Shown here: piece after piece, positions 1-64,000 of the stretch
Numbering within the stretch: position 1 is the stretch's first letter
How the letters are laid out: every line of letters starts with the position of its first letter
Source of the DNA: Verrucomicrobiota bacterium
GTDB taxonomy: Bacteria; Verrucomicrobiota; Verrucomicrobiia; Palsa-1439
DNA: 64,000 nt
Reading direction: 5' to 3'
Assembly (NCBI GenBank): GCA_016871575.1
Contig: VHCW01000014.1
Coordinates: 1-64,000 of the forward strand
Notes under the pieces: model-generated
What the model was told of the DNA's origin: nothing
What the model saw: only the letters and a program-made list of their open reading frames with translations
The model's database searches: none
Made by a program: the position numbers and the translations under genes

Positions 1-146
1 GGGTCGCCGTAGCAGCCGAGGTTGGGGCAAATGTCCTCGGCAGTGATCCAGAGAATGTTCGGCCTGCCCGCCGGGTTTGCATGGACACAAGAGAAAATGC
101 CTGCCAGCAGCCAGAAGACCACAGCGAGAGAGGATGGCGACTTCAT
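1..146 (-). CDS. Sulfatase, N-terminal part (runs off the left window edge)
   Basis: Reverse strand from ATG at 146 reads MKSPSSLAVVFWLLAGIFSCVHANPAGRPNILWITAEDICPNLGCYGD: signal peptide plus sulfatase N-terminal motif. Absent from the ORF track because it is truncated. Confidence 0.85.
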   Translation of the reverse strand, partial: MKSPSSLAVVFWLLAGIFSCVHANPAGRPNILWITAEDICPNLGCYGD

Positions 147-174
147 GGCCATCCTTTTACCCGAAACGCAGTTG

Positions 175-456
175 TTATGGCAACGACGCCTTGAAGAGCG
201 GATCGCCGTTTTGTTTCAGCCAGGCTTCGAGTGTGCCGCCCAAGTCGTCGCGCCCGCGCAGGTTGCCGTGGTCAAACGGATGTTCCAAACGGAAGTTCCC
301 CGGCAACGGGATGTCGCGCGGCCACGTCAATTCCTTGCCGCCGCCGCGCGCGTGAACGACACGCCTTCACGGACAAGACGGTCAAGATGCGGCGTGCGGA
401 TGAGATCGTTGCCAAGCGCGTGGCAGAAGCGCAAGATGCGCAAACAGGGATTTCAT
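175..456 (-). pseudogene. Degraded sulfatase remnant (N-terminal and C-terminal pieces in different frames)
   Basis: Reverse strand encodes CHALGNDLIRTPHLDRLVREGVSFTRA (sulfatase N-terminal region), then in another frame KELTWPRDIPLPGNFRLEHPFDHGNLRGRDDLGGTLEAWLKQNGDPLFKASLP* (sulfatase C-terminus-like). The catalytic core is missing. Confidence 0.65.
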
Positions 457-472
457 GGTTGTTCCTCCGGAC

Positions 473-1552
473 TTACGACAGCGTCAACCCGGCGCAACGG
501 AGGGCGGTGGCGTGGACTGCGATGTCGTGCTCGGCGGACCACGCGAGACGTTTCTCGCCGCGGAGAACGCGCGCGAGGTCGCGGAACTCGCCGGTGTAGC
601 GTCCCTTGGGCACTTCGAGCGCGAGAATGTTCTCGCCCTTCTTGAAACCGTCTTTTGCTTCCGTCAGATAAAGCGCGCCCCGCCCCGATTCAAGCGGCTG
701 GATTTCCATCGCGCCTTTCGTTCCCACGACATGAAATCGCCGGTGCGGCCCGCCGAACGGGTCGCCGTGATTGCAACGGATGGTCACGACCGCGTTCGGG
801 TATTCCATGATGGCCAACTGATTGTCGGGCAGCCCGGCAGGCGCAAGCCCGGTCGGTTTGCCAAACGCATGCACTGCCGAGGGCGCGCCGAGCAGAAAGA
901 CAGCTGCATCAACCAGATGGCAACCCAACTCGAACATCCCGTAGCCGGGAATGCGCGCGAGGTCCTCTTGGATTTGCAGGTCGGCCAGTTTACCCATCGA
1001 GGCGTTGATTTCGGTGATCTTGCCGAGCCAGCCTTCGCGGTGGGCGCGGAACAACAACTCGAAGGCCGGATTGTAGCGGAGCATATAACCCATCTGGACC
1101 GTCAATCGCCGGCGTTCCGCCTCAAGGCGCAACGCTTTGAAAGCCGAATGGGCGTCAGCGCCCGGTTTGTCGAGGTGAATGTGTTTGCCCGCGCGGAGAC
1201 ACGCGAGCGCCGCGCGCGCCGAATCACCGAGCGTCGTCTCGACCACGACGGCCTTGACTGCCTTGTCGGACAACAACGCCTCCTCTGTCAGCCATTTCAG
1301 CCCGGCGTAGGCTTTCTGTTTTTCCGCGCCCGCCTGGCGACCGGCAATCGGCTCGGCGATGCCCACAATCTCGTAGAGATCGGTCAGCGAACGGACCGCC
1401 TCCATTTTGCCGGCGGCGTGGGCGTGGGAAGTGCCGATCTGGCCGATGCGAATCCTGGCAGGACCGTCCGCCGCAAAGCTGCCGGCGAAAGGCGCAACTG
1501 CGACGGCAGCGACGGTTTTCAGCGCGTGACGGCGGGTGATGGACGTGTTCAT
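473..1552 (-). CDS. Gfo/Idh/MocA family oxidoreductase with Tat-like signal
   Basis: MNTSITRRHALKTVAAVAVAPFAG signal; RIGQIGTSHAH, HLDKPG, GYMLRYNPAF motifs of the Gfo/Idh/MocA family. Confidence 0.85.
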   Translation of the reverse strand: MNTSITRRHALKTVAAVAVAPFAGSFAADGPARIRIGQIGTSHAHAAGKMEAVRSLTDLYEIVGIAEPIAGRQAGAEKQKAYAGLKWLTEEALLSDKAVKAVVVETTLGDSARAALACLRAGKHIHLDKPGADAHSAFKALRLEAERRRLTVQMGYMLRYNPAFELLFRAHREGWLGKITEINASMGKLADLQIQEDLARIPGYGMFELGCHLVDAAVFLLGAPSAVHAFGKPTGLAPAGLPDNQLAIMEYPNAVVTIRCNHGDPFGGPHRRFHVVGTKGAMEIQPLESGRGALYLTEAKDGFKKGENILALEVPKGRYTGEFRDLARVLRGEKRLAWSAEHDIAVHATALRCAGLTLS

Positions 1553-1581
1553 GGTTGTTCCTTTCGCTGTTGGCAGCGGGT

Positions 1582-3474
1582 TCACTTGATAAGGGAGACG
1601 ATTTGTCCGTCGGCGTCGTGCAGTTTGAAGGCTGCGACGACAATTTCGCCGGGCGCGTTGCCGGGGTCGAGGCGCAAGGCGGTCAGCCGCGTGGCGGGAA
1701 TCCTGACGTCGTAGTCGTGGAACTCGCCGTCGTGACGCAGCGGGAAACTGACGCTCTGGTCCTTGTGGAAAGCCGCCTTCGGTTTCTCAGTGAAATAGAC
1801 GACGCCCGTCCCGCGTCCCGTGCTTTTGATGCGAAGTTTCACCGTGAACGGGCCTTTCGCTTTCGCGGGCACGTTGCGGGTCATGATCCACGGGTCGCCG
1901 CCGGTGGAGCTGATGCGGAGCTGGCCGCGGTCGGTTCGCAGTTGCGCATCCTTGCTGGCCTGCCAACCGCCGGGAGCGGCAGCAGTCTTGGCCTTGCCTT
2001 TGGGTCTCTGTTTGCCTTCGTCTTCGGGACGATATTTCGCCGGGTCAAACGCGGGATTTGGGATGGGAACGACCGCTTTCGTGTCGGCGAGGAATTTCCC
2101 GATGAGCGCGTCGAGTTCGCGCACCAGTTCCGGTTTCTGGGCGGCGAGGTTCTGTTTCTCGCCGGGGTCGTCGCGGAGGTGGAACAGCAGATGGCGGTGC
2201 GCGCCGTTGTCGCCGCCGTGAAAAATGCGGATCAGTTTCCAATCGCTGCGATGGACGGAGACGGCCGGCGGCAGCCAGTCGGGCACGCCGGGGTCGTGCG
2301 GGAAGTATTGGAAGACGGCATCGCGCGCGAGCGCGCCGCCTTTGAGCGCGGGAAGGATGCTGGTGCCGTCGAATCGCTGGCCGGGCGCCGGGTTCAGTCC
2401 GAGACCTTCGAGAAGCGTCGGGTAAAAATCCTCGCTCTGAATCAGCGCATCGCTGCGCGCGCCGGCGGCGGCGATGCCGGGCCAGAGGATGACGCAGGGC
2501 ACGCGCGTGCCGCCTTCGAACATCGTGGCCTTGCCGCCGCGCAACGGCGCGTTGCTGGTGGGCGTGGCGCCGTCCACCTCGTTGTACATGTTGCCGCCGT
2601 TGTCGGAGGTGAAGATGATGATCGTCCGCTCGGCGATCTTCAGCCGGTCCAGCGCGTCGAGCAACGTGCCGATGGCGTCGTCCAAGCTCTCGACCATGGC
2701 GGCGTAGGTCGGGCTGCGCTGCGGGTCGGCAGGATTCACGCGGGCGCGATGTTTCTCGATGAGCGATTTTTTCGCGTCGAACGGCGCGTGCACGCTGAAC
2801 TGCCAGTAGTTGAGGTAGAAGGGGCGGTCTTTGTGTTTCTCGATGAACGCCACGGCTTCCTGTGCCATGCGATCCTCGATGTGTTCGCCGGGAGTCCGTT
2901 CCTTGAAGTTGGGAAATTTCCACGGAGCCACAAAACTTCCCGCCGGGCCGGGACCGGGCCAGCGCGGCACGTCCACATCGAACCCGTGCTGCAACGGCGA
3001 ATACGGTTCCGGGCCGAGATGCCATTTGCCGAAGTGTCCCGTGGCGTAGCCGGCGTCCTTCAGCGACTTGGCGAGCGTGTGGTAGTCGGTTTTCAGGCGC
3101 GAGACCGTCACCGGTTGGATGGCTTTCTGGTTGGCCGCAGCGGTTTTGCCGGGCGTTGCTTCCAAAACGACGTGCGGCAGGTGGCAGTTTGGCGTGGTGA
3201 TGCCGGTGCGGGCAGGACTGAGGCCGGTGAGAATGGCCGCACGCGTGGGCGAACACAACGGACTCGCCGAATACGCCCGCGTGAAGGTCATGCCGCGTTG
3301 CGCAAGCCGCTCGATGTTCGGCGTCTGGTAGAACTTCGTGGTGCCGTGCAACGTCGTATCGCTCCACCCAAGATCGTCGGCGAGGATGAAGAGGAGATTG
3401 GGTTTCTCGGCGGCATGTGATTGGCCACACAAGAGAGCAAAGGACGCAAAGAGAAGGATGGAGATTCGTTTCAT
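1582..3474 (-). CDS. Secreted arylsulfatase (Cys-type)
   Basis: [21 protein letters not shown] signal; [30 protein letters not shown] sulfatase signature (CxPxR); GKWHLG. Confidence 0.93.
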
Positions 3475-3523
3475 GGTTTGTGGTTGTTGGGTTTGGCAAA
3501 GGACAAAGGGGGCAGCGCTTGAG

Positions 3524-3690
3524 TCATGAAATTCCCTTTTGGATGCGATTAATCTTGTCAGCCAGATCGGCATCTTCTGCGCGCCGCGTTTCCAGTTGTT
3601 TGAGGACATAGGCCACTCCACTGCCATCCCGATATCCAAACTCGCGCGCGATGTCAACGCATCGCTCGCCACGCAAGCTCTGACCCCCGA
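3524..3690 (-). pseudogene. C-terminal remnant of a RAYT/IS200-like (Y1) transposase
   Basis: Start-less reverse frame [53 protein letters not shown] resembles the C-terminal helical region of REP-associated transposases. Confidence 0.5.
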
Positions 3691-3693
3691 TCC

Positions 3694-6384
3694 TTATGGT
3701 GAGTCAAGGCCGGCGTTGAGGATGCCGTTGAAGAGAAACTTGAATGTGCCGTGCGATTGTGCGCGGAAGACAATCTCCGGGCCGAACAGCGCCAGCCGCC
3801 CACGCCCCACGGGTGCTTCCATCACGGCCAAGCCGTTCTTGAGATAAGATTGTCCCATCGCCCAACCGCTGCGAAGCGGTTTTTCCTCATCGAACCACGC
3901 GACCGTGGAAATGTCACCGGCGGTTTGCAGGCGGAACACCGGGCTGTTGTGGAACATGACGTTCACCCGCTCGCCGAGTCCCCACGCCAGCGGATGCGTG
4001 TTGTTCACCCGCGCGGAAAGCACCGAACCGGCGACGTAAAACTTCTCGCGCGGGAGCGACTTGGTTTTTTCGCCGTTTTTCTTCGCAGGCTCGACCAGAT
4101 GATTGGCGACGGGCAGGCCGAGATGTTTCGCCAAGTCAGTGGAGGAGCCGATGGTGAGCACGGTTCCGCCGGCTTCGAGAAAGTCACGAAGCTTGGGAAC
4201 TGTGATCTTGGTTGTCACGCGGCCTTGGCGACCTTGGTATTCAGGCGGGATGTTCTTGTCGCTGGAGGACGAGGTGTTGGTTGAAGTGGAAGAAATCGCG
4301 CCGGCCACGAAGATCAACACGTCGAACTGTTTCTTCAAATCTCCCTTGTCGAGGCGCGGCGGATACACCACCTCGAACGGAAACTCAAACTGCTCCAGCA
4401 ACCAACGCGTCCAACCCGACGGCATCGAACCGCCGTACCGATCCCACAGGCCGACGCGAACCGGACGGAGCGGTTTCGCCGCGTCGGCGGGCGGCGTCGG
4501 CCCGCCGGTGAACGTCACGCCGAGTTCGTCGGCCAGCGCGCGGTCTGGCGCTTCCGGAAGATAGAACGTGCCGGCGGGGAATTCGCCCACGGCTGACACG
4601 AGGCGATGGACGGGTTGCCCGGCGGCGTGGAGCCGGTTGACGGCGCGGAAGGCGTTGTTGACATCGGCGCGGAGGAAGCAACCGCCGGCGCCCGCGACTT
4701 TACCGGGCAGCGGTTTCTGAACATCGCGGCATTCCCGGAACGGACCTTTCAGGATTTCAAAAACGCGGTCGAACTGGACGTCCATCTGCATCGCCAGCGT
4801 CCATCCGGCCATGTCGTACGGGGCAATCGGCGGGCCGCCGGGATACTGGAGGTCGTCGGGATGGTCCTGCGGCTCGAACGCGTCGAAGATCTGGGAGCGA
4901 AACGCCTGGTTGCACGGCACGACGAAACTGTCCGCCGGATAAGATTTCCCGGCCATCTCGAAGGCGCTGGCGGCGCGATAGACGCGGACGCCGTTTTCGA
5001 TGAGGGTGTTGATGAACTTCGTTGCGGTCGCGAAATCCGCCTGGGACGACGGCACAACGTAGCCGTACGGAGCGCGGTCGGACGGGTTGCGGAAGAATGT
5101 GGCGAAGTTTGTCGCGGCGCTGGCCGTGTTTTTGGAGCGTTTTTCCAACGCCTCCTGCGCCAGCGCGACTCTTGTCGGCGACGGAAGCCACGAATCGCGG
5201 CTGCCGGCGAGGATGGCGTCGCGCCCCATGGCGTAGCGGTTCCAAAGCACTTGCGTGCGGTTGCGCGCTGCGTAATCAAGCGTCGCCATGTTCGCCGTGA
5301 ACGAATACTCGATGGACTGCCGCATGTGCCAGCGTTGCGGTGCAATCGGCGCGAGCAGATCACTGCCGGGTAATTGGAGTTTGGGATTCGTGAATGGGAT
5401 GCTCATCGGCGTGGGGCTGCCGATGACTTCGGTAAGAATGCCGATGGCGTTGTGGAAGTAACCGGAAGTGCGCAGGCCGCCACTGTACCACGCAGAGTAC
5501 CGCGCTCCCGACCGGCACGTCACGCCCGGTTTGTTCTCGTCCAGAAACCGGTTCATCATCGCGGCGCAAACGGCGTCGAGACCGTTGATCACGCGCACGT
5601 CGTAGTGATAATTGAACGGGTCGCGGAACGGCGGCATGAACATCACCGTGCCCGGCGGCCCGCTTTGGTGGTGGTTGTAGATGATCTGCGGGAACCACTC
5701 GCGGTAGAGCACGCGAACCATGTTCTTGGTTTCCGCCTGCGTGACGGCGTAGAAATCGCGGTTGTTGTCGTGGCCGGTGTACTTCTGGTAGAGGCGCGGC
5801 AGCGACCCGTAGGAGCGTTTTTCCGGCGCCGATTCGCGCATATACCAATCCGAAACCAGGTCCATGCCGTCGGGATTCGCCAAGACGCAAAGCACAATCA
5901 CCTCGTCGAGGATGCGACGGACTTCCGCGTCGTCACGGCTGAGCAGGCGATAGACGGTTTCGACCAACTGCTGCGCCCCGACTGTCTCCGTGGCGTGGAG
6001 ACCGCCATCGAGCCAGACAACAGCCCGGCCCCCAGCCGCCAGCGAGCGCGCTTGCGCGTCGGTCAGTCCCTCGGCCAGCGCCAGTCGTTTGGAAATGTCG
6101 CGGTACCGTTCGAGCCGTTCCAGGTTCGCCGGCGAACTGATAATGGCCATCAACTGGGTGCGACCTTCTTCCGTCAGGCCAATCGGCACGAGCTTCATCC
6201 GGTTGGATTCGCGGGCGAGTTTCCTCCAGTAGGCGGTGAGTTGCTGGTAGTTGGCCAAGTGATAGTCGTCGCCGATGTTGAAACCGAATTGTTGTTTCGG
6301 CGACGTGATGCGCGGCGCGGCTTCGAGCACGGGCGCGACAAGGAGCGCGTACAACAGTGGGACGGACAATAAGAATCGGTTCAT
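3694..6384 (-). CDS. M14-family zinc carboxypeptidase-like secreted protein
   Basis: Signal peptide; DGGLHATETVG (HxxE-like), NPDGMDLVSDWYMR, HDNNRDFY, NHHQSGPPGTV motifs typical of M14 peptidases. The start overlaps the stop of the upstream sulfatase (ATGA). Confidence 0.85.
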   Translation of the reverse strand: MNRFLLSVPLLYALLVAPVLEAAPRITSPKQQFGFNIGDDYHLANYQQLTAYWRKLARESNRMKLVPIGLTEEGRTQLMAIISSPANLERLERYRDISKRLALAEGLTDAQARSLAAGGRAVVWLDGGLHATETVGAQQLVETVYRLLSRDDAEVRRILDEVIVLCVLANPDGMDLVSDWYMRESAPEKRSYGSLPRLYQKYTGHDNNRDFYAVTQAETKNMVRVLYREWFPQIIYNHHQSGPPGTVMFMPPFRDPFNYHYDVRVINGLDAVCAAMMNRFLDENKPGVTCRSGARYSAWYSGGLRTSGYFHNAIGILTEVIGSPTPMSIPFTNPKLQLPGSDLLAPIAPQRWHMRQSIEYSFTANMATLDYAARNRTQVLWNRYAMGRDAILAGSRDSWLPSPTRVALAQEALEKRSKNTASAATNFATFFRNPSDRAPYGYVVPSSQADFATATKFINTLIENGVRVYRAASAFEMAGKSYPADSFVVPCNQAFRSQIFDAFEPQDHPDDLQYPGGPPIAPYDMAGWTLAMQMDVQFDRVFEILKGPFRECRDVQKPLPGKVAGAGGCFLRADVNNAFRAVNRLHAAGQPVHRLVSAVGEFPAGTFYLPEAPDRALADELGVTFTGGPTPPADAAKPLRPVRVGLWDRYGGSMPSGWTRWLLEQFEFPFEVVYPPRLDKGDLKKQFDVLIFVAGAISSTSTNTSSSSDKNIPPEYQGRQGRVTTKITVPKLRDFLEAGGTVLTIGSSTDLAKHLGLPVANHLVEPAKKNGEKTKSLPREKFYVAGSVLSARVNNTHPLAWGLGERVNVMFHNSPVFRLQTAGDISTVAWFDEEKPLRSGWAMGQSYLKNGLAVMEAPVGRGRLALFGPEIVFRAQSHGTFKFLFNGILNAGLDSP

Positions 6385-7802
6385 TTATTTTTCTTGGCTT
6401 TCCGTTTTTCTTTCTTGGTGGTTTTTTCCGAGTTCTTCTTCAGACTGCTGAGCGGGTCTTTGTTGACCTTCGGAAGCCACTTGGCCATTTCCTCTTTTTG
6501 CCGGGCATATTCAGGACGGCTGGCGAGGTTGTTCCATTCAAACTGGTCCATCAAGTTATGGTAAAGCTCCTCGCTGCCGTCGGCGTAACGGATGTAACGC
6601 CACTCCTCGTTGCGGACGGCGTGGTTCTGGTATCCGTGTGTGGTGACGGCGGGGTACGACCACTCCGCTTTTGGTTTCTTGAGCAGTGGCGTGATGTCGT
6701 GGCCTTCGAGATGCGCGGGGCGCGGCAGGCCGGCCAGCGCGCACAGCGTGGGATAAATGTTCAGGAAATCCACCGTGCGCCCGCAATCGGCGCCGGCGGG
6801 CGTCAGGCCGGGCACTTTCCAGATGTGCACCGTGCGGGTCGGTTCCTCCCACAGCGCGAACTTCCGCCAGTGCGATTTCTCTCCGAGACTCCACCCGTGA
6901 TCGCTCCACAAACAGATGATCGTGTTGTCGCGGTGCGGCGATTTCTCCAGCGCATCAATCATCCGGCCAACCTCCATGTCGCAATAGGCAATCGTCGCCA
7001 AATACGCCTGCACGGCCTCTTTCCAGCGACCGGACTTCACGATGGCCGCGTGATCGCCTTGCGGGCCAGCCATCTTGACGCCGGCCGGCGGGATGTCGTC
7101 GAGGTCGTCGGCCTTGTGCGGCGGCAGTTCGATGGTGTCGAGCGGGAACATGTCGAACCATTTCTTCGGCACGCTGAACGGCATGTGCGGTTTCACAAGG
7201 CCGCAAGCAATGAAAAACGGTTTGTCGCTTTTCTCGTTGAGCTTCTCGATGCAATAGCTGACGACGCCGTGATCGGGCATTTCCTCGTCGGAGTTGGCGA
7301 GCGGGCCGAACTTGATGCCGCCGACGCCGTCGTTCTTGGCGGAGGGATGGAGCTTGAGCGGAACGCGCCCCGCCCCGGCGAAGTAGTCGTTCCAATCGCC
7401 GCCCCGGTCGTAAGAGCCGTGATAGATTTTGCCGGCGCCATAAACGCGGTAGCCGTGTTTGAAAAAATGTGTGTTGAGCAGTTTGTCCTCGGTGATGCCG
7501 CCCCGCCAGTTTTCGCTGTTGACGTAGCAACCGGTGCTGCTGGGACGCTGGCCGCTCATCAGCGATGCGCGCGACGGGTTGCAGGCCGGCGCGGTGCAAT
7601 AGGCGCGGCTGAAGGTGACGCCCTGACGCGCCAGCCGGTCGATGTTCGGCGTGCGCGTCTGGGAATTGCGCCCGAGGTGGCCGACCCAGTGGTTGAGATC
7701 GTCAATGGCAATAAACAGCACGTTGGGCTTCTTGCTTTCTGCGGCATCCGCGAGGCCGAGGCACAACAAGAGGCTGCAAGAGATCATTGGTAGTTGTTTC
7801 AT
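6381..7802 (-). CDS. Secreted sulfatase (iduronate-2-sulfatase-like, Cys-type)
   Basis: MKQLPMISCSLLLCLGLADA signal; KPNVLFIAIDDLNHWVGHLG; TAPACNPSRASLMSG; SDHGWSLGEKSHWRKFALWEE. Confidence 0.92.
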   Translation of the reverse strand: MKQLPMISCSLLLCLGLADAAESKKPNVLFIAIDDLNHWVGHLGRNSQTRTPNIDRLARQGVTFSRAYCTAPACNPSRASLMSGQRPSSTGCYVNSENWRGGITEDKLLNTHFFKHGYRVYGAGKIYHGSYDRGGDWNDYFAGAGRVPLKLHPSAKNDGVGGIKFGPLANSDEEMPDHGVVSYCIEKLNEKSDKPFFIACGLVKPHMPFSVPKKWFDMFPLDTIELPPHKADDLDDIPPAGVKMAGPQGDHAAIVKSGRWKEAVQAYLATIAYCDMEVGRMIDALEKSPHRDNTIICLWSDHGWSLGEKSHWRKFALWEEPTRTVHIWKVPGLTPAGADCGRTVDFLNIYPTLCALAGLPRPAHLEGHDITPLLKKPKAEWSYPAVTTHGYQNHAVRNEEWRYIRYADGSEELYHNLMDQFEWNNLASRPEYARQKEEMAKWLPKVNKDPLSSLKKNSEKTTKKEKRKAKKNK

Positions 7803-7831
7803 GGGATTCCTTTCATGTCTTTCAACACCGT

Positions 7832-9091
7832 TCACTGCGGTTGGTTCTGGTGTAAGGTCCATCGTTTCGTCACGCGGCCGCTTTGGATGTGGAAAATGTC
7901 GGTGTGACGCCCGTGGAGCGTCAGCGACACGGGGCGCCCGCCGCACTGGACGGGAATATCTTTCCTGTCGGTCTCGCCCTGCCACGGGTGGACGGCCATC
8001 ACGATCCATTCGTCGGGCGTGACGCGGAGTTTGCGCACGAGCGGGCGTTTCGCCTTCCACAACACGTGCGCCGGTTCGTCAATGACAAGCGTGGCCGCTG
8101 CGATCTTGGCCGAGAGATCGGAGACGCGACCAAGGCTGTTCATGAACAACGGCAGCGTCTGGTAATACTGGCCTTTCTGTTTTGGCAGCCAATCCCACAA
8201 CACCAAGCCGCGCGCGCCGGTGAAAAATGGCAGCACCGCCATCGCCTCGACCAGATAGGGCGCGAGTTCCTGGCCGTTGAGTTCCGCGTTGCCGGTGTGA
8301 TAACGCAGCCACTCGTACGCGTACACCGGCTTGTTTCCGTAACGGCGCGTGCGCTGGTAATTCTCCTCGATGTTGGCTGCGATGTAGTAGATCGAGTCCG
8401 GCTGTTCGTAGAAGACGTACACGCTGGCAATGTAGAAATCCACAAACGGATCAATGTGTTGCCACATCTCCGCGTCGCTGCGGTGCGTGCCGTCAATTTG
8501 TTTGGCTGTCTTGCCGGCGATGCCCCAGTAATCGCGACGGAACGGCTGGATGCCGTAGATGCCGACCGGGATGCGCGGGTTCAATTCCTTGGCCCACCGG
8601 CACGGGAACGTAAACCACGTCGCCCACTCGCGGACGTACGACTCGGCGAACTGCGCCTTGTTCTGCGCGCCCGACGCGACCCGCGCGGCGGAGTCGGCCC
8701 ACGCCTTGTCCATGTCCTCCTCAAAATCGAACTCGATGTCGTGGACGAAGATCGCGCTCTGCGCATTTTTGTCGGTGATGTTTCGTTTGATGATGCGCTC
8801 GAAGAAATCCGGTTTCCTCCATGGATTGGTTTTGTTGGTTTCGAGGAACGTTTCAATGCTCTCCTTTTGCCGGCCGGGGTAGTCCGAGTAGGTGTTGAGC
8901 AGGTCCACCATGAGAAACCCATGCGCCTTTGCCTGCTCATAATTGTAGGCGTTGTCGCCGCCCGCAACGTTCCAGAACACCTTCAGGTCGCCACTCATCG
9001 GCGTGGCGCGGATTTTCTCCCACGGCGTTGTTTCACCGCTGCAATTCAGGGTGACCAACACTGCAATGAGATTGATACGAAGGTGTTTCAC
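7832..9091 (-). CDS. Putative secreted TIM-barrel/hyaluronidase-like glycoside hydrolase
   Basis: GTG start with signal peptide; FWNVAGGDNAYNYEQAK..., EFDFEEDMDKAWAD, PVGIYGIQPFRRDYWG, VYAYEWLRYHTG. GTGA overlap with the upstream gene. Confidence 0.55.
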   Translation of the reverse strand: MKHLRINLIAVLVTLNCSGETTPWEKIRATPMSGDLKVFWNVAGGDNAYNYEQAKAHGFLMVDLLNTYSDYPGRQKESIETFLETNKTNPWRKPDFFERIIKRNITDKNAQSAIFVHDIEFDFEEDMDKAWADSAARVASGAQNKAQFAESYVREWATWFTFPCRWAKELNPRIPVGIYGIQPFRRDYWGIAGKTAKQIDGTHRSDAEMWQHIDPFVDFYIASVYVFYEQPDSIYYIAANIEENYQRTRRYGNKPVYAYEWLRYHTGNAELNGQELAPYLVEAMAVLPFFTGARGLVLWDWLPKQKGQYYQTLPLFMNSLGRVSDLSAKIAAATLVIDEPAHVLWKAKRPLVRKLRVTPDEWIVMAVHPWQGETDRKDIPVQCGGRPVSLTLHGRHTDIFHIQSGRVTKRWTLHQNQPQ

Positions 9092-10374
9092 GGCGCAAGT
9101 TCCATGTTGGAGATTCCTGCCGTTCCGGGATGGAAGATGTTGCCGGAGAAACGCAGCATCTTGGGGCCGTTCGCGCCGCCTTCGATGATGACGGCGTACT
9201 TGTAACGCGGCGGATGGTCGTCGCAATGGACGACGTTGCCTTGGATGATGACGTCCTTGAGTGGCGGGTTGTCGGGTTTTTGGCCGCGATTGAACCGCAG
9301 TGGCGCGACGTTGTCGCCCCAAACCCATCGCGAATGACCGTGGCCGAAGTCGGAGATGATGTTGTTGGCGATGATCGAGCCGCCGTCAGTGTTTGTGCCG
9401 GTGCGGGAAGCTGCGCCGGGCATCAGGGCGATGCTCCAGAGATCGTTCTTCGAGAATTGATTGCCGATGATGAGCACATGGCGCGAGCCGTGCATCGCTT
9501 TCATGCCAATGTGAGAATTGTTGATGATGTTCTGCGCGACGATGACGTGGTCGCTGTGGATGTCAATCCCTTGCGCAGCGTTCTCGATGTAGTTGCCGAG
9601 AATCTGCGTGTAGTCGCTGACTTCCGGCGCGGTGACGATGATGGCGGAGCCTTGGTGCCAGTTCTGGGCGAATTCAGCGTCCCATGTCTTTTGATTGGTG
9701 ATGATGCCTTTTTGGGCGTTCTTTTTCACAAACTTGCCGAGGTCGAACTTCTTCTGAATCTCCGGCGTTGGCAACAAGTTCTGCTCGATGAGGCGATTGC
9801 CTTGGATGAGCGTCCCCTTGCTGTAGCTCACTGCGATACCGGTGCCGTCAATACACTTGAACGCGTAGCCCCAATCCTCGCCGCGGGTGCGGTCGTCCAC
9901 GGTGATGCGCATGTAGTTTTGCACCAGACAACTGCGAATCTGGCTGCCGGTGCATTCCCGAACCGCAATCGCCGCCGACCGCGTGCGGTTGTCGAGCACG
10001 CGCAGGTTCTCCAGCACAAGATTGCAACACTTGATTGCCAGCACTCCTTCGGACTGCGTCTCCGTTTTCCCTTCGGGCCGCATCAACGTGAGATCGCGGA
10101 TCTGGACATCTTTCGCGTCTTCGATGACGAGAATGGGTTGGTCGGGATTCGTTTGCCGGATGCGGCCCGGTCCGAAAAGCCCGCCGCCTTGCTTGCCAAT
10201 CTGAATCTTCTCCGAAATGTCATAGTCCCCGGCGGGGACATAAACCATCCGACCGAGATTCGCGCGGATGGCTTCTTGGATGGATGGGTAGTCCGCCACT
10301 GATGGAGCCGGCGCAGCCGCAGCCGCAAGGGTTGCCAACAGCACGCCAAGCGAAATCACGATCCCGCTTCTCAT
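9088..10374 (-). CDS. Secreted right-handed parallel beta-helix protein
   Basis: Signal MRSGIVISLGVLLATLAAAAA; SIQEAIRANLGRMVYVPAGDYDISEKIQI, then repeated IxGNxxxxN strands of pectate-lyase-like solenoids. Confidence 0.8.
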   Translation of the reverse strand: MRSGIVISLGVLLATLAAAAAPAPSVADYPSIQEAIRANLGRMVYVPAGDYDISEKIQIGKQGGGLFGPGRIRQTNPDQPILVIEDAKDVQIRDLTLMRPEGKTETQSEGVLAIKCCNLVLENLRVLDNRTRSAAIAVRECTGSQIRSCLVQNYMRITVDDRTRGEDWGYAFKCIDGTGIAVSYSKGTLIQGNRLIEQNLLPTPEIQKKFDLGKFVKKNAQKGIITNQKTWDAEFAQNWHQGSAIIVTAPEVSDYTQILGNYIENAAQGIDIHSDHVIVAQNIINNSHIGMKAMHGSRHVLIIGNQFSKNDLWSIALMPGAASRTGTNTDGGSIIANNIISDFGHGHSRWVWGDNVAPLRFNRGQKPDNPPLKDVIIQGNVVHCDDHPPRYKYAVIIEGGANGPKMLRFSGNIFHPGTAGISNMELAP

Positions 10375-12491
10375 TTTGGATGCACGACCTCCAACACCAG
10401 ATCGTAGCACGATTGGCCGTTGGCGCGGGCGCGGACGTAATCCCAACAGGCTTCGCCAACATTCGTGCTGTCGGACGCGCCAAAACAAATCTCGTTGCGG
10501 CCGACGCCGGCCTTGGTGTAGGCGCCGGGCGCATCGAGCCGGAGTTCGCCGTCCACATAGACCTTGACGTCCTTGCCCTGCGTCACGATGCGATAGACAT
10601 GGAAATCCTTGGTGGTATCCATCGCGTAGCGGACCGACTTGCGGCTCCATAGCTCAATGCGGTCAGGCAACAGTTCCAGTCGCTCTTGTGCTTCGCCGTT
10701 GCTGATGATGATGCGACTCAGGCCGGAAATAACTTTGACGCGCGCTTCGACGACGGATTGGCCGCCCGGATCGGCGCCCCACCGATAACGGTAGTAATGA
10801 AAATCGCCCGACTGATTGCCGCGGTCGGCGATGGTCAGCGTGCCGTTGGCCAATCGTTCCTCGGTGCGCGGCGAACCGGTGTCGCGCGTCCATGGTTTGG
10901 CGGGCAGCTCGTCCGCTTCGTAGGCCGCCGTCCACGGCGCGTCGTCGGCCATCTGTGGATTGACGGCAATCTCGATTTTGTTCGCGCCTTTCTTTATCCA
11001 CAGGGGATTCACCTTCAGGTCGAGCCAGTCCTTGACCAGCTTGCCGTCGGCGAGTTCGTGGCCGTTGAGTTTCACTTGGACATCGCGGACGTTTCGCAAC
11101 ATCGGCATCTGCGCGTGCAAGGTCACTTGGGACTTGGTCTTGGCGTCGAAGTCTTCGCCGACAACCAAGTCGAGCGCCAACGGTTTGCTGGCCGTGATGG
11201 CCTTCGGGTGGGTGGGCGTGAAAATGGGGACGTTGCAGTATTTCGAGCCGCCGGCCAACCACGAGTCGGGTTTGCCATCGCGCACGGTGACGAAATAGAG
11301 CCTGTTCATTTTTCGCAATGCCTTCGGATCACCGGCCTCCTTGAAGACGGGCGAGTGCGCGCCGAACACGTCGAAGAGATTGAAGAGATGAATGCCATCC
11401 GCGCCGGCAGCCCACGCTTCCATTGCCTGGCCACGATAGCTTTCCACCGAGCCGCGACGAAACCGGCCTTCGCCTTTGACGCGGGAGTCGCTCAGGCACG
11501 GATAGACCGGCACGCCGTATTTGTGACCGAGCGCGACGCTGGCTTCCCACGGGTTCAGGCGGAAATAACAGGTCGTAACGAGCATGTCGAACAAGCCTTC
11601 CTTGAGCCAGCGCTCGACATCGAGGCCCATGTCGCGGTTGAACTCGACGGAGTCCGGCACGCGCACCATGATGAGAATCGGGCGTTTGCGTTTGAGGCCG
11701 ACTTCCTCGGTCATCGCGCGGACGCGGCGCATCAAGCCCGTCATCATCTCCCGCTCGGCGTCGTTGGACTTGCCGCCGTGGGCAGTGCTTTTGAAGTAAC
11801 AGAGGTGACGGAAGAAATCCAGTTCCACGCCGTCCACGTCGTAGTTTTGGCAGACTTCCTCAATGAACCGGAACGCGAGGTCGCGAATCTCCGGTCGTGC
11901 GTAGTCCACCGAACTCCAACGTCCATAGCGCGACCGTTTAATGGGATCGCCCACGAGCCAGTCGGGATGATCCAGTTTCAGTTGCGGGTAAAGCAGATAC
12001 GGTTTGTCTGGCCGGTAGGCGGCGTCGTGGGTGTCGTTCATCCGCATGGACCAGAAACATTCCATCTTGTTCTTGTGGGCGAACTCCAGCACCGCCTGCA
12101 AACAGTCTGTGCCCATGTCAATCAACTCTTGCGTGATGTTTCGCATCTCGGGACGGATGCCGTAATCGCCGGGTTGTCGGGTCAACACCGCGCCGACTTT
12201 GGTGTTGTGAGTGAAAAAGCTGAACCCGGAACTGATGGTGCAGTAGGAAATCGTGTCCACCTGTGTGCCCGCCAACGACGTCGTGCGCCGGGCGAGAAAT
12301 TGTTCCAAGGTCAATTTCTCGTCCTTCGGATAGTAGAGCACGTCACACCCGTCGTTGTTGAAGATGACGCGCCGCTGTCGGTGGGCGAGCTGGTTGCGCG
12401 TCTCCCGGAGTTTTTTCAGTTCGGCTGTTGGCTCAGCGTCAACCGGCAGGCAACCCAACACAGCCAAGAGGATCAAGAGGTTCATCTTCAT
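10371..12491 (-). CDS. Putative glycosyl-hydrolase-like secreted protein with C-terminal concanavalin-like domain
   Basis: Signal MKMNLLILLAVLGCLPVDA; VDGVELDFFRHL and ADGIHLFNLFDVF TIM-barrel strands; C-terminal VYVDGELRLDAPGAYTKAGVGRNEICFGA laminin-G-like. Confidence 0.65.
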   Translation of the reverse strand: MKMNLLILLAVLGCLPVDAEPTAELKKLRETRNQLAHRQRRVIFNNDGCDVLYYPKDEKLTLEQFLARRTTSLAGTQVDTISYCTISSGFSFFTHNTKVGAVLTRQPGDYGIRPEMRNITQELIDMGTDCLQAVLEFAHKNKMECFWSMRMNDTHDAAYRPDKPYLLYPQLKLDHPDWLVGDPIKRSRYGRWSSVDYARPEIRDLAFRFIEEVCQNYDVDGVELDFFRHLCYFKSTAHGGKSNDAEREMMTGLMRRVRAMTEEVGLKRKRPILIMVRVPDSVEFNRDMGLDVERWLKEGLFDMLVTTCYFRLNPWEASVALGHKYGVPVYPCLSDSRVKGEGRFRRGSVESYRGQAMEAWAAGADGIHLFNLFDVFGAHSPVFKEAGDPKALRKMNRLYFVTVRDGKPDSWLAGGSKYCNVPIFTPTHPKAITASKPLALDLVVGEDFDAKTKSQVTLHAQMPMLRNVRDVQVKLNGHELADGKLVKDWLDLKVNPLWIKKGANKIEIAVNPQMADDAPWTAAYEADELPAKPWTRDTGSPRTEERLANGTLTIADRGNQSGDFHYYRYRWGADPGGQSVVEARVKVISGLSRIIISNGEAQERLELLPDRIELWSRKSVRYAMDTTKDFHVYRIVTQGKDVKVYVDGELRLDAPGAYTKAGVGRNEICFGASDSTNVGEACWDYVRARANGQSCYDLVLEVVHPK

Positions 12492-12574
12492 AGTGGTTTC
12501 TCCGCGGGTTCGGATACTACGTTTTGCGCGGCGTAGCGTCAAACCTTTCGGTTGCGCTGCCGGAATAAAACCGG

Positions 12575-12988
12575 CTATGGCTCGAAGAAAGAGTTGAAAC
12601 CCTTTGCACGGAGGTCGCGTTTCAGCTCCTCGTCTTCCGTCCAGAGTCGGCCATCCAGATGCAACGTCAGCGCCACGAACGGCGTGTCCTTCTGATCTAT
12701 CTCGCGGCAAAGGCGGTGCGCCTCCAGCCAAGTGCCGATGGCGATGGCCGATTCGTCCGCAAAACGAATGCGCGCCAGCAAGGCATTGAGCGCATCCAAC
12801 AACTCGTCTTCAGAAAGCTCCGTGGCGGCAAGGAGCCGGTCCTTGTGCTTGAACAACTCGACAAAGAGAAACCGTGGACAGCAGAAGCGGGATGGTACAT
12901 CGGCAAACAGGGTTTCGCGCAGGCGGGATCGGGTGCTGACCAACGCGGCAAACAGCACGTTGGTGTCCACGACAATGAACGGACTCAT
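12575..12988 (-). CDS. PIN-domain toxin (VapC-like)
   Basis: MSPFIVVDTNVLFAALVSTRSRLRE; KDTPFVALTLHLDGRLWTEDEELKRDLRAKGF, with conserved PIN acidic residues. Confidence 0.85.
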   Translation of the reverse strand: MSPFIVVDTNVLFAALVSTRSRLRETLFADVPSRFCCPRFLFVELFKHKDRLLAATELSEDELLDALNALLARIRFADESAIAIGTWLEAHRLCREIDQKDTPFVALTLHLDGRLWTEDEELKRDLRAKGFNSFFEP

Positions 12989-13206
12989 TGCGGTTTAGCA
13001 GCGGCGAACCGCGCTTGATTGCGCGCCCACCAGTCCGCGTTGATGTCCTCCGCCAGCGCCTTCGCCGCTGCGTCAGTCAGACGGCTGCGCCGTGCCGCCG
13101 TTTCGACGCGCAGCCAATCCACAAAGGCGTTGGTCGCTTCCGCCGGCATGTCGCGCGTGGGGATATGAACACGGATTTCGTCTTGGTTGGCTTCGACTGT
13201 AATCAT
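12985..13206 (-). CDS. Probable antitoxin partner of the PIN toxin
   Basis: 73-aa ORF directly upstream of and overlapping the PIN gene (ATGA), typical TA layout. Confidence 0.6.
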   Translation of the reverse strand: MITVEANQDEIRVHIPTRDMPAEATNAFVDWLRVETAARRSRLTDAAAKALAEDINADWWARNQARFAAAKPQ

Positions 13207-13271
13207 GACACCGCGACCTTACCTTGTCTTGGCTGCGTCCGCAAGAGCCTTTGCCGTTCCCGGACATCGCG

Positions 13272-13313
13272 CCGGAAAATGGGCGGACGCTGTCCGCTCC
13301 CACATTCTTCCGG
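13272..13313. repeat. REP-like imperfect palindrome
   Basis: CCGGAAAATGGGCGGACGCTGTCCGCTCCCACATTCTTCCGG; arms pair with small bulges. Confidence 0.55.
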
Positions 13314-13326
13314 AATATCTTTCTGG

Positions 13327-14640
13327 TTACCGGCGGAACTCGCGCGGGATCAACTGGTGAACGGTGCTGATGATGCGTTGCTCGATGCCGGGGGCGAATT
13401 TGGTCGGGCGGTCGTAGTAGAGCATGGCCGAGGCGCCCTCGTAGCCGCCCTCGGCCAGTATTCGCTCGGAGGGAATGTAGCAAGGCATGTCGTTCGAGTA
13501 GCCGTTGACCCAGAGCCGCTCGGAGTCCAACTCGCGCTTGAGCCGCAAGGAATAATCCACCACGATCTCGCCGGGGAAGAAGACCATCGCGAGGTCGTGG
13601 CCAAAGTTCCAGACCTGCACCAGATAGGGCAGCGTTGTGGGAAGCTTTTCGCCGCGATCCAGTTTCGCAAGCTGCACCTTGGCGTGGTAGGCGACCGCGG
13701 CGGTCTTGTCCTTTGCGCGCGTCTCCCACTCGGCGCGGGTCGGAAGTTCGTCAAATGGCAAGTCAATCTGTTTCGCGCGACACTCCAATTTCCCGCTGAC
13801 CACCCGCATGGAGCCTTTCACGATGGTTTTGACTTCTTCCCCAATGGCGTTGCCGTAGTCACGCGCCAACTCGTAGGTTCGCCGCGGATTCGGGTTTTGG
13901 TCCGCGCCGCAACCGAGCGCGACGAGCGCAACGGCGCCGGGGAATTGTTTCTCGATGAACTCCTGCGCGCAGCCGGGCCAGTCGCCGTGGATCTTGTTGA
14001 AATTGAGCACGGTCGCGTGGCAGGCGTAGCTGGTGAAGATCGCGCGCACCTTGCCATCAGCGCCCGTCACCCGCAGCACGGGCACCGAGTGGTCTTCCGG
14101 GCGGAACGCATACTGACGGCGGTTGTGGGCGAAGCTGGCATGGGTGAAACCGAGAGAGAGCTTCGCGGGTTTGCGGTCGGCGAGCGCGGCAAGAGCAACC
14201 TGCTCCAGCTTGTCCGTCAACTCGCGCGAGTAACGCTCAATCTTCGCCTGGTGTTCCGGCGGGATGTCGCGGCTGAAAAGGTTGGGCAGGACGCCTGTCA
14301 GCATCGGCGCGGAGTGTGTGTGGCTGGAACAGATGGCGACGCGGGCGTTGGCGATCTTGAGGCGTTTCACCAGTTCGTCGCGCATCCATGCGGGCACGCC
14401 GCAGTTGTCCACGGCCAGTAACACTGCAGGCCCCTCGGCGTCGCTGCCGAAGGCGATCGCCTTGGCGAAGATGCGTTGCTCGACGCCTTCGTGCTCGTTG
14501 GTGCGGGAGCCGTACCCGCTGAGCCGAACAGGATAATCGGGCGTGATGTCTATTTTCGCCGCGCCCGCCATTTGATCAGCGACGGATTGATTCCAAGCAA
14601 GGAGGGACAACAAGAGAAACAGCCGGGCACTCGATTTCAT
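13327..14640 (-). CDS. Neutral/alkaline non-lysosomal ceramidase-like protein
   Basis: Signal peptide; AGAAKIDITPDYPVRLSGYGSRTNEHEGV; SSHTHSAPMLTGVLP; FPGEIVVDYSLRLKREL. Confidence 0.85.
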   Translation of the reverse strand: MKSSARLFLLLSLLAWNQSVADQMAGAAKIDITPDYPVRLSGYGSRTNEHEGVEQRIFAKAIAFGSDAEGPAVLLAVDNCGVPAWMRDELVKRLKIANARVAICSSHTHSAPMLTGVLPNLFSRDIPPEHQAKIERYSRELTDKLEQVALAALADRKPAKLSLGFTHASFAHNRRQYAFRPEDHSVPVLRVTGADGKVRAIFTSYACHATVLNFNKIHGDWPGCAQEFIEKQFPGAVALVALGCGADQNPNPRRTYELARDYGNAIGEEVKTIVKGSMRVVSGKLECRAKQIDLPFDELPTRAEWETRAKDKTAAVAYHAKVQLAKLDRGEKLPTTLPYLVQVWNFGHDLAMVFFPGEIVVDYSLRLKRELDSERLWVNGYSNDMPCYIPSERILAEGGYEGASAMLYYDRPTKFAPGIEQRIISTVHQLIPREFRR

Positions 14641-14702
14641 GATGCTATGGTGCCGCAGATCCCGTTGTTTGCAACGAAAAATATCACTGGCAATGCGGCG
14701 GC

Positions 14703-15971
14703 TTGATTTGTGGACGGGGTTTGGTTATGCACGGGCGCGTGAGCTTGAACAAGGAAGTGATGGCGGTGGTGATTTTTGTAATCACCTACGTGCTGATCAG
14801 CGGACGACGCTTGAAGGTGCTCCCACTCTACCGACCGGCGGCGGCGCTGTTGGGAGCGGTGTTGATGGTGGCCACGGGCGTAATGTCGCCGGAACAGGCG
14901 TATCGCTCGGTGGATTACAACACGATTGTGTTGCTGCTGGGAATGATGTTGATTGCGGCCTACCTGCACATGGCAGGTTTTTTCGGGTGGGCAGCGGACT
15001 GGATTTTGCGGCGGGCGGGGACGCCGCGACGGTTGCTGCTGTTGGTGATGTTGACCTCGGCGGTGTTATCGGCGCTGCTGGTGAACGACACGGTGTGTCT
15101 GTTGCTGACGCCGCTGGTGGTGGCGGTGATCGTGCGGGGGCGGTTGCCGCTGTTGCCGTACTTGATGGCGCTGGCGACGAGCGCGAACACGGGAAGCGTG
15201 GCAACGCTGGTCGGCAATCCGCAGTGCATGATCATCGGGCAGATGTCGGGCATGTCGTTTGGCCACTACGCGCTCGTGGTAACGCCGGTGGCGGCGGTTT
15301 GTCTGGCGATCAATTACGCCGTGCTGGCATTGGGATTTCGGAAAACGCTTTCAACAGCAACGATTGATGCAGGTCGCGGCGCGGAGGCCGCCCCCACTCT
15401 GGATCTGAAGTTGTGCGGAACCGTGGGCGCGGTGTTTGCGCTGGTGCTCGCCGGTTTTTTCCTGGGGTTCAATCTGCCGTGGACGGCGATGTCGGGCGCG
15501 GCGCTGATCATGGTGGTGGCGCGACGCGACACGCACGTGGTGCTCAAACACGTGGACTGGCATCTGTTGGTGTTTTTCGCGGCGCTGTTCGTGGTGGTCG
15601 AGGGATTGAACGAGACGGGGCTGCCGGAGAAACTGCATCCGTCGTTTGGCGCGGACGCGACGACGCAGGCGTGGAACCTGACGTGGTTCTCGGTGGCGGG
15701 ATCGAACATTTTCTCCAACGTGCCGTTTGTGTTGGTCGTGGGCAAATGGATCGGCAGCCTCAGCCAGCCGGACCTGATGTGGAAGGTGCTGGCGGTGACG
15801 ACCACGTTTGCCGGCAACCTGACGATTCTCGGCTCGGTCGCCAACATCATCGTCGTCGAGTCGGCGCGCGGCCATTGCGAAGTCGGGTTCTGGGATTACG
15901 CGCGGTTCGGCATCCCGGTCACGATCCTGACGACGTTGGCGGGCGTCGCGCTCTTGTTGGCATTACACTGA
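14703..15971 (+). CDS. SLC13/ArsB-family anion permease
   Basis: About 10 hydrophobic segments; [53 protein letters not shown]-terminal start uncertain (internal GTG/ATG possible). Confidence 0.85.
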
Positions 15972-15982
15972 GTCCCGTTCCA

Positions 15983-18601
15983 CTATTTGCGCTGCCACGG
16001 CGGCGTCCAGTGTCTGGCTTCCTCGGCGCCGACTTGCGACATTTGCAGGCCGTTGGCTTGCGCCGTGTAGAACAAGCGGCCATTGGAGATGATGCCGCCG
16101 ACGCACTCGCGCGATTCCAGCGCCGGCCCGGTGGAGACGAGTTGGTTGCCGTTGGCCAGGTCAATCAAGTCCATGTTCGCGCCGAGCAGGTACGGCTCGG
16201 ACATGCTGAACCGCGTGCAGGCGTACTTGAAGTTGAACCGGGAGAGGATTTTGCCGGTCGCGCGGTCGAATACGTGGCCGTCGCCGCCGGAGGCGTTGCT
16301 GAACAGAAACCGCTCGCCGATGCTGACCACATTGACCGCGGAACGGACCGGCTCGGATTTCCAGAGGAGCGAACCATCGCGCGCGTCGAGACAATGGACG
16401 TACCGGTCCTTGGTCAACTCGTTGGGCCGGTTGTAGCCGCCGAGATAGAGCCGGCCATCGCGCCCGGAGACGGTGCAACCGGCGGTGACGTAATGATTGG
16501 TGCTGAACCATCGGACTTGGCCGGTCATCGGGTCGAGTGATGCCGTCAGGCCCTTGCGCGGAGCGGCGTAGCCAAAGAAGGTCGAGTAGTACAGCGTGTC
16601 GTCCATCAAACACAATCCGCAGTTGTTGCCGCCGGTGCCGTACTCGGTAAAATCTTTTTCCCACACGACCTTGCCGGTCTCGATGTCCCACGCGCGGAGC
16701 AGCGGACGGTTGTCCTTCGGATAATACGGATTGTCGTGCGAATAGATGAAACTCATCACCTCCGCGCCGTCGGGTGACGGCTGCGGGTCGCCCTTGTGCA
16801 CAAACGCCTTCTCGGTGCCCTGCGGGGCGTAGCGGCCGGTGCCGAAGGCGTAGATGGCGAGGTTCTTGTGAATCACCGGCGCCCCTTGCCGGCTCCAGCT
16901 CGGCGACCCGCTGAACGGCGCTTCCCAAAGCAGCTTGCCCGTCGCCGCGTCGAGACAGCGCAACAACGAACGTTTCAAGCCGGCCTGCGGCAACAACAGC
17001 CGGTCCTTCCAGTAAATCGGCGACGTGAATGAAAGATGGACGCCCGGCCAATACTGCCGCCACAGCAAGCGGCCGGTTTCCTGTTCGACGGCGAAAACCT
17101 GTCCTTCCGACGTGTGCGTGTACATCCGTCCGCCGCCGAACACCGGCAGATGTTTGAACGTGCCCTCGTACCGGCGCACCCATTTCATCTTCAATGGCGG
17201 ACGGAATCCTTGGTCATTGGAATTGAAGTTGGAGAGATTGCCGTAGTTGGTGAACCAATCGTACTTTGCATCGGCGAGCTTGCTGGTGAGGGGACTGCGA
17301 ATCTTGTGAATGCCAAGATCCTTGTCCGGCAAGCGTGCCTTGCCGCCGGGACCGAGCACGTAGAAATATCCGTCCTCGCAACCGAAATAAACCCGTCCAT
17401 CACACACGGCCACCGGCGCCGTGATGGCCCGGCCAAACGCGGTCGTGAACGACCACGATTTGCCACGGCCATCCAGCGGCACAACGTGAAGACTGCCATC
17501 CAGCCCGCCAAACACCGCCGCGTCGCGCAACAACACCGGCGAAGCAATGGACGGATGGTCGCCGAGCAACTGCGCTTCCGTCGCATCCGGCGCGTGCTTG
17601 CAGAAACCGAATCCTTCCTCCGGCCGGCAGCGGTACACATCCTGATCGCGCAGGCTGACCGAACAAAAACTCAACAGCCCCGGCAGGTTGATCGCGGTCT
17701 GCGTGCCCTGGACGAAATTCGTCTGCACTTTGCCCTCGACCAGCCGCATAATCTCGACACGACCGGCGTTGTCGCGGCGATGCCATTGCAGGTAGGCCGT
17801 GCCATCTTCGCCGAGGCTCAAGCCAAACGGCGCAGGATATTCCCGTCCGCTGAAATTGGGCACTTCACCCACTGCGGCCAGTTGTGCCTTGTCGCCGGTG
17901 TCATCAAGCCAGACAAGGCGACCACCGGCGGGCAGCACGATCCGTTTGCCGTGCGCGGCGAGACCGATGGTGGAGCAGAACTGGTCGCGCCAGTCCACGC
18001 GGCTCCCCTTCTTGTGCGCCAGCCAGTCCGCGGCGTTCCAACGGTCGCCGGAGAATTGCACGACCTCCTTCAGAAAGTCCCATGTCCAACAAACCTCGCC
18101 GGCAGGCGTCAACGCATAGACCTGCGAGCCGAGCGTCGTAAAATAGACGCGCCCTTCGCTGATGACCGGCGCTCCCATAATCGGGTCGCCGCAGAAAAGT
18201 TCCTTGCGCACCTTGCCGGTGGCAGCGTCGAGCACATAATACCGTCCCGCCATCGTGCCGAAATGCAGGTGGCCACCAGCCAGCGCCGGCGAGGAAAGAT
18301 TGTTGCAGTTGGCATTGCCGCCCGGCGCGGCGAATTTCCAGAGCACCCGCAGCGATTGTGCGTCGAGACACCAAGCAACACCCGCCCCGTCCAACACATA
18401 AACCTTGCCATCAGCAACCACTGGAGCGGTAAAGATGGAGTCGCTGAGCGGCACAGCGCCGACGAGACCGAGCGGCGTCCGCAAGGCGCGATCCGGGACG
18501 TTGCCCGATTGCCGGCTGTCGAACTTGAACTGTAGCCAGTTTTCACCGGTCGCGGAAGTGGCGACCGCCAGCGCGAGGACTGCCTGCTTGAGCCAATGCA
18601 T
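15983..18601 (-). CDS. PQQ-binding-like beta-propeller protein
   Basis: Signal MHWLKQAVLALAVATSATG; repeated VYVLDGAGVAWCLDAQSLRVLWKF / LLWEAPFSG / KVVWEKDF propeller blades. Confidence 0.88.
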   Translation of the reverse strand: MHWLKQAVLALAVATSATGENWLQFKFDSRQSGNVPDRALRTPLGLVGAVPLSDSIFTAPVVADGKVYVLDGAGVAWCLDAQSLRVLWKFAAPGGNANCNNLSSPALAGGHLHFGTMAGRYYVLDAATGKVRKELFCGDPIMGAPVISEGRVYFTTLGSQVYALTPAGEVCWTWDFLKEVVQFSGDRWNAADWLAHKKGSRVDWRDQFCSTIGLAAHGKRIVLPAGGRLVWLDDTGDKAQLAAVGEVPNFSGREYPAPFGLSLGEDGTAYLQWHRRDNAGRVEIMRLVEGKVQTNFVQGTQTAINLPGLLSFCSVSLRDQDVYRCRPEEGFGFCKHAPDATEAQLLGDHPSIASPVLLRDAAVFGGLDGSLHVVPLDGRGKSWSFTTAFGRAITAPVAVCDGRVYFGCEDGYFYVLGPGGKARLPDKDLGIHKIRSPLTSKLADAKYDWFTNYGNLSNFNSNDQGFRPPLKMKWVRRYEGTFKHLPVFGGGRMYTHTSEGQVFAVEQETGRLLWRQYWPGVHLSFTSPIYWKDRLLLPQAGLKRSLLRCLDAATGKLLWEAPFSGSPSWSRQGAPVIHKNLAIYAFGTGRYAPQGTEKAFVHKGDPQPSPDGAEVMSFIYSHDNPYYPKDNRPLLRAWDIETGKVVWEKDFTEYGTGGNNCGLCLMDDTLYYSTFFGYAAPRKGLTASLDPMTGQVRWFSTNHYVTAGCTVSGRDGRLYLGGYNRPNELTKDRYVHCLDARDGSLLWKSEPVRSAVNVVSIGERFLFSNASGGDGHVFDRATGKILSRFNFKYACTRFSMSEPYLLGANMDLIDLANGNQLVSTGPALESRECVGGIISNGRLFYTAQANGLQMSQVGAEEARHWTPPWQRK

Positions 18602-18669
18602 AGTTGTAACCTCCGCCAAATTGTAGCAGAGAACGCCTCTGAATTGCCATCACTTCCGATAACAAACCA

Positions 18670-20598
18670 CTATTTCAACAGATGCTCTTGGAAGAAGAGC
18701 ACGGTGGCGTGGAACTGGAAATCCACGTTGCGTTTCTTGCTGAAGCCGTGGCCCTCGTCGGTGGCCATCAGGTACCAGACGGCGCCGCCGTTCTTGCGGA
18801 TGGCGTCGCGCATCCGCTCGGCCTCGGTCACCGGCACGCGCGGATCGTTCTTGCCCTGAATAATCAACAGCGGCGCGCGGATTTTGTCGGCGTTGTTGGC
18901 CGGCGACACTTTCTCCAGAAACGCGCGCATCTCCGGTTTGCGTTCGTCACCGTATTCGCTGCGGCGGTTGGCGCGCCGGTAATCGGCGGTGTCGCGCAGA
19001 AAGGTGACGAAGTTGGCGATGCCCACGTTGTTCACGCCGCAGCGAAACACGTCGTTGTATTTCACAAGGCACGCCAGCGTCATGAAACCGCCGTAGCTGG
19101 TCCCCATCACGCCGATGCGGTTCGAATCGAACCCCGTGTCGCGGCGGATCCATTCGACGACCGCGCCAATGTCTTTCACGGAATCCTCGCGCTTGAAGCC
19201 GTTGTCGAGCGCGAGGAACTTCCGCCCGTAGCCGCTCGAGCCGCGCACGTTGGGATACACGAGCGCGCTGCCGAGTTCGTTGAGGTAATAGTTCGTGCTG
19301 CCACGGAAACCGGGGCGCGACTGGCTGGAAGGTCCGCCGTGGATGATGACGATCACGGGGCGCGGTCCGGGAAACTTTTTCGGGTCGGGCCGGTAGACAA
19401 TCGAGGAAATGCCAAGGCCGTCGAAGCTTTTCAGCTTGACCAATTCCGGCTCGGCAAACTTCTGTTCCACCGCCGGTTTGCGCAGGCGCGTGGTCCAGCG
19501 CGTGATGGCGCCAGTGTCCACGTCGAGCGAATAGGCGTCGCTGGGCGACTGCGAGCCGTCGAGGGTAAAAGCGATTTCGCGATTTTTCCCGTGCCACGCA
19601 AGCCCGCTGATGATGTCGCCGGGAATTTTCGGCGCGGGCAATTCCCTGCGCGTGGCGAGATCAAGCAGGCGCAAACGGCTGAACCCGTCCTCGTTGATGG
19701 TAAACGCAATCGTTCTGCCGTCAGGCGAAATCTCGAAAGCCTCCACGTCCCATGAAATATGGGCCGTCAACGGCTCACGTTTGCCGGTTTTCAAATCGAG
19801 CCGCGTCAGCGTGAGGAAATCCGATTGGTCATCCGTCAGCGCATAGATGGCGGTGTCGTTGTCGCCGAAGCGCGCCTGGCTGAAATAGACTTTCTCGCTT
19901 TTTTTCGTGAGCAGGCTACGCGCGCCTGTCCGGAGGTCGAGCGACCAGAGTTCGCTTTGCGCGTCGGAAAGGCCCCGACGTAACAGCAACTTCGCGTCAT
20001 CGGCCGACCAGTCGGCGATGAACCATGAAGACGAGGAATTGGTCATCACACAACGCGTAGTCGCCGGGTCGGCGGGATTGACGACAAAGATGTCGTTGTC
20101 CTTGCCGTTGCGGCGCGTGGAGGCGTAGGCGAACCACTGGCCGCTCGGCGACCAACGCGGGCTGGTGTTGCGCGATTTGCCGTCGGTGAGCAGCACCGGC
20201 GCGCGGTTGGTGACGGTGACATCCAGCGCGTAGAACTGGTATTGCTCGTTGCCACCCGAATCCATTTGAAAGACGAGGAGATCGCCGGTGCGCGGCTGGA
20301 ACCAGCCGTAGTTCACCGGTTCCTTCAGGCGCGTCAACACCCGGCGCTTTCCCGCCGGCTCGGCGACCAGGTGAAGCTGCGACACGTCGCCGACGCGCGA
20401 CGTGACCAGCAGTTCGCGTCGCGCCGGATGCCAGCCGCGAAAACTCGCGCCGCCGAGCGCAAGGTAGCGCACGACATTCGATTTGAGCGCGTCGGGAATC
20501 GGCGGGATGCCCTCCACCACGAGGTTGGTTGGAATAACGGCAACCGCAACGCTGTGCCCAAGGGCGAGTAGAAGCCAAAGAATGCGGATTGTTGTCAT
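18670..20598 (-). CDS. S9-family (prolyl oligopeptidase/DPP-like) peptidase
   Basis: WD40-like TolB blades; VIIHGGPSSQSRPGF, GVMGTSYGGFMTLACL catalytic Ser motif, GHGFSKKRN His motif. Confidence 0.92.
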   Translation of the reverse strand: MTTIRILWLLLALGHSVAVAVIPTNLVVEGIPPIPDALKSNVVRYLALGGASFRGWHPARRELLVTSRVGDVSQLHLVAEPAGKRRVLTRLKEPVNYGWFQPRTGDLLVFQMDSGGNEQYQFYALDVTVTNRAPVLLTDGKSRNTSPRWSPSGQWFAYASTRRNGKDNDIFVVNPADPATTRCVMTNSSSSWFIADWSADDAKLLLRRGLSDAQSELWSLDLRTGARSLLTKKSEKVYFSQARFGDNDTAIYALTDDQSDFLTLTRLDLKTGKREPLTAHISWDVEAFEISPDGRTIAFTINEDGFSRLRLLDLATRRELPAPKIPGDIISGLAWHGKNREIAFTLDGSQSPSDAYSLDVDTGAITRWTTRLRKPAVEQKFAEPELVKLKSFDGLGISSIVYRPDPKKFPGPRPVIVIIHGGPSSQSRPGFRGSTNYYLNELGSALVYPNVRGSSGYGRKFLALDNGFKREDSVKDIGAVVEWIRRDTGFDSNRIGVMGTSYGGFMTLACLVKYNDVFRCGVNNVGIANFVTFLRDTADYRRANRRSEYGDERKPEMRAFLEKVSPANNADKIRAPLLIIQGKNDPRVPVTEAERMRDAIRKNGGAVWYLMATDEGHGFSKKRNVDFQFHATVLFFQEHLLK

Positions 20599-21857
20599 TT
20601 ACTCATTACCTCGCCGCGTTTTGCTTTTTCATCCAACTCGGAAAGTTTCAGCCGCACGCTGACGATATACGCCGGCTCGCCCTCCGTCCAATGCCCGTAG
20701 GTTGTCGTGACAATCGTGCCATCCGGCAACAACTCCACGCCGGGGTATGTGCAATCGGCGCCTTTTGTGTTGTCCATGAGCCGCACGCGATACTGGCCTT
20801 CGCGGCCCTGCACGATGTCGTCGTAGGCGCCGACCCACGCCACCCAGTCGCCTTTCGTCGGGCTGACGTGCGTCGTGTCGCGGAACGAAATGAAGAGCCG
20901 GCCATCGGGGGCGTACTTCGCCGTGTGCCGGTCGCCGGTGAGCGCGGCGGGCAACTCGCGCGGTTCGCTCCACGAAAGCCCCTCGTCGTTGCTGAAGATG
21001 ACGAACGAATTGTATTTGCGGCTGTTCTCGCGCAACAGCACGGCGATCTGTTTGCCGTCCGGCGAACGCAACGCGCCCGGCTCACAGAGGTTCGCGTCGG
21101 GCAACATCGCGATGGGCGCGGGCACACTCCACGTCAGTCCGCCGTCCTTTGACAGCGTGGTATAGACCCAGAACCGCCACGGCTTCGCCGTCGCCGAACT
21201 GTAATCGCTGTGCGGCGACTTCAAACGGTAACGCTCCTCGCTCCCGCCGCGGATGAACCGCCCGTCGTCGTGAAAGAACGCGAGATAATGCCCCGGCGTC
21301 TTGAGGCTGATGACCGTCGCCATCGTGACCACGCCGCCAAAATCGCCGATGGGTTTCAACTCGCTCCAGTTCGCGCCGTCGTCCTGCGTGACTGCCATCC
21401 GGATCGGATACAAGCCGCTGAACATGATGATCCGTTTCTTCCCCGCCGCGTCCACCACACGATGCAGCGTCGGCACTTCGAGCGACGTTACCCAATTCGC
21501 CGGCGTCGGCAGCCGTTCGCTCCATGTCAGGCCGCCGTCGTTGCTGCGCTTATAGACAATCGCCCCGCGTCCGTGCCCCTTCGGATAAACGATGAGCATC
21601 GTCTTGTTGTCTTCGAGCAAGACCGTGGTCGGATGACCGAGATACTGGCCCGGCTCGCGGTCCACGATCACCTGCCGGTGTTTTTCGCCAGCCAGATCAA
21701 TGATGGGAATCGTGTAGCCCGGCGGGAGTTTCGTCTTGAGGTTCTTGGGAGGCGCGAGTGTGACATCCTTCTTTTGCGAGCCAGAAGGTTTTGCCGATGC
21801 GGCGAACATGACTGTCGCACAAAGTGCAACGACGACACAGCAGAGCGTGATTTTCAT
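20595..21857 (-). CDS. Secreted sialidase/BNR-repeat protein
   Basis: Signal peptide; Asp-box repeats SNDGGLTWSE, SKDGGLTWSV, SNDEGLSWSE. ATGA overlap with the downstream peptidase. Confidence 0.9.
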   Translation of the reverse strand: MKITLCCVVVALCATVMFAASAKPSGSQKKDVTLAPPKNLKTKLPPGYTIPIIDLAGEKHRQVIVDREPGQYLGHPTTVLLEDNKTMLIVYPKGHGRGAIVYKRSNDGGLTWSERLPTPANWVTSLEVPTLHRVVDAAGKKRIIMFSGLYPIRMAVTQDDGANWSELKPIGDFGGVVTMATVISLKTPGHYLAFFHDDGRFIRGGSEERYRLKSPHSDYSSATAKPWRFWVYTTLSKDGGLTWSVPAPIAMLPDANLCEPGALRSPDGKQIAVLLRENSRKYNSFVIFSNDEGLSWSEPRELPAALTGDRHTAKYAPDGRLFISFRDTTHVSPTKGDWVAWVGAYDDIVQGREGQYRVRLMDNTKGADCTYPGVELLPDGTIVTTTYGHWTEGEPAYIVSVRLKLSELDEKAKRGEVMSK

Positions 21858-22091
21858 CGGCCGGCATTGTAGGCGTCAGTCGCCGGCACGCAACCGCAAA
21901 ATCGCTCCCCGCTATGTTCTTGATGGCAGGGGGAACATCTGGTACAGAAGCGGTGCTTCACGCATACGTCATTGCGGCAGGAGATACGCGGATGAATGAT
22001 AGATTGATGACAGTGAGTACAGACAAAGTGGATTCACAATTCCCAGTTGTCGGTTACCAGTCTTCAATCTCTGAATGGTGAACGCTGAACC

Positions 22092-25000
22092 ATGAAACCG
22101 TTTTCCTCCCGATTAACCTTGATGGCGGTGACGGGTATGGTCGCGTTGGTTTCGATGATACTCCAAGCGGCAACGGGACCGGCATGGTGGGTAGCACGCG
22201 ACGTACTCAACCTCGATGCTGTGCCGAATGATTTTGCGGCGGTCAATCAAGGGCAACTGAAATGGGTGGCCAGCAATGCCTGCGAGGAACTCGAAACACA
22301 ACTCCCCGGTGGCACGGGCAGCAACATCTGGGCGCTGATTTCCTCGTTCTCCAACAGTAATAACTTCCGGCCTGTCAATCTCGGCCAACTCAAGTACGTG
22401 GCGAAGCCGTTCTACGACCGTCTGATCGAAGCTGGCTACACGACGAACTATCCGTGGAGCGGCCAGCCGAATGACTATGCTTTGGCCAATATTGGCCAGA
22501 TGAAGAACGTGTTCAGTTTTGACGTGAGTTATGACACCGATGGCGATGGCATTCCGGATTGGTGGGAAGTTTCGCAAGGACTGAACCCAAACAATCCGGA
22601 TGATGGCAGCGCAACGAATACAAGTTCACTGGCTCATGGATTGAGTAATCTTCAAGTGTATTGGAATCCAAGCGTACTTGTGACGGACAACTACAGTTCC
22701 TGTAGCGACGGTGTTGCCGATTGGTGGAAAGTGCAGACCGGCTACGCTGCGAACACACCTGCTGACACCGTTGGTGCGAATGGCTCCACATTGGTTGCGA
22801 ACTATCAGGCTGGTGCGAACCCCAACGATTCGCAAAGCCTCCCTGATTCTGCGATGTTGGATCGCTTCGATTACGGACAGTTGGATTTGGTGCGGGCTTT
22901 GGCGGGATTGCCGGCCACGCAATGGACAAGCTCAACCAACAACGCTGCCCGGATAGCTCAATTGCGAACAAGCATCGAAGGGGTCATTCCGAAGTGTCTT
23001 GCTCCGGGGTGGAATGAATACACCAATGTGGTGCCTTACGCGACTCTGCAGAGCGTATTGCTTGCGGTCGGGAACACGACTGGCACTTGGTCGGACGGGC
23101 CATTGACCAATCAAATCAACGAATTGACCGATCTGGTATTATGGGTGCTGACATCCCTGCCCAGCGAAGGAACGTCTAACAGCGGTGTTCCGTATTATGA
23201 ATATCAAGACGACCCGCCAGCACCATTTGAGACTTGGACAGTGACCAATAACTATCCAACCGCGTGGGGCAGTTATTCCAATTGGTGGATTAATACGTAT
23301 TTGCTTTTTCAAGAGAAGTGGAATGGGGCTTGTGTGATTGACACGCTGCTCATCAACAGTGCGCCTTATCATGACTTGGATAGGATCGAGGGATATTGGG
23401 GGGACATAGGTCTCTGTTGGTATCCGGATGCGCAGAACTACTTTGAGGCGTATGCGCCCGGGAACGCCGTTTACTGTTCGCCCTTCAAGATTGTCCATAC
23501 GCTGTATGTGCCGCAGGTGTGGGTGGACATCGTTCCGGTCTTTAACCATGCGTCCAACGGGCCTTTCCGTTTCTGGATTAACGATGATGCCGATTCGGGC
23601 GACATATCATCGGGAAACAGCGACCTTCCCGGTCAATCGAGTGGAAGCGCGAATTACGCCGATAACCAAGTGAACGGACGCAGTGATTTGTTGGACTTCT
23701 TCCCTGTTTGGTTTGACTTGTGGTATGCCTTTTTCTACTTCCCTCCATCTGACGGCTTTCAATACAAACTCCGTCAGGACGATGCGGCGCTCAAGGCGGT
23801 TTATACCGATTTGACGAAAGATCATGCCGGGGACTACCTGACAACAGATGCAGACACATACGGCAATTTGTTCAACCAGTACGCCCATCAAGCCGGTGTC
23901 TTTGAAATTCCAGCGAGTGGTGTCGGGCTCTCGGACGAATTCCTCAACAAAATCATGGAGGACGAAGACAAAGGCGTCTTGCTCATGGAAGCCACGAAGC
24001 CCACAACCAAGCCACTGGTGTTGGAAATATGGAAAGACAGTCAGAAGGTTTTCGAGAAATGGATGCCCCTGAACATCAGCAGCGTGACCAACATGTATCG
24101 TTGGGTGAACTTGCGCGGCATCAAACCGGGAGGCATGGTTCCTTGTCCGCCGCAACCGGCCAACTTTCCGGATGCGGTTTCCAACGGAAAACAGTTCGTC
24201 TTCGTTCACGGCTACAGCGTGACCGAACAAGACGCGAAGGCTTGGAACGCAGAGATGTTCAAGCGACTCTATCAATCCGGTTCGCGTGCGATGTTCACTG
24301 CGGTCGCATGGCGCGGAGATGACTCGAAGATACCTTCTTGGCTGCCGCTTGTGGGTGGGGCGACACCCAATTACTACCTCAACGTGACCCATGCGTTCAA
24401 GACCGCCGAAAGCCTGAAGAAATCCGTTGTATTGCTGCCAGGGGATAAGTACATCGCGGGCCACAGTTTAGGGAACATGGTGGTTAGCAGCGCGATTGTT
24501 GACCACGGGATGAGCGTAAACGCCTACTTCATGCTCGACGCAGCGGTCCCGATGGAAGCCTATGATTCCACTGTGTGGGAGCGAAATAACATGCGCCATC
24601 CAAATTGGCAGGGTTACACGAATACTTTATGGGCTAGTGATTGGCATCAATTGTTCGACACAGGGGATGGCCGGCGAGGGATCGCTTGGCGTGGGCGGTT
24701 CGGAAACATAGCTAACGCTTACAATTTTTACTCTTCAACCGAGGATGTCTTGGAGAACGGTAATGGACAAGTCGTGATCAGCAGCATTTGGGCAACACAA
24801 GAAATGTTGAAGGGCAGGTGGCTCATCGCGTTGTTTTTCGGACCTCACAGTCAAGGTGGTTGGGGATTCACTTTGAATACGGATTACCATAACTCCCCGA
24901 ATGATCCGCCTACGGAGAGCAATATCTGGCTCCCCGAACAGGCGAATGGGATTTCGCCAGAGCAACTGAAAACGGAACCATTCTTCAAGGATTTCCGAAG

Positions 25001-25295
25001 CACTGGGCTTTGCGGAGCTAATGGCAGCGCGTTGGCCCAAGACTGGTCAGTGCGTGCGCAAACGCTGGCCGAAGCCATACCTGCACTGTCGTTTGCTAGT
25101 GGAAGAAATGAACTCTCGGCGTTCACGCAATCTCGCAATTTCAACATGCATAATATGAAGAACGGGTGGCCGCAGGAACGATTGAACGATCAAGAAAAGG
25201 AAGACCATTGGCTCCACAGCGACATCAGATACATTGCATACCCGTTTACGTATAAGCTGTTTGACAAAATCGTTGAAAAAGGAGCTTTGAAATGA
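22092..25295 (+). CDS. Large secreted protein: GQLK repeats + Ca-binding thrombospondin-3-like segment + C-terminal alpha/beta-hydrolase-like domain
   Basis: Signal peptide; NDFAAVNQGQLKWVA, NNFRPVNLGQLKYVA, NDYALANIGQMKNV; DTDGDGIPDWWEVSQGLNPNNPDDG; FVFVHGYSV and YIAGHSLGNMV (GxSxG). Confidence 0.75.
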   Translation: MKPFSSRLTLMAVTGMVALVSMILQAATGPAWWVARDVLNLDAVPNDFAAVNQGQLKWVASNACEELETQLPGGTGSNIWALISSFSNSNNFRPVNLGQLKYVAKPFYDRLIEAGYTTNYPWSGQPNDYALANIGQMKNVFSFDVSYDTDGDGIPDWWEVSQGLNPNNPDDGSATNTSSLAHGLSNLQVYWNPSVLVTDNYSSCSDGVADWWKVQTGYAANTPADTVGANGSTLVANYQAGANPNDSQSLPDSAMLDRFDYGQLDLVRALAGLPATQWTSSTNNAARIAQLRTSIEGVIPKCLAPGWNEYTNVVPYATLQSVLLAVGNTTGTWSDGPLTNQINELTDLVLWVLTSLPSEGTSNSGVPYYEYQDDPPAPFETWTVTNNYPTAWGSYSNWWINTYLLFQEKWNGACVIDTLLINSAPYHDLDRIEGYWGDIGLCWYPDAQNYFEAYAPGNAVYCSPFKIVHTLYVPQVWVDIVPVFNHASNGPFRFWINDDADSGDISSGNSDLPGQSSGSANYADNQVNGRSDLLDFFPVWFDLWYAFFYFPPSDGFQYKLRQDDAALKAVYTDLTKDHAGDYLTTDADTYGNLFNQYAHQAGVFEIPASGVGLSDEFLNKIMEDEDKGVLLMEATKPTTKPLVLEIWKDSQKVFEKWMPLNISSVTNMYRWVNLRGIKPGGMVPCPPQPANFPDAVSNGKQFVFVHGYSVTEQDAKAWNAEMFKRLYQSGSRAMFTAVAWRGDDSKIPSWLPLVGGATPNYYLNVTHAFKTAESLKKSVVLLPGDKYIAGHSLGNMVVSSAIVDHGMSVNAYFMLDAAVPMEAYDSTVWERNNMRHPNWQGYTNTLWASDWHQLFDTGDGRRGIAWRGRFGNIANAYNFYSSTEDVLENGNGQVVISSIWATQEMLKGRWLIALFFGPHSQGGWGFTLNTDYHNSPNDPPTESNIWLPEQANGISPEQLKTEPFFKDFRSTGLCGANGSALAQDWSVRAQTLAEAIPALSFASGRNELSAFTQSRNFNMHNMKNGWPQERLNDQEKEDHWLHSDIRYIAYPFTYKLFDKIVEKGALK

Positions 25296-26488
25296 ATAGA
25301 CGAACAATAATAGCGGCTCTCCTCTGCATGAACTTATGTACTATTTCTTGCACTACGCTGGGCCAATTCACGCCCACAGCGCGAATCACGGTTCGCGTGC
25401 AGAGTGATGACGGCGTGCCGGTCAGCGGAATCGTGGTGGGGGCGAGCACCTTCTTACGGCGGTTGCCGGGAGATAACTTCGGCCAGCCTGAAAACACAAC
25501 CGTTAAGCAAATGACCGATAAGAAAGGAATGGCAGTTTTGACACTTCCCAGTTTGACGGGCGAAGTAGCCTGCGGACCGCAACCATCCGATGTGGTGGTG
25601 TATGGCCCCAATTTTCCCCGTACAGGGTTCTACTGGACTCGGGGAAACCGTGTTCGTTTCACAAAATCCGAGATGGGAAAATGGCAGCCGTGGAATCCCA
25701 CTGTGGAGATTGTCCTCAAGAGAATCATCAATCCCATTCCAATGTATGCGAAGAAGATTGAAGCAGACATCGGGTCGGCTGCTCAGACCGCACTGAAAGC
25801 GGGCGAGCCGGTCAGTTATGATTTGGAAAAAGGTGATTGGGTGGTGCCGCATGGGAATGGACAGACAGCAGATTTCATTTTCAAGTTGAATGCTAAAGGG
25901 TGCCTCCGGTAACTCCCCTGTGGCGACAATTGGTTGTAGGCCGACTCTGCGAGTCGGCGAAATGCCTGGCAAAAACGCCGCTTCGCAGAAGCGGCCTACA
26001 ACAGCCATCTCATCAAACCGAGTTACCGGAGGTGTCCTAAACTGAGTGGAAAGATGACGCGAGATCGCTATCCGATGTATGACGCTATGTTTACTGTGAC
26101 GTTTGCTAACAAAGGTGACGGGATTCGCCCGGTGTATGTGACCCCAATAAATGGCAGCGTATTTCGATTGCCGCGAAACGCTCCGGAAGATGAATACTTG
26201 GCAAACCTTGTCCGGCAATCCAGCAGAGATGAAACGGGCCAACATGGCGATAAACCACGGGAAGATGAAAACTATTTCTTTCGTGTGCGGACGAAGAAAG
26301 ACGGACAGGGCAAGATCATTTCGGCTTTGTACGGGAAGATTCACGGAGAAATTGGATGGTCATATGAAGGCTATGTGAAGTTCACCTACTATCTGAATCC
26401 GACACCGAATGATCGGAACATGGAGTTCGACCCGAAGAAGAATCTTTTCAAGAAGCTCTCTTCGTTAGAACAAGTCTGTGAACCGTAA
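25292..26488 (+). pseudogene. Lipoprotein/secreted protein gene interrupted by a 139-bp palindromic insertion (surviving ORFs 25292-25912 and 26054-26488)
   Basis: MNRRTIIAALLCMNLCTISCTT lipobox-like N-terminus. The two ORFs rejoin in frame (..FKLNAK|LSGKMTRDRYP..) when 25898-26041 is removed. Confidence 0.8.
25898..26036. mobile_element. MITE-like palindromic insertion element (139 bp)
   Basis: Imperfect terminal inverted repeats containing perfect CCTCCGGTAACTC/GAGTTACCGGAGG; inner TTGTAGGCCG/CGGCCTACAA; flanked by CTAAA at 25893-25897 and 26037-26041. Confidence 0.85.
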
Positions 26489-26489
26489 C

Positions 26490-26529
26490 GAACGAGTCAC
26501 CTTTAGCTCGGAGACTCAGTCTCTCGTTC
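26490..26529. repeat. Short palindromic repeat flanked by 9-bp direct repeats
   Basis: GAACGAG...GAGACTCAGTCTCTCGTTC; AACCGTAAC at 26481-26489 and 26541-26549. Confidence 0.55.
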
Positions 26530-26565
26530 AGACGGAACAAAACCGTAACATGTCCCCAATTTGCG

Positions 26566-28236
26566 TTACTTCCACTCGCCGGCGTTCGCCTGAAACACGC
26601 GCTGCCCGGCCTCTTTCACCTGCATCGTGATCTCGTGCAACTGCACACCCAAGGTGCGTGGGTCCTTGGTGGACGGCACCCAGCCGGCGCAAACCACATT
26701 CAGAATGATTCGGTCGGCGCGTGACGGCGGCAGTTCGGCCCGCAACGTCGCGGCACCGGCCTCGAACGATGCGACCCGTTTGCCGTCCAGATAAAGCCCC
26801 GCCTCGGGCGAGAGTGCCGCCTTCGGAACGCTGAGTTTCAGCGTCAGCGTGTACGGCTCGTTCGGCACAACCGTCAATCGCAACTGCGATTCCGTCGTTG
26901 ACCAACGAAACCCGGCCTCGCGTCCGTGCCAGCGACGCAGAAATTGCCCGTCGCCTTCCGCGCCGACAATCACGCGGTAATGTTTCTTCGCCTCGTCCGT
27001 CCATTCCGCCGGTGACGCTTCGTTGGCGGCGAGTTGCGTTCGATTCCCTGCGTTGTTCTCGGCGACGAAACCGCCTGACGCCTGGTTCCCGACCAGCAAC
27101 GCCGACTTCACCGGCTTCTCAATCTGCACGTGCGGTCCCTCTTGCTCAAACGTGCAGCCTTGCACGATGGCTCGGCCAGCGTCGAGTTGGATGGCCGCGT
27201 TGCCGGCGCCGCGGTTGTCCCAATGCACAAAGTGACAGGCGCTGGCGGTGAATTGACCGACGGGGCTGCGCATCCAGACGCACCGGTCAATCGGTCCCCA
27301 GAAAGAACAGTTGACGAGGCTGACTTTGCCGACCGCCTTCGGGCCAATCTCCAAGCAAACCGCGTTGGTGCTGCTCCAGCGCCCGACGAACTCGCCATTG
27401 GTGATCAACAATCCCGGTTTCTGCGCCTGTTCGACGACCACCGCGCGTTCGCACGAATCGGCGCCGAGACCGAGGAAGTTACCATTGGCGCTGCCCTTTG
27501 CGGATTCCGAGAACTTGTAGCCGATGCCGTAGCCGAAGCAGAACGTGTTGAACACGTAGTGCCAATCAGTGCGCGCAAGCTCGAACGCCACGCCATACAA
27601 GTTGATCCACCGGCAATACGGGTCGTCCGGTTTGTAGTGGACGCCGAACGGCCAGAAGTGGACGTTTTCGATGTGGCCGATGTCGTAGCACTCGTCCACG
27701 TAGATGCCGCGCTTGATCGGGTAACCGGTGACGTTGCGCACAAGGTGACGCGCGGCGCGCACCAGCTTGATCGCCTCGTAAGGATTCAGCAAGAGACAAT
27801 TCTCGATGCCGACATTCTCGACGCGGTCCGCGAACACACACGGCGGATACGGCACCGGCGGCACGTCGGTCTGTTTCCATTCCGGATACGTGATGACCAA
27901 CCCGGCGATGGCAGCGTTGTTGCCGGCCAGACGGATGAACGGCGCGCCGTCTTCCTTGCCGCGCCCCGCGTACGCCAGCAACACCGAGCCGCCCAACTCG
28001 CGCGCCTTGTTGCGGTGGATCGTCGGCGGCACGCGAAACGTTCCCTGAAGCGTCACGCCCGCCGGCACCGACAACGTTCCCTTGATGACGTACCGGCCCG
28101 CCGGCACCTCGACGACACCGCCACCGGCCTTCCCGGCGTCATCGAGCAATTGCTGGAACGCCGCCGTCTGGTCGTTCGTGCCGTCGCCGGCAACACCGAG
28201 CGAAAAAGCCAGCAGCAGGCAGCAGAAGAAACTCAT
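26566..28236 (-). CDS. Secreted pectate-lyase-superfamily beta-helix protein
   Basis: Signal MSFFCCLLLAFSLGVAG; GDGTNDQTAAFQQLLDDAGKAGGGVVEVPAGRYVIKGTLSVPAGVTLQG. Confidence 0.85.
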   Translation of the reverse strand: MSFFCCLLLAFSLGVAGDGTNDQTAAFQQLLDDAGKAGGGVVEVPAGRYVIKGTLSVPAGVTLQGTFRVPPTIHRNKARELGGSVLLAYAGRGKEDGAPFIRLAGNNAAIAGLVITYPEWKQTDVPPVPYPPCVFADRVENVGIENCLLLNPYEAIKLVRAARHLVRNVTGYPIKRGIYVDECYDIGHIENVHFWPFGVHYKPDDPYCRWINLYGVAFELARTDWHYVFNTFCFGYGIGYKFSESAKGSANGNFLGLGADSCERAVVVEQAQKPGLLITNGEFVGRWSSTNAVCLEIGPKAVGKVSLVNCSFWGPIDRCVWMRSPVGQFTASACHFVHWDNRGAGNAAIQLDAGRAIVQGCTFEQEGPHVQIEKPVKSALLVGNQASGGFVAENNAGNRTQLAANEASPAEWTDEAKKHYRVIVGAEGDGQFLRRWHGREAGFRWSTTESQLRLTVVPNEPYTLTLKLSVPKAALSPEAGLYLDGKRVASFEAGAATLRAELPPSRADRIILNVVCAGWVPSTKDPRTLGVQLHEITMQVKEAGQRVFQANAGEWK

Positions 28237-28238
28237 TG

Positions 28239-30311
28239 TCACTCTTTCCCGGCGGTGGCCACGCTGAGTTTCCGGAAACCGACCTCTTCGCCGGACACCA
28301 ACAGTGAGATGATGGTCTTGGTTTCGCCGAACATCGGCGTGGTCGCTTTCAATGCTGCGTCGGCCACTTGCACGATGAGATCGTTGCCGCGGAAACAGGC
28401 GCGCACGGGCAACCATGTGTTCGGCGCAAGCTTGGCGGGCGATTCCGCGAGCACTTTACCGGTGGCCAGATCCGTGATGGCGATTTTGCGCGAGGAGATT
28501 TGGATGTGAACCACCCGGTCGCGGTCCTTGGCGAACCGCAGCGTGTGCGACGCACCGGGCGGCAACGACAACTCATACTGGACATCTCCGTCCTTCAGCG
28601 CCAGCGGATGACGGAACGCCGCGACGGCTTTGTCGGACGGTTTCTCCGTGCCCCAGACGGCGCCGTCCTTGGCGATCCATTTGCCGCGCACCACATTCCA
28701 CGGCGCGCCGGGGACTTTGTCGAACGCAGCGGTCAACACCATCTTGTCCGCCACCGGCGGCAATTCAATCGTGACCTTCGGTTTGACCACCACCGGCGGA
28801 AGTTCGCGGCTGTAGTCGCCGTCACGGTAACGGTCGAGCAACGCCACCAGTTCTTTGACCACGTCGGGATGTTGTGCGCTCACGTCTTTCGTCTCAGCGG
28901 GATCATCCTGCAAGTTGTAAAGCTGCGCGCGGAACTCGTCGGCGCGTGTTTTGCGGATGCCGGGTTTGATGTTGTCCACGGGAATGCCTTCGATGTATTT
29001 CCACGGGCCGCGTCGGATGGCGAACACGCCGTCGGCGCTGTGCACAATCATGTCCGCGCGCAGCGGTTTGCCGGACGACTTGCCGAGGATGGCGGGCAGA
29101 ATGTTGTAGCTGTCCTGGGCGGCCTTGCTGGCGGCAGGAAGTTTCTCGCCGACGATGGCGGCGGTCGTGGCGAGGATATCAGCGAGACTGACCATCTCGT
29201 TGCACACGCTGCCCGCCGCGGCTTTGCCCGGCCAGCGCACGAGGAACGGCACCTTGAAGCCGCCCTCCCAGATGGTGTGTTTGCGGCCGCGCAACGCGCC
29301 ATTCACCTTGAGACCGGCTTTCTCGGCAACCGCTTGCGGAGAGTCGTCGCGACCGGACCCCGTGACGCCGCCGTTGTCGCTTGTGAAAATCACCAGCGTG
29401 TCCTTGGCGAATCCGAGCCGGTCGAGCGCGTCGAGAATGCCGCCCACGCTGCGGTCGAGTTCGTGGATGAAGTCGCCGTACGGCCCGGCAGCGCTCTTGC
29501 CGGCGAGGTCTTTGTCGGGAGTGATCGGGTTGTGAACCGCGACGGGTGTGAAGTAGAGGAAGAACGGCGTGCCGCGTTTTTGTTGTTCGAGCCAGCGGAC
29601 CGCCTTGCCGGTGAGCACCTTCATCACGCGCTCGTTGACCCGGCGCGGCGCGTCGAGGTTCATCGGGTCGGCCCGTTTTGATTCTGTGTCTTCCTTCGTG
29701 TAGGTGGCTTGAAAATCGTCGTTGTCGTCCATGCGTACTTTCATCGAATCCGGAATCTTACCGGAGCGCAGGCCATAGACGTAACGGTTCTCGACGAAAA
29801 TACCGGTGACATCACCGTGATTGGCCGGCACGCTGAAATGATAATCGAACCCGATATCGAGCGGTCCGGGCGAAAGTTCCACAGTGTAATCCGTCACGAT
29901 CTTCCCCTCGCCGGCCCCATAGCCGAGATGCCATTTGCCAACGGAGGCGGTCTTGTAGCCGTGCGCTTTCAACAGCGACGCCATGTTCAACCGGTTCGTC
30001 TCGATGTGCAGCGGCGAGAACACGCCCAACACACCCGACTTTTCCGACGTGCGCCAGCAGTAACGCCCCGTCATGAGCGAGTAACGGGTCGGCGAACAGA
30101 CCGAGGAAGTCGTGTTGGCGTCGGTAAACTTCCGGCCTTCACGGGCGAGCCGGTCAATGTTCGGCGTGCGAATGAGTTTTGGGTCCGCGCCGTAGCAGCC
30201 GGCGCTGCCGTAGCCGTAGTCGTCAGAGAGAATGACGATGATGTTCGGTTTATCGGCAGCGTGAAGTTGGCCGCAAAGGAGCGCACATAACGCAAAAAGG
30301 AATCGTTTCAT
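28239..30311 (-). CDS. Secreted sulfatase (Cys-type) with extra C-terminal domain
   Basis: MKRFLFALCALLCGQLHA signal; KPNIIVILSDDYGYGSAGCYGADP; SSVCSPTRYSLMTGRYCWRT; GKWHLGYG. Confidence 0.93.
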   Translation of the reverse strand: MKRFLFALCALLCGQLHAADKPNIIVILSDDYGYGSAGCYGADPKLIRTPNIDRLAREGRKFTDANTTSSVCSPTRYSLMTGRYCWRTSEKSGVLGVFSPLHIETNRLNMASLLKAHGYKTASVGKWHLGYGAGEGKIVTDYTVELSPGPLDIGFDYHFSVPANHGDVTGIFVENRYVYGLRSGKIPDSMKVRMDDNDDFQATYTKEDTESKRADPMNLDAPRRVNERVMKVLTGKAVRWLEQQKRGTPFFLYFTPVAVHNPITPDKDLAGKSAAGPYGDFIHELDRSVGGILDALDRLGFAKDTLVIFTSDNGGVTGSGRDDSPQAVAEKAGLKVNGALRGRKHTIWEGGFKVPFLVRWPGKAAAGSVCNEMVSLADILATTAAIVGEKLPAASKAAQDSYNILPAILGKSSGKPLRADMIVHSADGVFAIRRGPWKYIEGIPVDNIKPGIRKTRADEFRAQLYNLQDDPAETKDVSAQHPDVVKELVALLDRYRDGDYSRELPPVVVKPKVTIELPPVADKMVLTAAFDKVPGAPWNVVRGKWIAKDGAVWGTEKPSDKAVAAFRHPLALKDGDVQYELSLPPGASHTLRFAKDRDRVVHIQISSRKIAITDLATGKVLAESPAKLAPNTWLPVRACFRGNDLIVQVADAALKATTPMFGETKTIISLLVSGEEVGFRKLSVATAGKE

Positions 30312-30329
30312 GGCCGAGTTGTACCGGAA

Positions 30330-31130
30330 TCAGGCTTGGAATGTCCACCGCGGACTCTGGCGATAGAACTCAATCGGGTTGTGGAAGACGAGTTGTTCGA
30401 TCTTCTCTTTCGGATAACCGCGGCGCTTTAATTCGACCACCAGCTTCGGAACGCTCAGTGGATCGGACACGCCCCAGTCGGCGGATGAGTTCACCATCAG
30501 GCGCTCGACGCCGTATTGCTCGACGATGTTGGCGGCGCGCTCGACCGTGAGCTTGGTGACGGCGTAGATGGTGAGGCCGCGCCACCATGGCGTGCCTTCG
30601 TACAACGACATCGTCTCTTCGGTGTTGTGGTCGAGAAGCGTTTTCGCCGGGTCCATTCCTTCCTCGGCGACGATTGCCAGGGTGCGTTCCGCGCCGAGCC
30701 GTTTGTATTGGTGCGGCAGGTGGATGATGACGGGTAGGTTGTGTTTCTTGGCGAGCTGAAGCTGGAAACGGAAAGCGCGCTCCTCGGCGTCGGTCTGGCG
30801 GTCGAGTCCGATCTCGCCGATGCCGACAACCGTTTCGCGCTGGCAGAATTTCTCGACGAGCGGCAGTACCTCGGCGGCGAGCGGCTCGTTGTTGGCTTCG
30901 CGCGGGTTGAGCGCGATGGTGCAGAAGTGCTCGATGCCGAACTGCTTGGCGCGCTGGGTTTCCCAGCCGATGATCATCTCGAAGTAATCCGCGAACGTCC
31001 CGGCGCTGGTGCGCGGGGAGCCGAGCCAAAACGACGGCTCGACGACCGCCTCGATGCCGGCGGCAGCCATGTGTTCGTAGTCGTCGGTCACGCGGGTGAC
31101 CATGTGGGTATGCGGGTCAATGATTCTCAT
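30330..31130 (-). CDS. TatD-like metal-dependent hydrolase
   Basis: MRIIDPHTHMVTRV; VVGIGEIGLDRQ; PVIIHLPH; LLDHNTEE; VNSSADWG. Confidence 0.8.
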   Translation of the reverse strand: MRIIDPHTHMVTRVTDDYEHMAAAGIEAVVEPSFWLGSPRTSAGTFADYFEMIIGWETQRAKQFGIEHFCTIALNPREANNEPLAAEVLPLVEKFCQRETVVGIGEIGLDRQTDAEERAFRFQLQLAKKHNLPVIIHLPHQYKRLGAERTLAIVAEEGMDPAKTLLDHNTEETMSLYEGTPWWRGLTIYAVTKLTVERAANIVEQYGVERLMVNSSADWGVSDPLSVPKLVVELKRRGYPKEKIEQLVFHNPIEFYRQSPRWTFQA

Positions 31131-31756
31131 GCAGGCACTCCGATTTTCGGGCAAAGTTTGTTGGCGGGACAGGTGGCGCAGCTTGGATTTCTTGCGGTGC
31201 AAAAGCGGCGCCCGTGAAACGCCAGAAGATGGCAGAACGCCACGGCATCTTTCGCCGGCACCAGCGGCGTCAAGTCCGCCTCCACCTTGTCGGGGTTCGT
31301 ATTCTTGCTGAGGCCGAGGCGCTGGGCGAGCCGGAGAACGTGTGTGTCCACGCCAATGGCAACCCTGCCAAAGGCGTTGCCGAGAACGATGTTGGCTGTC
31401 TTGCGCCCGACGCCCGGCAACGTGAGCAGATCGTCGAGATTACCGGGAACGTTGCCGCCGAATTTCCCGGCCAACAACGCGGCGGCGGCGCGAATGGCCT
31501 TGGTCTTGTTCCGGTAAAAATTGACCCGGCGAACATCGTTCTCGTCGAGCCTGGCCCAGTCAGCGGCGGTGCGATAGCGATGGAAGAGTTCGCCGGTGAC
31601 GGAATTGACAAGGTCGTCGCGTGCCTGGGCGGCGAGGATGAGCGCGACGAGCAACTCAAGCGGCGACGAAAAGTTCAACGCGAGTTTCGCGTCGGGATGC
31701 GCCTTGCGGAGCGCCGCGATGAGTTGCCTGACGCGCGCCTTTTGCTGTGCCGGCAT
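31127..31756 (-). CDS. nth: Endonuclease III
   Basis: LTLPGVGRKTANIV (HhH, catalytic Lys), GVDTHVLRLAQRLGL (catalytic Asp), CTARNPSCATCPANKLC (FeS loop). Start MPAQQKARV. Confidence 0.92.
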   Translation of the reverse strand: MPAQQKARVRQLIAALRKAHPDAKLALNFSSPLELLVALILAAQARDDLVNSVTGELFHRYRTAADWARLDENDVRRVNFYRNKTKAIRAAAALLAGKFGGNVPGNLDDLLTLPGVGRKTANIVLGNAFGRVAIGVDTHVLRLAQRLGLSKNTNPDKVEADLTPLVPAKDAVAFCHLLAFHGRRFCTARNPSCATCPANKLCPKIGVPA

Positions 31757-31760
31757 CAGT

Positions 31761-34700
31761 TCAGAACCTCGGCATGGCTTGGCCGCCGCCGATGATTTGT
31801 TGGAAGCGCTGGTTGAAGCGCAACGGGGCGAGGCGCTGGTCGTTGCGGGCCTGCTCCCGGAGATTCGGGGTGATTTGGATGGCTTTCTCCAGCGAATCGA
31901 GCGCTTCATTGAGGGCGCCCTGGTTGGCGCGGATGATGGCGACGGCGTAATGGGCCTGGCTGTCGCGCGGGTTGGCGGCAAGGATGCGCTGGAGGGTGTT
32001 GAGGGCTTTGTCCACCTGGCCGACCTGCAAGAAGGTCTGCGCGATGACCACCAGTTCGTTGCCGTTGAGGTCAGGGATGGTGAGATGCCCGTCGCAGAGT
32101 CCGACAATCCTGTCGAGTTGCCCGGCGCGGGCGTAGGCTTGGGCCAGTTGCATGAACAACTGGACGTTGCGCGGATCGGTCTTGCGGGCGGCTTCGAGGT
32201 TGACGATGTCTTCGCGCGCTTTCTTGGCGCCTTCGAGTTGTTGACGGGCTTCCTTGATTTTGCGGTTGAGCGGGTCGAGTTCTTCGAGCGCCTTGAGCGT
32301 GTCAATGGCCTTGTCCACCTGGCCGAGTTCCATGTAGAGCTGGGCACAGCGGAAACTGGCTTCGGGGCTTTCGGCGCAGAGGCGCTGGGCTTGTTTGTAA
32401 GCATACTCGGCCTCTTGCACGAGCCGGCGGAACGCATAGACGCCGCCGATGGCGGAGCGAAGCTTCGAGAAGGTCTTTTGCGCGTCGGAGTCGCGACGGA
32501 ATTCGGGCCGGGCCATGAACTCGGCTTCGAGTTTGTCCCAGTAGGCGCGGTCGCGCTGAATGATCATGGACCACAGCCCGGGATTTTCCTGCGGCGTGGG
32601 CAACGGCTCCTTGTTGATCTTCATGATGACGCCGGCCGGTTCGAGGTAGGGGTACATCCACGGAATGACATAGCTTTCCTCGACGTAGAAGGAATGCTTG
32701 TCCTTGTTGCGGTCGAAGATCCACTTCGTGAGGATGCCGTTGATGTTCATGACGCCGGCGACGCCCTTGACGCTGACGCGGCCGTCCACGACCTCGACTT
32801 GTTCTTCGGGCGACGGCGCGCGGTTGCGGAGGCCGTTGACGTATTCCTGGAAGGCGCGTTGGACATCCTGTTCGCCGGGGATCCAGATCGGTTGGCGCGG
32901 ATACATCGTCTCGCGGTCGAGCGTGTGCCACGCCCAGCCGAGCTGGCGGTTCTGCCAGGAGGGCCGGTTGGTGAGGGTGGCGGGGTTGTTCCAGTCGGGA
33001 CGCGAGTAATCGTAGTGGTCGCGGATGTAACTCATGTACGTCGAGTCGGCGAGGGCGTTCTGGGTGATGATATAGACGTCGCGCCGGTCGAAATTCTTGC
33101 CGCCCTCGGGATCGAAGTGGGAATCGCTGAATTTATGTTTCGAGCGGCTTTCGCAGAAGATCATGTAGGTCGGCACGAAACGGCCGGGATCGGTGCCGCC
33201 GTAGAGCACGGCGTCGCGGTCCATCGGCGGGTACCCGCCGCCGGGATAGAACATGCGGTAGCCGAACTGGTAGCCGAAGTCGTGGCCGCGTTGCTCGCAC
33301 AACGCCCAGTTGCGGTAAAACGGAATGAGCGGCAGCAGCAACAACAGCGCGCCGGCCGTCCAGATGGCGGGGCGGGGAATTGGAAAGCGGGCGACGATCG
33401 CGGCCAGCGCGAACGCGAGGCCGTAGCCGAGCATCATGGCGAAGAACCCGTGCGCCGGCGCGAAGAACTTGATGCAGATCTCCTGGTTCTGACGGTCGAG
33501 CGCCGGATTGATGATCATGATCAGGCCGATGCTGGCGATGCCGAAGGCGGCCCAGACAAAAATCAGCCATGACCGCGCGCGCGCCCGCAGGTCGCGGAAC
33601 ACGAGCACGGGCAGCCCGAGCGAGATGACGCCCAACAACAATGTGTTGAAGGCGTTGTTGATCCATTTAAGGGAGCGCACGAACCCGCCATCGGAGCCGT
33701 CCATGTCGAGGATGAACGAGTACTGCTTGACCACGGAGGTCACGAAGAGGTTCAACTGGATGTAGAACTGCTGGCTGAAGATGGACTGCGGATGCAGCCG
33801 CTCGTACTGGCCGCGCGTGATGTGGTGCAGGAATCCCTGCGGCGTGCGCGTGTAGCCCCAGTTCATCGGCGGATTGGTCGCCGACGCAATCGGCATATAG
33901 ACGTAGAACCCGACGCCGATCAGGAAGATCAGCGAGTACAGCAACGCCCGCCCGCTGCTCAACAGTTTCCGCCGCCAGCCATACACCAGTGACCAGACGC
34001 CGAGCGACGTGAACAACACCGCCAACGACTCCAGCGGCATCAATCCGATCACCGGCATCGGCATGAACTCCTTGAGCATCCGCATCCCCGTCCACGACAT
34101 GACAAACGACCAGACCGCCGCCGAGAGCAGGATTGCCACAAGCAGTTCCATGACCACCTTGAACCGGCTCACGCGCATCAACACGCCCAGCAACACCGAT
34201 CCCGCCCACCACAGCAGCGCCACCTTGAAAAACTGTCCGACCAACGGCTTCGCATGTTGCGGTCCCACGCCGAAACTGATCAGGCGCACGCCAAACTCAC
34301 CCCAGTTCGCCAGCACCCACGCGCGCGCGGAAGGCAGCAACCATTGCCCCAGTTGCAACAAGACCAACGCCGTCAAGAACCCGCCAACCACCGGCACCCA
34401 ATCTCGCCGCAAGGCGTCCATCGCCGCGTTCTTGAGCGTCAACCACTTGTTCTCACCGCCCAGTTCCAGAAACTCCAACGCAACCGCCCCGACCAGAAAC
34501 GGCGCGACCATCACCATGATCGTCTGGTGATTGCTGATGCCAAGCCCGTACACCAGAATCGTCGCGTACAGGAAACCGTGCCGTTGCGGACGCAGCATCC
34601 ACGCAAAAAACGTGAACGCCGTCAGAATGAACATGAACACGTTCAACACACGCATCTCCGGCACGCAGGCCCAGAGCCAGACGCCGCGGTTGAACCCGAA

Positions 34701-35198
34701 GGTCAGCGACACCGCCGCGCCCACTGTCAGCGCAATCCAATGCTTCACGTTGTCGGCAACGTCATCGGCCCACGTCAACGACCGCAACAGCACCATGATG
34801 CTGCGCGACATCAACAGCGTCAGCACACCGACAACCAACGCGCCCGTCAACACTGACATCAGGCAGATTTGCCATGCCGGGTTGCCGAACCACAGCAGGT
34901 GCCGCCAGATCCATCCCATCAACGCCCACAACGGATACCCCGGCGGATGCGGCACGCCCAAATGATACGCGCCCGTCACCAGCTCGCCCGAGTCCTGCAA
35001 CGTCACCTCCGGCGACATGTCGTACAAAAACCGCAGGCCCGCGATCAGGAACGTCGCCGCCGCGACAGCCCAGTCCCGCCACTTGAACAGGTGCGGCAGG
35101 TGTTCGGAGGACTCCGGAAGAGTGACGGGTTGTTCTGGCGTTGCCGGTTGTTGTTCTGGTTTCGGTGCGGAAGGCGCGGGCGATGGTTGTTTGGGCAT
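31761..35198 (-). CDS. DUF2723 membrane protein with C-terminal TPR repeats
   Basis: SPEVTLQDSGELVTGAYHLGVPHPPGYPLWALMGW DUF2723 signature, many TM segments, C-terminal TPR units. Confidence 0.9.
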   Translation of the reverse strand: MPKQPSPAPSAPKPEQQPATPEQPVTLPESSEHLPHLFKWRDWAVAAATFLIAGLRFLYDMSPEVTLQDSGELVTGAYHLGVPHPPGYPLWALMGWIWRHLLWFGNPAWQICLMSVLTGALVVGVLTLLMSRSIMVLLRSLTWADDVADNVKHWIALTVGAAVSLTFGFNRGVWLWACVPEMRVLNVFMFILTAFTFFAWMLRPQRHGFLYATILVYGLGISNHQTIMVMVAPFLVGAVALEFLELGGENKWLTLKNAAMDALRRDWVPVVGGFLTALVLLQLGQWLLPSARAWVLANWGEFGVRLISFGVGPQHAKPLVGQFFKVALLWWAGSVLLGVLMRVSRFKVVMELLVAILLSAAVWSFVMSWTGMRMLKEFMPMPVIGLMPLESLAVLFTSLGVWSLVYGWRRKLLSSGRALLYSLIFLIGVGFYVYMPIASATNPPMNWGYTRTPQGFLHHITRGQYERLHPQSIFSQQFYIQLNLFVTSVVKQYSFILDMDGSDGGFVRSLKWINNAFNTLLLGVISLGLPVLVFRDLRARARSWLIFVWAAFGIASIGLIMIINPALDRQNQEICIKFFAPAHGFFAMMLGYGLAFALAAIVARFPIPRPAIWTAGALLLLLPLIPFYRNWALCEQRGHDFGYQFGYRMFYPGGGYPPMDRDAVLYGGTDPGRFVPTYMIFCESRSKHKFSDSHFDPEGGKNFDRRDVYIITQNALADSTYMSYIRDHYDYSRPDWNNPATLTNRPSWQNRQLGWAWHTLDRETMYPRQPIWIPGEQDVQRAFQEYVNGLRNRAPSPEEQVEVVDGRVSVKGVAGVMNINGILTKWIFDRNKDKHSFYVEESYVIPWMYPYLEPAGVIMKINKEPLPTPQENPGLWSMIIQRDRAYWDKLEAEFMARPEFRRDSDAQKTFSKLRSAIGGVYAFRRLVQEAEYAYKQAQRLCAESPEASFRCAQLYMELGQVDKAIDTLKALEELDPLNRKIKEARQQLEGAKKAREDIVNLEAARKTDPRNVQLFMQLAQAYARAGQLDRIVGLCDGHLTIPDLNGNELVVIAQTFLQVGQVDKALNTLQRILAANPRDSQAHYAVAIIRANQGALNEALDSLEKAIQITPNLREQARNDQRLAPLRFNQRFQQIIGGGQAMPRF

Positions 35199-35210
35199 GA
35201 CTTGAAAACC

Positions 35211-36749
35211 TTAGTGACGGAAATGGCGGATACCGGTGAAGACCATGGCCAAGTTACGTTCGTTGGCGGCGGCAATCACATCGGCGTCGCGCATGCTCCC
35301 GCCGGGCTGGATCACGGCGGTCGCCCCGGCTTCGGCGGCGGCAATCACACCGTCGGGGAACGGGAAAAAGGCGTCGCTGGCGACGACGCTGCCCTTCAGG
35401 GACAGGCCCGCCTCTTTCGCTTTCCAGACGGCGATCTTGGAGGAATCCACGCGGCTCATTTGACCCGCGCCGATGCCGAGCGTTCGACAAATCTTTTCGT
35501 CCGCGCCGGTGAACACAATGGCGTTGCTCTTGACGTGCTTGACCACACGCCAGCCAAACAACAGCGCGTGCCGCTCGGTCTGAGTCGGTTCGCGCTTGGT
35601 GACAACCTTGATGTCGTCAGCCGACACAAGGCGCGTATCGCGCTCCTGCGCGAGCATCCCGCCAAGCACTGTCCTTACTGACAACTGAGGACTGACAACT
35701 GACAACTGCTTGATCAGCCGTAGATTTTTCTTCTTTTGCAGAATGTCGAGCGCGCCCTGCTGGAACTCCGGCGCGATGATGACCTCGCTGAAAATCTCGG
35801 CGATGGCCGCTGCGATGTCGGCGTCGAGCGGGCGATTCACGGCGATGATGCCGCCAAACGGCGCTTGTTTGTCGGTCGCATAGGCGAGGTCCCACGCTTC
35901 CTTCAACGTCGCCGCACTGCCGACGCCGCACGGGTTCATGTGCTTGAGGATGGCAACGGTCGGTTGGTCCGGGAATTCCGCCGCCAGTTCCGCCGCGGCC
36001 GTCAGGTCGAGGATGTTGTTGTAGGAAAGCTCCTTGCCGTGGAGTTGCTGGAAGTATTTTCCGAAATCGCCGTACAGCGCCGCTTTCTGGTGCGGATTCT
36101 CGCCGTAACGCAACTCCTGCGCCTTCGGCAGCGACAATGTCAACGTGTCCGGCAACCTGCCAGCTTTGCCGAGGAACGCCGCGATGGCGCCGTCGTATCG
36201 GCTCGTGGTGGCAAACACCTTGGTTGCGAGCCGCGCGCGCGTCTCAAACGTCGTGTCGCCGCCGTTCGCTCTCATCTCGGCGAGCACCGCCGGGTAGTCC
36301 GCCGCGTCCACGACGACGGTGACGCTGGCGTGGTTCTTGGCTGCGCTGCGCAGCATCGAGGGGCCGCCGATGTCAATGTTCTCAATGGCCTCGTGCAGTG
36401 TCACGTCGGGTTTGGCGACGGTTTTCTCGAAGGGATAGAGGTTGACGACGACGAGGTCAATCGGCTTGATGCTATGCTTGGCGGCGGCGGCCTCGTGCTC
36501 GGCGTTGCCGCGGATGTAGAGCAATCCGCCGTGGACTTTCGGGTGCAGCGTTTTGACGCGACCATCCATCATTTCGGGGAAACCGGTGTGTTCGCTGATT
36601 TCAAGGACCGGGATGCCCGCTTCCTTGAGCGCGCGGGCGGTGCCGCCGGTGGAGATGATTTCGACGCCAAACCCGGTCAGTTCGCGCACGAACTCGACCA
36701 AGCCGGCCTTGTCTGAAACACTGATGAGAGCACGTTGGATTTTTGCCAT
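35211..36749 (-). CDS. purH: Bifunctional AICAR formyltransferase / IMP cyclohydrolase
   Basis: [84 protein letters not shown]. Confidence 0.97.
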
Positions 36750-36803
36750 AACGCCGCACAGGGTAGCGAATCCTCCCGCTTGTGGCAATCACTTTGCTGC
36801 GGG

Positions 36804-37259
36804 TCAATCGAACTTCAATTCCGGCGACTCGACACGGGTCATTTTCCATCCGCTGTCCGTCTTGCGGAAGAACAGGCGGACCCGCTCGGCGTTCAGTTCG
36901 GTGCTGCCGCCGCCGGCGCGTTTGGTCAGGATGCGCGCCACAATCGTGGCCTGCGCGTTCTCACGGTTGTCGGCAATCTGGACAGCCGTGTCGCTGATGT
37001 AGATAAACATTGCCTCGTATTGCGAGCGAGTGCCCCGGACCGCGCCGAGCAGGGTGGCCTTGTCCAGTCCGCGGTCATCGCTGTAGTCGCCCGCGATCCC
37101 GTCGGCGAGGGCGAGGATTTTGTTGTTCTCAACGGCGTTGGCCAGCGTGCTGATGAGCCGTTTGATGCGGGTCTCATCGGTCACGAAAAACCGTTGCCAG
37201 CCCTGCCAAGCCAGCCAGACGAGCAATCCTGCCACTGTGATCCGCAAGAGCCATTTCAT
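36804..37259 (-). CDS. Small secreted/membrane-anchored NTF2-like protein
   Basis: MKWLLRITVAGLLVWLAW anchor; 151 aa, ends RLFFRKTDSGWKMTRVESPELKFD. Overlaps lepB (ATGA). Confidence 0.55.
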   Translation of the reverse strand: MKWLLRITVAGLLVWLAWQGWQRFFVTDETRIKRLISTLANAVENNKILALADGIAGDYSDDRGLDKATLLGAVRGTRSQYEAMFIYISDTAVQIADNRENAQATIVARILTKRAGGGSTELNAERVRLFFRKTDSGWKMTRVESPELKFD

Positions 37260-37735
37260 TGTTTCCACCTCCATTGCCAGATGAGTTTGCCGATGACAAG
37301 GCGCGTGGCAACGAAGCCGTGCCATGTCTCCGTGCCGCCTTCCGCGCGGTTGTCGCCGATGACGAACACGCGGTCGGGCGGCACGTTGGTGGGAATGAGA
37401 GTCCAATCGGAGTTGTTCGTGGCGTATGGCTCCGGGAGGGATGCGCCGTTGAGCTGCACCACGCCGTTGGAAACAGCCACGGTTTCGCCGGGTAACCCGA
37501 TGACACGTTTGATGAAGTGGATCGGAGGATCATCAGCAGTGCGGAACATCACAATGTCCGCGCGCTGAGGCTGATACTGATACACGCGTTGCATCAGGCA
37601 GAGGTCCCAAGAACGCAGCGTCGGCGCCATGCTCTCACCGACAATCAGGCACGGTCTCGCCACGAACCGGCTCAACACAAACAACACGACGACCGTCGCC
37701 AGCAGCCAGCACAAAATCCGGGTTCGTCGTTTCAT
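37256..37735 (-). CDS. lepB: Signal peptidase I
   Basis: VGESMAPTL (catalytic Ser), FIKRVIGLPGETV (catalytic Lys), VFVIGDNRAEGGTE. Confidence 0.93.
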   Translation of the reverse strand: MKRRTRILCWLLATVVVLFVLSRFVARPCLIVGESMAPTLRSWDLCLMQRVYQYQPQRADIVMFRTADDPPIHFIKRVIGLPGETVAVSNGVVQLNGASLPEPYATNNSDWTLIPTNVPPDRVFVIGDNRAEGGTETWHGFVATRLVIGKLIWQWRWKQ

Positions 37736-37797
37736 GTTGCCACATCCTACCGCAGCGCGCTTGACATGGCAACGGGCGCAAGATAAATCATCCCGCC

Positions 37798-38148
37798 ATG
37801 AAACATCTCGTATTCTCTCTCGCGGTAGTCATGGCGGCCAGCCTCGCGGCGCGCGCCGACCTGACACCGGAACAGATCAAGAAGGGCCAAGAACTGTACA
37901 CCAATGGTTGCCTGAGTTGTCACCCCAAGAAGGGCGGCATGATCAATCCGAAGACGTACACGGATGCCCAATGGGGCAAATGCATGAATCGGATGATGCC
38001 ACTTTCCAAGCTTTCGGGCGATGACAAGAAACTGTTGGGCGAGTACCTCGCCGCCGCCCGCCTCGGCAAGGTGGAGTTGCCAAAGACCGGTCCGGCCGCC
38101 AAGGATGAACAGCCGGCAAAAAGCGGCCGCAAAGCAAAGAAAAAATAA
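37798..38148 (+). CDS. Small secreted c-type cytochrome-like protein
   Basis: Signal peptide; GQELYTNGCLSCHPKKGG (CxxCH). Confidence 0.75.
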   Translation: MKHLVFSLAVVMAASLAARADLTPEQIKKGQELYTNGCLSCHPKKGGMINPKTYTDAQWGKCMNRMMPLSKLSGDDKKLLGEYLAAARLGKVELPKTGPAAKDEQPAKSGRKAKKK

Positions 38149-38256
38149 CGGACTGCTGTCCGTTGCCGGAAAGAATCGAGTGCCAGCGGTGACAATCCGA
38201 TGGTGCGCCGGTTTTTCCTGGCATATGGTGACAACCAGAACCGAAAGGAGACCCTC

Positions 38257-38757
38257 ATGGGCACCAAAGGCAGACAGATCGTGGATATGGACGTGGACAA
38301 GCTCGTCCAGTTGCTGAACAAGGCGTTTGCGGACGAATGGCTTGCGTACTACCAATACTGGATCGGCGCAAAAGTCGTCAAAGGGCCGATGAAGGAAGCC
38401 GTCATCGCCGAACTGACCCAGCACGCCGCGGATGAATTGCGTCACGCCGACATGCTGGCGCTGCGCATCATCCAGCTCGGCGGCACGCCGGTGACTGAGC
38501 CGAAAGAATGGTACAACCTCACCAATTGCGGCTACGAAGCGCCGGACAACCCGTTCGTCAAGAACGTGCTGGAACAGAACATCAAGGGCGAACAGTGCGC
38601 GATCATGACCTACAAGAAATTGCTCAACATCACGATGAGCAAGGACCCGGTCACCTACAACATCGTGCTGCAAATCCTGCAGGATGAAGTCGAGCACGAG
38701 GAAGACCTCCAAGCCGAGATGGAGGATCTCCAGACGTTGTTGAAGCAGGCCAAGTAA
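38257..38757 (+). CDS. Ferritin-like/Dps-like protein
   Basis: MGTKGRQIVDMDVDKLVQLLNKAFADEWLAYYQYW; ELRHADMLA; ILQDEVEHEEDLQ metal ligands. Confidence 0.85.
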   Translation: MGTKGRQIVDMDVDKLVQLLNKAFADEWLAYYQYWIGAKVVKGPMKEAVIAELTQHAADELRHADMLALRIIQLGGTPVTEPKEWYNLTNCGYEAPDNPFVKNVLEQNIKGEQCAIMTYKKLLNITMSKDPVTYNIVLQILQDEVEHEEDLQAEMEDLQTLLKQAK

Positions 38758-38759
38758 TC

Positions 38760-39395
38760 GTGAACCCCGTCGGCAGACCGCGCTTTTCGTGGCGCGCGTT
38801 GACTTCGCTGAGCACGGCCATTTCATTTGTCGTGATGACCGTCAGCGGTGTCTTCTTGTTTCTCGCGCCATCCACGAGAATCGCGCGCGAAACCAACTGG
38901 CAGATGTGGGGATTGGACAAATCCGAGTGGCAGGACCTTCACTTGTTATTCTGCGCGCTGTTCGTCATCGTGGCGGTGGTTCATACCGTCTTGAATTGGC
39001 GGCCATTGCTCGGCTACCTGAAAAAGACAACGGGAGAACGGCCCGCCTTGCGCTGGGAATGGCTGGTGGCGCTGTTGCTGGCCGCGCTGTTTTTCGCAGG
39101 GGCGCGAGTGAAGATGCAGCCGTTTTCTATCATGCTGGACTGGCGGGAGAGATTTCACGGCGGATTCTGTGAAACAACCGGCTCGGATCAATCCGGTGAG
39201 AAAGAAAAAGGCGGTTTCGGCCAGAAGACACTCGCCCAGTATTGCACCGAGCAGGGCTTGCCCCTCGACGCTGCCATCGCCCGCCTGCAAGCCACCGGGA
39301 TCAAAGCTGACGGCAAGGACACGTTGCGACAGCTTGCGGACAAGAGCGGCCGCGAACGCCCCGGCGAAATCACCCGACTGCTCGCAAACCCGTGA
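38760..39395 (+). CDS. DUF4405-like membrane protein (paralogue of 45474-46139)
   Basis: SGVFLFLAPSTRIARETNWQMWGLDKSEWQDLHLLFCALFVIVAVVHTVLNWRPL. Confidence 0.8.
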   Translation: MNPVGRPRFSWRALTSLSTAISFVVMTVSGVFLFLAPSTRIARETNWQMWGLDKSEWQDLHLLFCALFVIVAVVHTVLNWRPLLGYLKKTTGERPALRWEWLVALLLAALFFAGARVKMQPFSIMLDWRERFHGGFCETTGSDQSGEKEKGGFGQKTLAQYCTEQGLPLDAAIARLQATGIKADGKDTLRQLADKSGRERPGEITRLLANP

Positions 39396-39473
39396 GGAAG
39401 ACCAGGCTGGCCGTCCTTCTCTCTGGAGAAGGACGACAACAACGCCGGCCCTGCTCAATAGCTACTTGCAAAA

Positions 39474-39499
39474 ATGTATCATCTGAGATATAGATACAT
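39474..39499 (+). promoter_or_regulatory. Candidate operator upstream of PerR/Fur gene
   Basis: ATGTATC-ATCTGAGATATA-GATACAT: perfect 7-bp half-sites, 11 bp before the ORF start. Confidence 0.5.
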
Positions 39500-39510
39500 C
39501 CGCGAGTCAA

Positions 39511-42176
<2,666 letters not shown>

Positions 42177-42221
42177 TCGCCACAGTTAGCTATAAACGAC
42201 AAACCAACAGGAGGAGAAATC

Positions 42222-42719
42222 ATGGATGCAAAAAAAAGTATCGCGTTGTTGAACAAGGGCGTGGCGGACGAGTTGCAAGCGGTCCACCAATACATGTACT
42301 GGCATTTCCACCTCGACGACCAAGGGTTCGCCCCGCTGGCGATGATGTTCAAGAAGATCGCCATCGAGGAGATGGGCCACGTCGAACGGTTGGCCGACCG
42401 GATTCTGTTCCTGAAAGGGGACGTGAAGATGGAAACCGCCGGGCCGGTCGAGCCGATCACGGAAGCGCAGAAGATTCTGGTCAAGGCTGCCGGGATGGAG
42501 CAGGCGGGCGGGCGCGACTACAACCAGTTCGCGCTCGAATGCAGCAAGAACGCTGACTCCGCTTCCAAGCAGTTGTTCGAGGCGCTCGTCAACGACGAGG
42601 AGCGGCATTTCGACCAGTTCGACAAGCAGCTCGACAACATCAAGCGGTTCGGCCCGAACTACCTCGCGCTCCAGTCCTTCAACAAGGGCGCCACCGATGC
42701 CGAGCCAGCGGCCGAGTAA
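42222..42719 (+). CDS. Bacterioferritin/ferritin-like protein
   Basis: LNKGVADELQAVHQYMYWHFHL; IAIEEMGHVERLADRILFL; NDEERHFDQFDKQLDNI; strong RBS AGGAGG upstream. Confidence 0.88.
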   Translation: MDAKKSIALLNKGVADELQAVHQYMYWHFHLDDQGFAPLAMMFKKIAIEEMGHVERLADRILFLKGDVKMETAGPVEPITEAQKILVKAAGMEQAGGRDYNQFALECSKNADSASKQLFEALVNDEERHFDQFDKQLDNIKRFGPNYLALQSFNKGATDAEPAAE

Positions 42720-43365
42720 CGGCGCGGCGGATGTTTGGAACTTGAGCCACTTCGACGAAAAAGCCAAGACATGGGACGAGGAACCGCGACGGGTGGCGCT
42801 GGCATCGGCCATTGCGCGAATGATCGCCGGCAAGCTCAACGCGACGCAACGACCACGCTTGATGGATTACGGTTGCGGCACGGGATTGTGTTCGTTGCCG
42901 CTGGCGGGCCGGTGCGTTTCTGTGCTGGGCTTGGATTGCTCCGCCGGAATGCTGGAACAGTTCGAGGCCAAGGCTCGCGCAGCCGGGTTCGGGCACGTGA
43001 GCGCGCGTCACCATGATCTGGTTGCGGAATCTCTGGACGGTTTCGAGTTCGATGTCATCCTCTGCGCGATGACACTGCATCATGTGCGGGAGGTGAAGGC
43101 GCTGCTGAACCGATTCCACTCGATGCTGGCGCCGTGCGGATTGCTGGCGCTGGCTGATCTCGACGCCGAGGACGGTTCCTTTCACCAAGACATGAGCGGC
43201 GTCGAGCACCACGGGTTTCATCGCGAATGGATGGCAGCACAATTGCGGGCTACCGGGTTCGGCAAACCGGTGTTTGAAACTGTGTATGAGATCGAGAAGC
43301 CCGATGCGTCGGGCACACTGCGCCGATATCCCGTGTTTTTGGCGACGGCGAAAAAATCACAATAG
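42697..43365 (+). CDS. Class I SAM-dependent methyltransferase
   Basis: LMDYGCGTGLCSLPLAGRCVSVLGLDCSAGMLEQF; DVILCAMTLHHV. Confidence 0.9.
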   Translation: MPSQRPSNGAADVWNLSHFDEKAKTWDEEPRRVALASAIARMIAGKLNATQRPRLMDYGCGTGLCSLPLAGRCVSVLGLDCSAGMLEQFEAKARAAGFGHVSARHHDLVAESLDGFEFDVILCAMTLHHVREVKALLNRFHSMLAPCGLLALADLDAEDGSFHQDMSGVEHHGFHREWMAAQLRATGFGKPVFETVYEIEKPDASGTLRRYPVFLATAKKSQ

Positions 43366-43376
43366 GAGCAAGTCGT

Positions 43377-43841
43377 ATGAACAACATGAATCGTCGTGAA
43401 TTTGTGCAGACAGCGGCGCTGGCGGGCGCCGGCGCGTGCGGCCTGACAGGCTGCGCCACGTTCACCAAGATCGGCGACACACCGCCGATTGAGAGCGCGG
43501 CTTACAAGGTGGAATTGCCGGGCAAGGTGACTGTCGCCTTGAGCAAGGCGCCGTCGCTCGCCGTCGGCAAGGCGGCGAAGATTATTGATCCGGCGTTGTC
43601 CGACCCGCTGATCATCGCGCGAGTGGAGCAGGACAAATACGTGGTCGCTTCGCTTCGCTGCACGCATCGCGGCGTCGAACTGGAGTATCAGGCCGAACAG
43701 AAGCGGTTCTGTTGCGCCAGTCTCGGCCACAGCCGGTTTGCGCTCGACGGCCACAAGCTCGGCGGCCCGGCCCCGCGGCCGATCCAGGTCTATCCCGCGT
43801 CTGTCGCGGACGGAATCCTGACAATCAAACTGCAAGCTTGA
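43377..43841 (+). CDS. Rieske-like (2Fe-2S) protein with atypical second motif
   Basis: Tat-like MNRREFVQTAALAGAGACGLTGC; SLRCTHRGVELEYQAEQKRFCCASLGHSRFALDG. Confidence 0.75.
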   Translation: MNNMNRREFVQTAALAGAGACGLTGCATFTKIGDTPPIESAAYKVELPGKVTVALSKAPSLAVGKAAKIIDPALSDPLIIARVEQDKYVVASLRCTHRGVELEYQAEQKRFCCASLGHSRFALDGHKLGGPAPRPIQVYPASVADGILTIKLQA

Positions 43842-43856
43842 GCTGACTCACCCGAA

Positions 43857-45041
43857 ATGGTTTCCATGTTTCGCACCCAGAATCTACATGTCCGGAAAAT
43901 TGTCCGCTTGGCGTCGCCGCGCGAAATCAAAGCGGCGTTGCCTTCGACCGCGGCCTCCAGTGTGACCGTGACCCGGAGCCGGAAAGCGCTCAGCCGCATC
44001 CTGGCGCGGGAAGACCCTCGTTTGCTGGTGGTGGTGGGGCCGTGTTCGATTCACGACATTCGGGGCGCGCTGGATTATGCCGGACGACTGAATGCGTTGC
44101 GGAAGGAATGCGCGGAACGGATGGAGATTGTGATGCGGGTGTATTTTGAAAAACCGCGCACGACCATCGGCTGGAAGGGTTTGATCAACGATCCGCATCT
44201 GGACGGAACGCAGGATATTGCGGCGGGATTGAAAATGGCGCGCCGCTTGTTACTGGACATCAACGCCATGGGGCTGCCGGCGGCCACCGAATTCCTGGAC
44301 CCGATTGTGCCGCAATACATTGACGATTTGATCACGTGGGCGGCCATCGGCGCGCGGACCACCGAATCGCAAACCCACCGGGAACTGGCCAGCGGGTTGT
44401 CGATGCCGGTGGGATTCAAGAACGGAACCGACGGGAGCGTACAGATGGCGATTGACGCGATGTTTTCGGCGCGGACGCCGCACTGTTTCCTCGGCATTGA
44501 CCAAGATGGGGCCACCGCCATCGTGCGCACGACGGGCAACCCGGAGGGGCACTTGGTATTGCGCGGGGGCCGGACGCGGACCAATTATGACGCCGCGAGC
44601 ATTCGCGAGGCCGAAAACCGGTTGGAAGAGGCCGGGTTGCCGCCGGTCCTGATGGTGGATTGCAGCCACGCCAATTCCGGCAAGAAACCGGCCCGCCAGG
44701 AGGATGTGTGGCGCAGCGTGATCGAACAACGCCTCGGCCGCACGCGTTCCCTCATCGGCGCAATGATCGAAAGCTTTTTGCACGAAGGCAACCAGCCAAT
44801 CACACCGGATCCCGCCCAATTGCGGTACGGACTCTCGATCACCGACCCGTGCATTTCCTGGGAAACGACCGAGCGGCTGTTGCGCTGGGGCTGCCAGACG
44901 CTCGCCACAACTCCAACGCAAAAGCCCGGTCCCGTGTCGCCACCTCCTCTTATTAACCCTCTTGCTCGCCACGCAACAATGCAGGGAGCAGACAGTGAAC
45001 GACGAATCAGCAAAGACGGCTGGCTTAACCGGCCAGCGTGA
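43857..45041 (+). CDS. 3-deoxy-7-phosphoheptulonate synthase (class I)
   Basis: [88 protein letters not shown]. Confidence 0.96.
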
Positions 45042-45462
45042 CGCTGACCGGTGTGGCGTGCTGCAAGTTGTCGGAGATCGGGCAACGCTCGTCAATCTCG
45101 TGCAGGAGCTTTTCCTTTTCTGCGGGCGTCATGTCGGCGTCAATGCTGACATTCGCCTGAATCGCGGAGAACCCGACAGGCGCCGTCGCGGCTTTACCAA
45201 GAAGACGGTCGGTGTTCAGTTCGCCGGTCACGCCCACGCGAAAACCGCGCACGGGCAGCTTGCGCTGGTTGACGATGATCCGTCCGATGGCGGCAATGCA
45301 GCCGCCGAGCGCAATCAACTGGTAATCGAGCGGCGTCGGCCCCGCATCGGTGCCACCGGCGACGGCAGGCTGGTCAATGATGACCGTGTGTTGGCCGGCG
45401 CGACATTCGGTGCGGAAGGAGTTGGCTTGTACGATTTCGACTTGGATGGTTTTAGCTGGCAT
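45025..45462 (-). CDS. OsmC-family protein
   Basis: [54 protein letters not shown]. Confidence 0.88.
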
Positions 45463-45473
45463 GAGCGTTTCCT

Positions 45474-46139
45474 TTATGGTTGGAGCAAGCGGATGATTTC
45501 GCTGGGGCGTTCGTAGCCGTTGTTGTCGGCGAGTTGTCGCAAGGTGTCCGATTTACTGGCTTTGATCCCTTTGGCTAGCAGGCGGGCGAGAGCAGTGTCG
45601 AGATTTAATCCCTGCTCGCTGCAATACTGGGCAAGCGTCTTCTGGCCAAAACCGCCCTTGCCTTGCGCGGCGGCATGATCCGGGGATGCGTCCGTTCCAC
45701 ACTGTCCGCCGTGAAATCTTTCCCGCCAATCCAACAGCCACGAGAACGGCAGCGTCTCACGGCGCGTGCCCACCCAGATCAGAGCGCCCAGCAACAGCGC
45801 AGCCGGCCACTCCCAACGGATGCCGCGATGTTCCGCGGCGCGGGCTTTCAAGTAGTTCACCATCGGGCGCCAGTTGAACACGGTGTGAATCACGGCAACG
45901 ATGAGAAACAGCGCGCTGAACACCAAGTGAAGATCCTGCCAGGCCGCCTTGCTCAGTCCCCACATCTGCCAGTTGATTTCGCGCGCGATTCGCGTGGACG
46001 GCGCGAGAAACATCGCCACGCCGCTGATTACCATCGCCAGAAACGACACCGCCGCGCACGTCGAGGTCAACGCGCGCCCTGAAAACTGAGGTTTGGTTTG
46101 CGAGTTAATGTGAGTCCGCCTTTCGCGATTGCTTTGCAT
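45474..46139 (-). CDS. DUF4405-like membrane protein (paralogue of 38760-39395)
   Basis: SGVAMFLAPSTRIAREINWQMWGLSKAAWQDLHLVFSALFLIVAVIHTVFNWRPM. Confidence 0.8.
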   Translation of the reverse strand: MQSNRERRTHINSQTKPQFSGRALTSTCAAVSFLAMVISGVAMFLAPSTRIAREINWQMWGLSKAAWQDLHLVFSALFLIVAVIHTVFNWRPMVNYLKARAAEHRGIRWEWPAALLLGALIWVGTRRETLPFSWLLDWRERFHGGQCGTDASPDHAAAQGKGGFGQKTLAQYCSEQGLNLDTALARLLAKGIKASKSDTLRQLADNNGYERPSEIIRLLQP

Positions 46140-46167
46140 CAGGATAGAGCCGGCTCCCGCCGCGAAG

Positions 46168-46359
46168 TTACAGCTTCAATGGCTCGTGCGATTTGCGGCC
46201 ATGCACGCGCTCGTAGGCCATGCAGAACGGGCAGACGTGAGTTTCAACGGTCTTGACCAGTTGAAAGGCGGCGCCCGCCTGATGTTTGCGCGCCGTCCGG
46301 CAGACCGGGCAATTCTCGCAAACCTTGGCGAGCGTGAGATCGAGTTTGGTTGGCTTCAT
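46168..46359 (-). CDS. Small two-CxxC (zinc-ribbon-like) protein
   Basis: MKPTKLDLTLAKVCENCPVCRTARKHQ...THVCPFCMAYERVHGRK. Confidence 0.6.
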   Translation of the reverse strand: MKPTKLDLTLAKVCENCPVCRTARKHQAGAAFQLVKTVETHVCPFCMAYERVHGRKSHEPLKL

Positions 46360-46364
46360 GATGT

Positions 46365-46703
46365 TTAATGGTCGCACAGGTTTGCGCCGCTGACCAGCGT
46401 GCCGTTCAGGTGAGCAGCCACGAGATTTTCCGGCGTGTCCACCGGCGCGCCAACAACAACTTGCACGCCGTTCTGCGCAAACAATTGCTGGGCGCGCTGG
46501 CCCATGCCGCCGGCGAGGATGACGTTGGCGCCTTGCTCGTGCAACCAGCGGGGCAACACGCCCGGCTCATGCGGCGGCGGTGTGAGGTATTTTGTGGACT
46601 TGATTTGCTTCGTGGCCGGGTCGGCCTCGACAAGCGCGAATTGTTCGCAGTGCCCGAAATGGGCGCAGAGTTTGCCGTTGGCAACAGGGATGGCGATCAA
46701 CAT
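46365..46703 (-). CDS. NifX/NifB-like Mo-Fe cofactor domain protein
   Basis: MLIAIPVANGKLCAHFGHCEQFALVEAD; NVILAGGMGQRAQQLFAQNGVQVVVGA. Confidence 0.9.
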   Translation of the reverse strand: MLIAIPVANGKLCAHFGHCEQFALVEADPATKQIKSTKYLTPPPHEPGVLPRWLHEQGANVILAGGMGQRAQQLFAQNGVQVVVGAPVDTPENLVAAHLNGTLVSGANLCDH

Positions 46704-46706
46704 GGG

Positions 46707-47564
46707 TTATTTCTCCTTTTGGTTTTGGTTTTCATCTGCAAATTCAAAAACAACACCCGCACCGGTGGAACGGTAGCGGTTGCCGAATGCGGCGGCCAAT
46801 GCGTCCATCGCGGGTTGGCCGGTGCAATGCCCGGCGGCCACCAAAGCCGGCTTGCGTTCCTGCAAGCGCGCCACCGTCCACGCCAGTTTTGCTGGGCTGG
46901 CGGCGTGCAGGTGCATCCCGCCGATGACCGCCCGCAACGGCGCATTGCCAGTCAGTGTGCCGATATAGTCGAGCGTATTGATGACGCCGGCATGGGCGCA
47001 GCCGAGCAAGACGATGACCCCATTGTCAGTCACCAGATACGACGCCTGGTCGTCCACGAGGTGATCGGGTTGCTGGCCGCTGGGATCGAGAAAGAATGGT
47101 TCCGACTCGGCGACTTCCTCGTGATGATGGCGCGGCACGAAGCCGGTCAGCCACACGCCCGGCGCGATTTCCGTCGGCTGGTTGGTGAAGCGCACACCGC
47201 CCATGTGTTGCGCCACCAACTCGCGCACGGGGCGGGGCATGCTGATTTCTTTGACCGTCCCGCCACTCACGCGATACCGGGCCGCCAACGCCCCGGCGTG
47301 CAAATAGAGCGGAGTCTTGTCAGGTGTCGTCCACGCCTCGGCCAGTCCGCCCGTGTGGTCGTAGTGACCGTGACTCAACATAATCACTTCCGCTTCTTCC
47401 AACCGCACGCCGAGCGCCGTCGCATTGGCGCGTAGCGCCTGTCCCGCGCCGGTGTCGAAAAGCACTTTGTGCCCGCCCGCTTCAATCCAGCAGGCAAACC
47501 CGTGCTCCGTCCGCAGACTCGGACGGCGCGACGTATTGTCCGCGATGATGGTGAGGCGGATCAT
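46707..47564 (-). CDS. MBL-fold metallohydrolase
   Basis: VLFDTGAGQALRANA; IMLSHGHYDHTGGLAEAW; VLLGCAHAGVINTLDYI; VIGGMHLH; AAGHCTGQPAM. Confidence 0.9.
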   Translation of the reverse strand: MIRLTIIADNTSRRPSLRTEHGFACWIEAGGHKVLFDTGAGQALRANATALGVRLEEAEVIMLSHGHYDHTGGLAEAWTTPDKTPLYLHAGALAARYRVSGGTVKEISMPRPVRELVAQHMGGVRFTNQPTEIAPGVWLTGFVPRHHHEEVAESEPFFLDPSGQQPDHLVDDQASYLVTDNGVIVLLGCAHAGVINTLDYIGTLTGNAPLRAVIGGMHLHAASPAKLAWTVARLQERKPALVAAGHCTGQPAMDALAAAFGNRYRSTGAGVVFEFADENQNQKEK

Positions 47565-47935
47565 GACGGGATTAACGAGGTGGCGAGCGCGGCTTTCAAC
47601 GTGTTGGCGGCAAGCAACCCGCAATGCCGCGACTGTTCCGGGACATCGCCGGCGGCGGCAAGCACGGCGGCCTGCGAAATCGCGCGCGCAGCATCCAGCG
47701 TTTTCCCCTCGGCCAACGTCGCCGCGGCGCTGCCGCAACGCATCGAGTTGTCACAGCCGTCCGTGGTGAATGTCGCCCGTTTGACGCGACCTTCTTCGAC
47801 CAACACCCAGAATTCCATTGTGTCGCCGCAGGGGCCGGTGATGCGCGCATCGCCATTGGCGCCGCGCAACGGCCCGAAGTTGGCCGGCACGATCCGTACT
47901 GGTTTCAGACTAGTGATTTCCATAGGTGTTCCCAT
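47561..47935 (-). CDS. NifU/IscU-like iron-sulfur scaffold domain protein
   Basis: NGDARITGPCGDTMEFWVLVEEGRVKRATFTTDGCDNSMRCGSAAATLAEGKTL; SRHCGLLAANTL. Confidence 0.88.
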   Translation of the reverse strand: MGTPMEITSLKPVRIVPANFGPLRGANGDARITGPCGDTMEFWVLVEEGRVKRATFTTDGCDNSMRCGSAAATLAEGKTLDAARAISQAAVLAAAGDVPEQSRHCGLLAANTLKAALATSLIPS

Positions 47936-48789
47936 AGTTGTTGAATGTGTTGCGCCGCCGGGCCCTTGCTGAACTCGACCACTGGCTGACCGTTGACCTG
48001 CGCGTCAGTGACCGCCCGGTCATAGGGAATCCGGCCCACGACGGTCGCGCCGGCCGCGGCGGCTTGTTGTTCGATCCGCTCGGTCATCGCCGGGTTGATA
48101 TCCCATTTGTTCACGCACACAAACGCCGGCACGCCAAAACGCCGGGCCAGTTTGAACACGCGCGCCAAATCATGTTCGCCTGACACGGTCGGTTCGGTCA
48201 CGGCCAACACCGCACTGGCACCAGTCACGGAGGCGATCACAGGACAACCAATCCCCGGCGGACCGTCCACGACGATCAAGTTTCGCGCCTTTCGTTCCGC
48301 GATCCGGCGGGCTTCCGTGCGGACTTGCGTGACGAGTTTGCCGGAGTTTTCTCCGGCGGGCCGCAACCGGGCATGCACCAGCGGCCCAAACCGGGTCTGT
48401 GACACAAACCATTCGCCGCACATGCGCTCCGGGAAATCTATCGCCTCGGCCGGACACAACTCGACACACACGCCACAACCTTCGCAAGCCGACGGGTCAA
48501 TCGTGAATGTCGCCTCACCGTCTTCCTTGCCGTCCATCCGGACCGCATCGAACCGGCAATGCGCCAGACACGCGCCGCACCGGAGGCAATCGGCCTGACG
48601 AATGACCGCCTCGTGGCCGCTGCGAAACTTGTGTCGGACCTGGATTTCAGGATGCAACACCAGATGCAAATCGGCGGCATCCACGTCCGCGTCGGCAAAC
48701 ACGGCGTTCCGCGCCAACGCGGCGAAGGAAGCCGCCACGCTGGTCTTGCCCGTGCCACCCTTGCCGCTGAGGATGACAAGTTCTTTCAC
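47905..48789 (-). CDS. MinD-superfamily P-loop ATPase with inserted ferredoxin domain
   Basis: GTG start; KELVILSGKGGTGKTSVAASF; CLRCGACLAHCRFDAV and CEGCGVCVELCPAEAI. Confidence 0.93.
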   Translation of the reverse strand: MKELVILSGKGGTGKTSVAASFAALARNAVFADADVDAADLHLVLHPEIQVRHKFRSGHEAVIRQADCLRCGACLAHCRFDAVRMDGKEDGEATFTIDPSACEGCGVCVELCPAEAIDFPERMCGEWFVSQTRFGPLVHARLRPAGENSGKLVTQVRTEARRIAERKARNLIVVDGPPGIGCPVIASVTGASAVLAVTEPTVSGEHDLARVFKLARRFGVPAFVCVNKWDINPAMTERIEQQAAAAGATVVGRIPYDRAVTDAQVNGQPVVEFSKGPAAQHIQQLWEHLWKSLV

Positions 48790-49613
48790 CCCGTCACCTC
48801 GGCCAACAACTGCCGGAATTTCTCCTGCAATTCCGGTGCTGCTGCCAACACTGGTTCGCCCCGCGAATACGCCTCGGCGATTCGCCGGCCTTCCGGAATT
48901 TGGAGGCGCACGGGAATGTTTTCGGCGCGGCAATAATCCAGCACACGGTTGTCGCCGATGTCGGCGCGGTTGATGACGACACTGAACGACCGTTTCAACT
49001 CGCGCACGGTGTCCACTGCCAGCTTCAAGTCGTGCAAGCCGAACGGCGTCGGCTCGGTCACCAGCAACACGTGGTCGGCATCCCGCACGGAGGCAACCAT
49101 CGCACAGGCGGTGCCGGGCGGGCAATCGAGAATGGTCAGGCCGTCACCGTTAGCGTGGCGTTTCACGGCGCGAATGATGGCGGGCGCAAGCGGCTGGCCG
49201 ACATTGAGGCTGCCGGTCACGAACTCGACGCCGTTGCTTGTTCCCTGCTCGACAAACCCGATTTCGCATTCGACTTCGCGGATCGCATGGGTTGGACACA
49301 CTTTTACGCAGCCACCGCAACTGTGACAAAGCTCCGGGAACACCACCGCCTTGCCTTTGAGCACCGCGATGGCGTTGAACTGGCAAAGCTGCCGGCATTT
49401 GCCGCAGCCATCGCACTTCGCGGCGTCCACCACCGGCACGGGCAACATCACCGGCTCGCGGTGGCGGATTTCTGGTTTGAGGAACAAATGGCAATTCGGT
49501 TCTTCAACGTCACAATCGAGCAGCCGCACCGGGCCGTCGGCGGATAGCGCGAGACACAATGCGACCGTCGTCTTGCCGGTGCCGCCTTTGCCGCTGGCGA
49601 TGGCGAGTTTCAT
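48786..49613 (-). CDS. MinD-superfamily P-loop ATPase with inserted ferredoxin domain (tandem paralogue)
   Basis: MKLAIASGKGGTGKTTVALCLAL; CDGCGKCRQLCQFNAIAV and CHSCGGCVKVCPTHAI. Confidence 0.93.
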   Translation of the reverse strand: MKLAIASGKGGTGKTTVALCLALSADGPVRLLDCDVEEPNCHLFLKPEIRHREPVMLPVPVVDAAKCDGCGKCRQLCQFNAIAVLKGKAVVFPELCHSCGGCVKVCPTHAIREVECEIGFVEQGTSNGVEFVTGSLNVGQPLAPAIIRAVKRHANGDGLTILDCPPGTACAMVASVRDADHVLLVTEPTPFGLHDLKLAVDTVRELKRSFSVVINRADIGDNRVLDYCRAENIPVRLQIPEGRRIAEAYSRGEPVLAAAPELQEKFRQLLAEVTG

Positions 49614-50096
49614 TTACCCGCGTCGCGCTCCTCGGTGCCGAGCGGTTGTTTCATCCACGTCATCCTGCCAGCCGTTGCGAGTCGGTTGGATGCAGTCAAA
49701 CCGGGCGCAATACGGTTTGATATCGAGCAACGGTGTTCCGTCGAGGATGTCGAGGCCGTCCACATAAAGGACGCTGCCTTCGCGGCGCTCCAGTTTCACG
49801 ATGCTCAAGCCGATCGGATTCGGCCGGGCTGGCGCGCGTGTGGCAAAGACACCGTGTTCTGCGTCCTGCAAATATGGTTTCACTGACAACTTCGCTGCTG
49901 GGGCTTGGTGGAGATGATAAATCAGGTAGATGTGTGAGAACCCCTCCAGATCGCGCAATCCATCGGCGAACTCTGGAAGAATTTCCACACGACCCCGGCA
50001 ACCGGCCGCGTACACAGGCTGAATCGGCGCACTCTCTGACTGAGTGTGCTTGCTCCGAATCACGCCGATGGGCCGGTAGGAAACGTTCACGCCCAA
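49614..50096 (-). CDS. TrmO/YaeB-like tRNA (t6A37) methyltransferase
   Basis: YRPIGVIRSKHT; GLRDLEGFSHIYLIYHLHQ; GVFATRAPARPNPIGLSIVKLERREG; GTPLLDIKPY. Confidence 0.92.
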   Translation of the reverse strand: MGVNVSYRPIGVIRSKHTQSESAPIQPVYAAGCRGRVEILPEFADGLRDLEGFSHIYLIYHLHQAPAAKLSVKPYLQDAEHGVFATRAPARPNPIGLSIVKLERREGSVLYVDGLDILDGTPLLDIKPYCARFDCIQPTRNGWQDDVDETTARHRGARRG

Positions 50097-50449
50097 TGTC
50101 CTTCCACGTCAGCGCTCGTTGACGGCTGAAGTTCGCCTTTTTGGAGGCGTTCAACGGCTTCGTAGACCTTGCCGGTTGCGCCGGTCACGACTTGAATGCC
50201 GGCCGCCTGCAATGCGCGAAACGCCTTCGGACCGCAGTGGCCGGTGATGACCAATTCCGCGCCAAGCTGCGAGACGGTTTCCGCCGCCTGAATACCGGCA
50301 CCCTGCGCGGCATTCAGATTTTGCGTGTTGTCATGGACGGTGAACCCGCCGGTAGCGGTGTCCACAACGATGAATCGGGCCGCGCGCCCGAACCGGGGAT
50401 CCAGCGGTGCGTCCAACGACGCGCCGCTGGCGGTGATGGCGATTTTCAC
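50087..50449 (-). CDS. NifX/NifB-like (ORP-family) Mo-Fe cofactor domain protein
   Basis: MKIAITASGASLDAPLDPRFGRAARFIVVDTATG; ELVITGHCGPKAFRALQAAGIQVVTGATG. Confidence 0.92.
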   Translation of the reverse strand: MKIAITASGASLDAPLDPRFGRAARFIVVDTATGGFTVHDNTQNLNAAQGAGIQAAETVSQLGAELVITGHCGPKAFRALQAAGIQVVTGATGKVYEAVERLQKGELQPSTSADVEGHWA

Positions 50450-50736
50450 TTTTTCTCCAGTTCCAGTTCGCTCAACCGTTGGCGAATTTCATCGAGTTGG
50501 GACTGCAGCACCTCAGCCTGTTTTTCCAGCCATTGCTTCTGCGTAGCTGCCGGTGGGAGTGCGCCCCAACCGCCGCGCATCCAACCGGGCAAGCCGGTGG
50601 CATGATACCGATGCCGCCAGCCGCGACCGCCGCGACCGAAACCGCCGCCCGGTCCACCAAACCCCGCACAGTAACCGCGCGCCCGGCCTGTCATCGGTCC
50701 GGCACCCATTGATCCAGTTCCATCTCCTCTTGGCAT
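50446..50736 (-). CDS. DUF5320 family protein
   Basis: MPRGDGTGSMGAGPMTGRARGYCAGFGGPGGGFGRGG..., C-terminal coiled coil. Confidence 0.88.
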   Translation of the reverse strand: MPRGDGTGSMGAGPMTGRARGYCAGFGGPGGGFGRGGRGWRHRYHATGLPGWMRGGWGALPPAATQKQWLEKQAEVLQSQLDEIRQRLSELELEKK

Positions 50737-50764
50737 GATGTGATTCCTTTCGTTGGTTGATTGT

Positions 50765-51289
50765 TTACGCTCTTATCATCCGCGCCCCGCACTTGGGGCA
50801 AAGCTTCTGGTTGCACGGCTCACCGGGCACGTGGGGAGCGCGTTCACCGCATTGCGGGCACACACACTCCACGGGTGCACCACCGCGCCCGCCCGGTCCG
50901 CCTTGGCCGCGACGTTGACCGCATCCGCACGGGCCACGCCCCATGCCGCGTCCGCCGCCGGTTTGATTTCCTTGTCCTGCTGCCATATTGGATTCTCCTT
51001 TCATGACGACCGGACCACCCTCGATGCGCAGCGCTTTGCCGTGCAGAAGGGCGTCGGCCACTTTTTTGCGAGCGGCCTCAACGATGCGCGCAAATGTCGC
51101 CCGCGAGATTTTCATTTGTTCCGCTGCTTGTTCCTGGTACTGGCCGTTGAAATCGGCGAGCCGCAGAGCCTCAAGTTCGTCGAGCGACAACACGACTTCC
51201 TCCAGCGTGCGCAACGGCACACCGGCTGGCTTGAAATAAGTGACGTCGGGAGCAAACCCGACACGGCGTTGACACCAAGGACGTGGCAT
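50765..51289 (-). CDS. DUF134-family predicted DNA-binding regulator
   Basis: MPRPWCQRRVGFAPDVTYFKPAGVPLRTLEEVVLSLDELEALRLADFNGQYQEQAAEQMKISRATFARIVEAARKKVADAL; the family typically begins MPRP. Confidence 0.93.
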   Translation of the reverse strand: MPRPWCQRRVGFAPDVTYFKPAGVPLRTLEEVVLSLDELEALRLADFNGQYQEQAAEQMKISRATFARIVEAARKKVADALLHGKALRIEGGPVVMKGESNMAAGQGNQTGGGRGMGRGPCGCGQRRGQGGPGGRGGAPVECVCPQCGERAPHVPGEPCNQKLCPKCGARMIRA

Positions 51290-51294
51290 GATGG

Positions 51295-51314
51295 TTGTGA
51301 GCATATGCTCATAA
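51295..51314 (-). promoter_or_regulatory. Candidate DUF134 operator
   Basis: TTGTGAGCATATGCTCATAA with a perfect 14-bp palindrome TGAGCATATGCTCA at 51298-51311, just upstream of the DUF134 start. Confidence 0.65.
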
Positions 51315-51337
51315 CGCTAAAGCGTCAAGGTGTAATT

Positions 51338-51577
51338 TTAGCGGTGCAACTGGGTGAATCGCTCGCGTAATGTGTCGTGTAGTTTCCGCCGGAACTTGAC
51401 CGGCAACGCGCACGGCTGGCCGTCCTTGTAGAGCGTGATGGTCTGGCGGATGTTGTCCACGACCACCTGGCATGGGTTGCAGCCGGCGAGATGTTTCTCA
51501 AACGCCTCGCAGACGCCCGGATCAACCGTGCCGTCCACGTATTCGTTCAACATCTGCAAAAGCTCTTCACACTTCAT
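51338..51577 (-). CDS. Anti-sigma-factor-like zinc-finger (zf-HC2) protein
   Basis: MKCEELLQMLNEYVDGTVDPGVCEAFEKHLAGCNPCQVVVDNIRQTI (HxxxCxxC). Confidence 0.75.
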   Translation of the reverse strand: MKCEELLQMLNEYVDGTVDPGVCEAFEKHLAGCNPCQVVVDNIRQTITLYKDGQPCALPVKFRRKLHDTLRERFTQLHR

Positions 51578-51778
51578 GGCTGTCTGGATTGAGCCGCCAG
51601 GTTCCGAAAGGTTACAACGGATCTGCAATTATTTTCGCTTGCCATGAAGGACATTGCGGCAAGGAAAGGTGTCGAGCGCGGTTTTGCTCAACCTGCCTTG
51701 GCAGGTCAATGCGCCACGCACGCCGGGCGGATGTTTGACAATCGCCGCCAGTCTCGTGGCGCCGCAGCAGAAAACGCC

Positions 51779-52777
51779 TCATCGCGCGCCGAGAACGGTG
51801 TATTCGTCGAGGAGATTGCGGAAGATGCGGTACCCGGCCATCGAGACGCCGGGCGGCGTTTGATGGTCAACGCTCGGAATGAAACCTCCCCGTTTCATCA
51901 GCGGCAGGATGCGCTCGAACTCGGCGCGCATTGCCGCTTCGCCTTTGTTCATCGTCATCTTGTCGAAATGGCCGACCATGCAGAGGTCGGGATATTGCTC
52001 GCGCAGTTTCAATCCGTCCACGCCGGCTTGGCGTTCGAGCGGGAGGACGCCGCGGATGCCGGCGTTGCGCAGCCACGGCACCATCAACGTCACGTCGCCG
52101 TCGGTGTCAACGATGGGAATGATGTCGAGTTCCTCGGCCAGCGGGATGAGTTGGCGGTAGTACGGCGCGAGAAAATCGTTGAACGCCTGCTCGGAGATCA
52201 TCGGGCCGAGGTTGTAACTCACGTCCTCGGCAAACGTCATGAACGTCGGCACGCAGACCTTGGCGATCTGTTCCATCAGCCGGCGGTTGAAATCGCAGAG
52301 GTCCTGGTTGATTGCGTGGACGAGTTCGGGCTGGTCGTACAAGGCGAGGCTGAGCCGCTCGATGTTCATCAGCGTCCGCGGGAACCAGAAAAAACCTTCC
52401 AGCGTGATCCAGACCACCGCGTCGCCGCGACGTTGCCGCTCCGCCCACGCGCGCATCGTCTCGATGGCGGGCGAGTGGTCCGGGAAAATGTGCGGGCGAA
52501 TCCGGCGATAGTCGTCCATGGTGGCGACGACGCCCTCGACGTGGTGTTGCGTCGCCTCGATGGTCGCCTCGGTGGTGCTGAACCAGAATTGCTGGTACGG
52601 GTCGAGGCCGAAATACTGCGCAATGTCGAAGACCTGGCTGAACTTCAACTTGCGCGGCAGTCCTTCACCGTGCCAGCGCGCGATGGTTTCGTCCCACCAC
52701 ATCGCCCATTCCCAGCGCGGCAGCCGGTCCACCGGCTGGAAGTTCATGACGGCGCGGAAACGTTCGACGTGGTTCAT
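51779..52777 (-). CDS. Uroporphyrinogen decarboxylase-family (URO-D) protein
   Basis: MNHVERFRAVMNFQPVDRLPRWEWAMWWDETI; DGDVTLMVPWLRNAGIRGVLPLERQAGVDGLKLREQYPDLCMVGHFDK. Confidence 0.82.
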   Translation of the reverse strand: MNHVERFRAVMNFQPVDRLPRWEWAMWWDETIARWHGEGLPRKLKFSQVFDIAQYFGLDPYQQFWFSTTEATIEATQHHVEGVVATMDDYRRIRPHIFPDHSPAIETMRAWAERQRRGDAVVWITLEGFFWFPRTLMNIERLSLALYDQPELVHAINQDLCDFNRRLMEQIAKVCVPTFMTFAEDVSYNLGPMISEQAFNDFLAPYYRQLIPLAEELDIIPIVDTDGDVTLMVPWLRNAGIRGVLPLERQAGVDGLKLREQYPDLCMVGHFDKMTMNKGEAAMRAEFERILPLMKRGGFIPSVDHQTPPGVSMAGYRIFRNLLDEYTVLGAR

Positions 52778-52962
52778 GTGGTATCCTTTCCGTGCGTGGT
52801 GCAAACACAGGTCGAGACCATGACTGCCACAGAATAGCCGTTTCCCCTCTTTCCAACCAGAACAATCTCGCGTGAAACCATGAAACGATCAGTTCCCAAG
52901 TTTGCACGCCAAGAAACTTGACTTGTGGAGTCGGCCTTCTACTCTGGCGCGCAAAGTGCCGC

Positions 52963-54243
52963 ATGAATTGGAATGCATATCGTGAATGGAAACTCCGGTG
53001 GAAGGCGCGCTGCGTTGTTCGCACCGGCGTGTTCTTGCGCGGCGCGCCGGTGATTGCCGTAACGGGAACGAACGGAAAGACGACAACGGTTCACCTGATT
53101 GACCGGATGTTGCGGGCGGCGGGCTATCAAGTCGGCGCTTGCACGACCTATGGCGTCTATCACAACGGCGCGCGCGTCGCATCCGGCGACCGGGCGGGCC
53201 ACCGGGGAATCTGGCGGGCGTTGCATTGCCCGGGGTTGCAGGTGGTCGTGGCGGAGGTGGGGCGCGGCGGCATGCTCCGGTACGGAACCGGGTTTGCAAC
53301 GTGCCGGGTCGGCGTGGTGACGAACGTGTTTGGCGATCACCTCGGCCTCGAAGGCATCTGGACGGTGGACGAGATGGCGAAGGTCAAGTCGGAGATCGCG
53401 CGCCGCGCCGATCCGTCAGGCGCGGTTGTGCTGAACGCCGACGACCCGCGCGTGTCGGCGATGGCGCGGCTCACGCGCGCCCGTCCCATCTTCTTCACCA
53501 TCGAGGGACGCGAGACCGAGTTCGAGCGCGGCTGGTTCCTGCGCGACGGCGGGTTGTGGCGCAAGGACGGCGCGACGGCGGAACGCCTGCTGGCCGCGGC
53601 GGAAATGCCGATGACGTTCGGCGGACATTTCCGCTACAACATCGCCAATGCGCTCGCGGCGCTCGCCGCCATCGAGGGGATCAGCGACAAGTTGCCCGTG
53701 CCGCGCGACGCGCAACTCGCCGTGCTGCGCGAGTACGAGCGCGATTTCCGGGATTACCCGCCCACGCGGTTCGTGCTGGCCCGGTTTCGCGGGCAGCATG
53801 TGTTGCTGCTGCACTGCAAGAACCCCGACGCCTACCGGCTCGAAGCGCCGATGATTCGACGGGTCCAATCCGCGCTCGGCTGCCGGCACATTGTCGGCGT
53901 GGCCACTTCCATTGGCGACCGGCTGGAGGAATACCATCGCGCCGTGTCGGAGCAGATTGCCGGGTTGAGCGATGGTGTCTTCTTGAGGCCGCCGCTGGCG
54001 AAGTATCTGCGCGGATTGCCGGCGGAGGAGATGATGCGGCGGTTGTCGTCGGCGCTGAAACCGGGACAACTCCTCGGCACCGAGCCGCTCACGACCGGGG
54101 AGATGGTCGAGCGGGCGCGGCAACGATTCGGCGAATCGTTTCTGCTGGCGTATTTCGTGGCGCACGCCGACCCGGTGTTGAAGCTGGATGAATTCCTCCG
54201 CGAGGCCGATGTCCTGCCGATTCCCCCGTCGGCGCTGGAGTAA
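52963..54243 (+). CDS. Standalone Mur-ligase-domain protein resembling the C-terminal half of cyanophycin synthetase
   Basis: VIAVTGTNGKTTTVHLIDRMLRAAGYQVGACTTYGVYHNG; VVAEVGRGGMLRYGTGFATCRVGVVTNVFGDHLGLEGIWTVDEMAKVK; AVVLNADDPRV. Confidence 0.82.
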   Translation: MNWNAYREWKLRWKARCVVRTGVFLRGAPVIAVTGTNGKTTTVHLIDRMLRAAGYQVGACTTYGVYHNGARVASGDRAGHRGIWRALHCPGLQVVVAEVGRGGMLRYGTGFATCRVGVVTNVFGDHLGLEGIWTVDEMAKVKSEIARRADPSGAVVLNADDPRVSAMARLTRARPIFFTIEGRETEFERGWFLRDGGLWRKDGATAERLLAAAEMPMTFGGHFRYNIANALAALAAIEGISDKLPVPRDAQLAVLREYERDFRDYPPTRFVLARFRGQHVLLLHCKNPDAYRLEAPMIRRVQSALGCRHIVGVATSIGDRLEEYHRAVSEQIAGLSDGVFLRPPLAKYLRGLPAEEMMRRLSSALKPGQLLGTEPLTTGEMVERARQRFGESFLLAYFVAHADPVLKLDEFLREADVLPIPPSALE

Positions 54244-54245
54244 GT

Positions 54246-55172
54246 TCAGCGCGCGAAGCGGCGGGCCACTTCGCTGAGCACGCGCGCGGCGGTCTTGAGT
54301 CCGTCGAACTGCCGGTAGAAATCGAGGTGGAAGTCCGCCTGCATTTTGCGTCCGCTGGGGTTGGAAAACATCCACGTCGCGCCGTTCGGATTGATCTCCA
54401 CCACGTGCAACTTGCCGGTCGTCGCGTCGCGCACGAAATCCTGGCCGAGCAACGGCACTGTGGGAAAAACCGCGTGGATCTGCCTCGCCAGCGCCAACAT
54501 CTCGGCGTCGTTTGCCAGCGCAATCGTGCAGCCTTCTGCCGTTGCCACAATCGAGGTGCCGCTGGCGCGACGAAAGTCGGCAGGGCTTTCGATGGGAGGA
54601 ACATCGTGCCGCCCTTCGTAGCGGGCCGAAAGGAGAGGTTCACCAAACAATGTCAGCACCCGGCACGAAACCGGCCACGGGCCGGTGTAGATGAATTGCT
54701 GGGCGATCATCGCTCCATACCGTCCGGGGTGATCTTCGCGTAACTCGTGCGGCTTTTTGTAATGGACGCGGTTGGTCCGGTGAATCCAAACGTAGGCGCC
54801 GCGACCGCCCATCTCAGGTTTTACGACCACGTAAGGCCCCCAGACTGATGGATCGAGAACTGTTTCCGGCGTGATGACCTCGAAACGCGGCAGCGGCAGC
54901 CCGGCTTCCTGGAGTTTTCGGTAGGTGAACAATTTCCCGCGCCGCAACTGGCGCAATCGCCGGCCGCGGATCAGGTTGAAATGCTGTGGACGGTCAAACT
55001 CGACGGTCACGGTGGTCCGGGCGAACAACCGCAACGGCGTCCAGAGGTGCGGGCGCGTCGTGGGGAAGGCGTAGAAGTTGATGTCATCGCCGATGTGCGA
55101 GCCGATGGTTTCGATGTCGGAGACTGATTTGGTGTCGGGATGAAAAAAGACGGCGAGGTTGATCTTCCTCAT
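54246..55172 (-). CDS. ATP-grasp (RimK-like) ligase
   Basis: LFTYRKLQEAGLPLPRFEVIT; GPYVVVKPEMGGRGAYV; GTSIVATAEGC; LLGQDFVRDATTGKLHVVEINPNGATWMFSN. Confidence 0.8.
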   Translation of the reverse strand: MRKINLAVFFHPDTKSVSDIETIGSHIGDDINFYAFPTTRPHLWTPLRLFARTTVTVEFDRPQHFNLIRGRRLRQLRRGKLFTYRKLQEAGLPLPRFEVITPETVLDPSVWGPYVVVKPEMGGRGAYVWIHRTNRVHYKKPHELREDHPGRYGAMIAQQFIYTGPWPVSCRVLTLFGEPLLSARYEGRHDVPPIESPADFRRASGTSIVATAEGCTIALANDAEMLALARQIHAVFPTVPLLGQDFVRDATTGKLHVVEINPNGATWMFSNPSGRKMQADFHLDFYRQFDGLKTAARVLSEVARRFAR

Positions 55173-56422
55173 CGGTTGCCGGTGAGGTGGCCGTGACTGG
55201 AGGTGACACCGTTGTAGGCGTTGACGTGGGAGGCATCGCTGACGGGTCTCGGTTTGGGGCCGAAGTTGTATTTGATGAGTTTCCAGAGGTCGCCGGGTTT
55301 GCGGTCGTAGCCGAGCGACGGCGTCGGTTCGTAGCCGCAATGGGTCATGCAGTTTTCGCAACGCGGGTCGCGGACGATGCCGTTGAAGACGCCATACTTG
55401 CTCCAGTCTGATTTGTCCAGCATCTCGCGGTAGGTTTTGTAGTGGCCATCGGTGATGAGGTAGCAGGGGGCTTTCCAGCCGCGGATGTTGCGGGTGGGGA
55501 TCGCCCATGCCGTGCAATGGAGATCGCGTTGCCCGGCAAGAAACTCCAGATAGGCCGGTGTGCCGAGCAATGGGTATTTGCGTCCCCATTCGACGACGTT
55601 GGCGAATTTCTCGTGCGTGAGTTTGCGGGTGAGGAAGAAGTCTTCGGGTTTGCCTTTGCCCTTGCGGAGCATGTCTTGCTTGGCGGCGTCGTAGTCGTAA
55701 CCGGGGCTGAGCGTGAATCCGTCCACGCCGAGGCTGGACAGAAAATCGAAAAGGTGCTCGATCTCCCGCATATCGGTCTCTTTATAGACGGTGGTGTTGG
55801 TGGCCACTTGGAAGCCGAGCGCCTTGGCCATCTTGATGGCGGCGATGCACTCGCGGAAAATGCCTTCGCGCTCGACAATGAGGTCGTGGGTGCGTTCGAG
55901 GCTGTCCACATGGACGTTCCAGTAGAGCCAGTTGCTCGGGGCGATGACGGGCCGGTGGCTCTTGGCGCCTTTGCGGATTTCGGCGGCTTCCTTGTCGGTG
56001 AGAAGGTTGTCGGCGATGAGCGCGGCGAGTGTTGGCTCCAGCGCGTCGGTGTAAGTGTGGGCGAGGTAATCGCGCAGTTTCTGGCGCATCCGGGCGGAGT
56101 TGGTGCAGATATAGACGATCCGGCCTTGTTGGAGGAGGCCGGCGACGAGTTCTTCGAGCATCGGGTAGATGGTCGGTTCGCCGCCGCAGATCGAGACCAT
56201 CGGGGCGTCGCACTCGGCGGCGGAAGCGAGGCAATCGTCGAGGCTCATGAGGTCGTTAAGTGAGGTGGAGTATTCGCGGATGCGACCGCAGCCGGTGCAG
56301 GAGAGGTTGCAGGTGTGGAGCGGTTCGAGCTGGAGGACGAGGGCGAATTTCTGGACGCGCCGGAGCTTGTTGCGAAAGATGTGGCCGGCGATTTTCGCCG
56401 AAAGCGCGAGGGGAAAACGCAT
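55169..56422 (-). CDS. hpnH: Hopanoid biosynthesis radical SAM protein HpnH
   Basis: QLEPLHTCNLSCTGCGRIREY (CxxxCxxC), SICGGEPTIYPML, GFTLSPGYDYDAAKQ, CMTHCGYEPT. Confidence 0.9.
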   Translation of the reverse strand: MRFPLALSAKIAGHIFRNKLRRVQKFALVLQLEPLHTCNLSCTGCGRIREYSTSLNDLMSLDDCLASAAECDAPMVSICGGEPTIYPMLEELVAGLLQQGRIVYICTNSARMRQKLRDYLAHTYTDALEPTLAALIADNLLTDKEAAEIRKGAKSHRPVIAPSNWLYWNVHVDSLERTHDLIVEREGIFRECIAAIKMAKALGFQVATNTTVYKETDMREIEHLFDFLSSLGVDGFTLSPGYDYDAAKQDMLRKGKGKPEDFFLTRKLTHEKFANVVEWGRKYPLLGTPAYLEFLAGQRDLHCTAWAIPTRNIRGWKAPCYLITDGHYKTYREMLDKSDWSKYGVFNGIVRDPRCENCMTHCGYEPTPSLGYDRKPGDLWKLIKYNFGPKPRPVSDASHVNAYNGVTSSHGHLTGNR

Positions 56423-56427
56423 GTGCG

Positions 56428-58497
56428 TCAGTCTTCTTCGAGGCGCGCCAGGGTGCGCAGGCGGGCGACGGCGCGGTAGAGGCGCGGTTGTTTGTAGAAT
56501 TGGCGGAGCGCGCGTGATTTTTCGTTCTCGCGCGGCACGGGCGGGAAATGATTGGAGGTGTGGCGCGCGTACATGCCGAGCGCCATCAACGGCCAGTAGT
56601 GGCAGTAGTAATGGTAGCGGAGATAAAAGACTTTCGGGAAGCCGGTGCCGGTGAAGAGTTGTTCGTCCCACGCGCCGTCGGCGTTTTGGGTGCCGAGGAG
56701 ATACTCGATGCCGCGCGCGACTTCCGGCGAGTCGGTTTCGCCGGCGGAGATCAATCCCATCAATGCCCACGCGGTCTGGGAGGCGGTGCTTTCGCCGATG
56801 CCTTTGTAGTGCGGGTCGTCGTAGCTGCGGAGCGTTTCGCCCCAGCCGCCGTCGGCATTCTGGACGTTCTTGAGCCAGGCGACCGCGCGCCGAACAAACG
56901 GCAGCCGCATATCGGCGCCGATGACGTGGAGGCCGCGCAAGGTCTGCCACGTGCCGTAGAGGTAATTCGATCCCCAACGCCCGATCCAGGAACCGTCGGC
57001 GCACTGGTCACGGCGGATATAGCGAAGGGCGCGCTGGACGCAATTGTCTTCGCAGGTGAATCCGAAATGGCTGAGACATTCGAGCACGCGGGCGGTGATG
57101 TCGGAGGTGCTCGGGTCAATCATCGCGTTGTGGTCGGCGAACGGAACCTTGGTGAAGATGTAGCGGTCGTTGTCCTTGTCGAAGGCTGCCCAGCCGCCGT
57201 CGCGGCATTGCATGCCGAGCGTCCAGCGGATGCCGCGCCGGATGGCGGCGGATTTTTCGCGGTCAAACGCCGTCTGGCTGCGGTTGAGCGCCATCAAGAC
57301 CATGATCGTATCATCCACGTCGGGGTAAAATTCGTTGTCGTACTCGAAGAACCAGGCGCCGATGGGTTTCGCCGGCTCGGTGTAACGATGGCACTCGGCG
57401 TGTTTGACGCGCCAGTCGCCGGGACGGCAGACTTCCTTGTCGAGCAGCCAGCGCGTGGCCGCGACAAGCGACGGATGATTGGGGGCGAGACCCGACTCGT
57501 GAAGGGCGTTGACGGCGATGGCGGTGTCCCAGACGGGCGAGAAACAGGGTTGCAGGTGGAGCGTGTCCTCGTCCTCGATGCGAAGCTTGTCCATTTCAAC
57601 GATGCCGTGCGCGACGAGGTAACTGTCGTTGGTATAACCGAGCACGTGGAGACAGAGAACGTAGTTGGCCATCGCCGGGAAAATGGCGCCGAGACCGCCG
57701 GGGACGCGTCCGTGCTCGATGGTCCAGCGTTCCGCGCGGCGCATGGAGAGACGGCGCAAAAACGGGGCCGGATGATGGCGGTGCAGGAACTTCAGAACCG
57801 TGTCAATCCGCAGGAAGATGTTGCGCCACGTCAACGTGCGCGCGTCCCACGGCAGATGAATGTCAACTTTCTCCTTGCCGCCCAACCAGAGTTCGTCGAG
57901 TTGGCAGTGCGGCGGCAGCGGCTTGACCGGTTCCTTCGACCGGATGATGGCGAGCGGCACGAACATCGCGCGCGACCACGACGACATGTTGTAGATGCTG
58001 AACGGAAACCATTTCGGCAGCAGCATCAACTCGGAAGGAATCGCCGGGCAGCCGTCCCACGGATAGAGGCCGACCATGGCGAGGTAGATTTTCGTCCACG
58101 TGTTGCACTTGGTGATGCCGCCGGCGGCGAGGATGGCGTTGCGCATACGGACCATGTGCGGCGCGTCGGGGGAGTCGCCCGCCATTTTCAACGCGAGATA
58201 GGCTTTCACCGAGGCGCTGATTTCCATCGGGCCGGTCGGATAAATCGCCACGCCGCCGATGGGAAGAAGCTTGGAGCGGATATAGTTGGCGGCTTTGCGG
58301 AGCGTGATTGGATCGAGCCGGTCAATGAAATGCAGGTAAATCAGGTACTCCGATTCGAGGATGGTGTCGCCTTCGAGTTCGGCGCACCAATGCCCGTCGG
58401 AAGCCTGTTGCTCCAGCAACCAATCCCGTGCCGCCGCGATGGCGGTGTGGAGTTGGGCGCTGGGATCGTCGTGATGATTCTCTTGCGGCTGGATCAT
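56428..58497 (-). CDS. shc: Squalene-hopene cyclase
   Basis: YPDVDDTIMVLMAL (DxDD), repeated QW motifs (QCRDGGWAAF, QNADGGWGE, QNADGAW), CNTWTKIYLAMVGLYPW; AAGGAG RBS before MIQPQ. Confidence 0.95.
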   Translation of the reverse strand: MIQPQENHHDDPSAQLHTAIAAARDWLLEQQASDGHWCAELEGDTILESEYLIYLHFIDRLDPITLRKAANYIRSKLLPIGGVAIYPTGPMEISASVKAYLALKMAGDSPDAPHMVRMRNAILAAGGITKCNTWTKIYLAMVGLYPWDGCPAIPSELMLLPKWFPFSIYNMSSWSRAMFVPLAIIRSKEPVKPLPPHCQLDELWLGGKEKVDIHLPWDARTLTWRNIFLRIDTVLKFLHRHHPAPFLRRLSMRRAERWTIEHGRVPGGLGAIFPAMANYVLCLHVLGYTNDSYLVAHGIVEMDKLRIEDEDTLHLQPCFSPVWDTAIAVNALHESGLAPNHPSLVAATRWLLDKEVCRPGDWRVKHAECHRYTEPAKPIGAWFFEYDNEFYPDVDDTIMVLMALNRSQTAFDREKSAAIRRGIRWTLGMQCRDGGWAAFDKDNDRYIFTKVPFADHNAMIDPSTSDITARVLECLSHFGFTCEDNCVQRALRYIRRDQCADGSWIGRWGSNYLYGTWQTLRGLHVIGADMRLPFVRRAVAWLKNVQNADGGWGETLRSYDDPHYKGIGESTASQTAWALMGLISAGETDSPEVARGIEYLLGTQNADGAWDEQLFTGTGFPKVFYLRYHYYCHYWPLMALGMYARHTSNHFPPVPRENEKSRALRQFYKQPRLYRAVARLRTLARLEED

Positions 58498-58551
58498 GAT
58501 CTCCTTGGCGGCATTATAGGGAAAACAATCCGATTGTAAAGTTCGCACTGG

Positions 58552-59433
58552 TCAGACGTACAGGTACACGTACACGGCAAAAGCAACGGCCAGCAGCCCC
58601 GCTATCGCCGCCAGTGCCCAAAGCAGATTGCGTTTGCGGGCGGCCATGGCGAACGTGGCAATGATGACGCCCGCCTGCGCCGCGAGCATTCCGAAAAAGA
58701 ACCGCTGGCTCCGCGCATGATGACGGCCGGCGAGGATGTTGCTCTTGCGGACTTGGAGTTCGTAGAGGTTGGCAATCGCCTGGTTCAGGCGCGCTTCGAT
58801 CTCGTAACGTTGCGCCGTGTACGCGAGCCGGGCCGCGACGAAGCTCGTGTTCTTTCGCCCGAATTTTTTATCGAGCGCGTTCACCGCCTGATTGATCGGA
58901 TGCGTGGCGACTTCGAACGCCTGCACCCTGTCGCGCGCCGCAAGCAAGGCATCGGCGAGCATCTTGTCGGTAACGTTCGCCAGCAGCGATGTCACTTCAG
59001 TCTCCGGTTGAAGCATCTCAACAGCCTCGATGGCTGCCTTGATTTTCGAATCCAACAGCGGTCCGGCCGGCGCTGCGGGGACTTCGCCTTTGACCAGATA
59101 ATCCACGGCCTCTTGCTCACTGCCGGCCACGCCCTTGAATGTCGCTGCATCAAGCGGTTGACACTCCGTCGTGGCCTGCAACAGGTCAATCGTGTTGCGC
59201 TGGAGCGAGCTGCGAAGGCGTTTGGCCTGGAAGAAACTCCACTGATCACCCGCTTTCGATTGATGTTGTGCCGCGAGCGCGCGGGCATACTGGGCGCGGG
59301 TCATCTCGCTCGATGCCAACCCGGCCAGCATCGTGGCCACCACCGCCATCACCACCGGCGTGGCGGCAAGGATCTTGCCAAAAAAAGTTTGCGGCAGGTC
59401 ATCTTTGAGTTGATTGGGAATCTCCACCTTCAT
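58552..59433 (-). CDS. DUF4337-like membrane protein
   Basis: LAATPVVMAVVATMLAGLASSEMTRAQYARALAAQHQSKAGDQWSFFQAKRLRSSLQRN; two C-terminal TM segments. Confidence 0.8.
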   Translation of the reverse strand: MKVEIPNQLKDDLPQTFFGKILAATPVVMAVVATMLAGLASSEMTRAQYARALAAQHQSKAGDQWSFFQAKRLRSSLQRNTIDLLQATTECQPLDAATFKGVAGSEQEAVDYLVKGEVPAAPAGPLLDSKIKAAIEAVEMLQPETEVTSLLANVTDKMLADALLAARDRVQAFEVATHPINQAVNALDKKFGRKNTSFVAARLAYTAQRYEIEARLNQAIANLYELQVRKSNILAGRHHARSQRFFFGMLAAQAGVIIATFAMAARKRNLLWALAAIAGLLAVAFAVYVYLYV

Positions 59434-59575
59434 GGCCGCCAGTCTGCCACGAACCCGCCCCACGGTCGAGCAAACAAATCAGCCCACCGCCCTCCTGAAG
59501 TTGCGCGAAGGTCTTTCGGTTGTTGATCAATATGGAGACCCGCGCCGAAAAGGACGCTGACCACTGACAACTCCT

Positions 59576-60544
59576 TCACCGATAACCCTTGGGATGGGCG
59601 CGCTGCCAGTTCCACGCGCTCTCGATGATGGCCTCGATGTTGTCGTAACGCGGTTCCCAGCCAAGCGCCTTGCGGATCTTCCTGGAATCAGCAATCAATC
59701 GCGGCGGATCGCCCGGCCGCGGCGGTTTTGCAACGACGGGAATCGAGTGACCGGTGATCTGCCGCGCTGTTTCGATGATTTGAAGAACGGAATAGCCCGT
59801 CCCGCTGCCAAGATTGAAGACGTCGCTCTGGTCGCACTCCAGCGCCAGCATGTGCGCCTGCGCCAGGTCGAGGATGTGAACATAGTCGCGGATGCACGTG
59901 CCGTCCTTGGTCGGGTAATCGGCGCCGTACACGTCCACGTGCGGTTTCAACTTCAACGCCACCTTCAGCACGTTCGGGATCAGGTGCGTCTCCTGCCAGT
60001 GATGTTCGCCGTAGCGTTGCGACGCGCCGGCGGCGTTGAAATAACGCAGGCAGACATACGTGAGCTTGTTGATCCGGCTGACCCATTCCAGCGCCCGCTC
60101 AAACATCAACTTCGATTCGCCGTACGGATTGACCGGTTGCTTGGGCAACTCTTCATGGATGGGAACCTTCGATGGCATCCCGAAGATGGCGCATGTGGAC
60201 GAGAAAATGAACTTGCTCACGCCGGACTGCACGCAGGCTTCGAGCAGGTTGACGCCGTTGCCGACATTGTTGCGGAAATATTTTCCCGGATTGATCATGC
60301 TGTCCGACACGATCGCACTGGCCGCGAAGTGCATGACGGCATCCGGCCGGAGCCGTTCCATCGTCTGGAACAAGAACGGGCGGTCCGAGAGGTCGCCCTC
60401 GATGAACGTCGCCCGCGGATCCACCGCCTGGCGATGCCCCTCGCTGAGGTTGTCGTAAACGCAAACCTGATGGCGCGCGTTGAGCAACTCCTCGACGCAC
60501 ACGCTCCCGATGTACCCCGCTCCTCCTGTCACGAAAATCCTCAT
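59576..60544 (-). CDS. galE: UDP-glucose 4-epimerase
   Basis: MRIFVTGGAGYIGSVCVEELLNARHQVCVYDNLSEGHRQAV; SSTCAIFG; NPYGESKLMFE; RYFNAAGA; GTCIRDYVHILDLAQAH. Confidence 0.96.
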   Translation of the reverse strand: MRIFVTGGAGYIGSVCVEELLNARHQVCVYDNLSEGHRQAVDPRATFIEGDLSDRPFLFQTMERLRPDAVMHFAASAIVSDSMINPGKYFRNNVGNGVNLLEACVQSGVSKFIFSSTCAIFGMPSKVPIHEELPKQPVNPYGESKLMFERALEWVSRINKLTYVCLRYFNAAGASQRYGEHHWQETHLIPNVLKVALKLKPHVDVYGADYPTKDGTCIRDYVHILDLAQAHMLALECDQSDVFNLGSGTGYSVLQIIETARQITGHSIPVVAKPPRPGDPPRLIADSRKIRKALGWEPRYDNIEAIIESAWNWQRAHPKGYR

Positions 60545-60591
60545 GCCGCCATACTAACGATACAAGCGCGCCAGTGCAAGTCTGCATTAGA

Positions 60592-60893
60592 GCAGGGCAG
60601 ACGCATCTAAACTCCGAGCACACGCAGGAGATAGGCGTGATCCCAGCCCGCGCAAACGTCTCCACCCCCAACGCCGTGCTCTGATAGTAACGCCGCGTCT
60701 CGACGCGGGGGGCCGTGATGGATTGGAAGTGTTTGATCAGACTGAGGTGGGGATGTTGGTTTTGCATCCCCACGGTAAATCACAACGGCGCGATTTCCGG
60801 AATCAAAATCTTTCTCCGGCCAGTCATTGTGACCGGCTCACTTACAAGGCATTCCCCATTTCGCTTCCCCAAAATTGGATGCGTCTGCCCTGC
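60592..60893. mobile_element. MITE-like element with 16-bp perfect terminal inverted repeats
   Basis: GCAGGGCAGACGCATC at 60592-60607 and its exact reverse complement GATGCGTCTGCCCTGC at 60878-60893; internal stem GTGGGGATG/CATCCCCAC at 60747-60773. Confidence 0.65.
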
Positions 60894-60972
60894 ACCCCCT
60901 CTATCGCCTGCTTGACGTTTGGATTGCAGTAGATACATACTCCCGCCTGAAATTGACAATCAAGGAACAACC

Positions 60973-62757
60973 ATGAAATTCATCCTCATCCTCCTCGCCA
61001 CCGCCGCCACGGCTTTCGCCAGTGAATCGGAACTCATCGCTGTGCTGAAGTCCGACGCCAAACTCGAAGAGAAAGTCGCAGCGTGCCGGCAACTGGCCGT
61101 CGTCGGCACGAAGCAGGCCGTGCCAATCCTCGCGCCGCTGCTCGCCGACGAGAAACTCGCGCACATGGCGCGGTACGCCCTCGAACCGATGCCCGATGCG
61201 TCCGTTGACGCCGCGTTCCGCGACGCGCTCGGCACGGTCAAAGGCAAACTCCTCATCGGTGTCATCAATTCCATCGCCGTCCGCGGCGACAAAAAAGCCA
61301 TCCCGCAGCTTCTCAAGCTGTGGCAAGACGCCGATGCCGGCGTGGCCGACGCGGCGGCCGCGGCGCTCGGTAAACTCGGCAGCGTCGAGGCCGCGCCGAA
61401 GCTCACGGGTGACGCGGCGCTGCGTTGCGCCGAGGCGCTTGGTGGTAAACACGCCGTCGCGATTTACAACCGCCTCCTCACCGACAAGGCCCAGCAGATT
61501 CGCGCCGCCGCCGTTCACGGGCTGCTGTGTTCCGGAAATGTTCCGGTTGAAAAGTTTCTTGTCGAGGACGATCCGATTGCGTTCGCTGCCGCGCTGAAAA
61601 CGCTCCAACAGGAACTTCCCGGCGCGAAAGTCACCAAGGCTGCCGCTGGGCAGCTCGATAAACTGACGCCGGTGTCGAAGCCGCTGTTGATTGCGGCGCT
61701 CGGCAATCGCGGCGATGTCGCCGCACTGCCGGTCGTGCTCGCTGCCGCGAAGAGCGGCGACAAGGCGGCGCGCGTCGCGGCGTTCCGCGCGCTGGCGCAG
61801 TTCCGCAAGCCTGACGCAGTGCCGGTGCTCGCCGCTGCGGTGACGGATGCGGACCTCGGCCCGGCGGCGCAGGAAGCGCTCGTGAGTTTGCCGGGACGCG
61901 AAGCTGACGCTGCGATTCTCGCGCTCTTCAACGATTCTCCCTCGGTGGCGATTACGTTGGCGACGCAACGGCGGTTGACGTCGGCGATGCCGGCGTTGAT
62001 GAAGCTCGCGAAGGACGCGAAGCAGCGCGGGCCGGCGTTGAAGGCCATCGGCGAACTCGCCGGCGAAGCGGACGTGCCGGCGCTGCTGGATTTGTTGCCG
62101 GGCGATGCGGTGGAGCAGGCGTTGATCAGCGTGTGCGGTCGCACGCCGAACGCCATCGGGCCGGTGAGCGCGCGATTGAACAGCGCGCCGGCGTCGGCGA
62201 AAGGTTCGTTGTTCCGCGTGCTCGGCGCCATCGGCGGGCCGAAGGCGCTCGCGGCGGTGCGCGCGGGTGTGACGGACAACGACGCCGAGGTGAAACGCGC
62301 GGCGGTCCGCGCGCTGGCAACGTGGAAGGACACGGAAGCGGCGCCGGATCTGCTCGGGTTCGCGAAGTCGCTGCCGGATGCGACGGACAAACTGCTCTGC
62401 CTGCGCGGCGCGATCACACTCGCGGCGAACCCGTCGTTACCGGCGGAAGAGCGGTTGAAGGTTTGCAAGTCGGCGGAGGCGTTGATCGAGCGCCCCGAGG
62501 AGAAGAAGCTGTTGCTCGGCACGCTCGGCGGCGTGGCGCATCCCGACGCGCTGGCGATGGTGTTGCCGTACCTCGATAACGCGGCGACGAAAGCCGAAGC
62601 CGGTCTGGCGGCGGTGAGCATCGGCCAGAAGATTATGAGGACGAATCGCAAGGAAGTCGTGCAGGCGTTGCAGCAAGTGTTGAAGTCCACGGACAATCCG
62701 AATTTGAAGGAACGGGTGAACGCGGTGCTGGGCGGGCCCGCAAAGAAAAGGAACTGA
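60973..62757 (+). CDS. Secreted HEAT-repeat protein
   Basis: Signal MKFILILLATAATAFA; repeated A..AL..LG.. alpha-alpha units (DAAAAALGKLGSVEAAPKL, VKRAAVRALATWKDTEAAP). Confidence 0.85.
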   Translation: MKFILILLATAATAFASESELIAVLKSDAKLEEKVAACRQLAVVGTKQAVPILAPLLADEKLAHMARYALEPMPDASVDAAFRDALGTVKGKLLIGVINSIAVRGDKKAIPQLLKLWQDADAGVADAAAAALGKLGSVEAAPKLTGDAALRCAEALGGKHAVAIYNRLLTDKAQQIRAAAVHGLLCSGNVPVEKFLVEDDPIAFAAALKTLQQELPGAKVTKAAAGQLDKLTPVSKPLLIAALGNRGDVAALPVVLAAAKSGDKAARVAAFRALAQFRKPDAVPVLAAAVTDADLGPAAQEALVSLPGREADAAILALFNDSPSVAITLATQRRLTSAMPALMKLAKDAKQRGPALKAIGELAGEADVPALLDLLPGDAVEQALISVCGRTPNAIGPVSARLNSAPASAKGSLFRVLGAIGGPKALAAVRAGVTDNDAEVKRAAVRALATWKDTEAAPDLLGFAKSLPDATDKLLCLRGAITLAANPSLPAEERLKVCKSAEALIERPEEKKLLLGTLGGVAHPDALAMVLPYLDNAATKAEAGLAAVSIGQKIMRTNRKEVVQALQQVLKSTDNPNLKERVNAVLGGPAKKRN

Positions 62758-62760
62758 CAA

Positions 62761-63648
62761 ATGAAGAAGCTCATTTGTTTGACGGAGCAAAACCAGTTGT
62801 GCGGAGGTCTCCCGACCCCGCACAAAACACGACCGAAGGTCTCCCCGTGCGCATCGGAGGAGGAGACATCGCGGTCAAGCGTCACGGCGCGGTCAGGAGA
62901 CCTGCGCCGAACAGCCGTTTCATTGTGTGTGCTGATGTTGTGTTTGACGAACGCGATGGCCGCGAAGGATACGCGTGTCTATGAGATGCGCACGTACTAC
63001 GCGACGCCGGGCAAACTGGACGCGGTGGTGGCGCGGTTCCGCGACCACACCTGCAAGCTGTTTGAGAAACACGGGATGACAAACATCGGTTACTGGGTGC
63101 CAGTGGACAATCCCGACCAGAAGTTGATCTACATCCTTGCGTTCCCCAGCCGCGAGACGCGCGACAAGTCGTTCAGGGCGTTTGCCACCAGCCCCGAATG
63201 GAAGGCCGTCGTCAAGGAAACCGAAGCCAACGGCAAGATCGTCGCGAAGATTGAATCGGTCTTCCTGCAAGCGACGGATTTCTCGCCAGCCATCAAAACG
63301 GGTGACGCCGGTCCGCGCCTCTTCGAGTTGCGCGATTACACCGCCTCCCCCGGCAATCTCGACAGCCTGCTCGCCCGGTTCCGCAACCACACTTGCAAGT
63401 TGTTCTCGAAACATGGAATAACACACATCGGCTATTGGACGCAGATCGGCGCCGACAACAAGCTCATCTACATCCTCGCCCACAAGGACGCCGATGCCGC
63501 AAAAGCGTCGTTCACCGCATTCCGCGCTGATCCGGCTTGGATCGCGGCAAAGAAAGCGTCGGAAGACAAAGCCGGCGGCTCGCTCACGGTGTCCGACGGT
63601 GTGAAGTCCACGATGATGAAGGCGACGGATTTCTCGCAGATCAAGTAA
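62761..63648 (+). CDS. NIPSNAP-family protein, two tandem domains, leader disrupted by repeat
   Basis: RVYEMRTYYATPGKLDAVVARFRDHTCKLFEKHGMTNIGYW and RLFELRDYTASPGNLDSLLARFRNHTCKLFSKHGITHIGYW. Confidence 0.9.
   Translation: MKKLICLTEQNQLCGGLPTPHKTRPKVSPCASEEETSRSSVTARSGDLRRTAVSLCVLMLCLTNAMAAKDTRVYEMRTYYATPGKLDAVVARFRDHTCKLFEKHGMTNIGYWVPVDNPDQKLIYILAFPSRETRDKSFRAFATSPEWKAVVKETEANGKIVAKIESVFLQATDFSPAIKTGDAGPRLFELRDYTASPGNLDSLLARFRNHTCKLFSKHGITHIGYWTQIGADNKLIYILAHKDADAAKASFTAFRADPAWIAAKKASEDKAGGSLTVSDGVKSTMMKATDFSQIK
62805..62903. repeat. Nested palindromic repeat inserted in frame in the NIPSNAP leader
   Basis: Outer AGGTCTCC...GGAGACCT, inner GACCGAAGGTCTCC...GGAGACATCGCGGTC. Confidence 0.65.
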
Positions 63649-63658
63649 AAGTGACATC

Positions 63659-64000
63659 ATGAAACAGCCTTGTGCGTGTGGTTGCAGTCGGCGCGATTTC
63701 CTCGCCACGGTCAGCCTCACCGCGGCAGGCGTCGCGCTTTACGGATTGGCGCTCCCATCGTTCGCGCAATCGCCTGAGCCGCGCAAACGAACCGGCGCCA
63801 CAGTGCGCGTCCTGTTCCTCTACCCGCCGTCCGAAACGTTCACCAAGGATCCCGACGGCTGGTGGAGTTGGCCGGGCAACGATTACGATGCCGAAGGCCG
63901 CCAACGCCTGTTCACCGGCCAGTTGCGCAAGATGGAGAAGTCGCTCGGCTGCAAACTCGATCTCGACGACAAGCCTGTCGCCACCAACGATGATGTGGCG
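63659..64000 (+). CDS. Secreted (Tat-like) protein of unknown function, truncated at the right window edge
   Basis: ATG at 63659 opens MKQPCACGCSRRDFLATVSLTAAGVALYGLALPSFAQSPEPRKRTGATVRVLFLYPPSETF to the window end without a stop. Confidence 0.75.
   Translation, partial: MKQPCACGCSRRDFLATVSLTAAGVALYGLALPSFAQSPEPRKRTGATVRVLFLYPPSETFTKDPDGWWSWPGNDYDAEGRQRLFTGQLRKMEKSLGCKLDLDDKPVATNDDVA

Follow-up and report, generated by a model that had tools for sequence, protein, structure and literature searches.

A probable IS5-family MITE with a REPIN core in a split lipoprotein gene of a Verrucomicrobiota bacterium

Two consecutive open reading frames (ORFs) in a draft genome of a Verrucomicrobiota bacterium are separated by a short stretch bounded by inverted repeats, which raises the question of what this stretch is, which enzyme moved it, and whether the two frames were once a single gene. 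Throughout, the window is the whole stretch of DNA that was analysed (64,000 nucleotides), and G000 is the genome to which it belongs, a 5.19 Mb draft in 257 contigs. We are confident that the stretch is a non-autonomous IS5-family transposon (MITE) with a REPIN core, and that it split a lipoprotein gene.

Bounds of the element and its copies

The inserted element is 140 bp long and has TAAA on both flanks (Table 1). A preliminary description of the locus had placed 139 bp at 25898-26036, with 18-bp imperfect TIRs, between 5-bp duplications reading CTAAA; the start and the TIRs stand, while the end lies at 26037 and the true TSD is the 4-bp TAAA. The longer duplication came from counting in a C on each side, which on the right is the terminal base of the TIR and on the left is there by chance—a terminal C closes nearly all related copies, and a 5-bp TSD occurs in no other element. 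Exact 4-bp TSDs flank 10 of 20 distinct short TIR-bounded elements (TAAA, TGAT, AATA, ATTA, TATT, ATAT, TAAA, ACCA, TCCA, and TTAT), exact duplications of 3, 5, or 6 bp flank none, and the other half of the 20 carry no exact TSD; the chance of at least ten exact 4-bp TSDs among 20 elements is about 1e-17. As single-stranded DNA, the stretch has a predicted folding energy of -42.8 kcal/mol, where shuffled sequences give -20.2 +/- 2.7 (z = -8.3; reached by 0/200 shuffles).

Table 1. Positions in the window of the element, its parts, and the genes around it.
Feature	Positions	Strand	Remarks
Upstream partner gene, protein with alpha/beta-hydrolase region	22092..25295	+	4-bp overlap with the lipoprotein gene start
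Lipoprotein gene, 5' part	25292..25912	+	202 codons of the native gene, followed by GCLR* read from the TIR
Left TSD, TAAA	25894..25897	.	Placed by the 4-bp TSD rule from 10/20 copies
Probable MITE, 140 bp, IS5-type TIRs and REPIN core	25898..26037	+	
Left TIR, GGGTGCCTCCGGTAACTC	25898..25915	+	Its TAA stops the upstream ORF
REP 1	25936..25958	+	GTAG head and hairpin GCCGACTC-TGC-GAGTCGGC
REP 2, inverted	25977..25999	-	GTAG head and hairpin GCCGCTTC-TGC-GAAGCGGC
Right TIR, read inward, GGACACCTCCGGTAACTC	26020..26037	-	15/18 identical to the left TIR
Right TSD, TAAA	26038..26041	.	
Lipoprotein gene, 3' part	26054..26488	+	Shares the frame of the 5' part, from 26042 onward

A search for other copies, suggested by the preliminary description, yielded nine further TIR-bounded elements in G000; these counts derive from similarity searches of the genome. 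One copy is identical over 140/140 bp (C5:74828-74967), three others are full copies at lower identity (C3, 94%; C115, 90%; C92, 83%), and the remaining five, at C37, C5:58473-58739, C163, C47, and C101, are more divergent relatives bounded by TIRs. Short, non-coding, dispersed, bounded by TIRs, and constant in TSD length at 4 bp, the element has the marks of a MITE. One of the divergent relatives (C5:58473-58739; L044:1474-1740) is itself interrupted by a second MITE, which has CAGGGCTTACGCATCAA as its TIR and is flanked by a 10-bp duplication, TCCGGTAACT; the TIR and TSD length of this second MITE may point to the ISAs1 family.

Among 384 genomes sampled across the class, five (G000 included) hold element matches at E <= 1e-14, some of which span the REP core only. 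G036 carries more than ten matches, the full-length ones likewise 140 bp, and G013 a single one with TSD ACCA. Exact matches to the 18-mer TIR in Nocardia, Dehalococcoidia, and Planctomycetota records are to be read against the approximately eight expected by chance at that collection size, and a search of phage records with the element gave no match.

The REP core and the candidate transposases

The preliminary description had noted a second, internal inverted repeat, formed by TTGTAGGCCG at 25934-25943 and its inverse copy at 25992-26001. The repeat is there, but its nature had been missed: it belongs to an inverted pair of GTAG-type REPs, a REPIN, in which each member has a GTAG head and an imperfect hairpin—the marks of this REP type (PMC2817692, PMC3733652). 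REP 1 occurs at 13 places in G000 exactly and at 33 with up to three mismatches, against 0 for a reversed-pattern control; roughly a quarter of the 33 lie within TIR frames, and contig C121 has a near-identical asymmetric REP pair without TIRs. One REP or more is present in each of the short TIR-bounded elements examined. An 82-bp element (L083), considered as a REP-free case, retains one REP and looks like the product of a deletion between TTCGCC repeats.

The genome also encodes cognate RAYTs flanked by the same REPs. A RAYT ORF on C57 (Y1_Tnp, 5.9e-08) has inverted class-1 REP pairs on both sides, with one or two mismatches, and a second RAYT, on C33, is flanked by class-2 REPs (GCGTCA..TGACGC). 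Frames with TIRs of the kind described above hold class-2 REPs at C163 and C101, and half-frames do so at C4, at C123, and in G001. The REP-flanked gene on C33 (L144:1351-2535) sits between two ORFs that, assigned by eye, resemble tryptophan-synthesis genes; its reading frame stays open into the downstream ORF, possibly forming a fusion ORF.

An autonomous transposase with matching TIRs, which the preliminary description had proposed to look for, was found as IS5-family halves. The TIR GGG[CA][AG]CCTCCGGTAACTC opens a transposase-bearing element at four loci in G036 and in G002, a genome of the same family as G000, and the ORF behind this left TIR matches PF05598 (DUF772, 1.8e-18) and NF033581 (IS5, 7.8e-21). 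The right end of the IS, GGGAACCTCCGGTAACTAT.., comes after a C-terminal transposase half with DDE_Tnp_1. In G000, an IS5 HMM search located this C-terminal half at the end of contig C49, where the right half of the IS has a slightly altered TIR, GGGAACTCCCGGTAACTAT, scores 2.5e-24 to PF01609 (DDE_Tnp_1), and reaches 152.9 bits against NF033581, above the cut-off of 140; C13 and C170 hold two more right-end fragments. A query of G000 with the N-terminal, DUF772 half of the transposase gave no match because that half of the IS is not assembled there. The G002 left half and the G000 right half overlap by 94 bp at 92.6% identity, which gives an IS of about 1334 bp, the ~1.33 kb being an estimate from overlapping halves of different genomes. 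No complete IS copy with these TIRs is assembled in any genome examined, the G000 copy ending at the contig end; both the transposase type (DUF772 with DDE_Tnp_1) and the TIRs common to the MITE and the transposase-bearing element are seen on N- and C-terminal halves.

In G036, the two ends of the MITE correspond to the left-type (..AACTC) and right-type (..AACTAT) termini of the IS, respectively. Outside the TIRs, the MITE and the IS have no evident common sequence, so the derivation of one from the other rests on the TIRs and the TSD. Around the IS itself, no TSD was seen. The transposases at G013:C9 and in G001, considered as partners, belong to other IS5-type elements, in which no clear copy of the TIRs is present, and plasmid matches to the transposase, at <60% identity, are ordinary IS5. 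A separate 571-bp element in G036 (C114; L095:1275-1845) is an IS5 element that has lost internal sequence and keeps both TIRs; it is possibly an intermediate on the path to the MITE.

Taken from sequence, the TIRs, the 4-bp duplication, and the enzyme family suggest that an IS5 transposase moves the MITE. The presence of a bona fide REP pair in the core and of RAYTs in the genome invites another explanation, in which a RAYT moves the full 140 bp as a single large REPIN/BIME and what look like outer TIRs simply extend the palindrome; REP dimers within longer palindromes are recorded from Anabaena variabilis (PMC3733652). Such a unit does not fit with exact 4-bp TSDs outside the TIRs, with TIRs common to an IS5-family transposase gene, or with REP pairs that also occur without TIRs. 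IS200/IS605-type enzymes are not known to make TSDs. Movement of the whole unit by a RAYT is largely refuted by the TSDs and the matching IS, and we regard it as very improbable.

The split gene

Excision of 144 bp (the element and one TAAA) gives the in-frame join ...FIFKLNAK-LSGKMTRDRYPM..., so the fusion of the two ORFs claimed in the preliminary description is borne out on the sequence. The 144-bp insert is a multiple of three and contains two in-frame stops, TAA in the left TIR and TAG in REP 1. Orthologues without the insertion had been proposed as a check, and four unsplit homologues of the joined protein, uninterrupted across the junction, were found as search hits in other genomes of the class (G044, 42%; G053, 39%; G055, 36%; G084, 36%). 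The native gene is therefore a single ORF that was broken in the lineage of the window. A closer orthologue was not found, the only same-genus genome searched giving no match.

A possible start codon in each half might suggest two natively separate genes with the repeat as an intergenic element, but homologues that read through the point as single ORFs, together with a join that is exact once one TSD is removed, leave this reading hardly credible. Misplacement of a MITE copy by repeat collapse is no more credible: such an artefact is conceivable in a draft that is broken into 257 contigs and contains multi-copy repeats, but misjoining would not create an exact TAAA duplication or unique flanks that both come from one gene.

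The insertion had been described as a recent non-autonomous transposition into the partner of the GQLK-hydrolase gene, and this account is borne out by several dispersed copies that have TSDs, including one with 100% identity over 140 bp, by the unsplit homologues, and by the IS5-family TIR match. The disruption of the lipoprotein gene is in itself ordinary. In G053 and G055 (loci L148 and L149), the lipoprotein homologue is immediately preceded by a related hydrolase-type gene; the gene pair is kept in these distant genomes of the class. The hydrolase-type protein of the window (22092-25295) contains a TSP3-like repeat, and the lipoprotein (25292-26488) matches no Pfam family.

Proposed history and known relatives

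With IS5-type TIRs around a RAYT-type REP pair, the element combines two mobile systems, of which IS5 probably moved it last. In the mechanism that we propose, an IS5-family DDE transposase would recognise the 18-bp TIRs and insert the MITE, for the most part into AT-rich DNA, duplicating 4 bp of the target. The core is a REPIN that belongs to the genome's own RAYT (HUH tyrosine) transposases rather than an IS remnant; the REPIN probably came between IS5-type ends first and the hybrid was amplified by the IS5 transposase afterwards, an order that we infer. One recent jump at 25897/26042 split the lipoprotein gene, and the TAA of the left TIR is predicted to truncate the lipoprotein after 202 native residues.

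More tentatively, and with the odds rather against it, REPIN-cored IS5 MITEs could be a standing two-engine class in Verrucomicrobia, with the IS5 transposase as the engine of the frame and RAYTs as the engine that deposits, replaces, or maintains the core. If true, this would account for REPs in all of the short TIR-bounded elements seen, and for the sharing of one frame by two REP classes that are each matched by a separate RAYT of the genome. The REPs may have reached the frames by several entries or by in-place conversion.

Both IS5-related MITEs with a foreign core repeat and REP dimers in fixed palindromes are already known. BrickBuilt and MITE464 of Porphyromonas gingivalis are IS5-family-related MITEs with ISPg-type TIRs (PMC4596501); like them, the present element is short and its TIRs match IS5-family elements of the same bacteria, and BrickBuilt too has a foreign repeat in its core. 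That core, however, is a minisatellite where ours is a REPIN, and BrickBuilt TSDs vary, whereas here 18-bp TIRs go with a TSD that is uniformly 4 bp where intact. The available text of PMC3733652 describes GTAG-15 dimers in long palindromes of A. variabilis and CGTC-1 dimers in 41-bp palindromes of H. neapolitanus, which resemble our element in that REP dimers are regularly framed by a fixed palindrome; that text ties no transposase or TSD to the frames, whereas ours go together with 4-bp TSDs and have a counterpart in an IS5-family element.

Known REPINs/BIMEs (PMC3116915, PMC2817692) likewise consist of two imperfect hairpins with GTAG heads, set in inverse orientation a short distance apart, and in REPIN/RAYT systems, as here, the genome encodes a cognate RAYT whose gene has inverted REPs on its flanks. 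The REPIN here differs in that it lies within DDE-type TIRs and moves with a TSD. We found no report in the open-licence literature of a REPIN joined to IS-type TIRs with a TSD. What the present element adds is a REP pair linked with TIRs of the DDE type, with a clean TSD, and with a transposase family that can be named; this link offers an explanation for the earlier-reported REP dimers in fixed palindromic frames, and one way in which REPINs could spread without, or alongside, RAYTs.

Follow-up and report, generated by a model that had tools for sequence, protein, structure and literature searches.

Orange-protein (ORP) systems are widespread in anaerobes, and a heterometallic Mo-Cu sulfide occurs on the ORP of Desulfovibrio. 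In Desulfovibrio vulgaris and D. alaskensis, the ORP complex combines a single-domain ORP-like NifX protein (Orp8/ORP) with two adjacent MinD-like ATPases (Orp3 and Orp4) bearing two [4Fe-4S] motifs each, a small [2Fe-2S] protein (Orp5) and MrpORP, a fusion of an Mrp P-loop domain with a Di-Nase domain. These genes are arranged in divergent operons with a sigma-54 promoter and a cognate regulator. MrpORP displays the motifs CxHFGHCE, TPPPHxPGxxP and CDH, its Di-Nase domain was isolated with a [3Fe-4S] cluster, and the protein transfers Fe-S to Orp3/Orp4; a role of the complex in cell division has been proposed, MrpORP being polar (PMC6345978).

The window analysed here, a stretch of 64,000 nucleotides from a Verrucomicrobiota genome, holds a minus-strand run of 12 genes extending from 51304 to 45025, all overlapping or abutting, which on sequence grounds is very probably an ORP-type iron-sulfur gene cluster related to the Desulfovibrio orange-protein/MrpORP system. 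The order is DUF134, DUF5320, NifX1, TrmO-like, MinD1, MinD2, NifU-like, MBL, NifX2, small Cys protein, DUF4405 and OsmC, as assigned from Pfam and NCBIfam matches (genome-wide checks were likewise family searches). Spacing from DUF134 to the small Cys protein is +28, -4, -10, 0, -4, -31, -4, +3 and -13 bp, followed by +28 bp before DUF4405 and +11 bp before OsmC. The ten nearly contiguous genes of the initial annotation are all found at their place and on one strand; the run exceeds the interval then given (46168-51289) because DUF4405 and OsmC extend it. Unlike the divergent Desulfovibrio operons, it runs in a single direction, and no sigma-54 -24/-12-like site lies near its start (51300-51700), matches in the window being at or below chance. 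A PADLOC search for defence systems returned one trivial 16-bit hit only.

The ORP-like character first noted for this operon is borne out by its two carriers and its ATPase pair. NifX1 (50087-50449; PF02579, 86 bits) is a single-domain orange-protein-like carrier of the Orp8 type whose best PDB relative is ORP 2wfb (E 3e-24), with which it has the DPRFGRA region and the GPKAF..LQAAGI block in common. NifX2 (46365-46703; PF02579, 70 bits) corresponds to a free-standing C-terminal (Di-Nase) domain of MrpORP, matching positions 265-365 of model NF041136 with 140 bits and reproducing the three MrpORP motifs as CAHFGHCE, TPPPHEPGVLP and a terminal CDH. The C-termini of NifX1 and NifX2 are LQPSTSADVEGHWA and GANLCDH, respectively. 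MinD1 (48786-49613) and MinD2 (47905-48789, with a GTG start) each match CbiA/ParA and two Fer4 motifs in Pfam, as MinD-like ATPases with an inserted 2x[4Fe-4S] ferredoxin of the Orp3/Orp4 type. The eight Fer4 cysteines of MinD1 and C170 in its DCPPGTAC motif are invariant among 93 homologues, and the eight cysteines of MinD2 together with that of DGPPGIGC are conserved at >= 0.99 among 97. A NifH-like site formed through this invariant DxPPGxxC cysteine where MinD1 and MinD2 meet is conceivable but improbable; the residue resembles the NifH ligand by motif spacing, although an hhalign profile alignment with an approximate NifH query did not confirm the equivalence. In seven Verrucomicrobiota genomes, MinD1 and MinD2 form a single polypeptide.

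Between the ATPases and NifX2 lie a NifU-N/IscU-like scaffold (47561-47935; PF01592, 65 bits) and a metallo-beta-lactamase-fold hydrolase (MBL; 46707-47564; PF00753, 44 bits). In the former, C36, D38, C61, H104 and C105 are invariant among 101 homologues, and C36, D38, C61 and C105 reproduce the IscU/NifU-N signature of three Cys ligands plus Asp. The best PDB relatives of the MBL protein are 2p4z (E 1e-26) and Tm1679 (3h3e), and its H65xH67xD69H70 motif and H191 are invariant among homologues.

Neighbourhood comparison shows that the operon gene order is kept in other phyla, mostly in anaerobic lineages, and chance assembly of the operon is therefore untenable. Among 43 loci seeded with the NifU-like protein, MinD2 occurs in all 43, NifX2 in 39, NifX1 in 37, an Mrp ATPase domain in 34, MBL in 30 and DUF5320 in 28. 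Fourteen MrpORP-seeded loci with MinD1 contain MinD2 and NifX1 in 13 cases each, the NifU-like protein in seven and MBL in four. Six relatives score 521-531 bits against the MrpORP model, above its curated cut-off (450 bits). Where present in the NifU-seeded loci, the Mrp domain typically lies between, or is fused to, the NifU-like protein and NifX2, and in three loci (L164, L165 and L169) NifU, Mrp and NifX2 are encoded in one frame. The scaffold, the Mrp carrier and the ORP domain thus belong to one pathway, being a single polypeptide in some genomes. The closest clusters, from Smithella, Syntrophaceae, Phycisphaerae, WOR-3 and others (L037, L038, L070, L077, L111), display the same order NifX1-TrmO-MinD1-MinD2-NifU-like...NifX2, often with MBL, but retain the Mrp domain, either separate or fused. 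In contrast, no Mrp lies between the NifU-like gene and NifX2 in the window operon or in the cluster of the sister genome, and this absence, in this genus, is the unusual feature of the operon. A stand-alone Mrp is encoded on contig C45 of the window genome, and the sister genome also has an Mrp homologue outside its cluster.

The operon thereby differs from the Desulfovibrio complex in containing the Di-Nase part of MrpORP alone, and in having NifU-like, MBL, TrmO, DUF134, DUF5320 and DUF4405 genes in one run. The suggestion that such extra modules define a new system does not hold, since the NifU-like, MBL, DUF5320 and TrmO genes turn up repeatedly in the ORP clusters of many other phyla; the operon presents a known and as yet little-understood ORP system in a new arrangement. 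Horizontal import from a Smithella/Syntrophaceae-like donor is not supported for MinD1, which in the MinD1 tree groups with Verrucomicrobiota and Lentisphaerota sequences, although nine further genomes from this family lack MinD1.

The TrmO-like gene (49614-50096) encodes a single-domain AdoMet methyltransferase of the TrmO/YaeB type (class VIII), with 140 bits to TrmO_N and 139 bits to TIGR00104 (cut-off 93). Like E. coli TrmO/YaeB, it has a TrmO_N domain, in which the Gln, Arg, Asp and Lys that bind AdoMet are kept (Q26, R87, D116 and K127). However, the C-terminal DPRxxY domain, required by the E. coli enzyme for m6t6A (PMC4132733), is absent from this protein, as from all 16 cluster TrmOs examined, so its earlier designation as a tRNA t6A methyltransferase is unproven. 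Lack of DPRxxY is not specific to ORP clusters, nearly all TrmOs being single-domain in a TrmO-seeded, Desulfobacterota-centred sample. In 17 other genomes, which belong to several phyla, a single-domain TrmO precedes the MinD pair and in most cases directly follows the ORP carrier. The gene is nevertheless not an obligatory part: none of the 14 MrpORP-seeded clusters contains it, the sister genome has no TrmO anywhere, and its distribution on the MinD1 tree needs at least 12 changes. That it might methylate a component of the ORP system, either a protein side chain or a bound cofactor, rather than tRNA, is an improbable idea.

DUF134 (50765-51304; PF02001, 83 bits) is a DNA-binding-like protein with a Gly-rich, Cys-pair C-terminal tail and is likely the regulator of the operon. 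Neighbourhood counts took only DUF134 matches of >= 110 bits; low-score matches (50-75 bits) in these loci are probably due to the Cys/Gly-rich tail rather than to DUF134 itself. DUF5320 (50446-50736; PF17253, 83 bits) follows, and a limited literature search for DUF134, DUF5320 or TrmO together with NifX found nothing relevant. The small Cys protein (46168-46377; CENCPVC...CPFC) belongs to an orphan family with no Pfam or NCBIfam match, has homologues only at L033/L200 and L035 among the loci compared, and is, as a small Cys-pair protein, no more than a candidate for an Orp5 counterpart. The DUF4405 membrane protein (45474-46139; PF14358, 62 bits) is a conserved downstream gene, also kept in the sister-genome operon, whereas the last gene, OsmC-like (45025-45462; PF02566, 65 bits), is displaced and inverted there.

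A KatG/PerR/ferritin block had been described beside the operon. The block exists, comprising a ferritin-like gene (38200-38757), a second DUF4405 copy (38760-39395), a Fur-family (PerR) gene (39511-39996) and KatG (about 39927-42176). We nevertheless reject it as a functional partner: it lies on the opposite strand, three unrelated genes (methyltransferase, Rieske and DAHP synthase) intervene, and no KatG or Fur gene occurs within the ~25 kb examined around the sister operon. The genome is of a fermentation type and oxidase-poor. Because COX1 (haem-copper oxidase) is absent and cytochrome bd and PFOR are present, an ORP cluster in an aerobe is not supported and there is no aerobe/anaerobe paradox.

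Metallocluster assembly, as initially suggested, is the best reading of the operon, and an ORP-type Fe-S cluster without an Mrp domain, in which the NifU-like and ORP (Di-Nase) domains are separate proteins, is its best explanation (probability about 0.6). The kinship of NifX1 with ORP 2wfb, its closest solved relative, including the two sequence blocks they share, could also mean that NifX1 carries a Mo-Cu sulfide as on Desulfovibrio ORP, the remaining proteins building or delivering that cluster. This is rather unlikely, as the operon contains no other Mo- or Cu-specific part, NifX2 matches the domain isolated with a [3Fe-4S] cluster (PMC6345978) and the species bound by related NifX folds are purely Fe-S; the early mention of molybdenum finds nothing in the sequence that favours this metal specifically over iron-sulfur.

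A further possibility is a polar or cell-division role of the paired ATPases, in which the Fe-S clusters would act as a redox sensor. Their MinD similarity (TIGR01969) and the proposals made for the ORP complex and polar MrpORP (PMC6345978) are compatible with it, but the operon has no MinE or MinC partner and its NifU, NifX and MBL genes indicate cluster chemistry, making such a role unlikely. Storage of thioferrate on the NifX proteins, mobilised by the ATPases and NifU, would parallel IssA of Pyrococcus furiosus, which has the same IPR003731/PF02579 fold (PMC5524996), and a ferritin-like gene does lie in the wider neighbourhood; NifX1 and NifX2, however, lack the long cationic Gly/aromatic C-terminal tail of IssA (PMC5524996), and we consider this very unlikely. 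The PF02579 and NifU_N domains would also suit nitrogenase FeMo-co maturation. This is highly improbable: the operon has no nif genes, its NifU-like protein is a short scaffold domain only, and, as the only two PF02579 proteins of the genome are both in the operon, neither a NifB-NifX fusion nor a NifX/NafY is encoded elsewhere.

For the ORP-type Fe-S cluster without an Mrp domain, we tentatively propose, at somewhat less than even odds, the following working mechanism. The NifU-like scaffold would use its three invariant cysteines to assemble [2Fe-2S]/[4Fe-4S] clusters. Either this scaffold or the stand-alone Mrp, substituting for the missing domain, would then load the ferredoxin domains of MinD1 and MinD2, which presumably act as a pair. 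Their ATP turnover could hand clusters, or electrons and metal sulfide, to NifX1/NifX2. DUF134 would regulate the operon, and the single-domain TrmO may be an optional AdoMet methyltransferase serving the ORP system.

Whether the Mrp carrier is essential can be tested on a naturally occurring cluster that lacks this domain. The comparison across phyla widens the ORP parts list in a testable manner, adding the NifU-like scaffold and the MBL hydrolase, together with a methyltransferase that is a repeated companion. The association of TrmO with ORP clusters suggests where a target of the orphan single-domain TrmO family might lie; if TrmO does methylate an ORP component, this would provide a function for the archaeal-type YaeB family and make ORP clusters methylation-dependent metallocluster systems.

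The cluster is a compact minus-strand gene run (51304 to 45025) in a genome of 5.19 Mb that is 95% complete, whose closest named relative is an uncultured Verrucomicrobia bacterium (locus L033). The genes overlap by 4 to 31 bp or are separated by gaps of at most 28 bp, in the order DUF134, DUF5320, NifX1, a TrmO-like methyltransferase, the ATPases MinD1 and MinD2, a NifU-like protein, a metallo-β-lactamase (MBL), NifX2, a small Cys protein, DUF4405 and OsmC. The run is preceded, at a distance of 33 bp, by a zf-HC2 gene (51338-51628), which is displaced and inverted in the sister genome and is therefore left out of the operon.

The nearest solved structure to NifX1 is the orange protein ORP (2wfb, E 3e-24), while NifX2 scores 140 bits over positions 265-365 of the 365-position NCBIfam MrpORP model. 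NifX2 has all the motifs described from the MrpORP Di-Nase domain (CxHFGHCE, TPPPHxPGxxP, CDH), a domain that carried a [3Fe-4S] cluster on isolation (PMC6345978). MinD1 and MinD2 are the counterparts of Orp3 and Orp4, each of which has two [4Fe-4S] motifs (PMC6345978), and their sixteen ferredoxin cysteines are invariant or conserved at ≥0.99 in more than 90 homologues, some of them near-duplicates. The ORP-like nature proposed in the initial annotation is thus borne out, and we assign the operon firmly to the ORP-type clusters (probability about 0.9). We do not count the operon as a Desulfovibrio ORP complex proper, since neither an Mrp domain in the cluster nor a sigma-54 site was found. 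The orphan small Cys protein (CENCPVC...CPFC; 46168-46377, minus strand), otherwise seen only in loci L033/L200 and L035, is possibly an analogue of Orp5.

The operon with its additional genes had been put forward as a possible uncharacterised metallocluster-assembly system. Synteny was examined from three seeds, guarding against bias from any one of them. Among 43 loci found with the NifU seed, all 10 kb or longer and containing MinD1, MinD2 (43/43), NifX2 (39/43), NifX1 (37/43) and Mrp (34/43) are accompanied by MBL (30/43), DUF5320 (28/43), TrmO (19/43) and DUF134 (11/43). The 14 MrpORP-seeded loci with MinD1, drawn from the phylum of a Desulfobacterales genome, hold MinD2 and NifX1 (13 each), NifU-like (7), MBL (4) and TrmO (0); the 24 MinD1-seeded Verrucomicrobiota loci hold NifX1 and MinD2 (22 each), NifX2 (19), MBL (16), NifU-like (8) and TrmO (1). 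Synteny is thus conserved, and the extra modules are regular companions of ORP-type clusters, which argues against a new system.

No Mrp ATPase domain lies between NifU-like and NifX2 in the window or in the sister genome (G197/G409, the only other genome of the genus found; MinD1 85% identical), and both genomes have Mrp homologues outside the cluster. This absence is uncommon, not unique, since only 13 of the 24 MinD1-seeded loci have Mrp nearby, some of these loci being cut by contig ends. Between MinD1 and MinD2, the sister genome carries a gene for biotin synthase (TIGR00433, 372 bits; L033 8159-9136). Nine other genomes of the same family yielded no such cluster, which makes its distribution patchy; despite this, MinD1 of the window falls among sequences from Verrucomicrobiota and Lentisphaerota.

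A single open frame encodes NifU-like, Mrp and NifX2 in several relatives, joining scaffold, carrier and ORP domain in one polypeptide, and six relatives exceed the curated MrpORP cut-off. The NifU-like protein has the complete IscU ligand set (C36, D38, C61, H104, C105), invariant among homologues. In seven Verrucomicrobiota genomes (L024-L030, L193-L199) a fusion protein of ~600 aa combines MinD1 with MinD2, which supports a working ATPase pair, and MrpORP hands clusters to Orp3/Orp4 in vitro (PMC6345978). Based on these data, we tentatively propose a route, somewhat less likely than not, whose simplest form would run from the NifU-like scaffold through Mrp to the MinD pair and on to NifX; members of this genus may skip the Mrp step or leave it to the stand-alone Mrp. 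Both ATPases carry an invariant cysteine seven residues past the switch-II Asp (DCPPGTAC, DGPPGIGC), the spacing also seen for the cluster ligand Cys132 of NifH; profile alignment with NifH did not confirm that these cysteines are equivalent.

Counting cluster genes only, TrmO directly precedes MinD1 in 17 other genomes (Verrucomicrobiota, Smithella/Syntrophaceae, other 'Deltaproteobacteria', Hydrogenedentota, Phycisphaerae, Edwardsbacteria and WOR-3). One subclade of the TrmO tree takes most cluster TrmOs, including that of the window (4 label changes vs 13 in shuffles), and MinD1/MinD2 are within reach in 6 of 60 loci of a TrmO-seeded, Desulfobacterota-centred control, against our estimate of <1 by chance (for a reach of 20 kb and a genome of 3 Mb). 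The association is real, though optional, no TrmO being found anywhere in the sister genome. The annotation as a tRNA t6A methyltransferase is unproven: the AdoMet residues Q22, R82, D111 and K122 of AF0241 are kept (Q26, R87, D116, K127), but the C-terminal DPRxxY domain that E. coli TrmO needs (PMC4132733) is missing. The target of the archaeal-type single-domain YaeB is unknown (PMC4132733), and in the TrmO-seeded sample single-domain TrmOs are also frequent away from ORP clusters, so the missing domain alone is no proof of a different target. The only other TrmO_N protein of the genome (contig C17, L120 5144-5623, 104 bits) has a signal-peptide-like start (MQYLILSMVLFVTSVTAA), leaving the operon gene as the only apparent cytosolic copy; an ordinary tRNA role is therefore possible. 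The contig C17 protein has NLIA in place of NPIG and, on the tree, shares a long branch with a sequence from Pirellulales; secretion of a protein with the TrmO fold would be unexpected.

The window holds two DUF4405 membrane proteins with a common C-terminal extension (GGFGQKTLAQYC...), one in the operon (45474-46139, minus strand) and one adjoining Fur/KatG (38760-39395, plus strand). The ferritin-like/Fur/KatG block is headed by a small cytochrome-c-like protein (37798-38148, plus strand), which has a CxxCH motif and begins with a signal-like stretch. The proximity of KatG/PerR to the operon, to which meaning had been attached, is not conserved: the sequence retrieved around the sister operon contained neither KatG nor Fur. 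The genome has one cytochrome bd and two PFOR-type genes, and no haem-copper oxidase was found in it; this gene content fits an anaerobe with oxygen defence.
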